This document shows positions 1 to 64,000 of a stretch of 64,000 nt of DNA, one piece after another. Source of the stretch: an uncultured Acholeplasmatales bacterium. GTDB taxonomy: Bacteria; Bacillota_I; Bacilli_A; Acholeplasmatales; Anaeroplasmataceae. A program made the translations under genes and the position numbers. Position 1 is the first letter of the stretch. Each line of letters starts with the position of its first letter. Where the stretch lies: assembly GCA_944323055.1 (NCBI GenBank), contig CALUQZ010000002.1:1-64000 (forward strand). The letters are read 5' to 3'. Under the pieces are notes generated by a model, which had not been told where the DNA came from, ran no database searches, and saw only the letters and a program-made list of their open reading frames with translations.

Positions 1-77
1 CTTGTTTCCAGAGCCTAGTGTGCTTTGTTATAACAAGACCTTATTTTTTAGCTGTTTATTTTTTCACAGCCTCTTTT

Positions 78-1001
78 TTAACTATCCTTTTTTGGTCTGG
101 AGTCTGTTCCGTAATTATCTTCAGCTTTTTTATTTGGGTCAATATATATTAATTTGTTGATTTTTTCTTTAAATTTATTACTGTTATTTTTTATATTAGT
201 AATATTTCTTTTAGAATGCTCTAATAAATTAAACTTGTCATTAGCAGCTATTTTTTCATAAGCTTTAATTTTTTCTTTCATGACATAATTTTTAAAATCA
301 TTTTTAAGCTTTTCATAATGTTTTAAAGTGTTTGATTCTTTAACTGTAGTTAAAACTTTTCTAAATAATCCTAATGAACTAACTAAATCAAGTATAAAAA
401 TACCATATGCTATACCTAAAATAAATATAAATATAAAATTGACAACATCACCAGATGCCCCGCCTAAAAAGATATAATTAAACAAAGATATAAACATTTG
501 ATAAATAAAAGGGTTTAAAGCATAATAATAAATGACAGTTATAACAAACCAAAAGAATGAAAACATTGGGCAGATTATTCCCATAATATTACCTCTTAAA
601 TTCGTATAATCCCACAATCTAACTTTAAATCCTTTAACAAAGATTAAACCACCTATAAACTCAAGTAAAATTAAGGCAGCAGTAATAGTTAAGATAGGAA
701 TTAAATCATAAACAGTAGGTCCACTTTTAATATTGTTATTAAATAAATTACCTAATGGATTATACAAAACTAAGTTAGAACTACTAAAATTCATAATTAA
801 AGCAGAAATTCCAAACATTAAAACAAGACCAAATCCATAAAGAGGTAAATATGGTCCTTTCATAAAACCAGGATTTACCCATTTTTTAGCTGAAAAAAAT
901 CTTCTGTAAAATATTTCTAAACCATAACCTATAATGGCCCCAATTAAAAACATAAATAAAATAACAATTAAATAACGACTAGCATTTGAACTTAATATCA
1001 T
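78..1001 (-). CDS. CmpB-like polytopic membrane protein (putative ABC transporter permease family)
   Basis: A 307-residue integral membrane protein with about six hydrophobic segments. The N-terminal part carries the sequence NPGFMKGPYLPLYGFG near residues 42-57, which is the hallmark of the PF06541 (ABC_trans_CmpB) family, proteins often annotated as putative ABC permeases but without a proven substrate. The last ~75 residues are Lys/Asn-rich and presumably cytoplasmic. It stands alone on the - strand, divergent from the next operon. A promoter with a good -10 box lies just upstream. Family call is good; function is unknown. Confidence 0.75.
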   Translation of the reverse strand: MILSSNASRYLIVILFMFLIGAIIGYGLEIFYRRFFSAKKWVNPGFMKGPYLPLYGFGLVLMFGISALIMNFSSSNLVLYNPLGNLFNNNIKSGPTVYDLIPILTITAALILLEFIGGLIFVKGFKVRLWDYTNLRGNIMGIICPMFSFFWFVITVIYYYALNPFIYQMFISLFNYIFLGGASGDVVNFIFIFILGIAYGIFILDLVSSLGLFRKVLTTVKESNTLKHYEKLKNDFKNYVMKEKIKAYEKIAANDKFNLLEHSKRNITNIKNNSNKFKEKINKLIYIDPNKKAEDNYGTDSRPKKDS

Positions 1002-1023
1002 AGTTTTTGTCTCCTTTTTTAAA

Positions 1024-1052
1024 ATTATAGTTTATATTGGTTTAATTAACAA
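1024..1052 (-). promoter_or_regulatory. Sigma-A-type promoter for the CmpB-like gene
   Basis: On the - strand TTGTTA (1047-1052) and TATAAT (1024-1029) are separated by 17 nt, about 20 nt upstream of the start codon. Seen in sequence; activity is inferred. Confidence 0.55.
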
Positions 1053-1126
1053 GATATAAAGATAAATGATGTAAAATATAAAGAATTATGTTAAAATTGC
1101 ATAATGAGATACGAGGTAGTGGTAAT

Positions 1127-2239
1127 ATGTATTATAAGGCTTCTTTAACTGATTATAATGAAATAGTTCAAATGAAAAATGAAGTAAAAGATAGGATAAC
1201 AAAAGAAAAATTAATGATTTGGTTAAATGATTACCCTAATGATGAATTAATATATGACGATATAAAGAAAGGTAATGGACGAATACTTGTTGAAGAAGGT
1301 AATATTATTTCATATGCTTCCTTACATTTAGCTAGTGAGGAATATCTTGTAAATACATTTTCTGATGTTAAGACATATTCTTTTTCACGTCTTATGACTA
1401 AAACGACTCATTTAGGTCAAGGGGCCGCTTCTAAATTAATTAAATATATGCTAGAAGAGGTTAAAACTAAAGCTACTAGTATGAGTTTGATAGTTGATGA
1501 CTGTAATAAAAAAGCTTTAGCTTTATATACTAAAATTGGTTTTAAATTTGAAGGATATATTAAATTAGAATATGGAACATTTTCTTGTTATACATATTAT
1601 TATAATTTAGATTATACTAATAATATTAATTATGATTTAGCTAAATTAGCTAGTTTGAAATATCAATTATTTGTAAGTAAACTATATAAAACTAAAGATA
1701 GAATTTTAGGTGTATATATGAAAGACTTACGTATATATGCTAAAAAACTTGATGTATCATATTTTAATAATATTAAATATAATACAATTGAAACTAAATT
1801 ATTAGGATCTATTTTATTAAATAAGTTATCTAAAGAAGAGTTAAAAAAAGAAATATTAAAATTACTAGAAGTAACAGATACTTGGGCTATTACAGATTCA
1901 ATTAGTCAAAACGTTAAACAAGTAGCTAAAAACAGAGAGTATTTTTTACCATTTATAGAAGAGTTGATAACATCTAACAAAGAATTTTATGTGAGAACAG
2001 GATTAATTATTTTATTAACACAATATAAAAATGAAACATTTTATGGTAAAATATATAAGTTAATAGATAAAGTTAAAATTAATACTTACTATGTCAACAT
2101 GGCTATTGCGTGGTTATTAAATAGTATGTCTTTTATTGATGATAATGTTTTTACCTATGTTGAAAAATTAAATGAAGATATAAAGAAAATGTTTTATCAA
2201 AAACATCGTGATAGCTTAAGAGAAAGGAATAAACTATGA
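1127..2239 (+). CDS. GNAT acetyltransferase fused to an AlkD-like DNA alkylation repair domain
   Basis: About 370 residues in two parts. Residues ~1-155 look like a GNAT N-acetyltransferase ([14 protein letters not shown] start, then an acetyl-CoA-binding-type segment around the [15 protein letters not shown] region and a C-terminal [17 protein letters not shown] strand-helix typical of GNATs). Residues ~165-365 resemble the HEAT-like DNA alkylation repair family (AlkD, PF08713), with the conserved sequences [22 protein letters not shown] and [12 protein letters not shown]. An upstream ATG at 1088 exists, but the ATG at 1127 is preferred because a GAGG ribosome site precedes it and it starts at the usual GNAT N-terminus. 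It overlaps thyA by 4 nt (ATGA), so it leads the thyA-folA operon. Substrates are not predictable. Confidence 0.7.
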
Positions 2240-3102
2240 AACAATATTTAGATTTATGTCGTTATATTTTAGAAAATGGTCATAAAAAAGAAGATAGAAC
2301 AGGAACTGGTACAATTTCTGTTTTTGGTTATCAAATGCATTTTGATTTAAATGAAGGTTTTCCTCTTTTAACAACTAAAAAAGTTCATTTGAAAAGTATA
2401 ATTCATGAGCTTTTATGGTTTATATCTGGTTCAACTAATATTAGACCATTAGTTTTAAATGATGTTAGAATTTGGAATGACTGGCCTTATGCTAAATATA
2501 AAAATAGTCAAGAATTTAAAGGTGAAACGATTGAAGAGTTTGCTAATAAAATTAAAGAAGACGAAGAATTTGCTAAAGTGTGGGGTGAATTAGGACCTGT
2601 ATATGGCAAACAGTGGCGTAATTTTGATGGAGTTGATCAATTGGCTAACTTGATTGAACAAATTAAGAAAAACCCTAATTCACGTCGTTTAATCATATCA
2701 GCATGGAATCCTAGTGAAGTTAAAGATATGGCATTACCTCCTTGTCATACTTTGATGCAATTTTATGTTAATGAAAACAAATTATCATGTCAATTATATC
2801 AAAGATCAGGGGATGTCTTTTTAGGAGTACCTTTTAATATTGCTTCTTATAGTTTATTTACTATGATGATTGCTCAAGTATGTAATTTAGAATTAGGTGA
2901 GTTTGTTCATACTTTAGGTGATGCTCACATATATTTAAATCATTTAGAACAAATTGATAGACAATTAAAAAGAACTCCAAGAAAATTACCTAAAATGGAA
3001 ATAAACCCTAATGTTAAATCAATATTTGATTTTAAATATGATGATTTTAATTTACTTGATTATAATCCTTATAAAGGTATTAAAGGGAAGGTAGCAGTAT
3101 GA
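2236..3102 (+). CDS. thyA: Thymidylate synthase
   Basis: Methylates dUMP to dTMP using methylene-tetrahydrofolate. The 288-residue protein has the N-terminal DRTGTGT phosphate-binding loop, the GPVYGKQWR segment, the active-site PPCHTLMQ motif with nucleophile Cys170, the double-Arg [12 protein letters not shown] dUMP-binding segment and the C-terminal HIYLNH motif. The stop overlaps the start of folA (ATGA), so the dihydrofolate it releases is recycled by the product of the next gene. Length is between the E. coli and L. casei enzymes. Confidence 0.97.
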
Positions 3103-3572
3103 TTAATTTAATATGGGCAATGACTAGTAATCGTTTAATAGGTAAGAATAATAAAATACCATGGCATGTTAAAGAAGATTTATTATATTATAAAGAAAAG
3201 ACTAAAGGTCAAGTAGTATTAATGGGTGAGAATACTTATTATTCCTTAAAAGGATATTATAAAGATAAACCATTACCTTATGGCAAAATTTATGTGGCTA
3301 GTTTAAGTGATAATGTTTTTGCTGATGCTGTAAAAATAGATGATGTTGTTTCTTTTTTGAAAGAAAATAAAGAAGATTTATTTGTAGTTGGAGGAGCTAG
3401 TATTTATAAATTAGCCTTAGATTATGCTGATAGATTATATATTTCTATTATAAAAGGTGATTATGAAGGAGATACATATTTCCCATCATTTTCTTTAGAT
3501 AAATTCAATTTAATATCAGAAAAAGAAACAGAAAAAGTAAAATATTTAGTTTATGAAAGGAAAGATATTTAA
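3099..3572 (+). CDS. folA: Dihydrofolate reductase
   Basis: Reduces dihydrofolate to tetrahydrofolate with NADPH. The 157-residue protein shows the DHFR order: N-terminal strand [22 protein letters not shown] with the Trp-Xaa loop and PWH motif, [11 protein letters not shown] (normally MGRKT) in the cofactor region, and the [12 protein letters not shown] motif near residue 97. It follows thyA with a 4-nt overlap and precedes plsC with a 1-nt overlap. Short for the family but complete. Confidence 0.95.
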
Positions 3573-4381
3573 TGTCTGTAATTATCTTTTTATTAGCTTT
3601 TACGGCTTTATTTAGTTATTTTTATTCATTACTAGCTTTAAATAGTTTGTGGTTTATAATTTTATATATCTTTTTAGGCTTTATAACATCTATCATCTTT
3701 TTAATTATTTTAGTCTTTATTTTTATATTTATTACCGGTAAATGTAAAGCTACTAATAAATATAATCATGCAATTTTATATCAATTGTTAAATTTTGTAA
3801 GAATAGTATTAAGAATTAAATTAGAAGTAGAAGGCAAGGAAAACATACCAAATGAGACATTTGTTGTTTATGGTAATCATAAATCAAATTGTGATGTAAT
3901 TTTAGTATACTTAGCCTATAAAAGAGTTATGTCTGCAGTAGCTAAAAAAGATTTAGCTCAAATACCTATTTTAAAAACAATAATGAAAAATTTTGATGTA
4001 ACACCTTTAGATAGAGAAAATGAAAGAGAAGGTGTTAAGGCTTTACTACATGCCATTAAATTAGTTAAAAATGGCTATAATATGATTATATTCCCTGAAG
4101 GTGGTATAAAAACTAGAGAATATGAAACAATGTGTGGGTTTAAAGCTGGATCATTTAAATTAGCTACAAAAGCCGAAGCTACTATAAGTCCGATAAGTAT
4201 TATAGGTTCTAGTAAGATTTCTAAAAACTATCCTTGGAAAAAGACTAAAGTTAAAATTGTTATTCATAAACCGATACAATCTAGTGTTTATTTAAAAGAA
4301 AATACATTTGAAATTGGTGATGAAGTATCTAAAATGATTGATGAAGGTGTTTTAACCGGTCAAATTCAGGAGTTAAAATGA
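3572..4381 (+). CDS. plsC: 1-acyl-sn-glycerol-3-phosphate acyltransferase (PlsC family)
   Basis: Likely makes phosphatidic acid at the cytoplasmic membrane. The 269-residue protein has two N-terminal hydrophobic segments (residues ~1-55), then the catalytic H-X4-D motif as NHKSNCD (His103, Asp108) and the FPEG substrate-binding motif at residues 174-177. The acyl donor cannot be told from sequence. It sits in the thyA operon, overlapping its neighbours by 1 and 4 nt. Confidence 0.88.
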   Translation: MSVIIFLLAFTALFSYFYSLLALNSLWFIILYIFLGFITSIIFLIILVFIFIFITGKCKATNKYNHAILYQLLNFVRIVLRIKLEVEGKENIPNETFVVYGNHKSNCDVILVYLAYKRVMSAVAKKDLAQIPILKTIMKNFDVTPLDRENEREGVKALLHAIKLVKNGYNMIIFPEGGIKTREYETMCGFKAGSFKLATKAEATISPISIIGSSKISKNYPWKKTKVKIVIHKPIQSSVYLKENTFEIGDEVSKMIDEGVLTGQIQELK

Positions 4382-4908
4382 AAATATTAGCCATCATTGG
4401 AATCATAATAGTTAGTGTTTTAATTTTAATATTATTAGCCTATATTATTTTTTATACTAGAAGAAAAATAATTGCTAAAAATAGAATTGAAAATTTGTTT
4501 GAGACTATTTTAAATGAACATAAAAATCAAGTTAATAAATTAATTAAAAGTAACAACAAATGTTATGATTATTATTTAGAAACTTTAACTAATATCTATT
4601 ATATAAAAGTTATATATAATTTTAGTAATTATGAAATATCAATTAATAGCGAATTTAGTTGGCAGTATATAAAAGATGCTAATGACACTAAAATTCATTT
4701 TATTGAAGATATTTTTGATTTTGTAACATTTAAAGCTAGTGATCCTAAAAAAACAGTCACTAAATTATGTTTAATATATCCTAATTCACGTTCATTATTA
4801 TATTATATTAATGAATCTGATATAGCTTTTGTTAGACCTGAGGAAGCTTTATATGGTATTAACTTTATTACATATGAAAGACTAAATAGTAATCATAATT
4901 ATATTTAA
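4378..4908 (+). CDS. Membrane-anchored protein of unknown function
   Basis: A 176-residue protein with one N-terminal transmembrane segment (residues ~3-27) followed by a basic stretch and a soluble domain of ~145 residues with no motif I recognise. It overlaps plsC by 4 nt and lies 11 nt before mutS2, so it is co-transcribed with both. Codon use matches its neighbours. Confidence 0.6.
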   Translation: MKILAIIGIIIVSVLILILLAYIIFYTRRKIIAKNRIENLFETILNEHKNQVNKLIKSNNKCYDYYLETLTNIYYIKVIYNFSNYEISINSEFSWQYIKDANDTKIHFIEDIFDFVTFKASDPKKTVTKLCLIYPNSRSLLYYINESDIAFVRPEEALYGINFITYERLNSNHNYI

Positions 4909-4919
4909 AGGAATATAAT

Positions 4920-7229
4920 ATGTATGATTTAAAAATATTAGAATATGATAAAGTATTAAATTTAATAGAACCATTTTGTTTTACTTCCTACGCTAAAACA
5001 AAATTATTATCATTAGAGCCTAGTAATAATTATGAAGTAGTTAATCATTTATTAGCTGAAACAGAAGAAGCAATAAAAGTGTTGATTAAGTATGGTTCTT
5101 TACCATTCTCTAATTACAATAATGTTTATGATGCTTTAAATTTAGCTCATAAAGGAGCTAATTTAGCTGAAAATGATATATTAAATGTATTGATATTAAT
5201 TAATACTACTAATGAAATTAATAAATATTTAAATAATATATTTTTAGAAAATAAAGATTTTAAAGAATTAATTAATTATAACGAACAGTTAGTTAATTTA
5301 AATAAACTTAGAAATCTTTTAACTTTAGCTATTTCAAATGAAGGAAAAATATTAGATCAAGCATCTAAAAATTTATTTCAAATTAGACGTAAATTAAGTA
5401 TGCAAGAAAATAAATTGCGTCAAACATTAAACGTAATTATGGCCAGAGATAGCCATAAATTGAATGAGTTATTGATTGTAATGCGTGATGGTAGAATGTG
5501 TTTGCCTGTTAAAATTGAGTATAAAAATTCATTTAAGGGTATATTACATGATATTTCAAGTTCTAATAATACTTGTTATATTGAACCGGAAGAAACATTT
5601 GTTTTAGCTAATCAGCTTGAAAGTATAAAAGAAGAAGAAAGAGTAGAAATTAATAAGATTTTAGCTGAATTGTCTTTATTAATTAAATCAAATTATGATG
5701 ATTTAATTAACAATTTTAATATTTTAACAACCTTAGATCTAATATTTGCTAAGGCTAATTATTCAAAAGACTATAATAAACCTAAACTAACTAATGATTA
5801 TTCATTTAACTTAAATGCTGTGTGTCATCCTTTAATTAATAAAGATGAAGTAGTACCTATTTCTATAAAGCTTAGTAAAGATGATAATATAATTATTATT
5901 ACTGGTCCTAATACAGGTGGTAAAACAGTAACGTTAAAAACAGTTGGCTTATTAAGTCTTCTAGTACAATCAGGTATTTTTCCACCTAGTAAGAAAGATA
6001 GTACTTATTTTGTGTTTAAAAATATTAGAGCAGATATTGGTGATGAACAAAGCATTGAAGAAAGTTTATCTACTTTTTCTAGTCATATAACAAAAATTAA
6101 TGATATTTTAACCGAAGATTTAACAGAATCTTTAATTTTAATAGATGAATTAGGTTCAGGAACAGATCCTAAAGAAGGTAGTGCTTTAGCAATAGCTATT
6201 ATTGATTATTTAAAACAGAATAATGCTAAAGCTATTGTGACAACTCATTACACTGATTTAAAAAATTATGCATATAAAACAAATGGTGTTGTTAATGCTA
6301 GTGTTGAATTTAATATTAACACATTAAAGCCAACTTATAAGGTTTTATTAGGAGTTCCTGGTGCTTCAAATGCCTTAAATATTGCCTTAACTTTAGGTGT
6401 TAAGGAATCTATTATTGTTAAAGCTAAAGATATTTTACATGGTGAAAAAGATAACGTTGATATTATTAATTTAGAGAAAAGAATAAGTGAATTAAATCAA
6501 AAAGAAGAAGAATTAGAAAAAGATGCAATAGAGTTAGCTAATGTAAAAAAAGAAGTATTTAAAGAAAAAGAATATCTAGAAAAAGAAAGAGAAAAGATTT
6601 TATTAAAAGCTAAAACAGAAGCTGATAATTTAATATTAAAAGCTAAAGAAGATGCTAGAAATTTGATTAAAGAAATTACTGATTTAAAAAAGGAAACTGA
6701 ATTAAAGGAACATATTCTAGCTGATTTGAAAAATAAGGTAAATACTCTAGATTCAAATCAAATATCTGTTAATCCTTTTAAAGAAAAATTAAATGTTGGT
6801 GATTTTGTAAAGATTATCCCTTATAAACAAGTTGGTAAAATAATAGCTATCAATAAAGATAAATTTAAAGTAAATTTTGGCCAATTTACGATGGATTTTA
6901 AAGAAAAAGATTTAATTAAAACTATAGTTACAGAACAAAAAGAAGTTAAAAAAACTAAACTTACGGGATATAACCGGGTTGATGGAGCTAGCATTAAATT
7001 AGATTTACGTGGTAAAAGATATGATGAGGTTAAAGACTTATTAGAAGATTTTATTGATAGAGCAGTTTTAGCAAATTATGAATCTGTAAACATTATTCAT
7101 GGATATGGTCAAGGGGTTATTAGAAATAGAGTACAAGAATTGTTAAAACATAATCCTAATGTTAAGTCTTTCCGTTATGGTGGTGAAGGGGAAGGACTTA
7201 ATGGGGCTACAGTGGTGTTTTTAAAATGA
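4920..7229 (+). CDS. mutS2: MutS2 family ATPase/endonuclease
   Basis: MutS2 acts on recombination intermediates and, in some Bacilli, on stalled ribosomes. The 769-residue protein has the lever/clamp region first, the Walker A sequence TGPNTGGKT (residues 328-336), Walker B LILIDELGSGTDP, a long charged coiled coil (~500-610), and a C-terminal Smr domain with LDLRGKRYDE and IIHGYGQGVIR. This is the usual family length and order, without the mismatch-recognition domain of MutS. Its stop overlaps thiN by 4 nt. Confidence 0.96.
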   Translation: MYDLKILEYDKVLNLIEPFCFTSYAKTKLLSLEPSNNYEVVNHLLAETEEAIKVLIKYGSLPFSNYNNVYDALNLAHKGANLAENDILNVLILINTTNEINKYLNNIFLENKDFKELINYNEQLVNLNKLRNLLTLAISNEGKILDQASKNLFQIRRKLSMQENKLRQTLNVIMARDSHKLNELLIVMRDGRMCLPVKIEYKNSFKGILHDISSSNNTCYIEPEETFVLANQLESIKEEERVEINKILAELSLLIKSNYDDLINNFNILTTLDLIFAKANYSKDYNKPKLTNDYSFNLNAVCHPLINKDEVVPISIKLSKDDNIIIITGPNTGGKTVTLKTVGLLSLLVQSGIFPPSKKDSTYFVFKNIRADIGDEQSIEESLSTFSSHITKINDILTEDLTESLILIDELGSGTDPKEGSALAIAIIDYLKQNNAKAIVTTHYTDLKNYAYKTNGVVNASVEFNINTLKPTYKVLLGVPGASNALNIALTLGVKESIIVKAKDILHGEKDNVDIINLEKRISELNQKEEELEKDAIELANVKKEVFKEKEYLEKEREKILLKAKTEADNLILKAKEDARNLIKEITDLKKETELKEHILADLKNKVNTLDSNQISVNPFKEKLNVGDFVKIIPYKQVGKIIAINKDKFKVNFGQFTMDFKEKDLIKTIVTEQKEVKKTKLTGYNRVDGASIKLDLRGKRYDEVKDLLEDFIDRAVLANYESVNIIHGYGQGVIRNRVQELLKHNPNVKSFRYGGEGEGLNGATVVFLK

Positions 7230-7828
7230 TTTATGAATTTATTTTGCCTTATCAGGAGGATGAATTAGAATTACTTACAGATAGCGTTAAGGTAGGTATT
7301 GATAAGGGGGCTTTAGATGCTATCAATAAAGGAATTAAATTAGATTACATTTTAGGTGATTTTGATTCTATTAGTCTTTTAGAATATGAAAGAATACAAA
7401 AAATAGTAAAAAATATAATTAAATTAAATCCTTGCAAGGATGATACAGATACAGAACATGCTATCAATTATTTTAAAGATGCTAGTAAAATAATTATTCA
7501 TGGTGGTATAAAAGGTAAAAGAGTAGAACATCTTTTAGCTAATATTAATTTGTTATATAAATATGACAATTTAGTATTTAAAGATGATATAACTTTAATA
7601 ACTAATCTAAAAGATATGACGATAACGGAAAACAAATATAAATTTATTAGTTTATTTGCTAATAAAGGTAGTATTGTTAGTTTATATAATTTTAAATATC
7701 CATTAAATGAATATAAATTTAAAGAGTTTGATAATCTATGTATTTCTAATGAAATCTTAAACTTTCCTGCTACAATTAAATTTAAGGGTAAAGGTATAAT
7801 AATATTTAGTAAAAATGACTCTCTTTAG
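7226..7828 (+). CDS. thiN: Thiamine pyrophosphokinase
   Basis: Converts thiamine to thiamine pyrophosphate with ATP. The 200-residue protein has the family signatures DKGALDAINKGIKLDYILGD followed by FDS near residues 30-50, and DDTDTEHAI near residue 71, which form the metal/ATP site. It closes the thyA-mutS2 operon and a hairpin terminator follows. The next gene downstream is a TPP-riboswitch-controlled thiamine transporter, so uptake and activation of the vitamin are side by side. Confidence 0.93.
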   Translation: MIYEFILPYQEDELELLTDSVKVGIDKGALDAINKGIKLDYILGDFDSISLLEYERIQKIVKNIIKLNPCKDDTDTEHAINYFKDASKIIIHGGIKGKRVEHLLANINLLYKYDNLVFKDDITLITNLKDMTITENKYKFISLFANKGSIVSLYNFKYPLNEYKFKEFDNLCISNEILNFPATIKFKGKGIIIFSKNDSL

Positions 7829-7848
7829 AATTAAGATAGTCATTTTTT
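7815..7848 (+). terminator. Terminator after thiN
   Basis: ATGACT (7815-7820) pairs with AGTCAT (7838-7843), with further TCTT/AAGA pairing inside, followed by a T run. It overlaps the 3' end of thiN. Confidence 0.7.
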
Positions 7849-7857
7849 AAATAACTA

Positions 7858-7886
7858 TTTAAAATAACTATTTCATGTGCTATAAT
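7858..7886 (+). promoter_or_regulatory. Promoter of the riboswitch-thiT transcript
   Basis: TATAAT at 7881-7886 with an extended TG (TGTGCTATAAT) just ahead of the TPP aptamer; the -35 (TTTAAA, 7858-7863) is weak, as expected for an extended -10 promoter. Confidence 0.55.
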
Positions 7887-7894
7887 ACTTAAGT

Positions 7895-8010
7895 CATGTG
7901 GGGAGCCAATTGGCTGAGAGGATTAAGAATCGACCCTTTGACCTGATCTAGGTAATGCTAGCGTAGGGAATGATATCCTTTTTAGCATTGTCCTAAACGG
8001 ACATTTTTTT
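7895..8010 (+). promoter_or_regulatory. TPP riboswitch (THI element) with terminator
   Basis: The conserved thi-box parts are all present: GGGGAGCC, GGCTGAGAGG, GACCCTTTGACCTGATC and GTAGGGAA. The terminator stem TGTCC/GGACA (7989-8003) with a T run follows. AATGCTA at 7954-7960, inside the aptamer 3' side, is complementary to TAGCATT at 7983-7989, which overlaps the foot of the terminator and would form the antiterminator when TPP is absent. It controls thiT, 20 nt downstream. Confidence 0.93.
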
Positions 8011-8030
8011 ATTATAGAAGGAGAAAAAAC

Positions 8031-8666
8031 ATGAAAAAAGGTGTATTAAACACACAAGCAATTGCTGAAATTGCTATTTTTGCCGCAATCGCCTTTATTC
8101 TTGACTTTGTACAAGAACGTATATTTGACTTTATTCCGTTCTTTGCAAACGGCGGAAGTATTGGTTTTGCGATGATACCCATTATTTTAATAGGTTTAAG
8201 AAGAGGTGTCATTTGTGGCACAATCTGTGGTCTTGTAACGAGTTTATGTCAAATGCTAGGTGGAGTTACAGCAATTAATGGAACTGATTGGGCATGGTAT
8301 GCTGTATTTTTCCAAATATTATTAGATTATGCTTTAGCATATACGTTAGTAGGCTTGTTTTCAGGTATTTTTTATCATACTTTAAATAAAGATAAGTCTA
8401 CAAAATTTAATGTAATTATGGTAGTACTAGCATGTGTATGTGGTGGCTTTGCTAAATTTATGAGTCATTTCTTAGCTGGTTGTATTTTCTGGCAATCTTT
8501 TGAAATTTTTAATTTAGCTGTATCTGCTCCACTATATTCATTTATTTATAATGGATTATATTGTTTCCCTAACATAATAATATCAGCTATAGTACTAGGT
8601 ATTATTTATGTTAATCAACCACGTTTCTTTTACTTGAATTATCAAGGTAAAGTTAGGGAGGCTTAA
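8031..8666 (+). CDS. thiT: Energy-coupled thiamine transporter S component ThiT
   Basis: The substrate-binding membrane subunit of an ECF vitamin transporter. The 211-residue protein has about six transmembrane helices and the ThiT-type features IAIFAAIAFILDFVQE near residue 12, a GGSIGFAMIPI loop, and an aromatic-rich thiamine-binding region around WAWYAVFFQILLDY. It is governed by the TPP riboswitch directly upstream, which independently supports thiamine as substrate. The EcfA/EcfA'/EcfT energising subunits are not in the window. A small membrane gene follows after 1 nt. Confidence 0.93.
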   Translation: MKKGVLNTQAIAEIAIFAAIAFILDFVQERIFDFIPFFANGGSIGFAMIPIILIGLRRGVICGTICGLVTSLCQMLGGVTAINGTDWAWYAVFFQILLDYALAYTLVGLFSGIFYHTLNKDKSTKFNVIMVVLACVCGGFAKFMSHFLAGCIFWQSFEIFNLAVSAPLYSFIYNGLYCFPNIIISAIVLGIIYVNQPRFFYLNYQGKVREA

Positions 8667-8667
8667 G

Positions 8668-8883
8668 ATGAGAAAATTTTTAGCTTTACTAGTTTTAGCA
8701 ATCATTAATATGGGTTATGGACTTGGCAAATATATTGAAAGTTGTGCTATTGTTACTGATGAATGGGGTACTAGTTTTGTCTCAAATTTTGATTATTTTG
8801 TTTGGTTTATTTCTGGTGTTATTATTTTAATAATTGCTATTTTCATTTATAAAGATAATAAGAATAACAATAAAGGAAACTAG
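8668..8883 (+). CDS. Small two-helix membrane protein in the thiT transcript
   Basis: 71 residues with an N-terminal hydrophobic segment (~4-20), a middle part rich in acidic and aromatic residues (TDEWGTSFVSNFDYFVWF), and a second hydrophobic helix (~45-60) before a Lys/Asn tail. It follows thiT immediately with a GGAGG ribosome site and ends at a terminator, so it falls under TPP control. I do not recognise the family. Confidence 0.6.
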   Translation: MRKFLALLVLAIINMGYGLGKYIESCAIVTDEWGTSFVSNFDYFVWFISGVIILIIAIFIYKDNKNNNKGN

Positions 8884-8901
8884 GTTTACCTAGTTTTTTT
8901 T
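8878..8901 (+). terminator. Terminator of the thiT operon
   Basis: AACTAGG (8878-8884) and CCTAGTT (8889-8895) form a hairpin followed by a T run; it overlaps the end of the small membrane gene. Confidence 0.8.
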
Positions 8902-8949
8902 ATATGTTCTTTATGGTATAATAATATAAGTTTTAAAGGAGGGAAAACA

Positions 8950-9816
8950 ATGCTTGACGTGCTTCATGTTTCTAAATCAATTAATAATAAACTTATTATT
9001 TCTGATTGTACATTTCAGACTAAAGAGAATGCTATTATGGGAATTGTTGGTGTTAATGGTGTTGGTAAAACCACTTTATTAAGGCTTTGTAGTGGTATAT
9101 TAAAGCCTGATAATGGCACAATTTTGTTAGGCACTGAAACTATATATCAAAATGTTGAAGCTAAAAAAGACATTGTATTTATTTCAGATACTCCTTATTA
9201 TGAACCAGATTCTACTATAACTAGTGTTAAAGCTTTTTATGAAGCTTTCTATAAAATTGATGAAAACTATTTTAATTATTTATTAGATATTTTTAAATTA
9301 GATAAACGTGATCGTTTGTTTCATTTATCTAAAGGAAAATTAAAAAGATTTTATTTAGTTTTAGCTTTAGCTATTGCTCCTAAATTATTATTATTAGATG
9401 AAACTTTTGATGGGGTAGATCCTATATGTAAAAAGCTCTTTAAGGCTGAATTAAAAAAATTAGTTTCAAAAAATAAGGATACATCAGTCGTTTTAACAAG
9501 TCATAGTTTAAGAGAATTATCAGATATAGCTGATCAAATTGGTTATTTAGATAATGGTGTATTAATTACTTTAAATGATAAGTCTTATTTAAAGGACCCA
9601 ATTTATCAAGTAATAGTTTTTAAAGAGCCTAAAGAAAATTATAATTTAGATGCTTTATATATTTTGAAAAAAACTGAAACACCTAATATTTTGATTATTG
9701 ATTGTTATAATGATTTAGAAAAGATTCACTATGTATTTAAAAAATCTAAATTTTTAGAAATAAAAGAAGTATCATTTGATAATTGGATAGTTTATCAAAT
9801 GGAGGTTTTAAGATGA
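8950..9816 (+). CDS. ABC transporter ATP-binding protein
   Basis: A 288-residue ABC ATPase with Walker A GVNGVGKTT (~residues 36-44), a slightly unusual signature HLSKGKLKRF (instead of LSGGQ), Walker B LLLLDETFDGVDP and an H-loop TSH. The SKGK-type signature is typical of ABC-2 exporters of the GntR/YtrB type. It overlaps the following permease gene by 4 nt, so they form one exporter. A promoter with TATAAT near 8921 precedes it. Substrate unknown. Confidence 0.88.
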   Translation: MLDVLHVSKSINNKLIISDCTFQTKENAIMGIVGVNGVGKTTLLRLCSGILKPDNGTILLGTETIYQNVEAKKDIVFISDTPYYEPDSTITSVKAFYEAFYKIDENYFNYLLDIFKLDKRDRLFHLSKGKLKRFYLVLALAIAPKLLLLDETFDGVDPICKKLFKAELKKLVSKNKDTSVVLTSHSLRELSDIADQIGYLDNGVLITLNDKSYLKDPIYQVIVFKEPKENYNLDALYILKKTETPNILIIDCYNDLEKIHYVFKKSKFLEIKEVSFDNWIVYQMEVLR

Positions 9817-10802
9817 ATAAAAAATATTTAAATTTTATAGTTCAAAAAGAAAAATACTTCTTTATTTTACTTTTTATAATATATTTAATAAGCTTTCCTA
9901 CAATAATTTTATTTATAGATAATGATAGCAAAGTATTATTAAGTCAAGTTATTTATGTACCGTCAATTATTTATATAGTTATAGGTTATCTATTGCCAAT
10001 TTGGGATTTTAGGCAAAATTATTTTAAAAATATGGCTAATTTATATTATGCTTTGCCTATTAAAACTTCTGCCATTTATAAAACTAAAACTTATTTTCAT
10101 TTACTTATTAATGTAGTTGTTTTTTCTATTCCTATTTTATTAGGTATTTTAATCTTATATTTAAAACAAATTAATTTATTTTATGGCAATTTATTATTAT
10201 ATTTATTATTAATTGATATATTATTTATTTGTTTATTTTTATTTCAATCTTTTATTGCTAGTAGATGTTACAATATTTTTGAGGCTTGTTGTTTGACATT
10301 AGCCTATCTAGCTTTACCAGCTATTGTTTTAGCTAGTTTATATTTTGGTCTAGATTTAGATGATAACAATTTAAATTGGAGTCAAATCAGTTTTATAGGA
10401 GCTTTTGATCATATAATTAGGCATTTTTTATCACGAACTTATAATGATTTTGGCGTTACATTCGATAATTATTTAGAGTTATCTTTAACTGCTATAATTT
10501 GCTTATTTTTACACTTTTTAACACTCCATAGAGTAAATAGATTAAAAATTGAAAATGTAGGAGAAAAAACAGATAGCATTTTTTCTACTAAACTATTAGT
10601 TCCTATTTATACTTTTTTTATTCTATTATTAGGTAATTACACAATTGGTTATTTATCTTTAGTCATAAATTTATTTGTTATTATTGTTGCTATATCAATC
10701 TCTTTGTTAAGGTTTAAAAAAATAAAAATTAATTTATATGTGGTATTAACCTATTTAGTGTTTTTAGGTGTTACTAATTTAATAGCTTTTTTTGTGGTGT
10801 AA
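9813..10802 (+). CDS. ABC-2-type membrane permease subunit
   Basis: About 329 residues with roughly nine hydrophobic segments and few polar loops. The ATG at 9813 is preferred over an earlier in-frame start because GGAGG lies directly before it and it overlaps the ATPase stop in ATGA fashion. It presumably forms the channel of an exporter with the preceding ATPase. The protein is too divergent for me to name a family from sequence. Confidence 0.7.
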   Translation: MNKKYLNFIVQKEKYFFILLFIIYLISFPTIILFIDNDSKVLLSQVIYVPSIIYIVIGYLLPIWDFRQNYFKNMANLYYALPIKTSAIYKTKTYFHLLINVVVFSIPILLGILILYLKQINLFYGNLLLYLLLIDILFICLFLFQSFIASRCYNIFEACCLTLAYLALPAIVLASLYFGLDLDDNNLNWSQISFIGAFDHIIRHFLSRTYNDFGVTFDNYLELSLTAIICLFLHFLTLHRVNRLKIENVGEKTDSIFSTKLLVPIYTFFILLLGNYTIGYLSLVINLFVIIVAISISLLRFKKIKINLYVVLTYLVFLGVTNLIAFFVV

Positions 10803-10803
10803 T

Positions 10804-11505
10804 ATGAAAGCTATAATATTAATTCATGGTTTTTTAACAGATGTCAATGATTTTAAAAATATTGTACCTGAATTAGAACAACTTTATGATGAGGTCTGTT
10901 TATTTGAGGTCCCAGGTCATTCAATTCCCCCTAATTATAAAAAATTTAAAGTCAAAGACACGTTCAATAAATTATTAGCATATTATGATGATTTAGAACA
11001 AAAATATGATACAATTGATTTAATCGGGTTTTCGATGGGTGGAGCTTTAGCTTGTTACTTACAAAGTGTTAGAAAAATAGGTAAATTAGTTTTATTAGCT
11101 CCAGCTAATAAATATTTAAATTTTAGTTTATTACATAATCGTTTACAATTATTTAAAAAGATAAAAAAGAATAAATTAGAATTAGAAAATATAATGAAGG
11201 ATGATAAAAAAGCTATTAATATAGCTTTTACTAGACTATTTCCTCATTATTCTGTCCATAATATACAAACATTTATGAATATTATTAAAATATGCAATAA
11301 AGAATTAATAGCTATTACAGAACCGGTTTTAATAATATGGGGTAAATTAGATCAATTAGTTCCTTATTCATCTATTCAATATGTTTATGATTTAGCTATC
11401 AATAAAAAGGAACTAGTTATATTTGATGATATTTCTCATTTGATGTTAGAAAGTGAAAAGTATCAAGAGATAAATGCTAAAATTATTAAATTTTTAAAGG
11501 AATGA
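10804..11505 (+). CDS. Alpha/beta hydrolase
   Basis: A 233-residue serine hydrolase. The oxyanion region is IHGFLTD (residues ~7-13), the nucleophile elbow is GFSMGG (Ser near residue 79), an acid lies in the IIWGKLDQLVP segment, and the catalytic His is in DDISHLMLESE near the C-terminus. The ATG at 10804 is used because it starts the first beta strand of the fold and directly follows the stop of the permease. It precedes nusB by 4 nt. Substrate could be a lipid or ester; not predictable. Confidence 0.85.
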   Translation: MKAIILIHGFLTDVNDFKNIVPELEQLYDEVCLFEVPGHSIPPNYKKFKVKDTFNKLLAYYDDLEQKYDTIDLIGFSMGGALACYLQSVRKIGKLVLLAPANKYLNFSLLHNRLQLFKKIKKNKLELENIMKDDKKAINIAFTRLFPHYSVHNIQTFMNIIKICNKELIAITEPVLIIWGKLDQLVPYSSIQYVYDLAINKKELVIFDDISHLMLESEKYQEINAKIIKFLKE

Positions 11506-11509
11506 TTTT

Positions 11510-11926
11510 ATGACAAGAAGAGAAATAAGAATAGAAGTAATTAAATTATTATATGAAGTAAATCTTAGAGAAATTTCCCTTAGTATGGTCTTAGATAATA
11601 AAGAAAATGTCGATCAACAAGTTATTGAAATAACTGCTAAAGTTTTAGAAAATAAAAGAAAAATTGATCAAGTAATTAGTAATAATTTAAAAAACTATAC
11701 CATTTATAGATTAAATAAAGTTGATTTAGCTATTATTGAATTAGCATGTTATGAAATGATGTTTACTGATTTAAATAAAAATATTGTAATTAATGAAGCT
11801 ATAGAAATTAGTAAGATATATACTAAAATTGATCAATATGATTCATCTAAATTTAATAATCGTCTTTTAGATACTATAGCTAAATATTTAGAGGGTTTAA
11901 ATGGAAGAGAGAGTCTTAACAGTTAG
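11510..11926 (+). CDS. nusB: Transcription antitermination factor NusB
   Basis: Acts with NusE on boxA in rRNA transcripts. The 138-residue all-helical protein has the N-terminal TRREIRIEVIKLLYE motif and the conserved C-terminal sequences YRLNKVDLAIIELACYEM and VINEAIEISKIY. It starts the classical Gram-positive block that continues with xseA and overlaps xseA by 26 nt. Confidence 0.93.
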   Translation: MTRREIRIEVIKLLYEVNLREISLSMVLDNKENVDQQVIEITAKVLENKRKIDQVISNNLKNYTIYRLNKVDLAIIELACYEMMFTDLNKNIVINEAIEISKIYTKIDQYDSSKFNNRLLDTIAKYLEGLNGRESLNS

Positions 11927-13232
11927 TGCTTTAAATAATTATATTAAAAGTATCTTTGATAATAATATATATTTACAAAGTTTTTTAATAGAAGGTGAAG
12001 TGTCTAATTTTAAATGGCATAGTTCAGGTCATCTTTATTTTAGTTTAAAAGATAATAGTTCACAAATAAATTGTGTTATGTTTGCTTCTAGTGCTAGAAC
12101 ATTAAATTTTACACCTAAGAATGGCAATAAAGTAATTTTAAGAGGACGTCTTTCTAGTTATACAGCTACTGGTACTTATCAAATATATGTCAGCAAAATG
12201 AAATTAGCTGGTATTGGAGACTTATTTTTAAAATTTGAACAATTAAAAAAAGAATTAAATTCTTTAGGTTATTTTAATGAGGATAGAAAGAAAAAAATAC
12301 CACGTTTTGTTCATACAATTGGAGTTGTAACATCACCTACAGGGGCCGTTATAAGAGATATAATAAAAACTATTAATAAGAGATATAATAAAGTTAAATT
12401 AATATTATATCCGACTAAAGTTCAAGGTGAAGGAGCCGAAAAATTAATTGCAGCTTCACTAAATAAAGCTAATGAAGATGGCTTAGTAGATGTAATAATA
12501 TTAGCTCGTGGTGGCGGTTCAATGGAGGACTTGTGGCCTTTTAATGAAAGAATAGTTGCGGATGCTATTTATCATAGTAAAGTCCCTATTATTAGTGCAG
12601 TTGGTCATGAAACAGATTTTACGATTGCTGATTATGTAGCTGATTTAAGGTCACCTACCCCTACAGCTGCTGGTACTTATGTAGTACCAGATAAAGAAAG
12701 TTTGTTTGAACAAACTAATAATATATATAAGCTATTAAATAAGATATATCAAAATCGTATTGATGAATTGAATATGCAAGTATTAACATTAGATAAGAGC
12801 TTAAATAATTTAAAACCTACTAATATTATTAAAAGAGAAAAAAATAATTTGATTAAAGTATATAGAGAATTAAAACTTTTATATAATAAACAAATTACTT
12901 ATAAAAAGACAATTTTAAAAGAAGAAGAGTTTAAAATTAAAAATAATAGTCCAGAAAAGAAAATAATGTTAATTAGGCGTAATTTAGATAATCTTTTAAC
13001 TAATCTTAAACATAATTATGAAATAATTAAAAATAGTAAAAGAGAAAAATATGCTTTATTAAGTACTAAACTTGATTCATTAAGTCCTTTAAAAGTAATG
13101 TCTAAAGGATATTCTTTAGCTAAAGTTAAAGGAAAATATTTAAGAAGTGTTAAAGAAGTTAAAGTAGCTGATGTCATTGAAACGACTTTAGCTGATGGAA
13201 TAATAATAAGTGAAGTAAAGGAGATAAAATAA
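11901..13232 (+). CDS. xseA: Exodeoxyribonuclease VII large subunit
   Basis: Catalytic subunit of the single-strand-specific nuclease ExoVII. The 443-residue protein has the N-terminal OB fold (residues ~4-100, with GEVSNFKWHSSGHLYFSLKD), the nuclease core with VVTSPTGAVIRDI, ARGGGSMEDLWPFNE and SAVGHETDFTIADYVAD, and a coiled-coil C-terminal half ending in GYSLAKVKGKYLRSV. It overlaps nusB by 26 nt and xseB by 1 nt. Confidence 0.96.
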   Translation: MEERVLTVSALNNYIKSIFDNNIYLQSFLIEGEVSNFKWHSSGHLYFSLKDNSSQINCVMFASSARTLNFTPKNGNKVILRGRLSSYTATGTYQIYVSKMKLAGIGDLFLKFEQLKKELNSLGYFNEDRKKKIPRFVHTIGVVTSPTGAVIRDIIKTINKRYNKVKLILYPTKVQGEGAEKLIAASLNKANEDGLVDVIILARGGGSMEDLWPFNERIVADAIYHSKVPIISAVGHETDFTIADYVADLRSPTPTAAGTYVVPDKESLFEQTNNIYKLLNKIYQNRIDELNMQVLTLDKSLNNLKPTNIIKREKNNLIKVYRELKLLYNKQITYKKTILKEEEFKIKNNSPEKKIMLIRRNLDNLLTNLKHNYEIIKNSKREKYALLSTKLDSLSPLKVMSKGYSLAKVKGKYLRSVKEVKVADVIETTLADGIIISEVKEIK

Positions 13233-13468
13233 TGCCTACATTTGAAGAAAACTTAGCAAAATTAGAGGAAATAATTAAAAAACTTGAAGATAAAAATGTT
13301 TCACTTGAAGATTTAGTTACAAATTATACTAAAGGTTTAGAGTTAACAAAAGAATGTTATGACATATTGAATGAAAAGGATAAATTAGTTGCCTTAAAGA
13401 TGACAGAATTAGGATTAGAAACTTTAGAAGATAATAATAATCAACAAGAGTTTGAAGAAAATTTATAA
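13232..13468 (+). CDS. xseB: Exodeoxyribonuclease VII small subunit
   Basis: 78 residues with the family pattern FEENLAKLEEIIKKLED, a short linker LEDLVTNYTKGLELTKEC and a helical tail. It forms the multi-copy partner of XseA. The start overlaps the xseA stop (TAATG). In many Firmicutes ispA follows; here dxs follows directly. Confidence 0.92.
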   Translation: MPTFEENLAKLEEIIKKLEDKNVSLEDLVTNYTKGLELTKECYDILNEKDKLVALKMTELGLETLEDNNNQQEFEENL

Positions 13469-13481
13469 TGAAAGGGTGGCA

Positions 13482-15308
13482 ATGATGTTTGATCTCAATC
13501 AAATTGAAAACCCGGAATTTTTAGCTAACTTAAGTTTTAAAGAAAAAGAAGTTTTAGCTAGTGAAATTAGACAATTTTTAATTGAAAATATTGCTAAAAC
13601 AGGTGGCCATTTAGCTAGTAATTTAGGGATTGTTGAGCTTTCTATTGCCTTATATTCGGTATTTGATTATAAAAACACCAATATACTTTATGATGTTGGT
13701 CATCAAAGTTATGTCCATAAAATATTAACAGGTAGAGCTAAAAATTTTAAAACTTTACGACAAAAAAATGGATTAAGTGGTTATATTAAAAGAGAAGAAT
13801 CACCTTATGACATTTTTGAAAGCGGACATAGTTCAACTTCTATATCAGCTTTAGCAGGCTTAATGTTAGCTGAAGGAGATAAAAAGAAGAATATAGCTGT
13901 TATCGGTGATGCTTCTATTGTCAATGGTATTAGTTTTGAAGCTTTAAATTATTTAGGTACTTTAAAAGATAAAAGCCCATTAATTATTTTAAATGATAAT
14001 AAAATGGGGATATCAAAAAGTGTTGGTTCCCTAAATCAAGCTTTTGATAAGTTACGTTCAAAAAAATTAATTATTAAATTAAAAAAAGTTCTAAATAATC
14101 TATTACCAAAGTTTTTGACTAACAGTTTTCATCGCTTTAAGAGAGCTATAAAAGGATATATTCAACATGATAATATTTTTGAAGACTTAGGATTTGATTA
14201 CTACGGTCCGGTTGATGGGAATAACATTAAAACAATAACTAAGGCTCTTGAAAGAGTTAAAGATGTTGAAGGCCCTGTAATATTACATGTACTTACTGAA
14301 AAAGGGAAAGGTTATAGTTTAGCGGAACAAGATGATATAGGAAACTTTCATGGTGTAGAACCATTTGACATTAAAACAGGTAAGCCATTGAAACAAAAAT
14401 TAAACAATATTCATTCTTTTTCTGAAATTGTAGCAGAGTCACTATTACAACTAAGAGCAGTAAGAGACTTTTATATTATCACCCCAGCTATGAAAGTAGG
14501 AGCAAAATTAGAATATTTTTCAAAAAGATATCCAGATAGTCTAATAGATGTAGGTATAGCTGAAGAACATGCGGCTGTTTTAGCAGCTGGAATTGTTTTA
14601 GGTGGCAAAAAAGCAGTATTATTGATGTATTCTACATTTTCACAAAGAGCCTATGATTTCTTTTTAAATGATATATGTCGAGAAGACTTGCCAGTCATTA
14701 TAGGTATTGATAGAGCTGGTGTAGTAGGAAGAGATGGTCCTACTCATCAAGGTATTTATGATGTAGCAATGTTTAGTTCGATGCCTAATGTTATAATTTT
14801 AAGTCCTCGTAATGCTAAAGAGGTTATGGGATTATTTAATAGTGCCTTTGATGCAAACCATCCGGTTGTTATTCGTTATCCTCGTAAAGAAATAATTTCT
14901 AATTTTTCTGAAATGACAATATGTAAAACACCATTTAAATGGGAAATTATGCGTAAGGGAAGTAAAGCTATTGTATTAGCGTATGGACCTATTCTTGATT
15001 TTTTAGATGAAATTATAGTTAATAATGATTTAGATGTAACACTTGTTAATGCTCGTGTAATAAAACCATTAGATTATGAATGCTTAGATGAATTAAAAGC
15101 TTTAAACAAGCCATTTTTAACTATTGAAGAAGTAGTTGTGACTAGTTCACTTTATGAAAAATTAAAAGTATATGGAATAACAAATATTAAGGGAATCAAC
15201 TTTAACGTTGATACAATAATTCCTCAAGGTGGCATAGATGAAATATTAAATGATTATGGTTTTAGTAAAGATAATATTATAAAGGAAATAAAAAGCTTAT
15301 GCGATTAG
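13482..15308 (+). CDS. dxs: 1-deoxy-D-xylulose-5-phosphate synthase
   Basis: First enzyme of the MEP isoprenoid pathway; condenses pyruvate and glyceraldehyde 3-phosphate using TPP. About 608 residues with the TPP-binding motifs GHSSTSISALAGL and GDASIVNGISFEALN...LNDNKMGIS, the catalytic-Glu region IDVGIAEEHAAVLAAG and DRAGVVGRDGPTHQG. The ATG pair at 13482/13485 is preferred because AAAGGGTGG lies just upstream; an earlier in-frame start at 13452 is inside xseB. The downstream pathway enzyme IspH is encoded at 20 kb. Confidence 0.95.
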   Translation: MMFDLNQIENPEFLANLSFKEKEVLASEIRQFLIENIAKTGGHLASNLGIVELSIALYSVFDYKNTNILYDVGHQSYVHKILTGRAKNFKTLRQKNGLSGYIKREESPYDIFESGHSSTSISALAGLMLAEGDKKKNIAVIGDASIVNGISFEALNYLGTLKDKSPLIILNDNKMGISKSVGSLNQAFDKLRSKKLIIKLKKVLNNLLPKFLTNSFHRFKRAIKGYIQHDNIFEDLGFDYYGPVDGNNIKTITKALERVKDVEGPVILHVLTEKGKGYSLAEQDDIGNFHGVEPFDIKTGKPLKQKLNNIHSFSEIVAESLLQLRAVRDFYIITPAMKVGAKLEYFSKRYPDSLIDVGIAEEHAAVLAAGIVLGGKKAVLLMYSTFSQRAYDFFLNDICREDLPVIIGIDRAGVVGRDGPTHQGIYDVAMFSSMPNVIILSPRNAKEVMGLFNSAFDANHPVVIRYPRKEIISNFSEMTICKTPFKWEIMRKGSKAIVLAYGPILDFLDEIIVNNDLDVTLVNARVIKPLDYECLDELKALNKPFLTIEEVVVTSSLYEKLKVYGITNIKGINFNVDTIIPQGGIDEILNDYGFSKDNIIKEIKSLCD

Positions 15309-16051
15309 ATAAATATTTACTTTTAAATAATTATTTTAATTCACGAAATAAAGCTCATATGGCTATTTTAAATAAAGCTATTTTTGTCAATGATAAATTA
15401 GTTACAAAACCATCTTATGATGTATTAGAATCTGATATTATTACAATTAAAAATGAAAATATTCTACCATATGTATCACGTGGTGGACTAAAGCTTGAAG
15501 GAGCTATTAATAGCTTTAATTTAGATTTTAAAGGTAAAACGGTCTTAGATATTGGAGCTTCAACCGGTGGTTTTACTGATTGTGCTTTAAAACATGGGGC
15601 TAAATTAGTTTATGCCGTTGATGTAGGACATGACCAATTAGCTACAGAACTAAAAAATGATAAAAGAGTTGTAAGTTTAGAAGATACTAATATTTTATCT
15701 TTACCTACTTTCCCTGAAAAAATTGATATAGTACTATTAGATTGTTCGTTTGTAAGTATTACAAATTTATTAGATGCTTTAGTGTATTATCTAAATGAAA
15801 ATAATTATTTAATTGTTTTAATAAAACCACAATTTGAAGTCGGTCATATCTATCTTAAAAATGGTGTAGTTAAAGATAAAAAACTAATAATTAAAGTTTT
15901 AGAGAAAATAGAAAAAGCTTTAAATAGTATTTCTTTATACATTAATAATATTACTAAATCAATTATTAAAGGAAGTACTGGCAATCAAGAATATTTAGCA
16001 TATGTTAGTAAAAAGGAAACTAAAAAAATTGATTTTTCGTCTATTATATAG
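15299..16051 (+). CDS. tlyA: TlyA-family rRNA 2'-O-methyltransferase
   Basis: A 250-residue protein with an N-terminal S4 RNA-binding domain (residues ~1-60, RLDKYLLLNNYFNSRNKAHM) and an FtsJ/RrmJ-type Rossmann domain carrying the SAM motif VLDIGASTGGFTDCALKHGA. Family members 2'-O-methylate 16S/23S rRNA; the old name haemolysin is misleading. It overlaps dxs by 10 nt. In Bacillus argR normally sits between this gene and recN; it is absent here. Confidence 0.92.
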   Translation: MRLDKYLLLNNYFNSRNKAHMAILNKAIFVNDKLVTKPSYDVLESDIITIKNENILPYVSRGGLKLEGAINSFNLDFKGKTVLDIGASTGGFTDCALKHGAKLVYAVDVGHDQLATELKNDKRVVSLEDTNILSLPTFPEKIDIVLLDCSFVSITNLLDALVYYLNENNYLIVLIKPQFEVGHIYLKNGVVKDKKLIIKVLEKIEKALNSISLYINNITKSIIKGSTGNQEYLAYVSKKETKKIDFSSII

Positions 16052-16063
16052 CGAGGGATAAAA

Positions 16064-17722
16064 ATGTTAGAAAGATTAATTATAAACAATATAGCTATTA
16101 TAAAAGATATAGATATAAATTTTCATGAAAAATTGAATATTATATCTGGAGATACAGGGGCTGGTAAAAGTTTAATAATTGATAGTTTATTATTACTAGA
16201 AGGCAATAGAGCGTATCAAAATTTAATAAGACATAATGAAAAGTGTGCTTTTGTTGAGGCTCATTTTACTAATACAAATGAGAATTTGACTAAATATTTA
16301 AATGATTTAAATATTGCTGAAACAAAAGAGATTGTCATTAGACGAGAAATTAAAGATGGTCGTAATACTATTAAAGTAAACAATAAATTTATCACTTTAA
16401 CAGAACTTAAAGATATTGCTTATTATTTATTTAATATTCATGAACAACAAGATACTTTTAAATTATTTGATCAAGCTAATTATTTATCTTTTTTAGATAA
16501 TGAAATAAATATTATAAAGATTAAAAATGATTATTTATTTGCTTATAATGATTATTTAAATATTTTAAAAAAATATAATGAATTATTGAATAGTAAAAAA
16601 ACTAATTTAGAAAGATTAGATTTTCTAGAATATGAGAAAAAGGAATTAGAAGAATTAAATTTAATTAAAGATGAAGATAAAATAATAGCTGATAAGATTA
16701 AAATATTAAGAAATTATGACAAAATATTTAAAGCATTAAATAATGCCTATAATTTGTTAAATGATGTTGTAGTTGATAATTTATATGATGCTAAAGAAAA
16801 TATTGTAGAGATAGCTAAAATAAATGAAGATTATGATAATTTTAGTAATATATTAAATGATTCATATTACAATTTAGATGAAGTTAAAAGTTCAATCTAT
16901 AAAGAATTAAATTCTTTAGATTATGATAATAACCTACTTGAAGATTTAGAAGAACGTTCATATGAAATTGAAAAGATTAAAGATAAATATAAAAAGAGTG
17001 TTAATGAATTAATAGAATATTATAATAATATTTCTTTTGAAATAGCTAAAATAACTAATTATGATGAGTTACTTGATTCATTAAAAAATGAGTTAATTAA
17101 AGCTAAAATAAATGCTTATAACAAGGCTTTAAAATTACATGAATTAAGGAAAAATAAAGCCATCAAACTAGAAAAAGAAATAGTTTCTAATTGTTTAGAA
17201 TTAGAGTTAAATAAGATTAGTTTTAATATTTCTTTTGAAAATATATTACCTTTAGAAGAAGCTAATTTAACAGAAGATGGTTTAGATATTGTTAAATTTT
17301 TAGTATCTTTTAATATAGGTGAACCATTAAAAGAAATTAATAAGGTTGCTAGTGGAGGAGAATTATCAAGATTAATGTTAGCTATAAAAGTTATAGAAGC
17401 TAAAGAAAAAAATTATTCTTTACTAGTTTTTGATGAGATTGATACAGGTGTATCTGGACAAGCAGCTTTAAAAATTGGATTAAAAATAAAAGAGATTGCT
17501 AAACACACACAAGTATTATGTATAACTCATATTGCTAGAGTTGCAGCCTGTGGGGATTATGAATATTTAATTTATAAAGAAGAAAAAAATGGGCAAACAT
17601 TTGCCCATATTAAAGAACTTGATATAGAAGAGAGAATAAAAGTTATTGCTAAAATGATTGCTGGTAATAATCTAAGTAATGGTGCTATATTAAATGCTAA
17701 AGAATTACTAGGATTAGTCTAA
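16064..17722 (+). CDS. recN: DNA repair protein RecN
   Basis: An SMC-like ATPase that acts early in double-strand break repair. 552 residues: N-terminal Walker A GDTGAGKSLIIDS, a long coiled coil (~150-400), and a C-terminal head with the signature VASGGELSRLMLA, Walker B LLVFDEIDTGVSG and QVLCITHIARVA. Complete. It ends convergently with the HAD gene, overlapping it by 9 nt, and ends the nusB block. Confidence 0.96.
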   Translation: MLERLIINNIAIIKDIDINFHEKLNIISGDTGAGKSLIIDSLLLLEGNRAYQNLIRHNEKCAFVEAHFTNTNENLTKYLNDLNIAETKEIVIRREIKDGRNTIKVNNKFITLTELKDIAYYLFNIHEQQDTFKLFDQANYLSFLDNEINIIKIKNDYLFAYNDYLNILKKYNELLNSKKTNLERLDFLEYEKKELEELNLIKDEDKIIADKIKILRNYDKIFKALNNAYNLLNDVVVDNLYDAKENIVEIAKINEDYDNFSNILNDSYYNLDEVKSSIYKELNSLDYDNNLLEDLEERSYEIEKIKDKYKKSVNELIEYYNNISFEIAKITNYDELLDSLKNELIKAKINAYNKALKLHELRKNKAIKLEKEIVSNCLELELNKISFNISFENILPLEEANLTEDGLDIVKFLVSFNIGEPLKEINKVASGGELSRLMLAIKVIEAKEKNYSLLVFDEIDTGVSGQAALKIGLKIKEIAKHTQVLCITHIARVAACGDYEYLIYKEEKNGQTFAHIKELDIEERIKVIAKMIAGNNLSNGAILNAKELLGLV

Positions 17723-18517
17723 TATAAACTTTTTTATAGCATAAGCAACACCGCTATTTTCATTATCTAAAGTAATGAAATCAGCGGCTTTTTTCACATA
17801 TGGAAAAGCATTTTCCATAGCTACACCAACATGAGCTTTTATAATCATATTTAAATCGTTTCCGGCATCACCAATAGCCATAGTTTCATCATTTTTAATA
17901 TTTAAATAATTTGCTAATTTTTCTAAAGCTTCCCCTTTATCTGTTGATTTGTTTAAAAACTCTAAAAAGATGTTTGAACTTCTAACCATTGAATAGGTAG
18001 TAAAGAAATAAGGATCTATATGATTTTCGACATAATCTAATTTCTCTTTAGCATCTACAATCATAACTTTTAAATAACAAGCTTTTTCTAAATTATTAAA
18101 ATCAGCATATATAGGAGTAATTTTATTAATTTTAGATTCAACGTCTGTATAAGGATTAGGACAAGCACATATTAAAGCTTCATCACGTCTAAAAGCGTGA
18201 CAAAAACTATTAAACATTTGACTAGCCTTATATATTTTTAATCTATCATCATCAGTTAAATAGGAACAAAATATTTCTTCGTTAGTACCAACATTAAGTA
18301 TTTTGGCTCCATTATAACAAATAACATAATCAGTATCACTAGTAAGTTCTAATTCCTTTAAGACATTTAAAACACCACAAAAAGGCCTGCCAGAAGCTAT
18401 AACAATTTTACAACCTTTTTCTTTAGCTTTTTTTATGGCTAATTTATTTTCTAATGAGATGTTTTTATTATTGTCAAATAAAGTTCCATCTAAATCAATA
18501 GTACATAATTTTATCAT
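17714..18517 (-). CDS. Cof-type HAD-IIB sugar/nucleotide phosphatase
   Basis: About 267 residues. Motif I is DLDGTLFDNN at the N-terminus with nucleophile Asp, motif II is VIASGRPFCG, and motif IV is AIGDAGNDLNMI, typical of the Cof/YidA subfamily. The ATG at 18517 is chosen over an upstream in-frame start because GGGGA lies at the right distance. These enzymes hydrolyse phosphosugars or flavin/nucleotide phosphates; the substrate cannot be fixed. It is in the same transcript as the small membrane gene upstream. Confidence 0.9.
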   Translation of the reverse strand: MIKLCTIDLDGTLFDNNKNISLENKLAIKKAKEKGCKIVIASGRPFCGVLNVLKELELTSDTDYVICYNGAKILNVGTNEEIFCSYLTDDDRLKIYKASQMFNSFCHAFRRDEALICACPNPYTDVESKINKITPIYADFNNLEKACYLKVMIVDAKEKLDYVENHIDPYFFTTYSMVRSSNIFLEFLNKSTDKGEALEKLANYLNIKNDETMAIGDAGNDLNMIIKAHVGVAMENAFPYVKKAADFITLDNENSGVAYAIKKFILD

Positions 18518-18555
18518 AATTAATTCCCCAATAAAAAATATTCGCAAAGCGAATA

Positions 18556-18720
18556 TTATACATTTAAAAAACTATTTACTATGAAGAAAATAACAGTTGC
18601 AACAATAGCTATAACAAAAGAAATAGCTAAAAAACCAATTAATATTTTCCCCCATAATTTACTTTGCGGACTTGTATAACTTTTTTTATTTTTAACGTTA
18701 TCTTTATTTTTAGATTTCAT
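18556..18720 (-). CDS. Small single-pass membrane protein (54 residues)
   Basis: Reads MKSKNKDNVKNKKSY at the N-terminus, a strongly basic cytoplasmic head, then WGKILIGFLAISFVIAIV and AATVIFFIV-like hydrophobic residues forming one membrane helix (~residues 23-51). A good GAGGTGG ribosome site sits 7-8 nt upstream. It is the first gene of a - strand pair with the HAD phosphatase. No function can be given. Real-gene status rests on the ribosome site and clear membrane topology. Confidence 0.6.
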   Translation of the reverse strand: MKSKNKDNVKNKKSYTSPQSKLWGKILIGFLAISFVIAIVATVIFFIVNSFLNV

Positions 18721-18742
18721 GATTCCACCTCATTAAAATATA

Positions 18743-18751
18743 TGCTATAAT
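18743..18751 (+). promoter_or_regulatory. Extended -10 promoter for dinB
   Basis: TGCTATAAT at 18743-18751 is a perfect extended -10; no convincing -35. It lies about 47 nt before the TTG start of dinB. Confidence 0.5.
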
Positions 18752-18797
18752 AACGTTGTAATTATACATTAAAATGACGAAAAAAGGAAGTGTTAAT

Positions 18798-19982
18798 TTG
18801 TCAAATATTATTTTACACATTGATTTTAACGCCTTTTTTTGTTCAGTAGCTGAAATCTATAATCCGGCATTACGTAATACAGCTTTTGCGATTGGTAGAG
18901 AAAATTCAAATTATGGTGTTATCTCTACGGCTTCTTATAAAGCTAGACAGTATGGGATTCATAGTGGTATGCCTTTAGCTTTAGCTTATAAGAAATTAAA
19001 AACTTTAAATGTTATAAGTTTACCTTATTCTTATTATTTAAATTATCATTATAAATTTATCAATTTATTAAAAGAATATACTAATTTAATTGAAATTGGG
19101 TCAATAGATGAGGCTTATATAGATATTACTAATATTAGTAAAAAAAGACATCCCTTAATAGTAGCTAAAGAAATTCAAACAAGATTATTAAAAGAATATC
19201 ATTTACCTTGTTCAATAGGGATAGCTACTACTTTATTTTTAGCTAAAATGGCCTCTGATTTACATAAACCTCTAGGACTTACCGTTCTTCATAATAGAGA
19301 TGTAAAAGAAATGCTATATCCTTTAGAAGTAAAAGAAATATTTGGTATTGGTAAAAAAACATATCCTAAACTTGAAAATTTAGGTATTAAAACAATTGGT
19401 GATTTTTTCCTTGCTGAAAATAAGGATAAAGTTTTAAGTATCATATCTTTAGAATATTATAATGAATTAAAAGATAAGTTTAATGGTAAATCACGTAATA
19501 CAATTATGCCTTTACATAAAGAAGATAATTTATCTATTTCAACTATGACTACTTATGACAGAAGGCTAGATTCAGAAACTGAGATTTTAGAAGAGTTATA
19601 TATTTTAACACATCATATTTATAAAAGATTAGTAAAAGAAAAATATTTAACTAAAACAATTAATATAACTATGCGAAATATTAATTTTAAAACTATTACA
19701 CGTTCTAAAACTATTGATTATACAGCTGACTTAGATACAATAAAAACAGTAGTAAGAGAATTGTTTGAAGATAACTATAATGGTGATACATTACGTCTTT
19801 TAGGTGTAGGTTTTAGTAATTTAATTAAAGAAGAATTAGTAAATAAAGAAGAACATAATTTATTTACGGCCTTAAATAAAAGTGAAAAAGATGAAATGAT
19901 AGATGAACTGATGACAGATTTAAATAAAAAATTTGGTAATAAAGCTCTTTTTTATGGGCGTAATAGAACTTTATTTGATTAA
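18798..19982 (+). CDS. dinB: Y-family DNA polymerase IV (DinB)
   Basis: Translesion polymerase. Residues run in the order palm motif ILHIDFNAFFCSVAE, GVISTASYKARQYGIHSGMP, the catalytic IGSIDEAYIDIT with the paired acidic residues, thumb sequence EIFGIGKKTYPKLENLGIKTIGDF, then the little-finger domain ending near the C-terminus. A TTG start at 18798 is preferred because AAGGAAG precedes it and the protein then begins right at the palm; an ATG 24 nt upstream lacks a ribosome site. It overlaps ispH convergently by 12 nt. A second Y-family gene lies at 36.9 kb. Confidence 0.92.
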   Translation: MSNIILHIDFNAFFCSVAEIYNPALRNTAFAIGRENSNYGVISTASYKARQYGIHSGMPLALAYKKLKTLNVISLPYSYYLNYHYKFINLLKEYTNLIEIGSIDEAYIDITNISKKRHPLIVAKEIQTRLLKEYHLPCSIGIATTLFLAKMASDLHKPLGLTVLHNRDVKEMLYPLEVKEIFGIGKKTYPKLENLGIKTIGDFFLAENKDKVLSIISLEYYNELKDKFNGKSRNTIMPLHKEDNLSISTMTTYDRRLDSETEILEELYILTHHIYKRLVKEKYLTKTINITMRNINFKTITRSKTIDYTADLDTIKTVVRELFEDNYNGDTLRLLGVGFSNLIKEELVNKEEHNLFTALNKSEKDEMIDELMTDLNKKFGNKALFYGRNRTLFD

Positions 19983-20819
19983 ATAATCATATATTTCTAA
20001 TACTAAACTAGAAGGAGTTGAAGCTCCACTAGTGATTCCGATATTTTTATTTTTATCTAAATTAATCTCTTGTAATTCTTTTAAATCACTTACTAAATAA
20101 GCTTCACTTTTTTCTTTAGCTAGTTCATATAATCTTTTAGTGTTACTAGATTTCTTATCACCAACAACAATAATAGTATCAAAATTACTATTTAAAACAG
20201 CTTCTTGTCTTTTTGAGGTTGCATCACATATTTTATTGTCAATTATAGCATATGAATATTTTTTTAATATTTCTAAAAAAATATTATTAATATCAATTTG
20301 ACTTAAAGTTGTTTGATTAGTTACATAAATCTTATCATTTTCTATATTCAGATTATTAATATCATTTAAGTTAGTGACAAAATGAATGTTTGGTGAAATA
20401 GCTAATACAGCTTCACTTTCACTATGTATATTGACACCTATATAAATTACATCATAGTTTAAGTCTAGATATTTTTTAATTCTATTATGAATAATTTTAA
20501 CAAAAGGACAAGTAGCATCTATTACATTAAGTCCTTTTTCTTTAGCTTTATTAATTATTTTTGTATCAGTGCCATGTGCTTGAAATACTAAAGTTCCTTT
20601 ATTAATATTTTCAACTGATTGTTCTTTATTATGTTCATCTAAAACTATTAAACCTAAATTTTGATAATAAGACATAACTATATCATTATGTATTAGCTTG
20701 CCTACTAAATAAATAGGCTTCTCATAGTCTTTTTCTAATATTTTATCTACTAAATCTATAGCTCTTTTAACACCCATACAATAGCCTTGTGGTTCAATTA
20801 ATTTCACCATATTCATCAC
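19971..20819 (-). CDS. ispH: 4-hydroxy-3-methylbut-2-enyl diphosphate reductase
   Basis: Last step of the MEP pathway, giving IPP and DMAPP; an iron-sulfur enzyme. The 282-residue protein has the three cluster cysteines in EPQGYCMGVKRAID, DATCPFVKIIHNR and NKICDATSKRQEAV, and the conserved TSGASTPSSLV C-terminal motif. The start may be the GTG at 20819 or an ATG 3 or 9 nt later. Together with dxs at 13.5 kb it shows that isoprenoids are made by the MEP route. Confidence 0.95.
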   Translation of the reverse strand: MMNMVKLIEPQGYCMGVKRAIDLVDKILEKDYEKPIYLVGKLIHNDIVMSYYQNLGLIVLDEHNKEQSVENINKGTLVFQAHGTDTKIINKAKEKGLNVIDATCPFVKIIHNRIKKYLDLNYDVIYIGVNIHSESEAVLAISPNIHFVTNLNDINNLNIENDKIYVTNQTTLSQIDINNIFLEILKKYSYAIIDNKICDATSKRQEAVLNSNFDTIIVVGDKKSSNTKRLYELAKEKSEAYLVSDLKELQEINLDKNKNIGITSGASTPSSLVLEIYDYLIK

Positions 20820-20826
20820 CAGTTTG

Positions 20827-20855
20827 ATTTTATCACATTACATTAAAACTGTCTA
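20827..20855 (-). promoter_or_regulatory. Promoter of ispH
   Basis: On the - strand TAGACA (20850-20855), 17 nt, TAAAAT (20827-20832), directly ahead of the start codon. Confidence 0.5.
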
Positions 20856-20865
20856 TTTTAATTGC

Positions 20866-20894
20866 TTGCATTATGGGATAAATTAAGCTAAAAT
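20866..20894 (+). promoter_or_regulatory. Promoter of the DEAD-box helicase gene
   Basis: TTGCAT (20866-20871), 17 nt, TAAAAT (20889-20894), 16 nt before the ATG at 20911; divergent from the ispH promoter. Confidence 0.5.
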
Positions 20895-20910
20895 TAAAAA
20901 GGTGTTGTTT

Positions 20911-22206
20911 ATGCAAAAATATGTAAAAGCAGATTATTTAAAAGAAAATTTACAAAAAATGAATATAACTGAATTGATGCCTGTTCAAATAAAAGTTTTA
21001 GAAGAATTTAGTAAGACTAAAGATATTATTTTAACAGCTAAAACAGGTTCAGGGAAAACTTTAGCTTATTTATTACCTATTTTACAAGAATTAGATAGCA
21101 GTCTATTAAAAACACAATTGTTAATTTTATTACCAACTAATGAATTAGCTTTTCAAATTTATAATATTTTAAAAAAATTACTTAATAATACGAAATTTGA
21201 TTTAAAATTATATGATTCTAATACTAACAGTAAGGAAGAAGCTATAAAACTAGAAAAGCGTAAGCCACAGATTGTTGTAGGAACTATAGGCAAAATATTT
21301 GATTTAGCGATAAGACAAAATGCTTTAAAAATTCATGAATTATCATATTTTATTTTAGATGAAGCTGATATGGCATTAGATAATGGCTTTAAAGAAGAAT
21401 TAGATGATATTTTACTTTTAATAAAAGAAGCCAAAAAAGTATTTGTTTCAGCTACTATGTCAAAAGAAATAGTAGATTTGTTAAAGAAATATGCTAATTA
21501 TGTAAAAGAAATAAATTTAAATGATACTTTAGAAACTAATATTAAACATATTTGGATTCCAGTAAGGTATAATGCGAGGATAGATGTATTGACTAATTTA
21601 TTACATACTATGAATCCGTATTTAGCGTTAATATTTGTAAGTAAGAAAGAAGACATTTCATTAGTTTATAATCATTTGGCTAATTTAGGATTTAACGTTT
21701 CTAAACTGTCAGGGGATTTAAATATTAGAGAAAGAAAAAGAATAATTAAAGATATTTTAGATTTGAAATATCAATATGTTATTACTAGTGATATTTTAGC
21801 TAGAGGTATTGATTTTAGTGGTGTTAGTCATGTTATATCTTATGATTTACCATATGATTATGAATTTTATATTCATAGGGCTGGTAGAACAGGCCGTATG
21901 AATAGAGATGGTTTATGTTTTGCATTATATGATCATTTAGATGATAATTATTTAAATATGTTAGATAGACGTAAAATTAAACCTATTTACATGGATGTAG
22001 TTGCTGGTGAACTTGTACCATACAAGGGAAGAAATGTGAGAAAAAACAGACAAATACCTACAACTAATTATTATGATTTAGCAAGTAAAATGATTCCAAA
22101 AAGCAAAAAAGTTAAACCTGGACATAATAAAAAAAGGCAGGCTGAAATTGCTAAATTAGCTATAACTTTAAAAAATAAAGATAAGAAGAAGGGAAGAAAA
22201 AAATGA
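20911..22206 (+). CDS. DEAD-box ATP-dependent RNA helicase
   Basis: About 431 residues. Q-motif MNITELMPVQIKVLEE, motif I TAKTGSGKT, motif II as DEAD (LDEADMALDN), motif III SAT, and in the second RecA domain ARGIDFSGVSHVISYDLP and HRAGRTGR. The C-terminus is Lys/Arg-rich, a likely RNA-binding tail. The ATG at 20911 is preferred because AAGGTG precedes it. It overlaps the degV gene by 4 nt. It is probably a CshB- or DbpA-like helicase in ribosome assembly or RNA turnover, but the subfamily is uncertain. Confidence 0.9.
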   Translation: MQKYVKADYLKENLQKMNITELMPVQIKVLEEFSKTKDIILTAKTGSGKTLAYLLPILQELDSSLLKTQLLILLPTNELAFQIYNILKKLLNNTKFDLKLYDSNTNSKEEAIKLEKRKPQIVVGTIGKIFDLAIRQNALKIHELSYFILDEADMALDNGFKEELDDILLLIKEAKKVFVSATMSKEIVDLLKKYANYVKEINLNDTLETNIKHIWIPVRYNARIDVLTNLLHTMNPYLALIFVSKKEDISLVYNHLANLGFNVSKLSGDLNIRERKRIIKDILDLKYQYVITSDILARGIDFSGVSHVISYDLPYDYEFYIHRAGRTGRMNRDGLCFALYDHLDDNYLNMLDRRKIKPIYMDVVAGELVPYKGRNVRKNRQIPTTNYYDLASKMIPKSKKVKPGHNKKRQAEIAKLAITLKNKDKKKGRKK

Positions 22207-23075
22207 GAGATTATGTAATTATCACTGATTCAACATGTGATTTACCACAAAAATTTGTAGATGAAAATAATATTGTTGTCATACCTTTACAATTTAATAT
22301 TGACGGAAAAGATTATAGAAATTACTTAGATGGTAGAGAGATGACAAACGAAGAGTTCTATAATTTAGAAAGACAAGGAAAGATAGGCAAAACTGCTCAA
22401 CTTACAATGTTTGATATTACTGAAGTTTATAGAAGCTATTTAGAAAAAGGCTATGATATTTTAGGTTTAGGTTTTTCTTCAGGTTTATCTGGTACTTTTA
22501 ATTCAATGCGTTTAGCTGTTGAAGAATTAAAAGAAGAATTTAGTGATGCAAAAATCAATATAATTGATACATTATGTGCTTCAACTGGTGAAGGGCTATT
22601 TGTTTACTATGCTAATCTTTATAAAAAACAAGGAATGTCAATTGATGATAACACAGAAGCTTTATTAAAATTAAGACCACATCTATGTCATTGGTTTACA
22701 GTATTAAGTTTAGATACTTTAAGAAGAGGCGGTAGAGTTTCTAATGTTGCGGCTTTTGTGGCTGATACATTTAATATTAAACCGGTATTACATGTTGATG
22801 ATGAAGGTCATTTAGTGGCGATGCGCAAAGTTTTAGGTCGTAAAAGAAGTTTATTAGCTTTAGTAGATGAATTAGAAAAGTCTATTTATAAAGATGAACC
22901 GCAAATGATTATGATTAGTCATGGTGATTGTCTTGATGATGCTAATTATGTTGCTAATGAAATTAAAAAAAGAATTGATGTTAAAGATATTTTAATAAAT
23001 TGTATAGGGCCTGTTATTGGTTCTCATTCTGGTCCTGGTACAGTAGCCTTATTTTTCGTTGGAAATAAGCGCTAA
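22203..23075 (+). CDS. DegV family fatty-acid-binding protein
   Basis: 290 residues with the DegV hallmarks: N-terminal VIITDSTCDLP, SSGLSGTFNS, IDTLCASTGEG and a conserved C-terminal IGPVIGSHSGPGTVALFF. DegV/FakB proteins present fatty acids to the FakA kinase in Gram-positive bacteria; FakA is not in the window. It is co-transcribed with the helicase (4-nt overlap) and ends at a bidirectional terminator shared with glgC. Confidence 0.92.
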   Translation: MRDYVIITDSTCDLPQKFVDENNIVVIPLQFNIDGKDYRNYLDGREMTNEEFYNLERQGKIGKTAQLTMFDITEVYRSYLEKGYDILGLGFSSGLSGTFNSMRLAVEELKEEFSDAKINIIDTLCASTGEGLFVYYANLYKKQGMSIDDNTEALLKLRPHLCHWFTVLSLDTLRRGGRVSNVAAFVADTFNIKPVLHVDDEGHLVAMRKVLGRKRSLLALVDELEKSIYKDEPQMIMISHGDCLDDANYVANEIKKRIDVKDILINCIGPVIGSHSGPGTVALFFVGNKR

Positions 23076-23083
23076 TTTGCAAA

Positions 23084-23116
23084 ATAAAAAAGCTGCAATT
23101 TTATGCAGCTTTTTTG
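23084..23116. terminator. Bidirectional terminator between degV and glgC
   Basis: AGCTGCA (23091-23097) pairs with TGCAGCT (23104-23110); A run on the left, T run on the right, serving both converging transcripts. Confidence 0.85.
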
Positions 23117-24349
23117 CTATTCTAATGAATCGCCACTATGTAAATGCGTTGCTTCAATGATTTTCTTAGTAGCAGAAGAAGGAATTCTAACGTTTCTTTC
23201 TATTACAGTGTCATTAGGTAAAACAATACGTTTACCAATAACATTGATACCAGAATTTAAAACCTTTGGTTTAGCTTTATTAGGTGTGTAGTCTTCACCA
23301 GTACCAATAACACAGTTATCACCTATAACGGCGTCTTTATCAATAATTGTGTTTTCAATATGAACATTTTTACCGATATGAACATCGTTTAAAATAACAG
23401 AGTTTTTAACTACTGATCCCTCACCAACTTTAACACCAGGAGATAATACACTATGATCAATTGTGCCATATATTTGGTCACCATGTGATACAAGAGAGTC
23501 CTTTACTTTAGCCTTATCACCAATTTTTACAGGTGGTAAATCTTCTGATTTAGTATAAATTTTCCATTTTGTATCGTATAAATCGAGAGTACAATTATCA
23601 CTACATAATTCAAGGTTAGCATCTAGATATGAATCATATGTTCCTACGTCTTTCCAATAATCATAATATTCATAAGCATAAACTTTACAATTATCGATCA
23701 TGTTAGGGATAATATGATTACCAAAATCAAGGTCAACAATGTTAGGATAAGCTTCTAATTGTTTAATTAAAGCATCAGTATTAAATACATAAATACCCAT
23801 AGAAGCTTTATTTGATTTTGGTTGTTTTGGTTTTTCTTGGAATTTAACAACTTGTAAGTCATCGTTTGTTTCAAGAATACCAAATCTACTAGCTTCTTCA
23901 ATTGGTACAATTTTGGCGGCAATTGTACAATCAGCACCAGTAGCTTTATGTTGTTCAATCATTTTACGATAATCCATCTTATAGATATGATCACCAGAAA
24001 GGATAAGAACATATTTAGAAGCATAACGCTTCACGAACTCAATATTTTTTCTAACAGCATCAGCTGTTCCTTCATACCACGAGTTGTTTGGTTGAAGTAA
24101 TGTGACAAATGAATCACGACGGTCTAAGTCCCAAGGTTTACCTACCCCAATATGTTCGTTAAGAGATAAAGGTAAATATTGTGTTAAAATACCAATTTGG
24201 AAAATACCACTATTAGTACAATTTGACAAAGCAAAATCAATGATTCTAAATTTGCCTGCAAATGGGACAGCAGGTTTAGATCTTTTTTCTGATAAGATAT
24301 CTAATCTTGAACCTCTACCCCCAGCTAAAATTAAAGCTAAAGTTTCCAT
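23117..24349 (-). CDS. glgC: Glucose-1-phosphate adenylyltransferase
   Basis: Makes ADP-glucose for glycogen synthesis. The 410-residue protein has the nucleotide-binding LILAGGRGSRLDILSEKRSKP and PAVPFAGKFRIIDF motifs, GTADAVRKN, ILSGDHIYKMDY, the EKPKQP segment, and a C-terminal left-handed beta-helix region made of hexapeptide-like turns (VKNSVILNDVHIGKNVHIEN and following). It lies 10 nt downstream of glgA in one operon. Branching enzyme, GlgD and phosphorylase are not in the window. Confidence 0.95.
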   Translation of the reverse strand: METLALILAGGRGSRLDILSEKRSKPAVPFAGKFRIIDFALSNCTNSGIFQIGILTQYLPLSLNEHIGVGKPWDLDRRDSFVTLLQPNNSWYEGTADAVRKNIEFVKRYASKYVLILSGDHIYKMDYRKMIEQHKATGADCTIAAKIVPIEEASRFGILETNDDLQVVKFQEKPKQPKSNKASMGIYVFNTDALIKQLEAYPNIVDLDFGNHIIPNMIDNCKVYAYEYYDYWKDVGTYDSYLDANLELCSDNCTLDLYDTKWKIYTKSEDLPPVKIGDKAKVKDSLVSHGDQIYGTIDHSVLSPGVKVGEGSVVKNSVILNDVHIGKNVHIENTIIDKDAVIGDNCVIGTGEDYTPNKAKPKVLNSGINVIGKRIVLPNDTVIERNVRIPSSATKKIIEATHLHSGDSLE

Positions 24350-24359
24350 AAATAACCTC

Positions 24360-25769
24360 CTACATCAATTTTTTATATAATTCTATATATGATTTAGCTG
24401 AAGCATTCCAGCTGAAATCCTGTTCCATAGCTCTTTTTACAAGAGCATGCCATGATTCTTTATCTTGATAAGTCATCATAGCTAAAAACATAACATCTTT
24501 AAAGTTATGAGCATTGTAATTAGTAAAACTAAAACCAGTTCCTTCTCCCGTATAGATGTTATAAGGTTTTACAGTATCTTTTAATCCCCCTGTCTCCCGA
24601 ACGAGTGGAAGTGAACCATATCTCATAGCAATCATTTGACCTAAACCACAAGGTTCAAATTTAGATGGCATTAAGAATATGTCTGAAGCAGCATATACTT
24701 TTTGAGCTAATGGATCACTATATCCGATATAGCATAAGAATCTACCTGGATATTTATTAGCTAAATAGTTGAAATAATCTTCATATTTTTTATCGCCACT
24801 ACCTAAAATAAAGAAAGTAGCATTTGAATAATATAATACATCTTCTAAAATAGGCATAAATAAATCTACACCTTTTTGATCTACTAATCTTGATACTAAA
24901 CCAAATAAAGGAGCTTCTAAGCTTTTAGCATTGTATTCTTTTAATAATTCATCTTTATTTTTCTTTTTGCCTTCAACAAAAGAATTAGAATCATAATTAG
25001 CATATAAATTTTTATCAGTAGCCGGATTATATTTGTCAACATCTAAGCCATTGATAATGCCATAAAAATCATCTTTTCTAAGTTCTAATACTTTATTCAT
25101 TTCATAACCGTAATAATCAGTTAAAACTTCCTCTCTATAAGTCGGACTAACTGTATTTATAATATTAGATTCCATAATAGCAGTCTTCATAAAGTTAACA
25201 CAATTATTAAATTCTAGGCTATTAGAATAAGGCATAAATAATATATTTAATAAATCTTTAGGGAAAATACCTTGATATTGAATATTATGAATAGAATAAA
25301 TTGTTTTAATTCTTCGATATTCAGGATAATAATTATAATTAGCTTTTAATATATAGGGAATTAAACCTGTTTGCCAATCATTATTATGAATAATATCAGG
25401 ATAAAAATCACAAACTTTAATAGCTTCTAAAACAGCAAAGCAGAAGAAGGCGAAACGTTCACCATCATCACCATGACCATAAATAGTATCGCGATTAAAA
25501 TATTTATCACTATCAATAAAATAGTAAGTAACACCTTCATAAGTGTCTTTAAAAACACCTAAATATTCATTTTTGTCAGCTATTCTAACGTAGGCATAAC
25601 CTATATATGTAGCGTTATTTTTTTCTTTAATTTTTTTATAATAGGGCATTATTACTCTAGCATCTACTCCCTCTTTTATTAATGCTTTTGGTAATGCACC
25701 AATAACATCAGCAAGCCCACCCGTTTTAATGAAAGGTGCGCCTTCACTAGCACAAATTAAAACATTCAT
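24360..25769 (-). CDS. glgA: Glycogen synthase
   Basis: GT5 retaining glucosyltransferase using ADP-glucose. The 469-residue protein has the N-terminal SEGAPFIKTGGLADVIGALP with the KTGGL motif, HNNDWQTGLIP, the SRLVDQKGVDL segment and the catalytic C-terminal SKFEPCGLGQMIAMRYGSLP motif. First gene of the glgA-glgC operon, with a promoter overlapped by a catabolite-response element. Confidence 0.96.
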   Translation of the reverse strand: MNVLICASEGAPFIKTGGLADVIGALPKALIKEGVDARVIMPYYKKIKEKNNATYIGYAYVRIADKNEYLGVFKDTYEGVTYYFIDSDKYFNRDTIYGHGDDGERFAFFCFAVLEAIKVCDFYPDIIHNNDWQTGLIPYILKANYNYYPEYRRIKTIYSIHNIQYQGIFPKDLLNILFMPYSNSLEFNNCVNFMKTAIMESNIINTVSPTYREEVLTDYYGYEMNKVLELRKDDFYGIINGLDVDKYNPATDKNLYANYDSNSFVEGKKKNKDELLKEYNAKSLEAPLFGLVSRLVDQKGVDLFMPILEDVLYYSNATFFILGSGDKKYEDYFNYLANKYPGRFLCYIGYSDPLAQKVYAASDIFLMPSKFEPCGLGQMIAMRYGSLPLVRETGGLKDTVKPYNIYTGEGTGFSFTNYNAHNFKDVMFLAMMTYQDKESWHALVKRAMEQDFSWNASAKSYIELYKKLM

Positions 25770-25802
25770 TTTAAACTTATCCTTTCTTCTTTTTCTTAAA
25801 TT

Positions 25803-25831
25803 ATTATATAATATTTAAAACGCTTTCACAA
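25803..25831 (-). promoter_or_regulatory. glgA promoter with overlapping cre (CcpA) site
   Basis: On the - strand TTGTGA (25826-25831), 17 nt, TATAAT (25803-25808). The spacer holds TGAAAGCGTTTTAA (25815-25828), which matches 13 of 14 positions of the cre consensus TGWAANCGNTNWCA. A cre between -35 and -10 normally means repression by CcpA. The match is seen; regulation is inferred. Confidence 0.7.
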
Positions 25832-25954
25832 TATATAAAAAATTATTTTTATCATTTTTAGATATTATTTTAATAAAAAAAAGCAGGTAAAATTAGAATT
25901 AATTTTTAATAACAAAAATAAGTAATTTTTTTATAAGCAAAATTTAGTAAAATG

Positions 25955-25983
25955 TTGAAATATATGCTTAATAATGCTATAAT
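25955..25983 (+). promoter_or_regulatory. Promoter ahead of the thioredoxin-like/argS genes
   Basis: TTGAAA (25955-25960), 17 nt, TATAAT (25978-25983), 34 nt before the ATG at 26017. The rest of 25832-25954 is AT-rich with nothing I can name. Confidence 0.6.
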
Positions 25984-26016
25984 TCATAAGAATATTTTTT
26001 TAGGAGTTGTTTAATA

Positions 26017-26595
26017 ATGGCGGTAAGAAGTATAAGAAGAGTTAAATATAAATTTAAATGGACAAAAGAACTTACATTTTTATTATTAGGCTTAGCCGTA
26101 ATTATAGTTGTTACTATTATATTAGCTTTACCAAATAAAGTAGAACGATTAATAAATAAATGGCCTGATGCTTCATTAGGAACAGAAACAGTTTATCAAG
26201 AGATATCTGAATCACAACTTGTTAATTTAGTTGATTCAGGTGAATATATTTTTGTTTTCTATGGTAGTCCTAGTGATACTAATGCTACTACAAAATTAAC
26301 TTTAGTTGAAACATATGCCTCTAATTTTAATGTAGATAGAGTTTATTGGTTAGATTCTACTGAAATCTATAATGCTAGTGATGAAACTAAAAATACGCGT
26401 GATTTTAAAGATGATATAGCGCAAAGAGAGACTAGTTTAAAAGGCGTTGATTTATTAGAAACATTAAGTTTTTGGGCTTTTGATGATGGTAATTTATTAG
26501 TTGATTATGCCCAATATAGTGATAGTAGTGATACTAATAGTTTTGAACAAGTTGTCAGCAAAGCTTTTGGTGCTTATGTTGAATCATTAAACTAG
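26017..26595 (+). CDS. Membrane-anchored protein with a possible thioredoxin-like domain lacking cysteines
   Basis: 192 residues: a basic N-terminus (RSIRRVKYKFKW), one membrane helix (~20-42), then an extracytoplasmic domain. The segment EYIFVFYGSPSDTNATTKL sits where a thioredoxin fold would have its FYxxxCxxC active site, followed by a helix and a second strand, but both cysteines are absent and no cysteine occurs elsewhere. The thioredoxin relation is a guess from pattern. It lies 46 nt ahead of argS without a strong terminator between. Confidence 0.5.
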   Translation: MAVRSIRRVKYKFKWTKELTFLLLGLAVIIVVTIILALPNKVERLINKWPDASLGTETVYQEISESQLVNLVDSGEYIFVFYGSPSDTNATTKLTLVETYASNFNVDRVYWLDSTEIYNASDETKNTRDFKDDIAQRETSLKGVDLLETLSFWAFDDGNLLVDYAQYSDSSDTNSFEQVVSKAFGAYVESLN

Positions 26596-26641
26596 GAAGA
26601 TTAAATATCTTCCTTTTACTTATTTTAAGGAGCTAGTATTT

Positions 26642-28321
26642 ATGATTAATGAAATAAAAGAAAAAATAAAACAATGTGTAGAAAATAAATATCAAGTAAA
26701 AGTAGTTGTTGAAGAACCAAAAGACTTAAAAATGGGAGATCTAGCCGTTCCTGTTTTTCCGATTGTTAAAGTTTTACGTAAACCTTTAAATGAAGTAGCT
26801 TTAGAAGTTGCTAAAACGATAAAAGAAAATGTCAGTGAGGTTAAAGATACTAAAGTTATAGGTGGATTTGTTAATTTAGTTTTATCAAAAGAGGAAATGG
26901 CTTATGATATAATTAAATCTATTTTAACTGAAGGTAGTAATTATGCTAGTAAGCCTAGTAATGATGAAGTAGTATGTCTAGATTATTCTAGTCCTAATAT
27001 TGCTAAAAGCTTTAGTATTGGTCATTTAAGATCTACTATTATTGGTAATTCTTTAAAATTAATTTATCAAAAATTAGGTTATAAGACAGTATCTATTAAT
27101 TATTTAGGTGATTGGGGCACTCAATTTGGTAAAATGATTGTCGCTTATTTAAAATGGGGCGATAAAGAAAAAATAAAACAAGACCCTATTAATGAAATGA
27201 CTAATTTATATGTTAAATTTCATGAAGAAGCTAAAAAAGACGAATCATTAAATGAAGAAGCTAGACAAGCATTTAGAAAATGTGAATTAGGCGATAAAGA
27301 ATATTTAGAATTATGGCGTTATATTAGAGAGGAATCTCTAAAAGAAAGTGCCCAAATTTATGATTTATTAGGTGTTACATTTGATTCATATAATGGTGAA
27401 GCTTTTTACAATGATAAGATGGACGGCGTAGTTGAAGAACTTGAAGCTAAACATTTAGTTACTTTAGATGATAATGCTTTAATTGTTCGTTTTGCTGATG
27501 GTATGCCACCGGCTTTAATTAAACGTTCTGATGGTGGTTCTCTATATATGACTAGAGATTTAGCAGCCTTGTTATATCGTAAAAAAGAATATAATTTTAA
27601 AGAGATATTATATGTGGTAGGTAATGAACAAAAACTACATTTTGAACAAATTAAAGCTATTATTAAAATGTTAGGTTATGATTTTAGTGATGAAATTAAA
27701 CATGTTGGTTTTGGTCTTTACTTAACTAATGGTAAAAAGATGTCTACTAGAAGTGGTGGCGTTGTTAAATTATATGATGTCTTAATGAAAGCTATTTCTT
27801 TAGCTAAAGCTGAAGTATTAGAAAAAAATAAGGATTTAACTAATAAAGATGAAGTAGCTAAGAAAATTGGTTTAGCTAGTGTCATTTATAATGATTTAAA
27901 AAATCATCGGGAACTAGATATAGAATTTGATTTAGATTCATGTGTTAAGTTTGAAGGTAATACAGGTCCATACATTTTATATAGTGGCGTTAGAATAGCT
28001 TCTATCTTAAAAGATAAAGAAATAGATTTAAATAATATAGATTTAGATTTATTTAATAAAGATATTTATTATGATGTAGTAAGACAATTAGCTAATTTTA
28101 GTGTAATGTTAAATAAAGCTAAAGAAGAATATGCTCCTAGTTATATAGCTAAATATTTATATACATTAGCTACTACATTTAACAGATTTTACGCTTTAGA
28201 GAAAATCAATTGTGAAGATGAATTAATTAGAAATACTAATTTTGCGTTAATTAAAGCTATTAGAATAGTATTAAATGAAGGTTTAAGATTATTAGGTATA
28301 GCTTATGTTGATGAAATGTAA
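26642..28321 (+). CDS. argS: Arginyl-tRNA synthetase
   Basis: Class I synthetase of 559 residues. N-terminal Arg-tRNA D-loop recognition domain, then DYSSPNIAKSFSIGHLRST holding the HIGH-type motif, NYLGDWGTQFGK, the KMSK-type motif KKMSTRSGG, and the DALR anticodon-binding domain near the C-terminus (GNTGPYILYSGVRIASIL, RFYALEKIN). A GGAG ribosome site precedes the ATG. Followed 2 nt later by the flippase-like gene. Confidence 0.96.
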   Translation: MINEIKEKIKQCVENKYQVKVVVEEPKDLKMGDLAVPVFPIVKVLRKPLNEVALEVAKTIKENVSEVKDTKVIGGFVNLVLSKEEMAYDIIKSILTEGSNYASKPSNDEVVCLDYSSPNIAKSFSIGHLRSTIIGNSLKLIYQKLGYKTVSINYLGDWGTQFGKMIVAYLKWGDKEKIKQDPINEMTNLYVKFHEEAKKDESLNEEARQAFRKCELGDKEYLELWRYIREESLKESAQIYDLLGVTFDSYNGEAFYNDKMDGVVEELEAKHLVTLDDNALIVRFADGMPPALIKRSDGGSLYMTRDLAALLYRKKEYNFKEILYVVGNEQKLHFEQIKAIIKMLGYDFSDEIKHVGFGLYLTNGKKMSTRSGGVVKLYDVLMKAISLAKAEVLEKNKDLTNKDEVAKKIGLASVIYNDLKNHRELDIEFDLDSCVKFEGNTGPYILYSGVRIASILKDKEIDLNNIDLDLFNKDIYYDVVRQLANFSVMLNKAKEEYAPSYIAKYLYTLATTFNRFYALEKINCEDELIRNTNFALIKAIRIVLNEGLRLLGIAYVDEM

Positions 28322-28323
28322 TT

Positions 28324-29430
28324 ATGAAAAATAAAAAAAAGCTAATTGCTAATTTAATATTATTGATATCACTAATTATCTTTGTTATCATAATGATATG
28401 TAGTTTAGGTGATATCAATAATATTTATCATAATTTAATTACAGCTGATTATCGTTATTTATTAATAATTTTAGGTTTATTAGCTATATATTTAATATTA
28501 TGGCCTTTATCTTTAGCTTTAATTATTAAAAGTGAAGAACCTAAAGTTAAATTTAAAAGAGATTATGAAATAGCAGCAACCGAATTTTTCTTTAATGGTA
28601 TTACCCCCTTTTCAAGTGGAGGTCAACCATTTCAAGTTTATTCAATGAGTAAAGTTGGGATAGGTGTTGCTAAATCAACATCTATAATAATGATAAATTT
28701 TATTATTTATCAAGTAGTTATTAATTTATTTAGTGTCTTATCAATAGCTTTATATTTTAAACAAATAGAAGCTACTATTTCTAATTTTATCTGGTTTGCT
28801 ATTATAGGATTTAGTATTAATTTTATTATATTAATATTTTTATTATTAATAGCTATATCTAAAAAAACAGGTGTTATTTTACATAAATTTTTAGCTTGGT
28901 TAAGCCATTTTAAGTTATTTAGAAAATTAGAAAATAAAATACCAGCATTTGATCAATATATCACAGATACACAAGATGCCTTTAAGCAAATTGCTAAAAA
29001 ATGGAAAACAGTTTTATTATCTATTCTTTTAAAAATAGTAGCTTTAGCTATCTTTTATGCCATTCCTTTTTTTGGCATTAAAGCTTTACATATAGATATT
29101 AGTTATAGTGAAATATTTTATGTTATAGCTATGACCTGTTTTGCGTTAACAATGGTTATTTGGTTACCCACACCAGGTTCAAGTGGTGGAGTAGAGTTTG
29201 CTTTTAGTGCTATATTTGCTTCCTTAGCTATTGATACATCAAATAGTCTATCTTTAATGCTTATTTGGCGTTTTGCTACTTATTATTTAGTTATGTTATT
29301 TGGTTTAGTTGTTTACTTGTTATTTGAAAGGGGGATAAAAAAAGATGCGAATCGGAATATTCACGGACGCTTATTATCCGAACATCTCCGGGGCGATAAC
29401 CTCAGTGATGACTCTAGAGAAGAAACTTAG
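28324..29430 (+). CDS. Lysylphosphatidylglycerol synthase TM-region family (AglD/MprF-like flippase) protein
   Basis: 368 residues with about eight membrane helices. It shows the family features FFFNGITPFSSGGQPFQVY near residue 90 and WLPTPGSSGGVEFAFSA near residue 280, as in PF03706. Such proteins flip or transport lipid-linked substrates. The last ~28 residues (after FERGIKK) are hydrophilic and are encoded within an 86-nt overlap with the following glycosyltransferase gene, so the tail may be a by-product of the overlap. A shared role in glycolipid export is plausible. Confidence 0.82.
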   Translation: MKNKKKLIANLILLISLIIFVIIMICSLGDINNIYHNLITADYRYLLIILGLLAIYLILWPLSLALIIKSEEPKVKFKRDYEIAATEFFFNGITPFSSGGQPFQVYSMSKVGIGVAKSTSIIMINFIIYQVVINLFSVLSIALYFKQIEATISNFIWFAIIGFSINFIILIFLLLIAISKKTGVILHKFLAWLSHFKLFRKLENKIPAFDQYITDTQDAFKQIAKKWKTVLLSILLKIVALAIFYAIPFFGIKALHIDISYSEIFYVIAMTCFALTMVIWLPTPGSSGGVEFAFSAIFASLAIDTSNSLSLMLIWRFATYYLVMLFGLVVYLLFERGIKKDANRNIHGRLLSEHLRGDNLSDDSREET

Positions 29431-30547
29431 AGAGCTTGGTCATGAAGTTTTTATTTTTACAATTGATCCTAAGACAGAAGATAAAATTATCTCTCCAAAT
29501 ATAATTTATTTTAATGGGTTTACAGTACCAATTAAAAAATTAAATTCTTATCGTTTAGCATTAAGTAGTAGAATAAGAGTTAGAATTTTAAAAGAATATC
29601 ATTTAGATGTTTTGCATTTACAAACTGAATTTTCAATGGCTAGATATGCATTAGTAGCTAGTAAAAAATATAAAATACCATTAGTTTATACATTACATAC
29701 ACTATATGAAGATTATTTAACTTATATTTCTAAAACGATAGATGAATATTTTCATAAAAGCTTTTTAGCTTCTTTAGCTAAAATATTAATAGCTCCTATT
29801 AATAAACAAGCTTTAATAAAAATAGTTCCATCACGTAAAACTTTAGCTATGATATCTAAATATTACATTGATGGTGATGTTAGAGTAGTACCTACAGGTC
29901 TTGATTTAACTAAGTTTATTACAAGAAAAAAAGATAATGAATATCTTAAAGATTTAAAAAATAAATTAGGAATTCCTTTAGATGATATAGTATATTTATA
30001 TTTAGGTAGAATATCACCAGAAAAATCAATAGATGAATTAATAAAGGCCTTTAGTATAGCAATTAAAAAGAATCCTAATATGACATTTTTAATTGTTGGT
30101 GATGGTAATAATTTAGCAGAATTAAAAGAATTAGCTAATAAATTAGCTATTCCGCAAAATAAAATTAAATTTATTGGTTTTATTGTTTGGGATGAAATAG
30201 TCCCTTATTATCAACTTGCAGATGCCTTCTTAAATGCTTCTATAACCGAAACGCAAGGTTTAACATATATTGAAGCACTAGCATGCGGAACCCCTATTAT
30301 TGTTAAATATGATGAGGTTTTAGACGATGTTGTTAAAGAAGGAGTTAATGGTTATTTTTATTATGAAGAGGAAGCATTAGTTAATTATTTAGTTAAATTT
30401 GCTGAAGATAGAACCATTTTAGCTGATTTAAAAGATAAAACTTATGAAACTATAACTAATTATAGTGATGATATATTTGCGAAAAGAATTGAAAAAATAT
30501 ATGAAGATGCTATAAAAAAAGCAAAGAAAAAGATTGAAAAAAGTTAG
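29345..30547 (+). CDS. GT4-family glycosyltransferase (glucosyl-diacylglycerol-type)
   Basis: 400 residues with a GT-B fold. The N-terminus is GIFTDAYYPNISGAITSV, typical of membrane glycolipid synthases that glucosylate diacylglycerol. The C-terminal half has YLGRISPEKSIDELIKA and the donor-binding ASITETQGLTYIEALACGTP with the EX7E pattern. The start is ATG 29345, with AAAGG GGGAT-type ribosome site inside the upstream gene. Substrate assignment is from family resemblance only. Confidence 0.85.
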   Translation: MRIGIFTDAYYPNISGAITSVMTLEKKLRELGHEVFIFTIDPKTEDKIISPNIIYFNGFTVPIKKLNSYRLALSSRIRVRILKEYHLDVLHLQTEFSMARYALVASKKYKIPLVYTLHTLYEDYLTYISKTIDEYFHKSFLASLAKILIAPINKQALIKIVPSRKTLAMISKYYIDGDVRVVPTGLDLTKFITRKKDNEYLKDLKNKLGIPLDDIVYLYLGRISPEKSIDELIKAFSIAIKKNPNMTFLIVGDGNNLAELKELANKLAIPQNKIKFIGFIVWDEIVPYYQLADAFLNASITETQGLTYIEALACGTPIIVKYDEVLDDVVKEGVNGYFYYEEEALVNYLVKFAEDRTILADLKDKTYETITNYSDDIFAKRIEKIYEDAIKKAKKKIEKS

Positions 30548-30570
30548 GAAATATGATATATTTCCTACAT

Positions 30571-30655
30571 GCCTCAGTGGTGGAATGGTAGACACAGCAG
30601 ACTCAAAATCTGCCGCCCTTAAAGCATGTCGGTTCGAGTCCGACTTGAGGTACCA
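30571..30655 (+). tRNA. tRNA-Leu (CAA)
   Basis: 85 nt with encoded CCA. Acceptor GCCTCAG pairs with TTGAGGT (two G-U), anticodon stem GCAGA/TCTGC with loop CTCAAAA (anticodon CAA), a long variable arm (CCGCCCTTAAAGCAT) as in class II tRNAs, and T arm GTCGG TTCGAGT CCGAC. Confidence 0.95.
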
Positions 30656-30668
30656 TATTGAAAGCAAT

Positions 30669-30706
30669 GGTTTGATACAATAAAATTAAGGTATCAAGCC
30701 TTTTTT
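30669..30706 (+). terminator. Terminator of tRNA-Leu
   Basis: GGTTTGATAC (30669-30678) pairs with GTATCAAGCC (30691-30700), followed by TTTTTT. Confidence 0.8.
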
Positions 30707-30758
30707 CTTGCCTTTTATAGGCTTTTTAGGACTTTTTTATCTAAAATAGGCATCATTT

Positions 30759-30802
30759 ATCCTGGTTTCCATTAAAAATGCAATAGTGGTCCAGGATTTT
30801 TT
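30759..30802 (+). terminator. Second hairpin terminator before the accessory patch
   Basis: ATCCTGG (30759-30765) pairs with CCAGGAT (30791-30797) and is followed by a T run. No gene is seen between it and the tRNA terminator. Confidence 0.6.
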
Positions 30803-30923
30803 GTTTATTTGGCATTTTTATAAAAAACGAAAGGTAGGAATAAAAAAACGATAAGTTTGTTCGATTGTAAAAGTGTGACTTTTGTGATAGAATTATAGCA
30901 AAAGATTCAGGAGGTTAGTTAAG

Positions 30924-31118
30924 GTGATTAATTACGCTCAAAAAATTAAAGAATATAGAGAACGAAAATTTTTAACTCAGATTGAATTTGCGGAATTGCT
31001 TGGTGTTGGAAAGACGACAGTTACTAGATGGGAAACGGGTCAATTCGAACCAACTATTAAAATTAAGAAAAAACTATATGAGCTGTTTGTAGAAGCAGGA
31101 ATGAATGTGGAGGATTAG
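30924..31118 (+). CDS. Small XRE-type helix-turn-helix regulator
   Basis: 64 residues, essentially one HTH_3 domain: KEYRERKFLTQIEFAELLGV, then GKTTVTRWETGQFEP as the recognition helix. GGAGG precedes the start. It lies 3 nt before the DUF262 gene and probably autoregulates a three-gene cassette. G+C and C-ending codon use are higher than in the flanking genes, suggesting transfer. Confidence 0.82.
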   Translation: MINYAQKIKEYRERKFLTQIEFAELLGVGKTTVTRWETGQFEPTIKIKKKLYELFVEAGMNVED

Positions 31119-31121
31119 TAT

Positions 31122-32939
31122 ATGGGAAATCAAAAATATGAAATAGAAAAACATTCTGTTGATACTATTCTTTCGTGGATTAAAACTAAAGAAGTAGTTA
31201 TACCAGAAATTCAAAGACCATTCGTTTGGAAGGCGGTTCAGGTAAGAAATCTAATTGATTCATTATATAACGGATATCCAGTTGGATATTTAATTGTTAG
31301 TAGAAGTCATGATTTAAAACTTAAAGACGGAACTATATCAAAAGGGCAAAGAATTTTAATTGATGGTCAACAAAGGGTTACTGCATTAACAGCTGCTATT
31401 TTAGGCAGAACAGTTCTTAATAAAGAATACAAAGAAAGACCAATAAGAATCGCATATAACCCATTTGCTAAGGAAGAAGAGAATGCTTTTGAAGTTCAAG
31501 ACCAATCCCATATAAAGAGTAAAAGATGGATTGATGATATCTCTATTTTCTTTGATGATAATTTTGATGATTTTGAATTCATAACAAACTATTGTGAAGA
31601 AAATCCAGACATAGATATAAAAGAGCTTAACAAGAAGATAAAGCGCGTAATTGATATTAGGACAAAAGATATAGGCGTAGTTGAATTGGCATCCGACTTA
31701 GATGTTGATACCGTTACTGATATATTCATCAGAATTAATAAAGAAGGTGCAGTATTAAGTCAAGCAGACTTTGTAATGAGTAAGATTGCAGCAGATGAAA
31801 AATATGGTGGAAATGTATTAAGAAAAGCAATAGACCATTTCTGCCATATTTCAATAGATCCTGTTTTCTATGATACTCTTGAAAAGAACGATAAAGAGTT
31901 CGTTGAATCAGAATTCGGTCAAAGCATGAAGTGGTTAAGAGATGATAATGATTCAATTTATGATCCTTCATATGAAGATATGCTTAGAGTTTCTTTCGTT
32001 CATATGTTTTCAAGATGAAAATTAAAAGATTTAGTAAGCCTTTTATCAGGTCGTGATTTTGAAACTCGAGACTATAAAGAAGAAATAGTAGAAGATTCAT
32101 TCAACAAGTTAACAGAAGGTATTAAGCATTTTATGCGTCAATATTACTTTGAGCAGTTTGTGTTAGCTATAAAAAGTGCTGGATTCATTAGCAGTAAACT
32201 AATCAATTCACAAAACGCATTAGATTTTGCATACGTTGTATTTTTAAAATTAGCTCTTAGTGGTGAAGTTGAGAAGACAGAAATCAAGAGATACACAGCC
32301 AAGTGGTTTGTGATGTCTATTTTAACTGGAAGATACTCTGGTTCGCCTGAAACTAGAATGGACGCTGATATCAGAAATATCAACGAAAAAGGTGTTGTTA
32401 AGTATTTGACTGAAATAGAAGCCGCTGATTTATCACCTGCATTTTGGGAATTTGCTCTTCCTCAAAGATTAGAGACACCAAACTCATCAGCACCAGCTTT
32501 ATCGACTTATTTTGCAGCTCAAATTGTAAATGGTGATAAAGGATTATTCTCTGCAACATCAACCGTCCGTGATTTATATGGTGCGAGTGATGTGCATCAC
32601 ATATTTCCAAAACATTACTTACAGCAACAGCAAGCCTTGAATAACCGTTCAATTTATAACCAAGTTGCAAACTACACATATTTAGATACACCAATCAACA
32701 TAGCAGTAGGTGATAAGGCTCCAAATGTTTATTTCAAAGATGCATTCGAATCTGCAGAAAGTACAGGACATGTGTTTGGATATCCTATGACAGTTAGCGA
32801 ACTCGAAAAAAATCTTACACAAAATTGTATACCATTAGGAGTAAAAGATTGGAATTACAATGACTATCAAGATAAGTTCTTAGTTCAAAGAAGAAAGATG
32901 ATGGCTAAGAAAATTGAAGAGTACTATAAAAAACTATAA
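31122..32939 (+). pseudogene. DUF262/HNH (GmrSD-like) protein, broken by one in-frame TGA
   Basis: Two open segments in the same frame (31122-32018 and onward to 32939) are separated only by TGA at 32016-32018; the codons between continue as KLKDLVSLLSGRDFETRDYK. The N-terminal part is DUF262 (IPEIQRPFVWKAVQVRNLID, LIDGQQRVTALTAA), a ParB-like NTPase fold. The C-terminal part has an HNH-type site DVHHIFPKHYL (His492/His493 counting through) followed by NQVANYTYLD. The total of ~605 residues is normal for fused GmrSD-type restriction proteins against modified DNA. TGA is a true stop elsewhere in this genome, so this is most simply a nonsense-mutated gene; the second half might be translated from ATG 32133. 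Confidence 0.8.
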
Positions 32940-32960
32940 GTCAATTGGAGGTGAGCCTTT

Positions 32961-34019
32961 TTGAATAAAAAAGAAGCAAAATTGTATATTAAAGAGGCTT
33001 TATCTTTTAAATTAAGTCTCACTGGGCATAGCAAAGAACTTGGTGAACCATATAGTCGTCAAGAGCATTTAACAAGATTTCCAAAGAAGCTATATAAGTA
33101 TCGCTCGTTTGATGATTTTACTGAAGATATGATTGTCAACAAATATTTATATTTGTGTCAAGCTGAAAAACTCGATGACCAATTTGAGTGTTCAGCAAAT
33201 TTCTCGTACGATTCAATCTTCAAGAGAGAAGGCATAATAAAAAGAGCGGTTATAGATGAGATTGCCGATATGGTATCTGGTTTTCCTTCATCATTAAGCA
33301 AGAATGATTTTAAAAAACTTTTACATAAATGCTTAGATAGAGATAATAATTTCGATATTAAAAGAACAGCTGCAATTGCAGCTGAAAGACAAGATGGTTT
33401 GACGGAACAAGAATGTGTTGCTGCACTTGAAACTTTTGGTGCATTGCTTTCTGGAATGTGGCAAAATGAAGCTAACCTGAAATCTTTTGAAGATGTAGTA
33501 ATGAAAGCCTTAAATGCAAGAAAAGAGATCGGTATATGCTCTTTATCCGAGACTAATAAAAGTCAGGTAATGTGGGAGATGTACTCGCATAATTACGAAG
33601 GATATTGCATTGAATATGAGTCTAATAGCAGTATCGATTTTCAGTTAAACACGTTTCCGGTAGTGTATGGTAACAAAAGGGAGACAAATATCATTAAAAT
33701 TCTTGTTGGTGCATTTTTAGAGTCTTTTGTTGCTATAATTTCAAATGGGGAGATATCACAAATCGATAGATGTTTGGATTATATACATCTATTTTTAACA
33801 AAATTTAGTGAATGGAGTTTTCAAAAAGAATGGCGAATAATTGGTGAAGCTAATCTTAAATTTCCTGCGCCAAAGATTGCTGCTATCTATGTTGGAAAGA
33901 AGTGCTCTGATAAGAATATTCACAGAATCTTAAACTTGTCTAGAGAATACGGATTCGATATATACAGGCAAAAAGACAACATAGAAAACTTAGCGTTAGA
34001 ATTTGAAAAATTTAATTAA
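32961..34019 (+). CDS. DUF2971 family protein
   Basis: 352 residues starting at TTG with GGAGGTGAG upstream. The family pattern is clear: KKLYKYRSFDDF, then YLYLCQAEKLDDQFEC (usually a NDPFD-type motif), and GICSLSETNKSQVMWEMYSH with NYEGYCIEYE. DUF2971 proteins are of unknown function and often lie in accessory or defence islands. It is 21 nt after the DUF262 pseudogene and shares its higher G+C; it ends at a strong terminator. Confidence 0.8.
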   Translation: MNKKEAKLYIKEALSFKLSLTGHSKELGEPYSRQEHLTRFPKKLYKYRSFDDFTEDMIVNKYLYLCQAEKLDDQFECSANFSYDSIFKREGIIKRAVIDEIADMVSGFPSSLSKNDFKKLLHKCLDRDNNFDIKRTAAIAAERQDGLTEQECVAALETFGALLSGMWQNEANLKSFEDVVMKALNARKEIGICSLSETNKSQVMWEMYSHNYEGYCIEYESNSSIDFQLNTFPVVYGNKRETNIIKILVGAFLESFVAIISNGEISQIDRCLDYIHLFLTKFSEWSFQKEWRIIGEANLKFPAPKIAAIYVGKKCSDKNIHRILNLSREYGFDIYRQKDNIENLALEFEKFN

Positions 34020-34024
34020 ACGAA

Positions 34025-34064
34025 AAAGCGACCTAGCTCAAATTCGAGTAAGGTCGCTTTTTTT
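34025..34064 (+). terminator. Terminator of the DUF262-DUF2971 cassette
   Basis: AAAGCGACCT (34025-34034) pairs with AGGTCGCTTT (34051-34060), then TTTT. A group IIC intron remnant begins 2 nt later. Confidence 0.9.
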
Positions 34065-34065
34065 A

Positions 34066-34340
34066 GTGTGCCGGGCATGGCATTAATCTAGTAGGTAAAA
34101 GTCCTATCACGGGTATTTACCGCCAAGTGTAGTGAACCCCAAGCTGTTAATAGTAATGTTAAGGGTGAAGGAAGGGGCTAACAAAATCTTCGAGCTTACG
34201 AACAGAAACTTGATATTAGGCTAAATGGTGGATAAGGTTGCAAAACAAACTGAAGTCCTAAAGGTAAACGTAAAACCAAGACAGTAAATCAAGAAGTTGT
34301 GAAGAATAAAGAGATTAATATCTTACCCCGGGAGGTCCTC
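34066..34340 (+). mobile_element. 5' remnant of a group IIC intron
   Basis: The sequence begins GTGTGCCGGGCATGG, the 5' end typical of group IIC introns such as that of Oceanobacillus iheyensis, and carries further conserved ribozyme pieces: GAACCCCAAGCTGTTA, GGCTAACA, GCTTACGAACAGAAACTTGA, ATGGTGGATAAGGTTGC, AAGTCC and finally CTTACCCCGGGAGGTCC, which marks the end of domain III. No reverse-transcriptase/maturase frame and no domain V follow; normal promoter sequence starts ~95 nt later. It is therefore a 5' fragment. Its position directly behind a terminator hairpin matches the known target preference of class C introns. Confidence 0.85.
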
Positions 34341-34434
34341 TAAAACAATAAATCTAGACACTTTGTTATTGAGGGTGCTTTAAATAGGTTTAATAAGAAT
34401 TTAGTATAAAGAGATGAGGTAGTTAAAATTTAAC

Positions 34435-34486
34435 TTGACAATAGTTCTATTTCGTACTATAATATAAATAGTCCGAAATAGAACTA
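34435..34486 (+). promoter_or_regulatory. marR promoter with overlapping operator palindrome
   Basis: TTGACA (34435-34440), 17 nt, TATAAT (34458-34463). TAGTTCTATTTCG (34442-34454) and CGAAATAGAACTA (34474-34486) are perfect inverted repeats flanking the -10 box, fitting an autorepressor site. Confidence 0.8.
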
Positions 34487-34500
34487 AAAGAGGTGTTATT

Positions 34501-34938
34501 GTGTTTCATGATAGATTAACAGAAATGATTAGAAGATATACTATTAATGCTTATAAAATAGATGCTTTATATGCTAAATATGCTAAAAATAGAGGGTATA
34601 ATGAATCAGATTTATGTTTATTTTATGCTTTATATCCAAATTATAAGTTGTCACAACGTCAAATTTGTTTAGAATGGGGTTTGCCAAAATCTACTTTAAA
34701 TACCACTCTAAAGAGGTTTGAAGCAAAAGGTTATTTATGTTTAAGTAAAAAGGAAAATAATAATAAAGAATTAATTGTTGAATTAACCGATAAAGGGCGA
34801 GATAGCGTTAAAGACTTAATTGAAAGTCTTATAATGCATGAACGTGAAGTTATGCAAAAAATGTTGAACGAATATGGTGAAATATTTGTAGATATGCAAT
34901 CTGTTTTTGCTGGGCTATTAAATGAGGTACTCAAATGA
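34501..34938 (+). CDS. MarR family transcriptional regulator
   Basis: 145 residues with a winged-helix core: LSQRQICLEWGLPKSTLNTTLKRFEAKGYL as helix-turn-helix and a wing with KENNNKELIVELTDKGR. A GTG start at 34501 with GAGG upstream is used. It overlaps the MATE gene by 4 nt and very likely represses the operon through the palindrome in its promoter. The inducer is unknown. Confidence 0.88.
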   Translation: MFHDRLTEMIRRYTINAYKIDALYAKYAKNRGYNESDLCLFYALYPNYKLSQRQICLEWGLPKSTLNTTLKRFEAKGYLCLSKKENNNKELIVELTDKGRDSVKDLIESLIMHEREVMQKMLNEYGEIFVDMQSVFAGLLNEVLK

Positions 34939-36272
34939 CAGAAGAAAAGTTTTTTGTAGATGCTAGGATTTCTAAATTGTTTTTTAAAATTGCGCTCCCA
35001 GGAGCTATAGGAATGTTATTTAGCGCCATTTATCCGATTATAGATGGCATTTTTGTTTCGCAATATTTAGGAGAAGGGGCTTTTGCGGCTTTAAATTTAG
35101 TATTTCCTTTTGTTTATATTTTATTTTGTATTTCGGACTTAATTGGGGTTGGTTCAAGTGTTTTAATTGCCATTTCACTAGGTAGAAAAGAAGGTGAAGT
35201 GGCAAATCGCCTATTTACAACCTCAATTATTATGATTATAGTCCTAGAGACAATATTAGCAATTATAGCTTATTTTATTGCTCCTTATTTAGTTAAGATG
35301 TTAAATGCTACTGGTACACTTTATACAGATGGTTTAATTTATTTAAGGTCTTATATTATATTTATTCCCTTAAGTAGTTTAGTTTTTGCGGTTGATAATT
35401 ACTTAAGAATTTGTGGTAAAGTAAAAACTAGTATGTTTTTAAACATTTTTATGTCTTTATTAATTATTGCTATTGAATATTTATTTTTAGGTATTTTAAG
35501 ATTAGATATTTATGGTAGTTCATTAGCATGTTCAATTTCTTTTATATTATGTGCTTTACTAGGTTTAATTCCTTTTATAAGAAAAAAACTTACTATTAAA
35601 TTTAGTAAACCTAAAATTACATTTAAAGAGTTATCTTTAATTATTAAAAATGGCGGTCCAACTTTTATAAATAATATTGCTGGCAGACTTATGGGTATAA
35701 TTTTTAATGTCATATTGATTAATATGGCTGGTGAAAATGCCGTTAATGCTTATGGGGTTTTAATGAGTTTAGAGGCTTTTGTTTTGCCTTTGATGTACGG
35801 TACATGTGATGCGCTGCAACCAGCTACTGGCTATAATTATGGGGCAGGACATTATGATAGGGTTAAAAAAATTCAAAAATTAGCTTTTACAGCTAGTTTA
35901 GTAATTTGCTTAGTATCATTTGTTTTAATGCTTACATTAAATAAACAATTTACTAATCTTTATGTTTCTTTAGATAATAAAGATGGTCAAAATATGACTA
36001 ATATAGCTATAACTATTTATGCCTTTACTTATTTAACTAGATGGTTTTCTTACAGCTCACAATCCTTTTTTGCTGCATTATCAAGACCAATTGAATCAAG
36101 CGTTATATCTTTATCAATTTCTTTTGCTGTGCCACTTATATTAGTTGGTTGTTTTTATGGATTAGGATTATTTGGTGTTTGGTTAAATTTCCCTATTAGT
36201 AGTTTAATAGTTGGACTTATTGCTTTAATATTACTACTAATTCAAGGAAGGAGGATATTTTATGGCAAATGA
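34935..36272 (+). CDS. MATE family multidrug/Na+ efflux protein
   Basis: 445 residues with twelve predicted helices in two halves. The N-terminal SKLFFKIALPGAIGMLFSAI and IIDGIFVSQYLGEGAFAAL sequences are typical MATE starts, and PATGYNYGAGHYDRVKK near residue 300 is the conserved intracellular motif between the halves. It sits between marR and a GNAT gene in one operon, suggesting drug-inducible export. Confidence 0.92.
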   Translation: MTEEKFFVDARISKLFFKIALPGAIGMLFSAIYPIIDGIFVSQYLGEGAFAALNLVFPFVYILFCISDLIGVGSSVLIAISLGRKEGEVANRLFTTSIIMIIVLETILAIIAYFIAPYLVKMLNATGTLYTDGLIYLRSYIIFIPLSSLVFAVDNYLRICGKVKTSMFLNIFMSLLIIAIEYLFLGILRLDIYGSSLACSISFILCALLGLIPFIRKKLTIKFSKPKITFKELSLIIKNGGPTFINNIAGRLMGIIFNVILINMAGENAVNAYGVLMSLEAFVLPLMYGTCDALQPATGYNYGAGHYDRVKKIQKLAFTASLVICLVSFVLMLTLNKQFTNLYVSLDNKDGQNMTNIAITIYAFTYLTRWFSYSSQSFFAALSRPIESSVISLSISFAVPLILVGCFYGLGLFGVWLNFPISSLIVGLIALILLLIQGRRIFYGK

Positions 36273-36765
36273 AAAAATTAAAAAATTAAAGAAAATTGAA
36301 TTAAAAGATATCTTAGAAATTTCTACTATGTTAAAACTATTTTGGAAAAGTCAATTAGCAGAAGCTACCGATAGTGATGTATTAGAAGATATTAGACGAA
36401 TGTTAGATCCAGAATGTATTAGTTTTTTAATTTGTTATAATGAAAATGTAGCCGGATTTATATTTGTTAATGAAAAATATGGCTATTTTAATAATATTGA
36501 GCATCTATATATAAAAGAAGAATACCGAGCTAAAGGACTAGCTAGTTTTGCTTTAAGAGAAGTAATGAAAATAGTTAAATCACGCAACAACAATCGGGTG
36601 CAAATTGAAGTTTCACCTTCTAATGTTAAAGCTTTAAAGCTTTATCATAAGTTAGGTTTTAATCATATAGATACTTTTACGTTATCTACTTGTTTAGATG
36701 GTAAAACTAAAGATATTGAATTTAGTGGTCTTAAGTTTAAGGTTAATCCTAAAGAAGTTTTTTAA
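36262..36765 (+). CDS. GNAT family N-acetyltransferase
   Basis: 167 residues with a central FIFVNEKYGYFNNIEHLYIKEEYRAKGLASFAL segment (acetyl-CoA P-loop R/K-X-K-G-L-A) and the C-terminal NVKALKLYHKLGFNHIDT motif. It overlaps the MATE gene by 11 nt, so an antibiotic or amine substrate is possible, but not shown. Confidence 0.88.
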   Translation: MANEKIKKLKKIELKDILEISTMLKLFWKSQLAEATDSDVLEDIRRMLDPECISFLICYNENVAGFIFVNEKYGYFNNIEHLYIKEEYRAKGLASFALREVMKIVKSRNNNRVQIEVSPSNVKALKLYHKLGFNHIDTFTLSTCLDGKTKDIEFSGLKFKVNPKEVF

Positions 36766-36790
36766 AAAGCAAATACTTATTTTTATATAA

Positions 36791-36841
36791 GAGAATGCAT
36801 TGTATACCTTTTTAGTATACATTGCATCCTCTTCTTTTTTT
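36791..36841 (+). terminator. Long hairpin terminator after the MarR-MATE-GNAT operon
   Basis: Arms 36791-36807 and 36815-36831 pair with only two mismatches (core TGTATAC/GTATACA), followed by TTCTTTTTTT. Confidence 0.8.
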
Positions 36842-36884
36842 GTTAACTCTTTTAGTTTATAATACAACCAAGGAGGTTTACAAA

Positions 36885-38126
36885 ATGTATTTATGTATCG
36901 ATTTAAAATCTTTTTATGCCTCAGTTGAATGTGTAGTTGCTAAATTAGATCCTATGACAACTAATCTAGTAGTAGCCGATAAAACAAGAGGCCCCGGAGC
37001 TTTATGTCTAGCTGTTAGTCCACCCCTTAAGCAATTAGGAGTTAGAAATAGATGTCGTCTTTATGAGATACCAGATAATATTAAATATTTAATTGCTAAA
37101 CCTAAGATGAGTTTATATATTAAATATTCTGTTCTAATTTATAAAATCTATTTAAAGTATTTAAGTGAAACGGATATTTATCCTTATTCTATTGATGAAA
37201 TGTTTTTAGATATCTCATCATATCTAAATTATTATCAAATGACTCCTTATATGTTAGCTAAAAGAATCTTAAAAGATATAAAAGATACTTTAAATATAAC
37301 AGCTACTTGTGGTATTGGTACTAATTTATATCTAGCTAAAGTAGCTTTAGATATTTTAGCTAAACATGATCCGAATTACATTGCTTATTTAGATGAGAAA
37401 ACTTATATAGATAAATTAAGTCATCATAAGCCCCTAACAGATTTTTTTCAAATTGGGGTTGGTATAGCTAAAACTTTAAACAATTTAGGAATATATGATT
37501 TAGCAGGCCTACAAACATTTCCTCTTTCTAAGCTTCAAGAAGTATTTGGTATAAATGCGGATATTTTATATGAACATGCTTTTGGACGAGATGATACAAC
37601 TTTTTTAGATATTAGAAATTATCAAACTAAAGGTAATAGTTTATCTTTATCACAAGTTTTATTTAGAGATTATAATTATTTAGAAGCTAGAGATATTATT
37701 AAAGAAATGGTAATGTCTTTAACTCTTACTTTAATTCAAAATCGATTAATTACTAAATCAATTAGTTTAAGTATTGTTTATACTAAAAACACCTTTAAAT
37801 CATTTCATAAGCAAAAACAAATTTATGCAACTAATAATTATCAAAACATATTAACTAATTTTTTATATTTATATGACAATTTTGTTTTAAAAGAAGGTTA
37901 TATAAGACAAATAGGTATAAGTTTTAATCAAATAAATAAAGAAGCTTTTAAAGAATACAATTTGTTTACTGACCAAAAACAAGAAGAAATAGACTATCGT
38001 TTATTTAAAACAATAAATGATATTAAAAATCGTTATGGTAGAAATAGTCTATTACAAGGTATTAATTTATTAGAACATTCTACCCAAAAAATAAGAAATA
38101 CATTAATAGGAGGACATCATGAATAA
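36885..38126 (+). CDS. Y-family DNA polymerase, UmuC/UvrX-like
   Basis: About 413 residues. Palm motif CIDLKSFYASVECV, then SPPLKQLGVRNRCRLYEIP, catalytic YSIDEMFLDISSYL, and the helix-hairpin-helix segment FFQIGVGIAKTLNNLGIYDL. The CIDLKSFYASVE start, with Cys and Lys in place of the HIDxDxF pattern of DinB, is typical of the UmuC-like branch found on Gram-positive chromosomes and mobile elements. The ATG at 36885 has a perfect AAGGAGG site. It overlaps a YolD-like gene by 8 nt, the usual partner arrangement. Confidence 0.9.
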   Translation: MYLCIDLKSFYASVECVVAKLDPMTTNLVVADKTRGPGALCLAVSPPLKQLGVRNRCRLYEIPDNIKYLIAKPKMSLYIKYSVLIYKIYLKYLSETDIYPYSIDEMFLDISSYLNYYQMTPYMLAKRILKDIKDTLNITATCGIGTNLYLAKVALDILAKHDPNYIAYLDEKTYIDKLSHHKPLTDFFQIGVGIAKTLNNLGIYDLAGLQTFPLSKLQEVFGINADILYEHAFGRDDTTFLDIRNYQTKGNSLSLSQVLFRDYNYLEARDIIKEMVMSLTLTLIQNRLITKSISLSIVYTKNTFKSFHKQKQIYATNNYQNILTNFLYLYDNFVLKEGYIRQIGISFNQINKEAFKEYNLFTDQKQEEIDYRLFKTINDIKNRYGRNSLLQGINLLEHSTQKIRNTLIGGHHE

Positions 38127-38427
38127 CGCTAAGATTTATATGCCATTTCAGGCTTTAAAAGGATATGAAGAGGAAATTAAAAAGGCTAGTACTAAAAAAG
38201 AAGAAAGAAAAATTTTATTAGATGATAGAATTGATGCTCTAAATTATATATTAAAAGAGATTAAAGTTAATGATATTATTAAAATAATATATTATAATAA
38301 GTCTAGTTATCTTTTAAAAAAAGGATTATTATCAAAACTTAACTATAATAAACAATATTTATTTTTAGATAATAAAAAAATCTATTTTAAAGATATTTAT
38401 GATATAGAAAAAGTAGAGGTATTTTAA
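38119..38427 (+). CDS. YolD-like protein, partner of the UmuC-like polymerase
   Basis: 102 residues matching the YolD-like pattern: MPFQALKGYEEEI at the N-terminus, LLDDRIDALNYILKE in the middle, then a small beta-rich domain IKIIYYNKSS...LDNKKIYFKDIYDIE. Such proteins accompany UvrX/UmuC homologues in Bacilli and may act like UmuD. It is enclosed by 8-nt and 1-nt overlaps with its neighbours. Confidence 0.72.
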   Translation: MNNAKIYMPFQALKGYEEEIKKASTKKEERKILLDDRIDALNYILKEIKVNDIIKIIYYNKSSYLLKKGLLSKLNYNKQYLFLDNKKIYFKDIYDIEKVEVF

Positions 38428-39056
38428 TGAATATATTTTTTGATTTAGACGGAACTCTTATTGATACTATTTATGATATAAGTTATGCGGTTAATGAAGC
38501 TTTAAAATTAAATAATTTAAAACAGATAAGTTTAGAAGAAGTAAAAAATAACTTAGGTCATGGTTCTAAAAATTTAATAACTAAATGTAGTCATGATAAT
38601 TTTAGTTTAAAATTATATGATGATTATAAAAAGATTTATCATGATAATTTATGTAACTTATCAAAAATTTATCCATATGTTTTAGATACTTTAATTCAAT
38701 TGAAAAATAGAGATATTGTCTTAGGTGTTTATTCAAATAAAGATGAAAATGATGTAATTAAAATTATTAATCATTATCTTCCTAATCTATTTACTTATAT
38801 TATTGGTAAAAGAAGTAATTATCCTTTAAAACCAGATCCTAGTTTAATGGAAAGTATAATTAAAAATAATAATTTAGATATCAATGATTTTTATTATGTT
38901 GGTGATATGCAAACAGATAAAGATTTAGCTATTAATTTAGGTGTTAAATTTATTTATGCAAGCTATGGTTATAGTAAAGTTGAATTAGATAGCGAAATAT
39001 GTATTAAAAACTTTAAAGAATTGAGTTATTTATTTGCTAAAGAGAGTGATAAATAG
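38427..39056 (+). CDS. HAD-superfamily phosphatase (phosphoglycolate-phosphatase-like)
   Basis: 209 residues, HAD subfamily IA: motif I FDLDGTLIDT, cap domain with SYAVNEALKLNNL and LGHGSKNLI, motif II VYSNKDE, motif III KPDPSLMESI and motif IV YVGDMQTDKDLAINLG. These match Gph/PpaX-type enzymes. Last member of the polymerase operon; substrate unproven. Confidence 0.88.
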   Translation: MNIFFDLDGTLIDTIYDISYAVNEALKLNNLKQISLEEVKNNLGHGSKNLITKCSHDNFSLKLYDDYKKIYHDNLCNLSKIYPYVLDTLIQLKNRDIVLGVYSNKDENDVIKIINHYLPNLFTYIIGKRSNYPLKPDPSLMESIIKNNNLDINDFYYVGDMQTDKDLAINLGVKFIYASYGYSKVELDSEICIKNFKELSYLFAKESDK

Positions 39057-39083
39057 TATAATATAGCGCAAAGGAGTGATTTT

Positions 39084-40445
39084 ATGTATAGAAAAAATGT
39101 TTGGGAAAAATATGAAGATTATAAAGAAATCATGGAATTTAATGAAGGTTATAAACACTTTATATCTGTTGGTAAAACGGAAAGACTTTGTGTAAATGAA
39201 GCTATTAAATTAGCTTTAGAAGCTGGTTTTAAACCATTAAGTGCTTATAAAACATTAAAGCCTGGTGATAAAGTTTATAGTGTAAATCGTGGTAAGAATA
39301 TTTGCGTATTTGTAATGGGTAAAAAGAATTTAGAACAAGGTTTAAATATTTTAGGTGCTCATATTGATTCACCAAGATTAGATATTAAACAAAATCCATT
39401 ATATGAAAGTACCGATTTTGCTTTACTTGATACTCACTATTATGGTGGTATTAAAAAGTATCAATGGGTTACAATTCCACTTGCTTTACATGGTGTTGTT
39501 TATAAAAAAGATGGTAGCGTAGTTGAAATACATATTGGTGAAGATTTAAATGATCCAGTACTTGGTATTAGTGATTTATTAGTTCATTTATCTGCTGATC
39601 AACTTCAAAAAACAGCTAGTAAAGTTATTGAAGGGGAAGACCTTGATTTAACAGTGGGTTCTATTCCGCTTAAAGATAGTGAAAAAGATAAAGTTAAAGC
39701 TAATGTTTTAAAATTAATTAATGAAAAATATCAAATTGAAGAAGAAGATTTCTTAAGTGCGGAAATAGAAGTTGTTCCGGCTGGTCCTGCGCGTGATTAT
39801 GGTCTTGATCGTTCAATGGTAGCTGGTTATGGTCATGATGATAGAGTATGTGCTTATACATCTTTAAAAGCTGTTTTAGATTTAAAAGAAGTGCCTAACA
39901 ATACAGCCTGTGCTATATTAGTTGATAAAGAAGAAGTAGGTTCAATTGGGGCTACTGGGGCAGAATCTAGTTACTTTATAAATACAATTGCTGAATTAAT
40001 GAATTTAGAAGGAACTTATTCTCCACTTGCTTTACAACATGCCTTAACTAATTCTAAAATGTTATCAAGCGATGTATCTGCTGGTGTTGATCCGCTATAT
40101 TTAGGAGTAAATGAAGCTAAAAATAGTGCATATTTAGGTAAAGGTATTGTATTAAACAAATATACAGGGAGTCGTGGTAAGAGCGGCTGTAATGATGCTA
40201 GCCCAGAATTTATTGCTTATTTAAGAAACATTTTTGATAATAACAATATATGCTTCCAAACTGCTGAACTTGGTAAAGTTGACCAAGGTGGTGGTGGCAC
40301 TATTGCCTATATTTTAGCAAATAAGGATATCAATGTAATTGATGCTGGTATTCCAGTATTAAATATGCATAGTCCAATGGAAATTGTTTCTAAAGCTGAT
40401 GTATATGAAGCATATTTAGCATATTTAACTTTTGTTAAAGCATAA
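39084..40445 (+). CDS. M18 family aspartyl/general aminopeptidase
   Basis: Zinc aminopeptidase of 453 residues, making the usual large cytosolic peptidase. Metal-ligand motifs are AHIDSPRLDIKQNP, GHDDRVCAYTSL (with Asp), DKEEVGSIGATGAE (catalytic Glu and ligand Glu), SSDVSAGVDP, and a C-terminal GIPVLNMHSPMEIVSKAD with the last His ligand. GGAG precedes the start; a bidirectional terminator follows. Confidence 0.93.
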   Translation: MYRKNVWEKYEDYKEIMEFNEGYKHFISVGKTERLCVNEAIKLALEAGFKPLSAYKTLKPGDKVYSVNRGKNICVFVMGKKNLEQGLNILGAHIDSPRLDIKQNPLYESTDFALLDTHYYGGIKKYQWVTIPLALHGVVYKKDGSVVEIHIGEDLNDPVLGISDLLVHLSADQLQKTASKVIEGEDLDLTVGSIPLKDSEKDKVKANVLKLINEKYQIEEEDFLSAEIEVVPAGPARDYGLDRSMVAGYGHDDRVCAYTSLKAVLDLKEVPNNTACAILVDKEEVGSIGATGAESSYFINTIAELMNLEGTYSPLALQHALTNSKMLSSDVSAGVDPLYLGVNEAKNSAYLGKGIVLNKYTGSRGKSGCNDASPEFIAYLRNIFDNNNICFQTAELGKVDQGGGGTIAYILANKDINVIDAGIPVLNMHSPMEIVSKADVYEAYLAYLTFVKA

Positions 40446-40454
40446 TAAAAAAAC

Positions 40455-40496
40455 GGCTTTAAAATCACTTAAATTGTGGTTTAAAGCCATTTTATT
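40455..40496. terminator. Bidirectional terminator between aminopeptidase and HtrA-like gene
   Basis: GGCTTTAAA (40455-40463) pairs with TTTAAAGCC (40480-40488); A run left and T run right. Confidence 0.85.
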
Positions 40497-41603
40497 TTAT
40501 TCAGGGATAAATTGAACAATTTCAAAAGTTATATCACGAGCCGCTCTATTTCTTATGATATTAATAGTTATGGTATCACCAATTTCTAAATCGCTATTGT
40601 ATAGTTGTTGCATTAAAGTTTGACTAGAAGTGAATTCAACATTATGAGTAGTACCATCTGCTTTAGTATAACTTACACTATTAATTTGATCATATATTTG
40701 AAAACTATTATAGCCAGAAGCCGTACTATTATTAGATACACCACTTACAACAATAGAAGTATTACCAAAAATTGACTGAACCATATCAGTTAATGTAAAA
40801 GCAAATTCATAAGAACCTACATAATAACCTTTAGTAGTCCAAGTACCATCACTATATGTTGATGTTTTTAAAATTGAATTGACAACATCCATTGCTGTAT
40901 CAATTGGTATAGCAAATCCTAATCCTTCTACACCTTCATCGACATATTTAGCGTTAACAACACCTACAAGTCTGCCAGCCATATCAAACATTGCTCCACC
41001 ACTATTACCAGAATTAATAGAAGCGTCAGTTTGGATTAAACTCATAGTTCTATAATCTTCGCTAACTACATTTCGATTAATATATGAAACATAACCACTA
41101 GTTATGCTACCAGGTAATGTTCCTAAAGGATTACCAATAATGACAACTTGACTTCCTAATTGTAAATCAGAGCTATTATCAATAGTAGCACAATTATAAG
41201 TAGTGCCATCAACTGATAGTAAAGCTATATCATTAGTCGGATCGCCACCAACAAGTTTTGCAGGTAAAACAGTACTTTGATCTGATAATGTAACACTATA
41301 GCTACTAGCCCCATCAATTACGTGGTAGCAGGTTAAAATATAACTTAAATTTAGAGTACTATCAGAAGAAATAAACATTCCACTGCCCATACTATATGAA
41401 TTTTCGTTTATATCGGCTCTAATAGATACAACTGAATCATAAGTTGCATCAACAACATCAGCTACTGTACCTGCTTTATCGAGTATACTATCATTATTAT
41501 AGATGATAACCGGACTTGAGCTTTGATAAGTAGCATTGTTGTCACACGAAGTTAAACTTAATATGAATATAAAAGTTAATACTAAAAAACTGATTTTTTT
41601 CAT
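40497..41603 (-). CDS. HtrA/DegP-like serine protease, lipoprotein
   Basis: 368 residues. A signal peptide ends in the lipobox LTSC (Cys ~20), so the protein is probably anchored by lipid at the outer face of the membrane. The trypsin-like triad is visible: His in ILTCYHVIDG, Asp in TNDIALLSVDG, Ser in DASINSGNSGGAMFD. The ~110 C-terminal residues may be a divergent PDZ domain. Common Gram-positive HtrA proteins use a membrane helix instead. Likely role: quality control of exported proteins. It is a single-gene transcript. Confidence 0.88.
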   Translation of the reverse strand: MKKISFLVLTFIFILSLTSCDNNATYQSSSPVIIYNNDSILDKAGTVADVVDATYDSVVSIRADINENSYSMGSGMFISSDSTLNLSYILTCYHVIDGASSYSVTLSDQSTVLPAKLVGGDPTNDIALLSVDGTTYNCATIDNSSDLQLGSQVVIIGNPLGTLPGSITSGYVSYINRNVVSEDYRTMSLIQTDASINSGNSGGAMFDMAGRLVGVVNAKYVDEGVEGLGFAIPIDTAMDVVNSILKTSTYSDGTWTTKGYYVGSYEFAFTLTDMVQSIFGNTSIVVSGVSNNSTASGYNSFQIYDQINSVSYTKADGTTHNVEFTSSQTLMQQLYNSDLEIGDTITINIIRNRAARDITFEIVQFIPE

Positions 41604-41756
41604 AATATCATCACCTTTTGTTATTATAATAATAAAATGTGGGAAAAGTATGGCATAATGACATTAAATAGTGTTTTTTTTAATTTATAACTAGCTATTA
41701 GCTTTAATAATTACTAATTTATAGTATAATTAGTTTTGAAAGGAGAAAGAATTATT

Positions 41757-43259
41757 ATGCATAATATTTCCCAAGATGAAACACCTTTTTTAACAGCTTT
41801 AGAAAATTATATGAATGAAAATATTTCTCCATTTGATGTCCCAGGGCATCATATGGGGAATGTACCTAATAAACTTAAAGATTTAATTGGTGAGCTAGTA
41901 TTTAAAGCAGATGTTAATGCTCCTCGTGGACTAGATAATTTAAATCATCCAACATCAGTTATTAAAGAAGCCGAGATGTTGTTAGCACAAGCATATCAAG
42001 CTAAAGATGCCTTTTTTTTGGTTAATGGAACAACTGCTGGTATTCAAGCTATGTTAATGACAGTATGTAAAGCTAAAGATAAAATTATTCTACCACGTAA
42101 TTGTCATAAATCTGCAATAAATGCTTTAATATTAAGTGGAGCTATTCCTATTTTTATTAGTCCTACATATGATTATGATTTAGAAATAGCTAATGAACCA
42201 ACTATTGACTCTTATATTAAAGCTATGGACGAAAATAAAGATGCAAAAGCAATTTTTGTTATAAATCCAACTTATTTTGGTGCTTGTTTAGATTTAAAAA
42301 CTTTAACTGAAGAGGCTCACAAAAGAAAAATGTTAGTTTTAGTCGATGAAGCACATGGTTCCCACTTTGCATTTAATGCAAATGGCCCATCTAGTGCCAT
42401 TTTATGTGGCGCAGATGCAACTAGTTGTAGTCTACATAAAACTTTAGGTAGTTTAACTCAATCATCAGTTTTATTAATTAATAGTAACAATATAAGTCGT
42501 TATGATATTATGAAGACTTTAAATATTTTAAATACAACTAGTCCTTCTAATTTACTAATAGCTAGTTTAGATGCAGCTAGACATTATATAGTTAAGTATG
42601 GACAAAACAAATTAAATGAAATGATTAATTTAGCTAACTATGCTAGAGAAGAAATAAATAAGATACCAGGCTTTAAAGCAGTTGGTAAAGATTATTTTAT
42701 TAAAAATGGTGCTTATAATTATGATGAGACTAAATTAGTTATTGCTTTAGATGATATTAACTTGACAGGATTTATGTTATATAATTTATTAAAAGATAAA
42801 TATCATATTCAAATGGAATTAGCTGAACAATATGTTATATTAGGAATAATTGCTTTAGGTTCTAAAAAAGAGCATATTGATAATTTAATTAAAGCATTAC
42901 AAGAAATTTCTAAAGAATACTATAAAAGTGATATTAAATATCCTAAATATCGATTTAATATTGAATACCCAAAACAAGTAGTACGGCCAAGAAGTGCTTA
43001 TCATGCTCCTTTATTAAAAGTTAAATTAGAAGATGCTATTGGTAAAATATCTAAAGAAGCAATAATGGTTTATCCACCAGGCATACCACTAATTATTCCA
43101 GGAGAAGTATTTTCAAAAGAATTGATTGAACATATTAAATATTATCTTTCAACAAGTGCAACTATTCTATCTGATTATGATGATGGATATGTAGCAGTGA
43201 TAGATGAAAATAAATGGTCTAAATATGAAAAGTATCGTGAGGTTTTAGAAAATGATTAA
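41757..43259 (+). CDS. speA: Orn/Lys/Arg decarboxylase, probably arginine decarboxylase
   Basis: About 500 residues, fold-type I PLP enzyme. It shows FDVPGHHMGN, LDNLNHPTSVI, NGTTAGIQAM, VDEAHGSHFAFN and the PLP lysine in SCSLHKTLGSLTQSS, plus the C-terminal YPPGIPLIIPGE motif. The ATG at 41757 follows AAAGGAG. Arginine is the inferred substrate because the next two genes process agmatine and N-carbamoylputrescine. Overlaps the next gene by 8 nt. Confidence 0.9.
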   Translation: MHNISQDETPFLTALENYMNENISPFDVPGHHMGNVPNKLKDLIGELVFKADVNAPRGLDNLNHPTSVIKEAEMLLAQAYQAKDAFFLVNGTTAGIQAMLMTVCKAKDKIILPRNCHKSAINALILSGAIPIFISPTYDYDLEIANEPTIDSYIKAMDENKDAKAIFVINPTYFGACLDLKTLTEEAHKRKMLVLVDEAHGSHFAFNANGPSSAILCGADATSCSLHKTLGSLTQSSVLLINSNNISRYDIMKTLNILNTTSPSNLLIASLDAARHYIVKYGQNKLNEMINLANYAREEINKIPGFKAVGKDYFIKNGAYNYDETKLVIALDDINLTGFMLYNLLKDKYHIQMELAEQYVILGIIALGSKKEHIDNLIKALQEISKEYYKSDIKYPKYRFNIEYPKQVVRPRSAYHAPLLKVKLEDAIGKISKEAIMVYPPGIPLIIPGEVFSKELIEHIKYYLSTSATILSDYDDGYVAVIDENKWSKYEKYREVLEND

Positions 43260-44304
43260 ATATCCATTTGAAGGTACTAAACATAAAGCTACTATAATTA
43301 TGTTGCCATATCGTAAAGATATTTGGTTAAATGAAGGTAAAGATGCTAGAAAAGTAATTTTAGAAATGGCTAAAATAATAACTAAATATGAAAAATTATA
43401 TTTAATAGCTCATGATAGTATTTATAAAGAAGCTAAAGAAATGTTTAATTTAGACAATGTTTTCATTATTAAAATGAATTATAATGATGCTTGGGCTAGA
43501 GATATTTGTCCGTTATTTGTCGTAGAAGATAATAAATTAAAAGGAATTAGTTTTGATTTTAATGCTTGGGGTGGTAGCTTTGATGGCCTTTATAGCGATT
43601 ATGAAGCTGATCGGAAAGTTAAATCAGAATTACTTAAATATTTAAACATAGAAGAAGTTAAAATTCCTTTCATTTTAGAAGGTGGTAGTATCAATACAGA
43701 TGGTTGTGGTAACCTTTTAACAACAAGAGCTTGTTTATTATCTAAAGGACGTAACCCATCTTATAATGAAGAAGAAATAACAAATATATTAAAAGAAAGT
43801 TTGAATTTAAAAAATATCATATATTTAGATAATGGTATAGTCGAAGATGAAACAAATGAGCATGTTGATAATATGGCTGCATTTTTAGATTCTAAAACGA
43901 TAGCATTAGCTTGGAGTGATTATGGATTACAACATGAATATAGCATTAAGGCTTATAATTATTTAAATTCTTTAGGATATAATGTAATAAAATTACCAGT
44001 TCCAAATCCCGATTTAAAAATGACAGAAGATGAATCAAAATCTATTGAATTAAGTAAAGATACTAAAGTTCGTTTAGAATCTAGTAAACTTGCAGCTAGT
44101 TATATTAATTTCTATCAAAGTGATAAATATATTTTATTACCTCAATTTAATGTTAAAGAAGATGAACTAGCTTATAATATTTTAAATGATTTTTATCAAG
44201 GTAAAAAAACTATTTATAAAATACAATCTAGAGCTATTTTAGTATCTGGAGGTAATATACACTGCATTACTATGCAAATTCCGGAGGTTAAATGTGAAAG
44301 TTAA
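43252..44304 (+). CDS. aguA: Agmatine deiminase
   Basis: Converts agmatine to N-carbamoylputrescine and ammonia. 350 residues of the PAD/AIH fold: NYNDAWARDICPLFVV, the EGGSINTDGCGNLLTTRACLLS segment, EDETNEHVDNMAAFL with the catalytic His, and the C-terminal nucleophile Cys in SGGNIHCITMQIP. Middle gene of a three-gene arginine-to-putrescine operon, overlapping both neighbours by 8 and 11 nt. Confidence 0.94.
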   Translation: MIKYPFEGTKHKATIIMLPYRKDIWLNEGKDARKVILEMAKIITKYEKLYLIAHDSIYKEAKEMFNLDNVFIIKMNYNDAWARDICPLFVVEDNKLKGISFDFNAWGGSFDGLYSDYEADRKVKSELLKYLNIEEVKIPFILEGGSINTDGCGNLLTTRACLLSKGRNPSYNEEEITNILKESLNLKNIIYLDNGIVEDETNEHVDNMAAFLDSKTIALAWSDYGLQHEYSIKAYNYLNSLGYNVIKLPVPNPDLKMTEDESKSIELSKDTKVRLESSKLAASYINFYQSDKYILLPQFNVKEDELAYNILNDFYQGKKTIYKIQSRAILVSGGNIHCITMQIPEVKCES

Positions 44305-45148
44305 AGTTGCAGCTGTTCAAATGAAGATGACAGATAAAGAAGAAGAAAATATTAGATTAGCTGATCTATTAGTTAAAGATGCTGCTAATAAAGGGGCTAA
44401 TATTATCTTGTTACCTGAATTATTTAGTAGTCTATATTTTTGTCAAATAGAAGATTACAATAATTTTAAATTGGCTAGACCATATAAAAATAATCCAATA
44501 CTAGAACACTTTAGTAATTTGTCTAAAGAATTAAATGTTGTATTGCCAATATCTTTTTTTGAAGTAGAAAATAATTGTTATTATAATTCTTTAGTTGTCT
44601 TTGATGCTGATGGTACAGATTTAGGATTATATCGTAAAACACATATACCAACAGGTCAATGTTATGAAGAAAAATTTTACTTTACGCCTGGCAATACAGG
44701 TTTTAAAGTATTTGAAACTAAATTTGCAAAAATAGGTGTAGGAATATGTTGGGATCAATGGTTTCCAGAAACAGCTAGAATTTTAGCAATTAAAGGAGCT
44801 GAAATTTTATTATATCCAACAGCTATAGGTAGTGAACCTGTTTTAGATAAAGATAGTAAAGACCATTGGCAAAATACGATGTGTGGTCATGCTGCAAGTA
44901 ATATTATGCCTTTAGTTGCTAGTAACCGCGTAGGTGTAGAACGTGCAACTAATTCAAGTATGAACTTTTTTGGTTCATCATTTATTGCTAGTGAAGATGG
45001 CAATAAAGTAAAAGAATTTAATCGTGAAGATATAGGTGTTTTAATTCATGAATTTGATTTAGCAAAAATTAGAGAAAAACGTTACAGTTGGGGTGTTTTC
45101 CGCGATAGAAGACCGGAAATGTATACTGATATACTTAAAAATAGTTGA
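44294..45148 (+). CDS. aguB: N-carbamoylputrescine amidase
   Basis: Nitrilase-family enzyme hydrolysing N-carbamoylputrescine to putrescine, CO2 and ammonia. 284 residues with the Glu-Lys-Cys triad in LLPELFSSLYF, LYRKTHIPTG and VGICWDQWFPE. Completes the route arginine to agmatine to N-carbamoylputrescine to putrescine. The polyamine importer PotABCD is encoded 9 kb downstream, beyond the CRISPR locus. Confidence 0.94.
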   Translation: MKVKVAAVQMKMTDKEEENIRLADLLVKDAANKGANIILLPELFSSLYFCQIEDYNNFKLARPYKNNPILEHFSNLSKELNVVLPISFFEVENNCYYNSLVVFDADGTDLGLYRKTHIPTGQCYEEKFYFTPGNTGFKVFETKFAKIGVGICWDQWFPETARILAIKGAEILLYPTAIGSEPVLDKDSKDHWQNTMCGHAASNIMPLVASNRVGVERATNSSMNFFGSSFIASEDGNKVKEFNREDIGVLIHEFDLAKIREKRYSWGVFRDRRPEMYTDILKNS

Positions 45149-45185
45149 AATGGTTTTCTAATTCTATTAAAATAGAGTTAGAAAT

Positions 45186-45260
45186 AGAAGCATCGCCAAG
45201 TGGAAAGGCACGGGACTCTGACTCCCTTATACGTAGGTTCGAATCCTACTGCTTCTGCCA
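45186..45260 (+). tRNA. tRNA-Gln (CUG)
   Basis: 75 nt. Acceptor AGAAGCA pairs fully with TGCTTCT; D stem GCC/GGC; anticodon loop CTCTGAC (anticodon CTG); T arm GTAGG TTCGAAT CCTAC; discriminator G and encoded CCA. One pair in the anticodon stem is imperfect (C-T at the outer end). Confidence 0.9.
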
Positions 45261-45270
45261 AGTTGTATTT

Positions 45271-45293
45271 AAAGCTAGGTTTCTAGCTTTTTT
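45271..45293 (+). terminator. Terminator of tRNA-Gln
   Basis: AAAGCTAG (45271-45278) and CTAGCTTT (45283-45290) form a hairpin followed by T residues. Confidence 0.85.
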
Positions 45294-45354
45294 ACTTTTT
45301 TTAGTTGACAATAAGTGAATCGATTTTAAAATAGTATCTAGGAAGTGACATAAT

Positions 45355-45592
45355 ATGCATTTAGGTATTTCTATTGTTTTAATAAATTAAGATTATATTG
45401 CCATGGTCCATTTGCATGGTTAATATTTATTATAGGTTCTATCTTTTTAGCAATATATTATTTATTAAAATTCTACATTTTAATAATCATATTCCATTTA
45501 AACTAATTTATAAAGTAATATTAAAACTTATAAATAAAAGAAATAATACAACTAATGAGACTGTAGTAAGTGATATTATAGACAAAAATTAA
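45355..45592 (+). pseudogene. Degenerate small membrane-protein gene
   Basis: Short pieces in different frames suggest one decayed gene. ATG 45355 (after GGAAGTGACA) gives eleven residues before TAA. Another frame then reads LYCHGPFAWLIFIIGSI and continues as a hydrophobic helix, and the third frame gives HIPFKLIYKVILKLINK to a stop at 45592, which coincides with a good terminator. No single frame covers the region. Family not recognised. Alternatively it is simply non-coding. Confidence 0.4.
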
Positions 45593-45642
45593 AGCTTAAA
45601 CTATACACTATTAAAATTAAAAAGTATAATTTAAGCTTTTTT
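45592..45642 (+). terminator. Terminator after the degenerate gene
   Basis: The 15-nt arms at 45592-45606 and 45624-45638 (core AAGCTTAAA / TTTAAGCTT) pair with one mismatch, followed by T residues. Confidence 0.75.
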
Positions 45643-45684
45643 ATTATAAATAAAATATTTTTTTGTGTAATTTTTCTATTTTAG

Positions 45685-45712
45685 TTGACAAAGATCTTAA
45701 TAGTGCTATAAT
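45685..45712 (+). promoter_or_regulatory. Probable cas operon promoter
   Basis: TTGACA (45685-45690), 16 nt, TATAAT (45707-45712): both hexamers perfect. It is the only strong + strand promoter between the upstream terminator and cas9. Transcription from ~45719 would run through the antisense of the tracrRNA gene before reaching cas9, giving a leader of ~150 nt. Confidence 0.75.
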
Positions 45713-45734
45713 TTACTTGTAAACTAATTAGGTT

Positions 45735-45803
45735 AAAAAAAGGACCTACAACAGGTCCACACGTATTCGCTAAATGCTTATTTGCACTCGTTTGCTAATA
45801 CAT
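45735..45803 (-). ncRNA. tracrRNA
   Basis: On the - strand the RNA begins at the anti-repeat GTATTAGCAAAC (45801-45790), then GAGTGCAAAT (45789-45780). It pairs with the repeat as 12 bp upper stem (repeat positions 10-21), a small bulge (repeat G9 against tracr GA), and 8 bp lower stem (repeat positions 1-8, with G-U pairs). A tail AAGCATTTAGCGAATACGTG (nexus region) and a strong terminator GGACCT-GTTGT-AGGTCC plus seven T follow (45758-45735). At about 69 nt it is short, close to a mature form. Confidence 0.92.
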
Positions 45804-45807
45804 CTAA

Positions 45808-45836
45808 ATAATAAACTAAATTAGTTAATTTGTCAA
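45808..45836 (-). promoter_or_regulatory. tracrRNA promoter
   Basis: On the - strand TTGACA (45831-45836), exactly 17 nt, TATTAT (45808-45813); the predicted start (~45801-45803) coincides with the anti-repeat 5' end. Confidence 0.85.
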
Positions 45837-45872
45837 TAACATTTTTAATTTTTTTAAAAAATGGAGGAATTT

Positions 45873-48800
45873 ATGGAAAACAATAAGCATACTTACACAC
45901 TAGGCCTTGATATAGGGACAAATTCTATAGGTTGGGCAGTAATTGATGAATCCTACAACCTTGTAAAAAAATTAAAACATTCGCTTTGGGGAGTTAGAAT
46001 GTTTGATAAATCTGATGCTGCGGCCGAAAGACGCACCTATCGTAACGCTAGACGTAGATTAAAAAGAAGAAAAGAAAGACTAAATTACTTACAAGATATT
46101 TTTGCTGACGAAGTTAAAAAAACAGACCCGTATTTTTTTAAACGTTTAAATGAATCTTTTTATCAGCTAGAAGATAGAAGTCTAAAATGTAATGATTTAT
46201 TTGTTAATGGACTAACTAATGCCGAGTATTATAAAAAATTCCCTACTATTTGGCATTTAAGAAAATATTTATTAGAGTCTAATGAAAAAGTTGATGTTAG
46301 ATTTTTATATTTAGCATGTCATCACATTCTAAAGTATCGTGGTAACTTTTTAACTGAGGGTGAATTTAAAAAAGGTGATAATTCTGATCTACTAACTGCT
46401 TTTAATGATATTAATAATGTTATAGACGATTTATACAATAAATTTAATAATGATGAAGAATTTGAAGGAAATGTAAATTTTTTCATTTCTAAAATTATTG
46501 ATAATAAACTATGCGATGAAATTGTTAATATATTAAGTTCTAAAATGACTAAAATGGATAAAAGAAAGCAATTAGAGGAAAAATTAACAGTTTGTGATGG
46601 TGATAAGATTATTAAAGAAACAGCATATAATAAATTTATTATACCATTATTACTTGAATATTCTGTTAACCCTAAATCTTTAAAAATTGTTAAAGAAAAA
46701 GGGATAAATCATGATGATACTGATTTAACAAAACTTAATTTAACAGATGAAGATTTAGATACAAAATTATTACAATATAGTAATGAATATTATGAAATAA
46801 AAGAATTAATTGGTTCAGTAACTCTAATAAAACTAATTAAAGATCACTGTTTTTTACTTAATTTTTTAGGTAATAAAACATATTTATCAGAAGCGATGGT
46901 TGAAAAGTATAATGAACATAATGAGCAATTACGTGAATTTAAAGTGTTCATTAAAAACTATTTACCAAATAAATATTTTGAAATATTTAGAACATATAAT
47001 GATAAGATTTGTAATTATGCACATTATGTCGGAAGAAATCATGTTAATTCTAGTCGAGTAAAAGACAAAATAACTAATTTTAGTCACTGTAAACAAGATG
47101 ATTTTTATACTTATGTTAAAAAACTACTTGAAAATGTAACTCAAGACGAAGCTCAAGAATCTAAAAAGTATTTTTTAGATTTAATTGAAAATAAAGAATT
47201 TTTAGTACGAACTAACTCAAGTAATAATGCAGCTTTCCCAATGCAACTTCATTTAATGGAACTAAAACAAATTTTAAGTATTCAATCAAAATATTATCCA
47301 TTTTTAAATGAATTAAGTTATAACTTAACTAACATAGAAAAAATCATTAAAATCTTTATGTTTAAACGCCCATATTATTTTGGCCCTTTAAACGATAAAT
47401 CTGATTATGCTTGGGTAATAAGAAATAGTTATGATAAAGTTACGCCATGGAATGTTGATAAAGTTATTAATACTGATGAAACAGCAAAAAAATTCATTGA
47501 AAAAATGCAAAATAAGTGTACTTATTTAAAAGGCGACAATGATTATTGCTTACCTAAAAATTCAATAATTTTTCAAAAATATAATGTTTTAAGTTATATA
47601 AATAAAATTAAAATAAATGGGAAAAATATTGATAATGAAACTAAATTAGATATTTATAACAATGTTTTTTTAGTTGAAAGTAAACCTACACAAAAAATGA
47701 TTAAAAATTATTTAGTTATAACTAAAAATATTAAAGAATCAGATATTTCAGGTATTGATGTATGTAACTGTAGTATGGCTAGTTATATAACTTTTAAAAA
47801 TATTTTCAAAGATAAATTTAATGAACTTTTAACTAGAAAAGGTAATAATATTGAGGATATAATAAAAGACATAACTGTTTTTGAAGATAAAAAAATACTA
47901 GAAAAAAGATTAAAAGAAATTTATAAATTAAATTCAGAAGAAATAAAGCAGATTAAAAATTTATCATATAACAAATATGGTAGATTGTGTAAAAAATTAT
48001 TAATAGATTTAATTTTTGTTGATAAGGAGACTAACGTTAAATATCATGGTATATTAGATATTATGGAAAAAACAACTTTAAACCTACAGGAAATATTATT
48101 TTCACCTATTTTTGAAGGTAATAAAGTTATTGATGAATATAATAAACAACATACAATATCTAATGAGATGAAGATCGAAGATTTTATAGAAGAAAATTTA
48201 ACTGTATCTCCTATATATACTAGAGCTTTAGTTCAAACTTATCGTTTAATTGAGGAATTAGAAAATAAAATATTAAAACAAAAAATAGACTATTTTGTAG
48301 TTGAGTGTACTAGAGAAAACCAAGCATCTAATACAACTAAGTCTAGATATGAAAAAGTAAAAGAATTATTAGCAGAATGTAAAAAGATGACTTCTGAAAA
48401 TAATATGTTTAATGACATTCCATTTGATGAATTAAATAGACAATTAGATGAAAATAAAGATAATATGAAGGCAGATAAGTTATACTTATACTTTACTCAA
48501 CTTGGTAGAGACATGTACACCTACAAACCAATTGATATTAATGAAATTAATAACAATAAAGAGTATGATATTGATCATATATTACCGCAATCTTTAATTA
48601 AAGACGATTCTATTTCAAATCGTGTATTAGTTAATAAAAGACTAAATCATAATAAATCAGATAAATTTATTTTTGAATCTATTGATGTTAGTAAGAATAT
48701 TCCATTCTATAAAATGTTATTAGATAAAGAACTAATATCAAAGAAAAAATATAATTTATTAACGATGAAAGAATTAGATGAAAAAGAACTTGAAGGATTT

Positions 48801-50156
48801 GTAAATCGTCAAAAAGTAGCAACAGACCAATCTGTAAAAGCCGTAATTACAATGCTTAAATTGTTTAAAAACGTAGATTCAGAACATATTATATATTCAA
48901 AAGCTAATATAGTGTCAGAATTTAGAAGAAATGAATTCTTATATGATAAAGAAGATCCTTTAACAGGTGAATTAAAACCTAGAGTTACTGATAGTTCAGG
49001 TAACAATTTAAAACATATTTATTATAAATCTAGAACTGCCAATAATTATCATCATGCTCATGATGCCTATTTAAATGCTATTATCGGAAGTGCATTAACT
49101 GCCTATTATGATAAAATAAGTATAGGATTTAAGAGTAGTGATGAAAGAAAAGAGTATTTAGAAGGCAATTATATTACTAGAAATCCTATGAAAGTATTAG
49201 CAAGAAGAATAAGCGGAACCCCATGGGATCCTAAAGTAATGCTACCAAAAATTGAAAAGAACTTATTTAATAACTATGATATTCAAGAAACATTACGAAC
49301 TTATAAATCTAATGAAATGATTAGTCAAGTAACAATTATACCTAAAGGTACTGGTAATCCAGTTAAAGTTAAAAATATAATGCCTAATGGAGAACCGTAT
49401 AATACAGAAAAATATGGTGGATTTAAACAAACTTCATATTCTAAATTTGTTTTACTTAAGACAGTTGATAAAAAGAATAACGAGCTAGTTATTTTACAAG
49501 CTATTCCTAAAATGTATGAAGACACATTAGATGAATATTTAGGAAAATTGTATGGTGAGTTTAATATTATAAAAGATAATATTAATATCAATACAGTTTT
49601 AGAATATGGTAAAACAAAGGCTTATTTAACAGGTGTGACTGGTAATTCATACTTATTTAAAAATGCCATAGATCGTAATTTTGATGTTAATTCAATTAGA
49701 ATCATACATGATATCGATAAGTATTATAGTATACCTGAAAAAGAGAGAGATAAACAAATTAAATTTATAAATGATAAAGTAATAATATCAGATGTTAAAA
49801 ATCAAAGACAAATATCTATTTCTTTAGATGACCTAGATTACCTATATCAAAAAATCTATGAAATGTATAGAAAGGATATCTATTCATTTTCTAACATTAA
49901 AAATATTTATTCTAGTCTGCCAAATGTTTTAGATGATAAATTTAAACATGATGATTACAAAACAAAATTATATTTAATAAATCAATTATTATCTTTACTT
50001 AAGACAAATGAAAGAAAAACAGCTGATTTAACATCTATAGGGTTATCTAAAAGTTCTGGTACATTATTATATAATATAAAGTTGGCCAAAGGAATGAAAC
50101 TAGTTAACTATTCTATTACAGGATTTAAGAAAAAAGTTTTATATGAGGTTAAATAG
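45873..50156 (+). CDS. cas9: CRISPR-associated endonuclease Cas9 (type II-A)
   Basis: 1427 residues from ATG 45873 (GGAGG 5 nt upstream; an in-frame ATG 12 nt earlier overlaps that site). RuvC-I has LGLDIGTNSIGWAV with Asp13; an Arg-rich bridge helix AAERRTYRNARRRLKRRKER follows; a large helical recognition lobe; RuvC-II with Glu811 in VVECTREN; HNH with YDIDHILPQS (His902) and Asn925; RuvC-III with HHAHDAYLNA (His1061, Asp1064). All catalytic residues are present. The C-terminal PAM-interacting domain starts after GFKQTSYSKFVLL and ends in YSITGFKKKVLYEVK; it lacks an Arg pair like that of S. pyogenes Cas9. Slightly longer than the 1368-residue S. pyogenes protein. The stop overlaps cas1. 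Confidence 0.98.
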   Translation: MENNKHTYTLGLDIGTNSIGWAVIDESYNLVKKLKHSLWGVRMFDKSDAAAERRTYRNARRRLKRRKERLNYLQDIFADEVKKTDPYFFKRLNESFYQLEDRSLKCNDLFVNGLTNAEYYKKFPTIWHLRKYLLESNEKVDVRFLYLACHHILKYRGNFLTEGEFKKGDNSDLLTAFNDINNVIDDLYNKFNNDEEFEGNVNFFISKIIDNKLCDEIVNILSSKMTKMDKRKQLEEKLTVCDGDKIIKETAYNKFIIPLLLEYSVNPKSLKIVKEKGINHDDTDLTKLNLTDEDLDTKLLQYSNEYYEIKELIGSVTLIKLIKDHCFLLNFLGNKTYLSEAMVEKYNEHNEQLREFKVFIKNYLPNKYFEIFRTYNDKICNYAHYVGRNHVNSSRVKDKITNFSHCKQDDFYTYVKKLLENVTQDEAQESKKYFLDLIENKEFLVRTNSSNNAAFPMQLHLMELKQILSIQSKYYPFLNELSYNLTNIEKIIKIFMFKRPYYFGPLNDKSDYAWVIRNSYDKVTPWNVDKVINTDETAKKFIEKMQNKCTYLKGDNDYCLPKNSIIFQKYNVLSYINKIKINGKNIDNETKLDIYNNVFLVESKPTQKMIKNYLVITKNIKESDISGIDVCNCSMASYITFKNIFKDKFNELLTRKGNNIEDIIKDITVFEDKKILEKRLKEIYKLNSEEIKQIKNLSYNKYGRLCKKLLIDLIFVDKETNVKYHGILDIMEKTTLNLQEILFSPIFEGNKVIDEYNKQHTISNEMKIEDFIEENLTVSPIYTRALVQTYRLIEELENKILKQKIDYFVVECTRENQASNTTKSRYEKVKELLAECKKMTSENNMFNDIPFDELNRQLDENKDNMKADKLYLYFTQLGRDMYTYKPIDINEINNNKEYDIDHILPQSLIKDDSISNRVLVNKRLNHNKSDKFIFESIDVSKNIPFYKMLLDKELISKKKYNLLTMKELDEKELEGFVNRQKVATDQSVKAVITMLKLFKNVDSEHIIYSKANIVSEFRRNEFLYDKEDPLTGELKPRVTDSSGNNLKHIYYKSRTANNYHHAHDAYLNAIIGSALTAYYDKISIGFKSSDERKEYLEGNYITRNPMKVLARRISGTPWDPKVMLPKIEKNLFNNYDIQETLRTYKSNEMISQVTIIPKGTGNPVKVKNIMPNGEPYNTEKYGGFKQTSYSKFVLLKTVDKKNNELVILQAIPKMYEDTLDEYLGKLYGEFNIIKDNININTVLEYGKTKAYLTGVTGNSYLFKNAIDRNFDVNSIRIIHDIDKYYSIPEKERDKQIKFINDKVIISDVKNQRQISISLDDLDYLYQKIYEMYRKDIYSFSNIKNIYSSLPNVLDDKFKHDDYKTKLYLINQLLSLLKTNERKTADLTSIGLSKSSGTLLYNIKLAKGMKLVNYSITGFKKKVLYEVK

Positions 50157-51025
50157 TGGCGTTTAGAAATGTTATAATTGTTTCTCGTTGCAAATTAGAC
50201 TATTCCTTAAATTATTTAGTAATACATAAAGGGGTAGATGTTAAAAAGATATTGTTAGATGAAATAAGAGTTATATGTTTAAATACTACACAAGTTAGTA
50301 TTACGACAGCCTTAATTTCAGAGTGTCTAAAAAAGAAGATTAAGATAATTTTATCTGATGAAAAGCATAATCCAGTTGGTGAAATAACGCCATACTATAA
50401 CAATTATTATGCATATCGCAAATTAAAAGAACAAATTAATTTTTCTGATGATGTAAAAGATTATTTATGGCAACAACTTATAAAAAATAAGATTTATAAT
50501 CAATATTTAAATTTAAAAGAGGCATCTTTAGAAGAATGTAATATATTAGCCAAATATATTGATGAAGTAACATTAGGTGATAATCTTAATAGAGAAGGAA
50601 TAGCCGCTAAAGTATATTTTAAAAGTCTATTTGGACCAGGATTTAATAGAGACTTAGTGTGCCCTGAAAATATATTTTTAGATTATGGCTATTCCATAAT
50701 CTTATCATCAATCAACAGGTTAGTTAAAATGTATGGGTATTATACAGAAATAGGTATTCATCATATAGGAGAAAGTAATTCTTTTAACTTATCATGTGAT
50801 TTAATGGAACCTTTAAGACCATTAGTTGATAGATATGTAATTAATGGTTATGTTAATTTAGATAATTATAAAGAAGAGTATGTTAAGATGTTAGAATTAA
50901 AAGTTAAATATGACAATAAGAGAACATTTTTAGATAACGCTTTAGAAGAGTATGTAGAAGATATTTTAGCTTATTTAAAAACGGAAGATAAGACAAAGAT
51001 AAAATTTATAGAATATGAGTTATAG
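50156..51025 (+). CDS. cas1: CRISPR integrase Cas1 (type II)
   Basis: 289 residues, GTG start overlapping the cas9 stop by 1 nt. Metal-binding residues are Glu147 (NREGIAAKVYF), His203 (GIHHIGESNSF) and Glu218 (CDLMEPLRPLVD). The N-terminus MAFRNVIIVSRCKLDY is typical of type II Cas1. With Cas2 it inserts new spacers at the leader-repeat junction. Confidence 0.97.
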   Translation: MAFRNVIIVSRCKLDYSLNYLVIHKGVDVKKILLDEIRVICLNTTQVSITTALISECLKKKIKIILSDEKHNPVGEITPYYNNYYAYRKLKEQINFSDDVKDYLWQQLIKNKIYNQYLNLKEASLEECNILAKYIDEVTLGDNLNREGIAAKVYFKSLFGPGFNRDLVCPENIFLDYGYSIILSSINRLVKMYGYYTEIGIHHIGESNSFNLSCDLMEPLRPLVDRYVINGYVNLDNYKEEYVKMLELKVKYDNKRTFLDNALEEYVEDILAYLKTEDKTKIKFIEYEL

Positions 51026-51335
51026 GTATATGCGTACAATACTATTCTTTGATTTACCAACATTGACATCAAAAAATAGAAGGGATTATCGTACTTTTGT
51101 AAAATTATTAATCAAAAACGGGTTTTATCGTATACAAGAATCAGTATTTGTTAAGATGTCAATTAATCCTCAAGCTGCTGAAATTTGTACTAAATTTATA
51201 GATAAAAACAAACCACCAGAAGGTAGTGTTATTATCCTAACGATAACTGAAAAACAATTTGCAAATATGAATATATTGTTAGGAGAATTAAATACAGATG
51301 TTGAAGTATCTGATAAGAGGGTTATTGTTATATGA
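51015..51335 (+). CDS. cas2: CRISPR-associated protein Cas2
   Basis: 106 residues with the ferredoxin-like core: MRTILFFDLPTLTSKNRRDY containing the conserved Asp, GFYRIQESVFVKM, and a C-terminal ITEKQFANMNILLGE segment. It overlaps cas1 by 11 nt and csn2 by 4 nt. Structural partner of Cas1 in spacer integration. Confidence 0.95.
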   Translation: MSYRYMRTILFFDLPTLTSKNRRDYRTFVKLLIKNGFYRIQESVFVKMSINPQAAEICTKFIDKNKPPEGSVIILTITEKQFANMNILLGELNTDVEVSDKRVIVI

Positions 51336-51961
51336 TAAATTTAATATATTTAAATGAAAATATTAGTTTAAAATATGGAATAAATTCTTTAATATTTGAA
51401 AATCCGGCTACTTTTAGAGATATTTATTACAACACTTTAGAGAATATAAAAATATTAGATGGAGTAAATGAATGTACAGCTTCAAAGTTAATAATTATTA
51501 AAGATCTATTAAATCTTTCTATAAATGATAAAAAGAATTTAACATATTTATTTAAATTATCTAATATTGTTTTAAAAGAAAAATATGAATCTGAATATCT
51601 TAATATTATTATGAATCTAAAAGAATTATTATCTAATTTAACAGATTTTATAGATTTAAATATTGAGTTCGATGAAGTAGATACTTCAAAGTTATTTCAA
51701 GCTTTCAATTTAAAATACTCTGATGAAAATTTAAATTATATTGAAAATGTTCTTTCATACATATCAATTATAAATGCAATTAATTCACCAAAATTATTTA
51801 TTACATTTAATTTAATGAATTATATAACTGAAGAAGAATATAAATTATTAGAAAAAGAATTATTAATAAAACAGATCATCGTATTAGATATTTCATTAAA
51901 TTTAATAAAGAATTTTAGTGATAATATATTTAATGTTGATGACAATTATTGTATAATATAA
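51332..51961 (+). CDS. csn2: Csn2-like adaptation protein (type II-A)
   Basis: 209 residues. Position (after cas2, before the leader), size and the C-terminal pattern LFITFNLMNYITEEEYKLLEKE followed by a hydrophobic strand IIVLDIS match Csn2, the ring-shaped DNA-end-binding protein needed for spacer acquisition. The Walker-like Gly-rich loop is not obvious, as in other Csn2 proteins. It makes the locus type II-A. The array promoter -10 box lies inside its 3' end. Confidence 0.85.
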   Translation: MINLIYLNENISLKYGINSLIFENPATFRDIYYNTLENIKILDGVNECTASKLIIIKDLLNLSINDKKNLTYLFKLSNIVLKEKYESEYLNIIMNLKELLSNLTDFIDLNIEFDEVDTSKLFQAFNLKYSDENLNYIENVLSYISIINAINSPKLFITFNLMNYITEEEYKLLEKELLIKQIIVLDISLNLIKNFSDNIFNVDDNYCII

Positions 51962-52012
51962 TTGATTATTAGCAAATTTATGAATTTCATGCAAGCCACT
52001 AGAATGCTAGAG
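51952..52012 (+). promoter_or_regulatory. CRISPR leader with putative array promoter
   Basis: TATAAT at 51952-51957 (weak -35) would start transcription near 51964, only ~49 nt before the first repeat. TATTAGCAAA at 51967-51976 is complementary to repeat segment TTTGCTAATA and identical to the tracrRNA anti-repeat core. The leader ends GCTAGAG directly before repeat 1. Confidence 0.6.
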
Positions 52013-53884
52013 GTTTGCGTGGTTTGCTAATACGTATAATTACTCAACTTAAGAGGGGTTTAAAAAAATGAAAGATTTGTTTGCGTGGTTTGCTAATACG
52101 TATAATTACTCAACTTGCCCTATTGAACTTGCAACACCATTAAGTTTGCGTGGTTTGCTAATACGTATAATTACTCAACTTTTAATAAAAAAACAGAGCT
52201 AAAAAAGCCGTTTGCGTGGTTTGCTAATACGTATAATTACTCAACATAATCTAGTACAGTAATAATATAATATAAGTTTGCGTGGTTTGCTAATACGTAT
52301 AATTACTCAACCAAGATACCTGGGAAGACATCGAGATGACAGTTTGCGTGGTTTGCTAATACGTATAATTACTCAACTTTAATTCATAGCCAAAATCTGT
52401 AAAAGCTGTTTGCGTGGTTTGCTAATACGTATAATTACTCAACTTAATCAAATGAGTTTTGAAAAAACTTGGGTTTGCGTGGTTTGCTAATACGTATAAT
52501 TACTCAACTAGTTGCTGATAAGACCAAATATAAAGATGTTTGCGTGGTTTGCTAATACGTATAATTACTCAACTGTAGCAACAGGTGGAACTTCAACGGC
52601 AGGTTTGCGTGGTTTGCTAATACGTATAATTACTCAACCTATTGAAGTTTATTTCAACGAAAAGCCTGTTTGCGTGGTTTGCTAATACGTATAATTACTC
52701 AACATTCGCAAGTAGAGCCGAAAAGAAAGCATGTTTGCGTGGTTTGCTAATACGTATAATTACTCAACTAAATAAACTACTTGATTAGGGTTTACAAGTT
52801 TGCGTGGTTTGCTAATACGTATAATTACTCAACTTACATCGTGTTAAATTCTTACTTAATCTGTTTGCGTGGTTTGCTAATACGTATAATTACTCAACAT
52901 ATAGCTAATACATTAGCAACTAAGTCAGTTTGCGTGGTTTGCTAATACGTATAATTACTCAACAGTGAACCTGTTCTTAGACAGTCTGGTACGTTTGCGT
53001 GGTTTGCTAATACGTATAATTACTCAACAGGATTATATTGATTATGAAACGAAACTGAAGTTTGCGTGGTTTGCTAATACGTATAATTACTCAACCCAAA
53101 CCTAGCACAATGAGGCCTTGAGTGGTTTGCGTGGTTTGCTAATACGTATAATTACTCAACTAAAAGAATATTCAATTAATTATTCATATTGTTTGCGTGG
53201 TTTGCTAATACGTATAATTACTCAACTTTTGCAATTTGAAACGTGGGCTGATTATGGTTTGCGTGGTTTGCTAATACGTATAATTACTCAACGCGCTACT
53301 CCTTAGTAGCCATCTCAAGTTGTTTGCGTGGTTTGCTAATACGTATAATTACTCAACGTAGTAGTGTGACAATTGGTGGTCAGCCAGGTTTGCGTGGTTT
53401 GCTAATACGTATAATTACTCAACCACTATAAAAATCATCTCGTTCCATTAATAGTTTGCGTGGTTTGCTAATACGTATAATTACTCAACAGGCCTTAGCA
53501 GAAAGCGCAAGCAAGCTAGGTTTGCGTGGTTTGCTAATACATATAATTACTCAACAACTGTTTTATTGTTGTTCTGGTTAGTATTGTTTGCGTGGTTTGC
53601 TAATACGTATAATTACTCAACAAAGTCTAAAACTTCACGATTTATACAAGAGTTTGCGTGGTTTGCTAATACGTATAATTACTCAACTAGTGATTTTAAG
53701 TTATTTCTTTTACGTTGTTTGCGTGGTTTGCTAATACGTATAATTACTCAACACGGAAAATGTATAAAACGTTCAATCCAAAGTTTGCATGGTTTGCTAA
53801 TACAGTTTATTACTAAACATAGTGTCGTCCCTAACACTATAATCTTCAGTTTGCGTAGTTTGCTAGTATGTATTATTAATTATT
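52013..53884 (+). CRISPR. Type II-A CRISPR array, 29 repeats and 28 spacers
   Basis: The 36-nt repeat begins GTTTGCGTGGTTTGCTAATA and ends CGTATAATTACTCAAC; spacers are 29-31 nt, giving a ~66 nt period. Repeats 1-23 are identical by eye. Repeat 24 (53520-53555) has G22A; repeat 28 (53783-53818) has several changes; repeat 29 (53849-53884) is heavily degenerate. Decay at the right end plus the leader and csn2 on the left place the youngest spacers at the left. tracrRNA pairing also requires + strand transcription. Each repeat carries a TATAAT at positions 23-28. Several spacers read like phage coding sequence, but no target was identified. Confidence 0.99.
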
Positions 53885-53942
53885 ATTAATACTTGAAGTA
53901 TAGATTGTGTTATATACTTTCTATACTATTTTTTTATGTATC

Positions 53943-54038
53943 AAGTTTAATAATTTTAAAATATAAGTTTAATAATTTTAAATAAAGTATTGTAATTTAT
54001 GGTGTTTTTTAGTATAATTGTTTGGTAATTGTTAACAA
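53943..54038 (+). promoter_or_regulatory. Promoter region of the XRE-cupin/pot operon with direct repeats
   Basis: TTGTAA (53990-53995), 17 nt, TATAAT (54013-54018). An 18-nt sequence starting AAGTTTAATAATTTTAAA occurs twice, at 53943-53960 and 53965-53982 (22-bp offset, two helical turns), just upstream of the -35. A palindrome TTGTTAACAA (54029-54038) lies downstream of the -10. These are candidate regulator sites. Confidence 0.5.
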
Positions 54039-54068
54039 AAAGTTTAAAATTATAAAACGAGGTATATT

Positions 54069-54602
54069 ATGGAAATTGGGAAAAAGATAAAAGAGAGAAG
54101 AAACTTTCTAGATTTAACACAAGAAGATTTAGCTAATAGGTGTGAATTAACTAAAGGTTATATATCACAATTAGAAAATGATAAAACTGATCCATCTATA
54201 GAAACACTAAAGATTATTTTAGATGCTTTAGGATTAACATTTGCAGAATTCTTTAAAGAAGAAAATACAGTTCAAATTAAATTTAGTGAGGAAGAACAGT
54301 TAGATAAAGATTTTGGAGATTATGTTCAAAGCTGGTTAGTTCCATCAGCTCAAACATTAGCTATGGAACCTATTTATGTGGTTATTCGGCCCAATAAACA
54401 AACAGATGTAGATATGCCACATGATGGTGAAGAGTTTGGATATGTTATTGATGGACAGATCAAACTCTTTTATGGTGATGAAGAAGTTATAATTAATAAA
54501 GGCGAGTCTTTTTATATAAAGACAAATAAAAAACATTATATTAAAAATATAGGGCAAACTGATGCCACTGTAATTTGGGTATCTTGTCCACCAAACTTTT
54601 AG
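54069..54602 (+). CDS. XRE-cupin transcriptional regulator of the polyamine transport operon
   Basis: 177 residues: an N-terminal HTH_3 domain (IGKKIKERRNFLDLTQEDLANRCELTKGYISQLEND) and a C-terminal cupin_2 barrel with MPHDGEEFGYVIDGQIKLFYGDEE and KGESFYIKTNKKHYIKN. Regulators of this architecture (PuuR-like) often sit before potABCD and sense polyamines or derivatives. It lies 9 nt upstream of potA. Confidence 0.88.
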   Translation: MEIGKKIKERRNFLDLTQEDLANRCELTKGYISQLENDKTDPSIETLKIILDALGLTFAEFFKEENTVQIKFSEEEQLDKDFGDYVQSWLVPSAQTLAMEPIYVVIRPNKQTDVDMPHDGEEFGYVIDGQIKLFYGDEEVIINKGESFYIKTNKKHYIKNIGQTDATVIWVSCPPNF

Positions 54603-54611
54603 GGGGTAAAT

Positions 54612-56159
54612 ATGGCAAAAAAATTAATTGAAATTAAAAATATATCTAAAAAATTTGGTGATAACATTGTTTTAGATAATTTAAGTTTATATATAAATGA
54701 AAATGAGTTTATAACATTACTTGGACCTTCTGGTTGTGGTAAAACAACTATATTAAGGATAATTGGTGGATTTGAAACGCTAGATAGTGGTGATATAGTT
54801 TTAGATGGTGTAAAAATTAACGATGTTCCAGCTCATTTAAGACCTGTTAATACTGTGTTTCAACGATATGCTTTATTTCCGCATTTAAATGTTTTTGATA
54901 ATGTGGCTTTTGGTTTACGTAATTTTAATAGAACTATTTCAGATATTAAAACTACAGTATCTCGTAAATATGAAAATGAGCGTAAAGAATTAGAAACTAA
55001 ATTAAAAGCTAAAAATATATCTAAAGAAGAAAAAAATGAAATAAAATATGAACTTAAAAAGATTAAAACTAAAATAAAAGAAGAAGTTTTAGAATCTAAG
55101 AATAATTTAATAGATAAAAGGCTTGAAGAAGTTGAATCTAAATATGAAAAGATAATAGCTGACTTGGATGAACAAATTGATATTGAGTGGGATAAAGATG
55201 ATGAGGTAAAGGCAGCTAAAGTTAGGTTAAAAGAAATTGATGAGTTAGTTGCGAATGAAGTTGCTAAAGGGGCTAAAGAGGAAAAAGAATATAAAAAATA
55301 TGAACAAGAAATTAAAAGCCTTAAGAGTGTAGCTAAATGGACTAAATTAACTGATTTAGAAAAACAAAAGAAAGAAGCTTTAAAGGATAAAGCTTTAGAA
55401 ATTAAAAGTGCTAAATCATTAATGAAAAATAAAAAGCAGATAAAGGAATCTGTTTTAAATGCATTAAAATTAGTTAAGTTAGATGGTTATGAATATCGCA
55501 GGATTGATCAAATGTCAGGTGGGCAGCAACAAAGGGTTGCTATTGCGAGAGCTATAGTCAATAGACCACGAATTTTACTATTAGATGAACCTTTAGCGGC
55601 CTTAGATTTAAAATTACGTCAAGCTATGCAATATGAGCTTAAAGAAATGCAAAAACAACTTGGTATAACTTTTATTTTTGTAACTCATGACCAAGAAGAA
55701 GCGTTAACAATGAGTGATACTATTGTGGTTATGAATGGTGGTAAAATTCAACAAATTGGTACTCCAGAAGATATTTATAACGAGCCAAAAAATCGCTTTG
55801 TTGCAAACTTTATTGGTGAATCTAATATTATTAGAGGAACATATTTAGGCAATAAAATGGTTTCATTTATGGGCAAAACATTTGAATGTGTTGATGCTAA
55901 TTTTAACAAAAATGAAACAGTAGATGTTGTTATTAGACCTGAAGATTTTGATATATTACCTGTAAAAGAAGCAAAATTAGTTGGAATAGTTGAAAAAGTA
56001 ATATTTAAAGGCATTCATTTTGAAATAACGGCAAAAGTTGAAGGACAAACTTTTATTATTAGAAAATATGAATTGTTTCATGTTGGTGATCAAATTGGAC
56101 TTTCTGTAGATCCTTTTGAAATTCATTTAATGAAGGTAATAGAAGATGAAAAATTATAA
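54612..56159 (+). CDS. potA: Spermidine/putrescine ABC transporter ATPase PotA with a large coiled-coil insertion
   Basis: 515 residues, versus ~370 in E. coli. Walker [10 protein letters not shown] (~residues 38-46), Q-loop [23 protein letters not shown], then about 175 extra residues (~110-285) of Lys/Glu-rich helix, then the signature [16 protein letters not shown], Walker [15 protein letters not shown]-loop VTHD and a C-terminal TOBE domain. The insert splits the helical subdomain; enlarged PotA proteins are known in mycoplasmas. First transporter gene, overlapping potB by 14 nt. Confidence 0.93.
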
Positions 56160-56991
56160 AAAATTTGCATTTCCCTATATAATTTGGATGCTTGTTTTAA
56201 CAGGCATACCAATTATAATGATGGTTATATTTGCCATTTCTAATACTAGTAGTTTTTCAACATATACGTTTAGTTTTTCTGATTTTGCTTTTAGTTTAAA
56301 TCACGGCTCAATAGCTTTCTCACCAGTCTTTTTTAAAGCTTTTTTAAGAAGTTTTGGTTATTCTTTAATTGCAACTTTTTTAACTTTTTTAATTGGTTAT
56401 CCAATTGCTTATATTATATCTAAAATGAAATCAAGGTATAAATTTTTACTGTTGTTAGTTTTTATTTTACCTATGTGGACTAATATGTTATTAAGAATCC
56501 AAACATTAAATAATTTATTTAAACCTAATTCTTTTTTATCTAATACGCTAGGTATATCCATAGATTTAACTAATTATAAAGCATTAAAAATCATAATTGT
56601 AATGACAATTGTTTATCTTCCATTTATGATATTTCCATGTTACACCGTGCTTGAAAAGTTAGATAATTCTTTATTAGAAGCGAGTCAAGATTTAGGTGCT
56701 AATCGAGTTAAATCATTTTTTAAAGTGACATTTCCTTTAACTGTTAAAGGTGTCTTTAGTGGTTTTATAATGGTTTTCTTACCATGTGCTATGGGTTTTT
56801 CTATTCCACAAATTGTAACAGATGGAGACCCAAATTATGCGATGATTGGTCAATTAATTGAAAGACAATTTATGTCATCAAGTCCAGCGTATAATGTAGG
56901 TAGTTTAATGAGTTTATTTATTTTAATATTTACTTTAGGTTCAATTTATTTAATTGGTAAAGTAGATAAGGAAGGAGAAACTTTACTATGA
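56146..56991 (+). CDS. potB: Spermidine/putrescine ABC transporter permease PotB
   Basis: 281 residues with six membrane helices and the binding-protein-dependent permease loop [23 protein letters not shown] near residue 185 (EAA motif). N-terminal helix [17 protein letters not shown]. Overlaps potA by 14 nt and potC by 4 nt. Confidence 0.92.
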
Positions 56992-57821
56992 AAAATAATA
57001 AAAATCTAATTATTAAAATAATAGCTGGTTTGTTCTTATTCATCGTTCTTACTTTTACTTATCTACCAATTATAGTTATTGGGTTAACAAGTATTTCCAA
57101 TGATTTATTTGGTTTATCTATGACCAAACCTACCTTAGTATGGTATCAAACTATGTGGCATAGTCGTTCTTTGATGAATGCTATTATTTATACTTTACAA
57201 ATATCAATTTGTTCAACAATAATATCAATTATTTTTGGAACAATCTCAGCTATAGGTATTCATAGTTTATCTAAGAAAGCCAAACAAAAAGTAATCATGC
57301 TAAATAATGTACCAATATTAAATACGGATATTGTTTCTGCTGTATTTTTACTTATTATTTTCCAATTAGCTGGTATGATCTTAGGACGTAGTGTATTTGG
57401 TTTTACAACAACTTTAATTGCGCATGTATTGTTTTCAACACCATATGTTATTTTAAGCGTATTACCTAAATTAAATTCTATGAATGATGCTTCAATTTAT
57501 GAAGCTAGTTTAGATTTAGGCTGTTCACCTACTAAAACTTTGTATAAAATTGTTATACCTAATGTAAAAACAGGTATTATGACTGGTGGGTTGTTGGCTT
57601 TTACAATGAGTATAGATGATTTTATTATCACTTATTTTGTGACTGGTAAAAGGCAAAACTTTTCAACTTGGTTATATGGGTCTCTTAAAACGTTAAGAAA
57701 TGGCTTATGGAATCAAGCTTGCGCTTATAACACACTATTAATTATTATTACAATAGTTGTTGTATTTGGTTATCAATTTATTGTAATAACAAGAGATAAA
57801 AAAAGGAGTAAAGCGGTATGA
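56988..57821 (+). CDS. potC: Spermidine/putrescine ABC transporter permease PotC
   Basis: 277 residues with six helices, the start FTYLPIIVIGLTSIS, the EAA loop YEASLDLGCSPTKTLYKIVIPN and the TMSIDDFIITYFVTG segment characteristic of PotC. Overlaps potB and potD by 4 nt each. Confidence 0.93.
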   Translation: MKNNKNLIIKIIAGLFLFIVLTFTYLPIIVIGLTSISNDLFGLSMTKPTLVWYQTMWHSRSLMNAIIYTLQISICSTIISIIFGTISAIGIHSLSKKAKQKVIMLNNVPILNTDIVSAVFLLIIFQLAGMILGRSVFGFTTTLIAHVLFSTPYVILSVLPKLNSMNDASIYEASLDLGCSPTKTLYKIVIPNVKTGIMTGGLLAFTMSIDDFIITYFVTGKRQNFSTWLYGSLKTLRNGLWNQACAYNTLLIIITIVVVFGYQFIVITRDKKRSKAV

Positions 57822-58939
57822 AAAAAATAATTAGTTTACTCTTTATTATGACATCATTAATGGTATTAAATAGTTGTACATATTATCAGGAATTAATAAT
57901 ATTAAACTGGCAAGATTATTTATCATATGATTTAGTTAGGGCTTTTGAAGAAAAATATAATTGTGTTGTAACCGAGTTAACAACAACTAGTAACGAAAAT
58001 ATGTATAATGATATTTTAAATAGACGAGTTCCATACGATATAGTATTTCCTTCTGATTATATGGTAGATAAATTAGTTAAAAATGAGTTAATTCAAGAAA
58101 TTGATTTTACAAAACTTGAAAATTATAGTGAAGATATGTTTGTAGAAGAATTACAAACATTAATGTATAATGAGGCAAATATTCATTATAAAAACTATTA
58201 TGTTCCATATTTTTGGGGTAGCTTAGGAATCATGTATAGCACTAAAAATTATTCAAATATTGGTGAAATAATTGAAGAATATGGTTGGGCAGTATTCTTT
58301 GAAGATGTATTGCCAGAAGGTGCAAGTGTAGCCATGTACGATTCAAGTCGTGATGCTTTTGGATGTGCTGAACTTTATTTAGGATATAGTTTAAACACTA
58401 CTGATAAAAATAAATTAGATGAGTGTGCTGAATTAATTAGCAGCAGGAACTTCACTAAATGGGGTACAGATGATTTAAAAATAGATGTATCTGCTGGGAA
58501 TACTGATGTAGCTTTAGTGTATTCTGGAGATTTCTTCGATGCTTATTACGCCGATACAGATGGCGATAACCCAAGTAATGCTGAAACTTATAGCATTTAT
58601 GCTCCTACTAACCGTAATAACGTATTTTTTGATGCTATGGTAATTCCAATTACTAGTGAGGAAACTGATTTAGCATATAAATTTATCGATTTTATGCTAG
58701 ATTATGAAAATAGCTACATTAATACGGAAGCTGTTGGTTATTGTCCAACTCTTCAAAGCGTATATGATGGTGTTTTTAGCGATGAGGAATGGTCTGATAT
58801 AACAAGTATAGCTGCATATAACCCAGCTCTAGTTGTAGCAGAAGCTGGTGAAAATGCTGAGGTATATTTAGACTTAGGCGATGAAACATATAGCTGCATG
58901 GAATATCTGTATAACAATAAAATAAGATTTGGAAATTAG
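57818..58939 (+). CDS. potD: Spermidine/putrescine-binding lipoprotein PotD
   Basis: 373 residues. Signal peptide with lipobox LNSC (Cys ~20), so membrane-anchored. The mature start LIILNWQDYLSYDLVRAFEE and VPYDIVFPSDYMVDKL are typical PotD sequences, as is YFWGSLGIMYSTKNY. Last gene of the operon; terminator overlaps its stop. Confidence 0.94.
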   Translation: MKKIISLLFIMTSLMVLNSCTYYQELIILNWQDYLSYDLVRAFEEKYNCVVTELTTTSNENMYNDILNRRVPYDIVFPSDYMVDKLVKNELIQEIDFTKLENYSEDMFVEELQTLMYNEANIHYKNYYVPYFWGSLGIMYSTKNYSNIGEIIEEYGWAVFFEDVLPEGASVAMYDSSRDAFGCAELYLGYSLNTTDKNKLDECAELISSRNFTKWGTDDLKIDVSAGNTDVALVYSGDFFDAYYADTDGDNPSNAETYSIYAPTNRNNVFFDAMVIPITSEETDLAYKFIDFMLDYENSYINTEAVGYCPTLQSVYDGVFSDEEWSDITSIAAYNPALVVAEAGENAEVYLDLGDETYSCMEYLYNNKIRFGN

Positions 58940-58960
58940 GTGTTTTAGGACACCTTTTTT
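58938..58960 (+). terminator. Terminator of the pot operon
   Basis: AGGTGT (58938-58943) pairs with ACACCT (58950-58955), followed by TTTTT; the hairpin begins inside the potD stop codon. Confidence 0.85.
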
Positions 58961-58994
58961 ATACTATAAAACCTTTAAAAAAATTTCGCAAGGT

Positions 58995-59015
58995 ATCTAG
59001 TTTTTAAAACTAGAT
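58995..59015. repeat. 21-bp palindromic element, copy 1
   Basis: Perfect 10-bp arms ATCTAGTTTT / AAAACTAGAT around one T. Three further 21-nt copies occur at 59170, 63651 and 63695. It is separate from the potD terminator. Confidence 0.7.
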
Positions 59016-59137
59016 TTATTATAGTTTTATAACTTATTTAATATATTTTAAGTCTAAATAATCTAGAGTTAATTAATAGTTATGAAACGAAATTATCTTA
59101 ACTTTATTTTTTTTGTTAAATAATGTAAAATATAGAT

Positions 59138-59156
59138 AAAAAAAAAAAAAAAAAAA
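59138..59156. repeat. Poly(A) tract of 19 nt
   Basis: An uninterrupted run of 19 A in the 331-nt gene-free stretch between potD and the TGS-kinase gene, between palindrome copies 1 and 2. The rest of 58961-59270 is AT-rich without a recognisable gene; a promoter was not clear. Confidence 0.8.
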
Positions 59157-59169
59157 TAATTCAAAAGAT

Positions 59170-59190
59170 ATCTAGTTTTAATAACTAGAT
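59170..59190. repeat. 21-bp palindromic element, copy 2
   Basis: Arms ATCTAGTT / AACTAGAT around TTAAT; same length and ends as copy 1. Confidence 0.7.
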
Positions 59191-59270
59191 TATGTATTTT
59201 TATAAATCTTATTAATTTATTTATAATAACATTTGTAATGGCTTTTGAAACTATGAAAGGAAGGAAATAA

Positions 59271-60920
59271 ATGATAATTACTATCAATGGTAATAAACAA
59301 GAGTATAAGAAACCTTTAAAACTTCAAGATTTATTACCAGCAAATGAAAAAAAGCAGTATCAAGCTGCTAAAGTAAATAATAGAATAAGAGAACTTGATT
59401 ACATTGTAAAAGATGATGCTGTAGTTGAATTTTTAGATTTAACTGATCAAGATGCTTGTCGTATCTATCAATCTACTTTGCGTTATCTAATAGTTATGGC
59501 TGTAAAACAAATATTCCCTAAAAGTAGAGTAATCTTTAATTACAGTATTTCACGTTCTATATTTGCTAATATTACTAATTTAAATCGGATATTCACCAAA
59601 GCTGATTTAAAACAAATCGAAAGTAAATTAGATGAATTAATCGAGGCTGATTTACCAATTATTCGTAAGAGTATAACAAAAGAAGAAGCTGAAAAGTATT
59701 ATGAATCACAGGGATATTATGACAAAGTAAATGTTTTAAAATATCGACCAGAAGATACAGTACACATTTATGAATGTGGTGATTACAAAAATTATATGTT
59801 CGGATATATGTTACCATCTACTGGTTATATAAAAGACTATATTTTAAGACTATATACGCCAGGCTTTTTAATACAATATCCACGGTCTGAAACTAATGGT
59901 AAAATACCTAAGTTTGAGGATGCTCCTGTCTTTACAAACGCCTTAAGAGAAGCTAATAATTGGGGAAACATAATAGAAGCAAGCTATATTTCTCAAATGA
60001 ATCAAATTGTTGAAAAACATGAAGCATTAGAATTTATAAATGTTTGTGAAACTAAGCATAATAATATGCTAGCTGAATTAGGCGAAACAATTAAGAAAAA
60101 TATTGATGATATTAAATTAATAGCTATTGCTGGCCCGTCTTCAAGTGGTAAAACAACCTTCACTAATAGGCTTAGAATTGAGCTTATGAGCCGTGGTATT
60201 AAGCCTTTAATGATATCTATTGATGATTATTATTTAGGCATTGATAATGCTCCAAAAGATGAAGAAGGAAAGCCTGATTTAGAACATATAGATGCCTTAG
60301 ATCGAGATTTATTTAATGAACATATGTATCGTTTAATTGCTGGAGAAGAAGTAACATTACCACATTTTGACTTTGAAACTTCATCAAGAAAAGAAGGTAG
60401 AAAAGTTAAACTAGCTAAAAATCAACCAATTATGATTGAAGGAATTCATGCTTTAAATGATGATTTAACACCATCAATTCCTTCACATCAAAAGTATAGA
60501 ATTTATATTGCTCCACAAGCCCAAATGCATATAGATGATCAAAATCCAATAAGCATTTCTGATATAAGATTAATTAGAAGAATGGTTAGAGATCATAATT
60601 ATAGAAACTATAATTGTGAAAAGACTCTAGCTATTTGGCCATCTGTAAGAAGAGGAGAATTTAGGTGGATTTATCCTCATCAAGAAAAGGCTGATTATGT
60701 ATTTAATAGTGAGTTAACATATGAGTTATGTGTAATGAAAAAATATGCTTTACCACTACTTGAAGAAATAAAACCCGATAGTCCAAATTACATTACAGCT
60801 AATCGATTAGTGAAGTTTTTAAAGTATTTTAAAGATATTCAAGATCGTTGGGTTCCTTGTAATTCTTTATTACGAGAATTTATTGGTGACTCTATTTTCT
60901 ACACCGATGATAAAAATTAA
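59271..60920 (+). CDS. TGS-domain uridine kinase-like nucleoside kinase
   Basis: 549 residues. N-terminal TGS-like domain (residues ~1-62, INGNKQEYKKPLKLQDLLP), a threonyl-tRNA-synthetase-like second domain (~65-240), then a phosphoribulokinase/uridine kinase P-loop domain: AIAGPSSSGKTTFTNRL, SIDDYYLG, LPHFDFETSSRKEG and IMIEGIHALND. This fused architecture is widespread in Firmicutes and annotated as nucleoside kinase. Proposed substrate uridine/cytidine. GGAAGG precedes the start; a terminator follows. Confidence 0.88.
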   Translation: MIITINGNKQEYKKPLKLQDLLPANEKKQYQAAKVNNRIRELDYIVKDDAVVEFLDLTDQDACRIYQSTLRYLIVMAVKQIFPKSRVIFNYSISRSIFANITNLNRIFTKADLKQIESKLDELIEADLPIIRKSITKEEAEKYYESQGYYDKVNVLKYRPEDTVHIYECGDYKNYMFGYMLPSTGYIKDYILRLYTPGFLIQYPRSETNGKIPKFEDAPVFTNALREANNWGNIIEASYISQMNQIVEKHEALEFINVCETKHNNMLAELGETIKKNIDDIKLIAIAGPSSSGKTTFTNRLRIELMSRGIKPLMISIDDYYLGIDNAPKDEEGKPDLEHIDALDRDLFNEHMYRLIAGEEVTLPHFDFETSSRKEGRKVKLAKNQPIMIEGIHALNDDLTPSIPSHQKYRIYIAPQAQMHIDDQNPISISDIRLIRRMVRDHNYRNYNCEKTLAIWPSVRRGEFRWIYPHQEKADYVFNSELTYELCVMKKYALPLLEEIKPDSPNYITANRLVKFLKYFKDIQDRWVPCNSLLREFIGDSIFYTDDKN

Positions 60921-60944
60921 ACTTGACTTTTGTCAAGTTTTTTA
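60919..60944 (+). terminator. Terminator after the nucleoside kinase
   Basis: ACTTGAC (60921-60927) pairs with GTCAAGT (60932-60938), followed by TTTTTT. Confidence 0.85.
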
Positions 60945-60964
60945 TTTTTATGTGTAAAAAAATA

Positions 60965-60995
60965 AATATACTCATTTTTTAAAAATGAATATATT
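60965..60995. promoter_or_regulatory. Large palindrome upstream of the Fic-like gene (candidate operator)
   Basis: 15-nt arms AATATACTCATTTTT / AAAAATGAATATATT with one mismatch around a single T. Related half-sites recur at 62329-62360 and 62393-62412. Confidence 0.55.
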
Positions 60996-61040
60996 GAAAG
61001 TTGTGCCAATATATAATATAATTAACATGAGGTGACATTA

Positions 61041-62147
61041 ATGAGCTGTCTAAAAAATATAGATAGATTACAAATAAGTAATACAACAATGATGAAATTA
61101 TTAAAATTATATGAATATAAAGGGAAAGACTATTACTATGAGAATATATTAAAAGGCACTTTATCACAAATAATAAAGCAAACTATAGAACGTGATAGCT
61201 TTTATTTAGCTAAAATAATGGATCTAAATATTACCAATAATAGAATAAAATTATTAATAAAAAAGGATTCAAACCCTAAAAATAATGATGAAACTATCTT
61301 AAAAAATATTAAAAATGTCTTTAAAATAGTAGCAGAAGAGTCCGATAAATTAGAACTAACCAATAACGAATTCTTAAGATTAGGTATAAGAATATATAGT
61401 GGGGTTGAAAATGTTAGATATGTAACAGAAAATTATACGGTAAAAGTTAATCTTTTAAATGAGAAAAAAACGGAATCTAGACGTAAAAAAATTGATGAAT
61501 TATTGTTAACATACATTAAATTATTAAATAGTAATGACTATGAATTAACTAATTTAGTTACGAATTTTTATATGGATTTTATAAATATAAAACCATTTAA
61601 TATCGGAAATGAAGTAGTTGGGTTAATGTTAATATACTTATTATTATTAAAAGAACAGTTTAAAATGTTTCACTATGTTTCATTTTTTGAGTTAATTTAT
61701 GAAAATTATGAGGAATTTAAATCATTAGTAAATAAAGCTAATTTTAATTATGAAGATGGTTATTCACAAACTGCACCACTAAATAATTTTATTATAGATA
61801 TTCTAATTGATGGTTATAATAAAGTAGATAAATTAGCAAGTGATACTAAATTTGATGGAAATATAATGAAAACCTATAATATCGAAAATACGATAATGAA
61901 ATTAGGTGAAGTATTTACAAAGGAAGATATCAGAGCAAAACATCCATATGTCAGTCTATCTACAATAGATAGAACATTAAAAAGAATGCGTGAAGAAAAT
62001 AAGATTCGACCACTTGGGGTAGGGCGTAGTGCATCCTGGGTTCGTATTTCAAATTACGAAAGATTTGATGCAGGAAATAGTAGACAAATGAGTTTATATG
62101 ATATCATTATGAATAATCAAGAAGAAGATGAGAAAGCTGAAAAGTAA
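61041..62147 (+). CDS. Fic-like fold protein with C-terminal winged helix, catalytic signature lost
   Basis: About 368 residues from ATG 61041, with GAGGTGAC upstream (a GTG 9 nt earlier is less likely). Residues ~150-200 resemble the Fic core, where VTNFYMDFINIKPFNIGNEVVG aligns by pattern with the F-x-x-IHPFxxGNGRxGR motif: catalytic His is Lys184 and GNGR is replaced by GNEV. Residues ~290-345 (TKEDIRAKHPYVSLSTIDRTLKRMREENKI) form a winged helix as in Fic-family C-termini. It may be a DNA-binding regulator derived from a Fic protein. The Fic relation is an inference from a short match. Confidence 0.5.
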   Translation: MSCLKNIDRLQISNTTMMKLLKLYEYKGKDYYYENILKGTLSQIIKQTIERDSFYLAKIMDLNITNNRIKLLIKKDSNPKNNDETILKNIKNVFKIVAEESDKLELTNNEFLRLGIRIYSGVENVRYVTENYTVKVNLLNEKKTESRRKKIDELLLTYIKLLNSNDYELTNLVTNFYMDFINIKPFNIGNEVVGLMLIYLLLLKEQFKMFHYVSFFELIYENYEEFKSLVNKANFNYEDGYSQTAPLNNFIIDILIDGYNKVDKLASDTKFDGNIMKTYNIENTIMKLGEVFTKEDIRAKHPYVSLSTIDRTLKRMREENKIRPLGVGRSASWVRISNYERFDAGNSRQMSLYDIIMNNQEEDEKAEK

Positions 62148-62161
62148 CTCATCTTTTTTTT
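62127..62161 (+). terminator. Terminator of the Fic-like gene
   Basis: GATGAG (62127-62132) pairs with CTCATC (62148-62153), followed by seven or more T; it overlaps the stop codon. Confidence 0.75.
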
Positions 62162-62328
62162 CGGAGTAAAACTAAAGACACCTCAAAGTATAAAAGAGAA
62201 GAAAAGAAGTGCGTGAATCGTAAACGAATAAAAAGTTTTATTTTTGTAGGTGAAATCGAGCGTTTGAGCTGTACAATTGTCTTGATTTTAACTTTTCGAT
62301 TCGTCATTTGAGTCAAAATCGGTAAGAA

Positions 62329-62360
62329 AACATACTCATTTTAAATGATATGAATATGTT
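62329..62360. promoter_or_regulatory. Inverted repeat related to the Fic-like gene palindrome, site 2
   Basis: AACATACTCAT (62329-62339) and ATGAATATGTT (62350-62360) match as inverted repeats at 10 of 11 positions; half-site TACTCAT/ATGAATA is shared with the palindrome at 60965. Confidence 0.4.
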
Positions 62361-62392
62361 TATGAAAGAAGTAATAGCAAAAAAAGTCAATA

Positions 62393-62412
62393 AATACACT
62401 CATGAATATATT
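62393..62412. promoter_or_regulatory. Inverted repeat related to the Fic-like gene palindrome, site 3
   Basis: AATACACTCA and TGAATATATT abut at 62393-62412 and match as inverted repeats at 8 of 10 positions; 48 bp left of dif. Confidence 0.35.
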
Positions 62413-62460
62413 AAGCCATTCTTTTCAAATCGATTTTTATCATTTTTAAATATTTAAATA

Positions 62461-62488
62461 ACTTCCTATAATATATATTATGTTAACC
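62461..62488 (+). other. dif: dif site (XerC/XerD chromosome dimer resolution site)
   Basis: 28 bp: left arm ACTTCCTATAA, centre TATATA, right arm TTATGTTAACC. This is nearly identical to the Bacillus/Firmicutes dif sequence as I recall it, and the right arm resembles the XerD half of E. coli dif (TTATGTTAAAT). The context (gene-free, convergent gene orientation) fits the replication terminus. Confidence 0.88.
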
Positions 62489-63650
62489 AATAAATTACTT
62501 AAGAATAATCTTATTATTTGATTTTTGTGGATAAGTGGAAAACTAAAATAATTTATGAAATCGCTATTTAGGCTTACTGCTTAATTTTTTTAGATTTTAA
62601 AAATCGAGTTCATGGATTGCCAATGAATCGACGATTCGTTTTTTCTGTGTAAACGCCTGTTTGATTAAAATATAAATATGTTTACACAAATTTTGGCAAT
62701 ATACATAATTATAGTAATCATTACACCTAGTTTTAAAAACTATATATTAAACGAAAATTTATACGTGTCACCCATTTAGGTTTTATAAAGATAATTATAT
62801 ATAAATACCTACACTTATTTGTTATAAATTAACTATAAATATATCATTTTTATCTATCTATTTTTCTTATTGCCAGACTATATCGACTCTATATTTTCAT
62901 GGTTTTTGAAGTTTGATTTCTTGTTTTCTACTAGTTTTTGATCTCTGTTTTTATCCTTTTTTATTCCTTAAAACACCTGGTTAAAAGATTAGTTTTGTTT
63001 ATAAAAATTAATAAACGAATTTTATTTTCATCAATTTTCATACTTTTTTCATACCTTTAAAATCATCTGGTTTTTATGCCTCAATCATTTAAATATCCGT
63101 GTTTATTTCTGATTTTAGCATTCCACTACACTATCTGCCATTTTAACTCATTTTTAGTTTATTAGCACTTTTTTGCTATAATTGCCAATCCCATTTATAT
63201 ATCCTACAATTTACTTTCCTTATACGGCAATTATTGAGGTTTTTAAGAAGCCTAAAAAAACTATTTTAAGACTGGCTTTAAAATCATATTATTGTTTTTA
63301 TTAATCGCTCTTCTTTTTATTGTTCTACTGTTTGCTAAATCGAGTTCCTTTATTTTGATTTTTTATTAACTCGATTTCTCTATTTAACTTAAATATTTAA
63401 GAATATATATTTATGCATATCCATATCTTCTCATTTAAAATTATTTTCTATATAAAAACTTTTATTATAATATTTTATACTCATATTCTTGACAAATAAT
63501 TAAAATAAGGGTTTTACCATTTAAATATATTCAAATTATCGATTTGACGAAACTATATATTTTATATTTTTTATAAATTCTTGTAAGTAAAATATTTATA
63601 TAAAATATAATTATATTAAATTAAACTTTACAAAATAAATTTAGTCTTCA

Positions 63651-63671
63651 ATCTAGTTTCTTAACCTAGAT
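63651..63671. repeat. 21-bp palindromic element, copy 3
   Basis: Begins ATCTAGTT and ends CCTAGAT; imperfect version of the element at 58995, followed by TTTTTT. Confidence 0.6.
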
Positions 63672-63694
63672 TTTTTATTTTAATTCATTCTTTA

Positions 63695-63715
63695 ATCTAG
63701 TATTAAAAACTAGAT
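63695..63715. repeat. 21-bp palindromic element, copy 4
   Basis: Arms ATCTAGT / ACTAGAT around a 7-nt centre; 44 bp after copy 3. Confidence 0.6.
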
Positions 63716-63739
63716 GGTGTTTGAAATATTTTTCTACGT

Positions 63740-63764
63740 AAAAAAACCAGCCCCTTAAGGCTGG
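63740..63764 (-). terminator. Terminator of the alcohol dehydrogenase gene
   Basis: On the - strand CCAGCC (63764-63759) and GGCTGG (63752-63747) form the stem, followed by a run of seven T (63746-63740). Confidence 0.85.
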
Positions 63765-63790
63765 CTAAATGCTTTGTATTTTTATCTGTT

Positions 63791-64000
63791 TTATTCGTAA
63801 CAATCATTTAATATTTCTAAACAACTATCATAATCTAATAAGAAAATATCATCAATTGTACGAGTTCGATTAAATGTATAAAGATTAGCTATTTCTTCTA
63901 AACTTTCTTTGGTAACATTTACTTCTGTTAGTGTAGTTGGCATACCTATTTCTTTAAAATAGTTTTTCATCATTTGAATAGCTGTTTTACTAGCATCTTC
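63791..64000 (-). CDS. Iron-containing alcohol dehydrogenase, C-terminal part (runs off the window)
   Basis: The last ~69 codons of a - strand gene; the frame is open to the window edge. The sequence KNYFKEIGMPTTLTEVNV, then SLEEIANLYTF and a final DYDSCLEILNDCYE, matches the C-terminus of butanol-dehydrogenase-type (BdhA/YqhD-like) Fe-ADHs, where FFKSIGMPTTL is highly conserved. Metal and NAD(P) sites lie outside the window. It is the only gene to the right of dif. Confidence 0.8.
   Translation of the reverse strand, partial: EDASKTAIQMMKNYFKEIGMPTTLTEVNVTKESLEEIANLYTFNRTRTIDDIFLLDYDSCLEILNDCYE

What the first reader, a model, noticed from the sequence alone, without database searches (positions are those of the whole stretch)
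62461..62488. Near-canonical dif site in a 1.6-kb gene desert marks the replication terminus
The 28-bp sequence has arms ACTTCCTATAA and TTATGTTAACC with a 6-bp centre, as in known Firmicutes dif sites. Around it there is no gene for ~1.6 kb although the rest of the window is tightly packed, and gene direction converges here. The CRISPR locus then lies only ~9-17 kb from the terminus.
Basis: partly seen in the sequence, partly recalled or inferred. Interest (0 to 1): 0.75.

Follow-up and report, generated by a model that had tools for sequence, protein, structure and literature searches.

The report
dif site with conserved accessory boxes
The sequence is the genuine site where this bacterium's doubled chromosomes are cut apart at the end of replication; unexpectedly, it sits inside a larger conserved DNA element with extra binding-site-like boxes at fixed distances, probably read by a DNA-binding protein encoded next door.

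Summary
It matches 25/28 bases of B. subtilis dif, is unique at up to 3 mismatches in the 1.62-Mb genome, and lies 84 bp from the cumulative GC-skew maximum. oriC (dnaA, DnaA boxes, skew minimum) is on another contig. XerD lies 3.7 kb from dif; XerC and FtsK-gamma genes are present. That part is ordinary.

New here: dif is the core of a conserved ~220-bp element. On the XerC side, a dyad (AAACATAYTCA-N12-TGARTATGTTT) sits about 134 bp before dif, with a weaker copy about 69 bp before it. On the XerD side, a DnaA-box 9-mer (TGTGGATAA) starts at +66. A matrix trained on one family ranks exactly this offset first of 1190 in five other families. Seven dif-bearing families lacking the neighbouring gene p371 show no signal.

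p371 (61032-62147) is a catalytically dead Fic protein with a winged helix, usually encoded beside dif. The only other good copy of the dyad in this genome is in p371's promoter.

Best reading: p371 binds these boxes as an accessory or terminus-organising factor for XerCD/dif. Conservation is shown; binding and function are inferred. I found no description in the open-access library.

The parts
62461..62488 (+). dif: XerC arm ACTTCCTATAA, 6-bp centre TATATA, XerD arm TTATGTTAACC
   Evidence: 25/28 to B. subtilis dif; single copy; skew maximum 84 bp away
62328..62361 (.). Box 1: dyad AAACATACTCA-N12-TGAATATGTTT, starting 133 bp before dif
   Evidence: Only copy of its core at up to 1 mismatch in the genome; fixed offset in 62/77 loci; held-out matrix test
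62392..62402 (.). Box 2: left half AAATACACTCA, 69 bp before dif; right half degenerate in this genus
   Evidence: Offset -69/-68 conserved in relatives, 37/77 loci versus 4.7% of control windows
62526..62534 (+). TGTGGATAA, reverse complement of the DnaA box TTATCCACA, at +65
   Evidence: At 8/9 or better at exactly +66 in 26/97 and +65 in 6/97 p371-bearing loci, none near dif in 26 p371-less loci; same 9-mer clusters at oriC
61032..62147 (+). p371: Fic-fold protein without catalytic motif, C-terminal winged helix; candidate binder of the boxes
   Evidence: AF2 model pLDDT 85.8, Foldseek to Fic proteins, motif loss, linkage to dif, co-occurrence with boxes
60967..60993 (.). Promoter dyad of p371, TATACTCA-N11-TGAATATA, just upstream of its -35 box
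   Evidence: Only copy at up to 1 mismatch in the genome; same in other g1 and g3 genomes
59271..60920 (+). Uridine-kinase-like gene, conserved neighbour of p371
   Evidence: PF00485; synteny
63791..64000 (-). 3' end of an iron-containing alcohol dehydrogenase gene, right border of the desert; deoB and xerD follow outside the window (C2:64969-66147 and 66144-67067)

Best explanation
62461-62488 is the chromosome's dif, recombined by XerC (left arm) and XerD (right arm) to resolve chromosome dimers at the replication terminus. In this large group of Bacilli (Anaeroplasmataceae/Acholeplasmatales and several sister families) dif is the core of a composite site of about 220 bp. It has two dyads on the XerC side, about 65 bp apart and the nearer one about 65 bp from the dif centre, and a DnaA-box 9-mer on the XerD side. 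The dyads are most likely bound by p371, a Fic-derived, catalytically dead winged-helix protein that also regulates its own promoter through the same dyad. Bound at phased positions next to dif, p371 would act as an accessory or architectural factor: wrapping or aligning the two dif copies, marking the terminus, or timing XerCD recombination, with DnaA or another DnaA-box reader possibly on the other side. Shown: dif identity, fixed-position conservation, co-occurrence with p371, genome-wide scarcity of the dyad, predicted p371 fold. Inferred: that p371 binds the boxes, and what binding does. My confidence by step: dif 0.98; composite element real 0.93; p371 is the binder 0.7; accessory role in XerCD/dif recombination 0.4.
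For: dif; XerD/XerC/FtsK. Composite element: in 49 non-redundant loci boxes appear at fixed offsets without gaps. A matrix trained on family f1 ranks offset -135 first and -69 second of 1190 in held-out families (z 6.3 and 5.5), and -135 first in each of f7, f9, f16, f23 and f24. Box 1 scores at least 15/22 in 62/77 loci versus 2.2% of 989 control windows. p371 link: seven families without p371 show no box signal; the only two good dyads in the genome are at dif and in the p371 promoter; p371 lies 5' of dif in the same orientation in most loci down to about 30% identity; the four of 60 relatives without p371 are all also without a dif match and an XerD orthologue. Family precedent: active Fic/winged-helix paralogues carry promoter dyads of similar overall size, some with half-site TTTAGTCA-N12-TGACTAAA, close to Box 1. 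The boxes stay with dif where p371 is unlinked (families f3, f16, f24).
Against: Families f12 and f19 have p371 but no detectable boxes at these offsets. In the families f2-f5 examined, p371 directly follows uridine kinase and I saw no box just upstream of it, so a promoter dyad is seen mainly in genera g1 and g3. Co-occurrence follows phylogeny, and the co-absence in four draft genomes could be one missing contig each. Only 8 of 24 paralogue promoters exceed the 95% control for dyad strength. Box 2 is weakly kept in this very genus. The numeric offset tests were designed after the pattern was noticed in family f1; only the held-out families are independent of that. No binding, expression or recombination data exist.
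Confidence: 0.6

Rival explanations
1. An ordinary dif with nothing more: the flanking boxes are unrelated regulatory DNA or leftover sequence shared by descent.
For: dif works alone with XerCD and FtsK in other bacteria (PMC5357621); families f12, f19 and all p371-less families have dif without boxes.
Against: Within the genus the rest of the desert has diverged to background while the boxes hold; the offset is fixed in families where surrounding sequence and genes differ; Box 1 is far above control windows in the same loci.
Confidence: 0.15
2. A replication fork trap: p371 bound at the boxes stops forks near dif, a functional analogue of the B. subtilis winged-helix protein RTP at its ter sites.
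For: RTP's gene lies near dif and its ter sites are ~30-bp imperfect inverted repeats (PMC13220808); p371 has a winged helix and lies beside dif; in this genome the skew peak falls between Box 1 and Box 2.
Against: Both boxes are on one side of dif and each is symmetric, unlike polar sites flanking the terminus; skew peaks are not systematically closer to dif in p371-bearing genomes (p371-less G082 and G236 peak within 100 bp; inconclusive because of the 10-kb windows); p371's body is a Fic fold, not RTP.
Confidence: 0.2
3. The boxes are additional XerC/XerD (arm-type) binding sites rather than sites for another protein.
For: The half-site AAACATANT resembles the inverted XerD arm GTTAACATAAT.
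Against: Box and dif arms change independently: genus g6 has box AAACTACMTCA with unchanged dif, genus g5 has a changed XerC arm with unchanged boxes; the conserved TCA/TGA is absent from dif; the same dyad sits in the p371 promoter.
Confidence: 0.07
4. The inverted repeats are RNA hairpins of a transcript crossing dif.
For: Stem-loop shape, 11-bp arms with a 12-base loop.
Against: Pairing between halves equals the shuffled expectation (0.735 versus 0.735), so there is no covariation; no Rfam family matches in the desert.
Confidence: 0.03

Closest known systems
Chromosomal XerCD/dif of Bacillus subtilis (CodV/RipX)
   Same: 28-bp site with 11-6-11 layout, 25/28 identical bases, at the terminus, two recombinases
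   Different: XerD and p371 encoded within a few kb of dif; conserved dyads and a DnaA-box 9-mer at fixed distances. I found no such sites described for it, though the B. subtilis dif flank itself was not examined by name
Plasmid cer (ColE1) and psi (pSC101) Xer sites
   Same: Xer core with adjacent accessory sequences within a non-coding region (~280 bp for cer), bound by DNA-binding proteins that are regulators or enzymes in origin (ArgR, PepA, ArcA; PMC5357621)
   Different: Chromosomal; candidate protein is a dead Fic winged-helix protein; 6-bp centre rather than the 8 bp of cer; ArgR or PepA involvement not tested
XerS/difSL of streptococci and lactococci
   Same: Recombinase gene close to its dif; GAAGAAG-type polar motif
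   Different: Two recombinases and a 28-bp canonical dif here, not one recombinase with a 31-bp site
RTP/ter of B. subtilis
   Same: Winged-helix protein encoded near dif; roughly 30-bp inverted-repeat sites
   Different: Fold of the protein body, one-sided symmetric sites, no evidence of fork arrest
Fic proteins with C-terminal winged helix (e.g. PDB 8uqu, 3eqx)
   Same: Predicted fold and domain order
   Different: The HPFxxGNGRxxR catalytic motif is lost in p371

Membership tests
Chromosomal dif (XerCD) | 28-bp site with 11-6-11 arms matching known dif | tested here: met
   25/28 to B. subtilis dif
Chromosomal dif (XerCD) | Single copy per chromosome | tested here: met
   One match at up to 3 mismatches in 1.62 Mb (draft, 96% complete)
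Chromosomal dif (XerCD) | At the GC-skew shift opposite the origin | tested here: met
   Maximum 84 bp from dif; origin on C3. Contig order not known
Chromosomal dif (XerCD) | xerC, xerD and ftsK (gamma) in the genome | tested here: met
   XerD above equivalog cut-off; second Xer protein on C8, 38% identical, taken as XerC; FtsK_gamma
Chromosomal dif (XerCD) | Recombination by XerCD in vivo or in vitro | not testable with these tools
   Bench work needed
cer/psi-type accessory Xer site | Conserved accessory sites next to the Xer core at fixed spacing | tested here: met
cer/psi-type accessory Xer site | Accessory protein bound and required for recombination | not testable with these tools
   p371 is only a candidate
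XerS/difSL | Single XerS recombinase and 31-bp site | tested here: not met
   Nearest gene is XerD; XerS model 119.9 bits against cut-off 267; two Xer proteins
RTP/ter fork trap | RTP homologue or RTP fold | tested here: not met
   p371 body is a Fic fold; no separate search for an RTP gene was run
RTP/ter fork trap | Polar fork arrest at the sites | not testable with these tools
   Skew comparison inconclusive
Active Fic transferase (p371) | HPFx(D/E)GNGRxxR catalytic motif | tested here: not met
   Lost in the p371 rows of alignment A2; retained in distant homologues L121-L123 and in paralogues
DnaA box | Same 9-mer as the boxes at this genome's oriC | tested here: met
   TTATCCACA clusters at C3:48.8-50.4 kb beside dnaA
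DnaA box | Bound by DnaA at dif | not testable with these tools
   No binding data

The most novel reading that the evidence does not exclude
A whole clade of Bacilli runs a chromosomal version of accessory-controlled Xer recombination: dif sits in a ~220-bp nucleoprotein site where a dead Fic enzyme turned DNA-binding protein, and possibly DnaA, assemble at phased positions to control when and where dimers are resolved, linking replication control to termination.
Probability: 0.35. Interest if true: 0.85.

Novelty: new variant of a known kind. Interest (0 to 1): 0.66.

Why it matters
Chromosomal dif is usually described as a self-sufficient 28-bp site that needs only XerCD and FtsK; accessory sequences are known from plasmid Xer sites. 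A dif that carries accessory sites conserved across about ten families, with a single candidate protein encoded beside it, would show a second way to control chromosome dimer resolution, would give a function to an unannotated protein family with a dead enzyme fold, and raises the testable question why a DnaA box is kept 38 bp from the terminus recombination site.

Tried and rejected
1) Single-protein XerD scan of named genomes found nothing; a p371 alignment scan worked. 2) The gene desert as a meaningful element: within the genus it is not conserved much beyond the region around dif and it shrinks in relatives. 3) RNA structure: no covariation, no Rfam hit in the desert. 4) Boxes as Xer sites: box and dif arms vary independently. 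5) Fork trap by skew-peak precision: inconclusive, since p371-less genomes can also peak within 100 bp of dif and in most f3 genomes the peak lies 1.1-1.3 kb to the right, where some have a rightward gene. 6) Box just upstream of p371 in families f2-f5: none seen, p371 directly follows uridine kinase there. 7) Boxes in f12/f19: not found. 9) Literature: searches for accessory sequences at chromosomal dif, Fic with dif, Acholeplasma with XerCD, DnaA box with dif, and sites flanking dif gave no description of this; judged from titles and abstracts for most hits, open-access papers only.

Full report
What was claimed and whether it holds. The 28-mer at 62461-62488 is present exactly as described. 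It matches 25 of 28 bases of the experimentally confirmed dif of Bacillus subtilis, as printed in PMC3025954. It has no other copy at up to 3 mismatches in the 1.62-Mb genome and zero expected by shuffling. The window is the first 64 kb of a 107,455-bp contig. Over that contig the cumulative GC skew climbs to 62377 and then falls, and the AT skew peaks at 62418, 84 and 43 bp from dif. Genes converge: 42 of 48 left of dif point right, 28 of 31 right of it point left. The opposite pole is on contig C3, with dnaA, a cluster of TTATCCACA boxes and the skew minimum. XerD, above its equivalog cut-off, is encoded 3.7 kb from dif, a second Xer protein taken as XerC is on contig C8, and an FtsK-gamma domain protein is present. 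Dif-like matches were found in 54 of 60 relatives. The 1.6-kb gene desert is real but incidental: it shrinks to 0.5-0.9 kb in other genera, and within the genus most of it is not conserved.

Who this is. The p371 homologues that also carry this dif arrangement come mostly from assemblies named Acholeplasmatales, Anaeroplasmataceae and Anaeroplasma, including Anaeroplasma bactoclasticum ATCC 27112. NCBI places Anaeroplasmataceae in Mycoplasmatota.

Conserved neighbourhood. In most relatives the order is uridine-kinase-like gene, p371, dif, (alcohol dehydrogenase), deoB, xerD, with constant orientation. Beyond the order, p371 and dif still lie together in several families. In families f3, f16 and f24 p371 lies far from dif.

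The unexpected part. Anchoring 49 non-redundant loci on dif without gaps shows conserved dyads on the XerC side. Box 1 is AAACATAYTCA-N11/12-TGARTATGTTT with its left half starting 131-135 bp before dif. Box 2 is a weaker version starting mostly 67-69 bp before dif. The two boxes are about 65 bp apart, and Box 2 to the dif centre is again about 65 bp. In 62 of 77 loci Box 1 scores at least 15/22, against 2.2% of 989 control windows in the same loci; for Box 2 it is 37 of 77 against 4.7%. A matrix trained only on family f1 ranks offset -135 first and -69 second among 1190 offsets in held-out loci of other families. It ranks -135 first in each of five further families, f7, f9, f16, f23 and f24. 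Families without p371 but with dif (f10, f13, f14, f15, f17, f20, f22) show nothing at these offsets. Two families, f12 and f19, have p371 but no detectable boxes; these are unexplained exceptions. The halves of Box 1 do not covary, which argues for a DNA-binding dyad and against an RNA hairpin.

On the XerD side. The 9-mer TGTGGATAA, the reverse complement of the DnaA box, occurs at 8/9 identity or better at exactly +66 in 26 of 97 loci, at +65 in 6 and at +75 in 8, against a mean of 0.06 per offset, and near dif in none of 26 p371-less loci. In this genome it is at 62526-62534 and identical to the oriC boxes. Whether DnaA binds it is unknown.

The candidate protein. p371 had no Pfam or NCBIfam match at the default threshold; a weak Fic hit appears at E 0.017. 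AlphaFold2 gives a confident model (pLDDT 85.8) whose best solved match is a Fic protein (8uqu, TM 0.88 by target), with a C-terminal winged helix. The Fic catalytic motif is lost in the p371 rows of the alignment, while distant homologues and paralogues keep HPFxDGNGRxSR. In this genome the dyad occurs in exactly two good copies: beside dif (only copy at up to 1 mismatch with gap 12) and just upstream of the p371 -35 box (only copy at up to 1 mismatch with gap 11). The promoter dyad is also seen in genus g3. The active Fic paralogues carry promoter dyads of similar overall size, several reading TTTAGTCA-N12-TGACTAAA or TATTCCCTTA...TAAGGGAATA, which suggests that this protein family reads widely spaced dyads and regulates itself.

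Mechanism proposed. p371 binds Box 1 and Box 2 and its own promoter. At dif, two bound dimers about six helical turns apart would shape the DNA on the XerC side, as ArgR, PepA or ArcA do at plasmid cer and psi (PMC5357621), and so help pair or license the two dif copies, or mark the terminus. A fork-trap role like RTP/ter (PMC13220808) is the main alternative with a mechanism; the one-sided symmetric layout speaks against it, and the skew comparison did not decide. That the boxes bind XerC/XerD themselves is unlikely because box and dif arms evolve independently.

What is shown and what is not. Shown by computation: identity and uniqueness of dif, terminus position, fixed-offset conservation of the boxes and of the 9-mer, the association with p371, the predicted fold of p371. 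Not shown: any binding, any effect on recombination, replication or segregation. The association with p371 partly follows phylogeny, and its absence from four draft relatives together with dif and XerD may reflect missing contigs.

Novelty. The dif itself is an ordinary member of a known kind. The composite site is, as far as the open-access library shows, undescribed; I rate it a new variant of a known kind.

Noticed in passing
L092 10021; L065, L066, L086, L088, L090, L097-L101 (genus g5): In the Anaeroplasma-like genus the XerC arm of dif has changed to AGTTATCATAA, making the site more palindromic, while XerD arm and boxes are kept; possible XerC/dif coevolution.
   Followed up: partly
L140-L143 and L225-L244: Fic proteins with C-terminal winged helix (catalytic motif intact in the four read, L140-L143), many with a promoter dyad (e.g. 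TATTCCCTTA...TAAGGGAATA around the -10 box); the family looks autoregulatory.
   Followed up: partly
contig C2 around dif: GAAGAAG points toward dif 46 times and away 3 times; the most skewed A4G3 heptamer, a candidate FtsK-orienting motif like that recalled for Lactococcus (all A4G3 heptamers: 431 versus 107, so part is general purine skew).
   Followed up: partly
G086 (family f20): Six dif-like matches in one genome, two of them perfect to the pattern; possible XerCD-dependent elements or duplicated dif.
   Followed up: no
G004, G005 (same genus), G010, G016: dif, XerD orthologue and p371 all absent together; missing contig or real co-loss.
   Followed up: no
window 45861-53900: Cas9-like, Cas1-like, Cas2-like and Csn2-like ORFs and a repeat array 8.5-16.6 kb from dif (named from sequence, no HMM run).
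   Followed up: no
window 34147-34319: Group II intron D1-D4 match (RF02001, 105 bits) without an obvious long intron-encoded ORF beside it.
   Followed up: no
window 7889-7985: TPP riboswitch upstream of a small membrane protein gene that resembles a ThiT-type thiamine transporter.
   Followed up: no
families f12 and f19 (L154-L157, L164-L168, L205-L214): p371 present, but no boxes at the usual offsets and often altered XerD arms (TTAAAT, AAAGT).
   Followed up: partly
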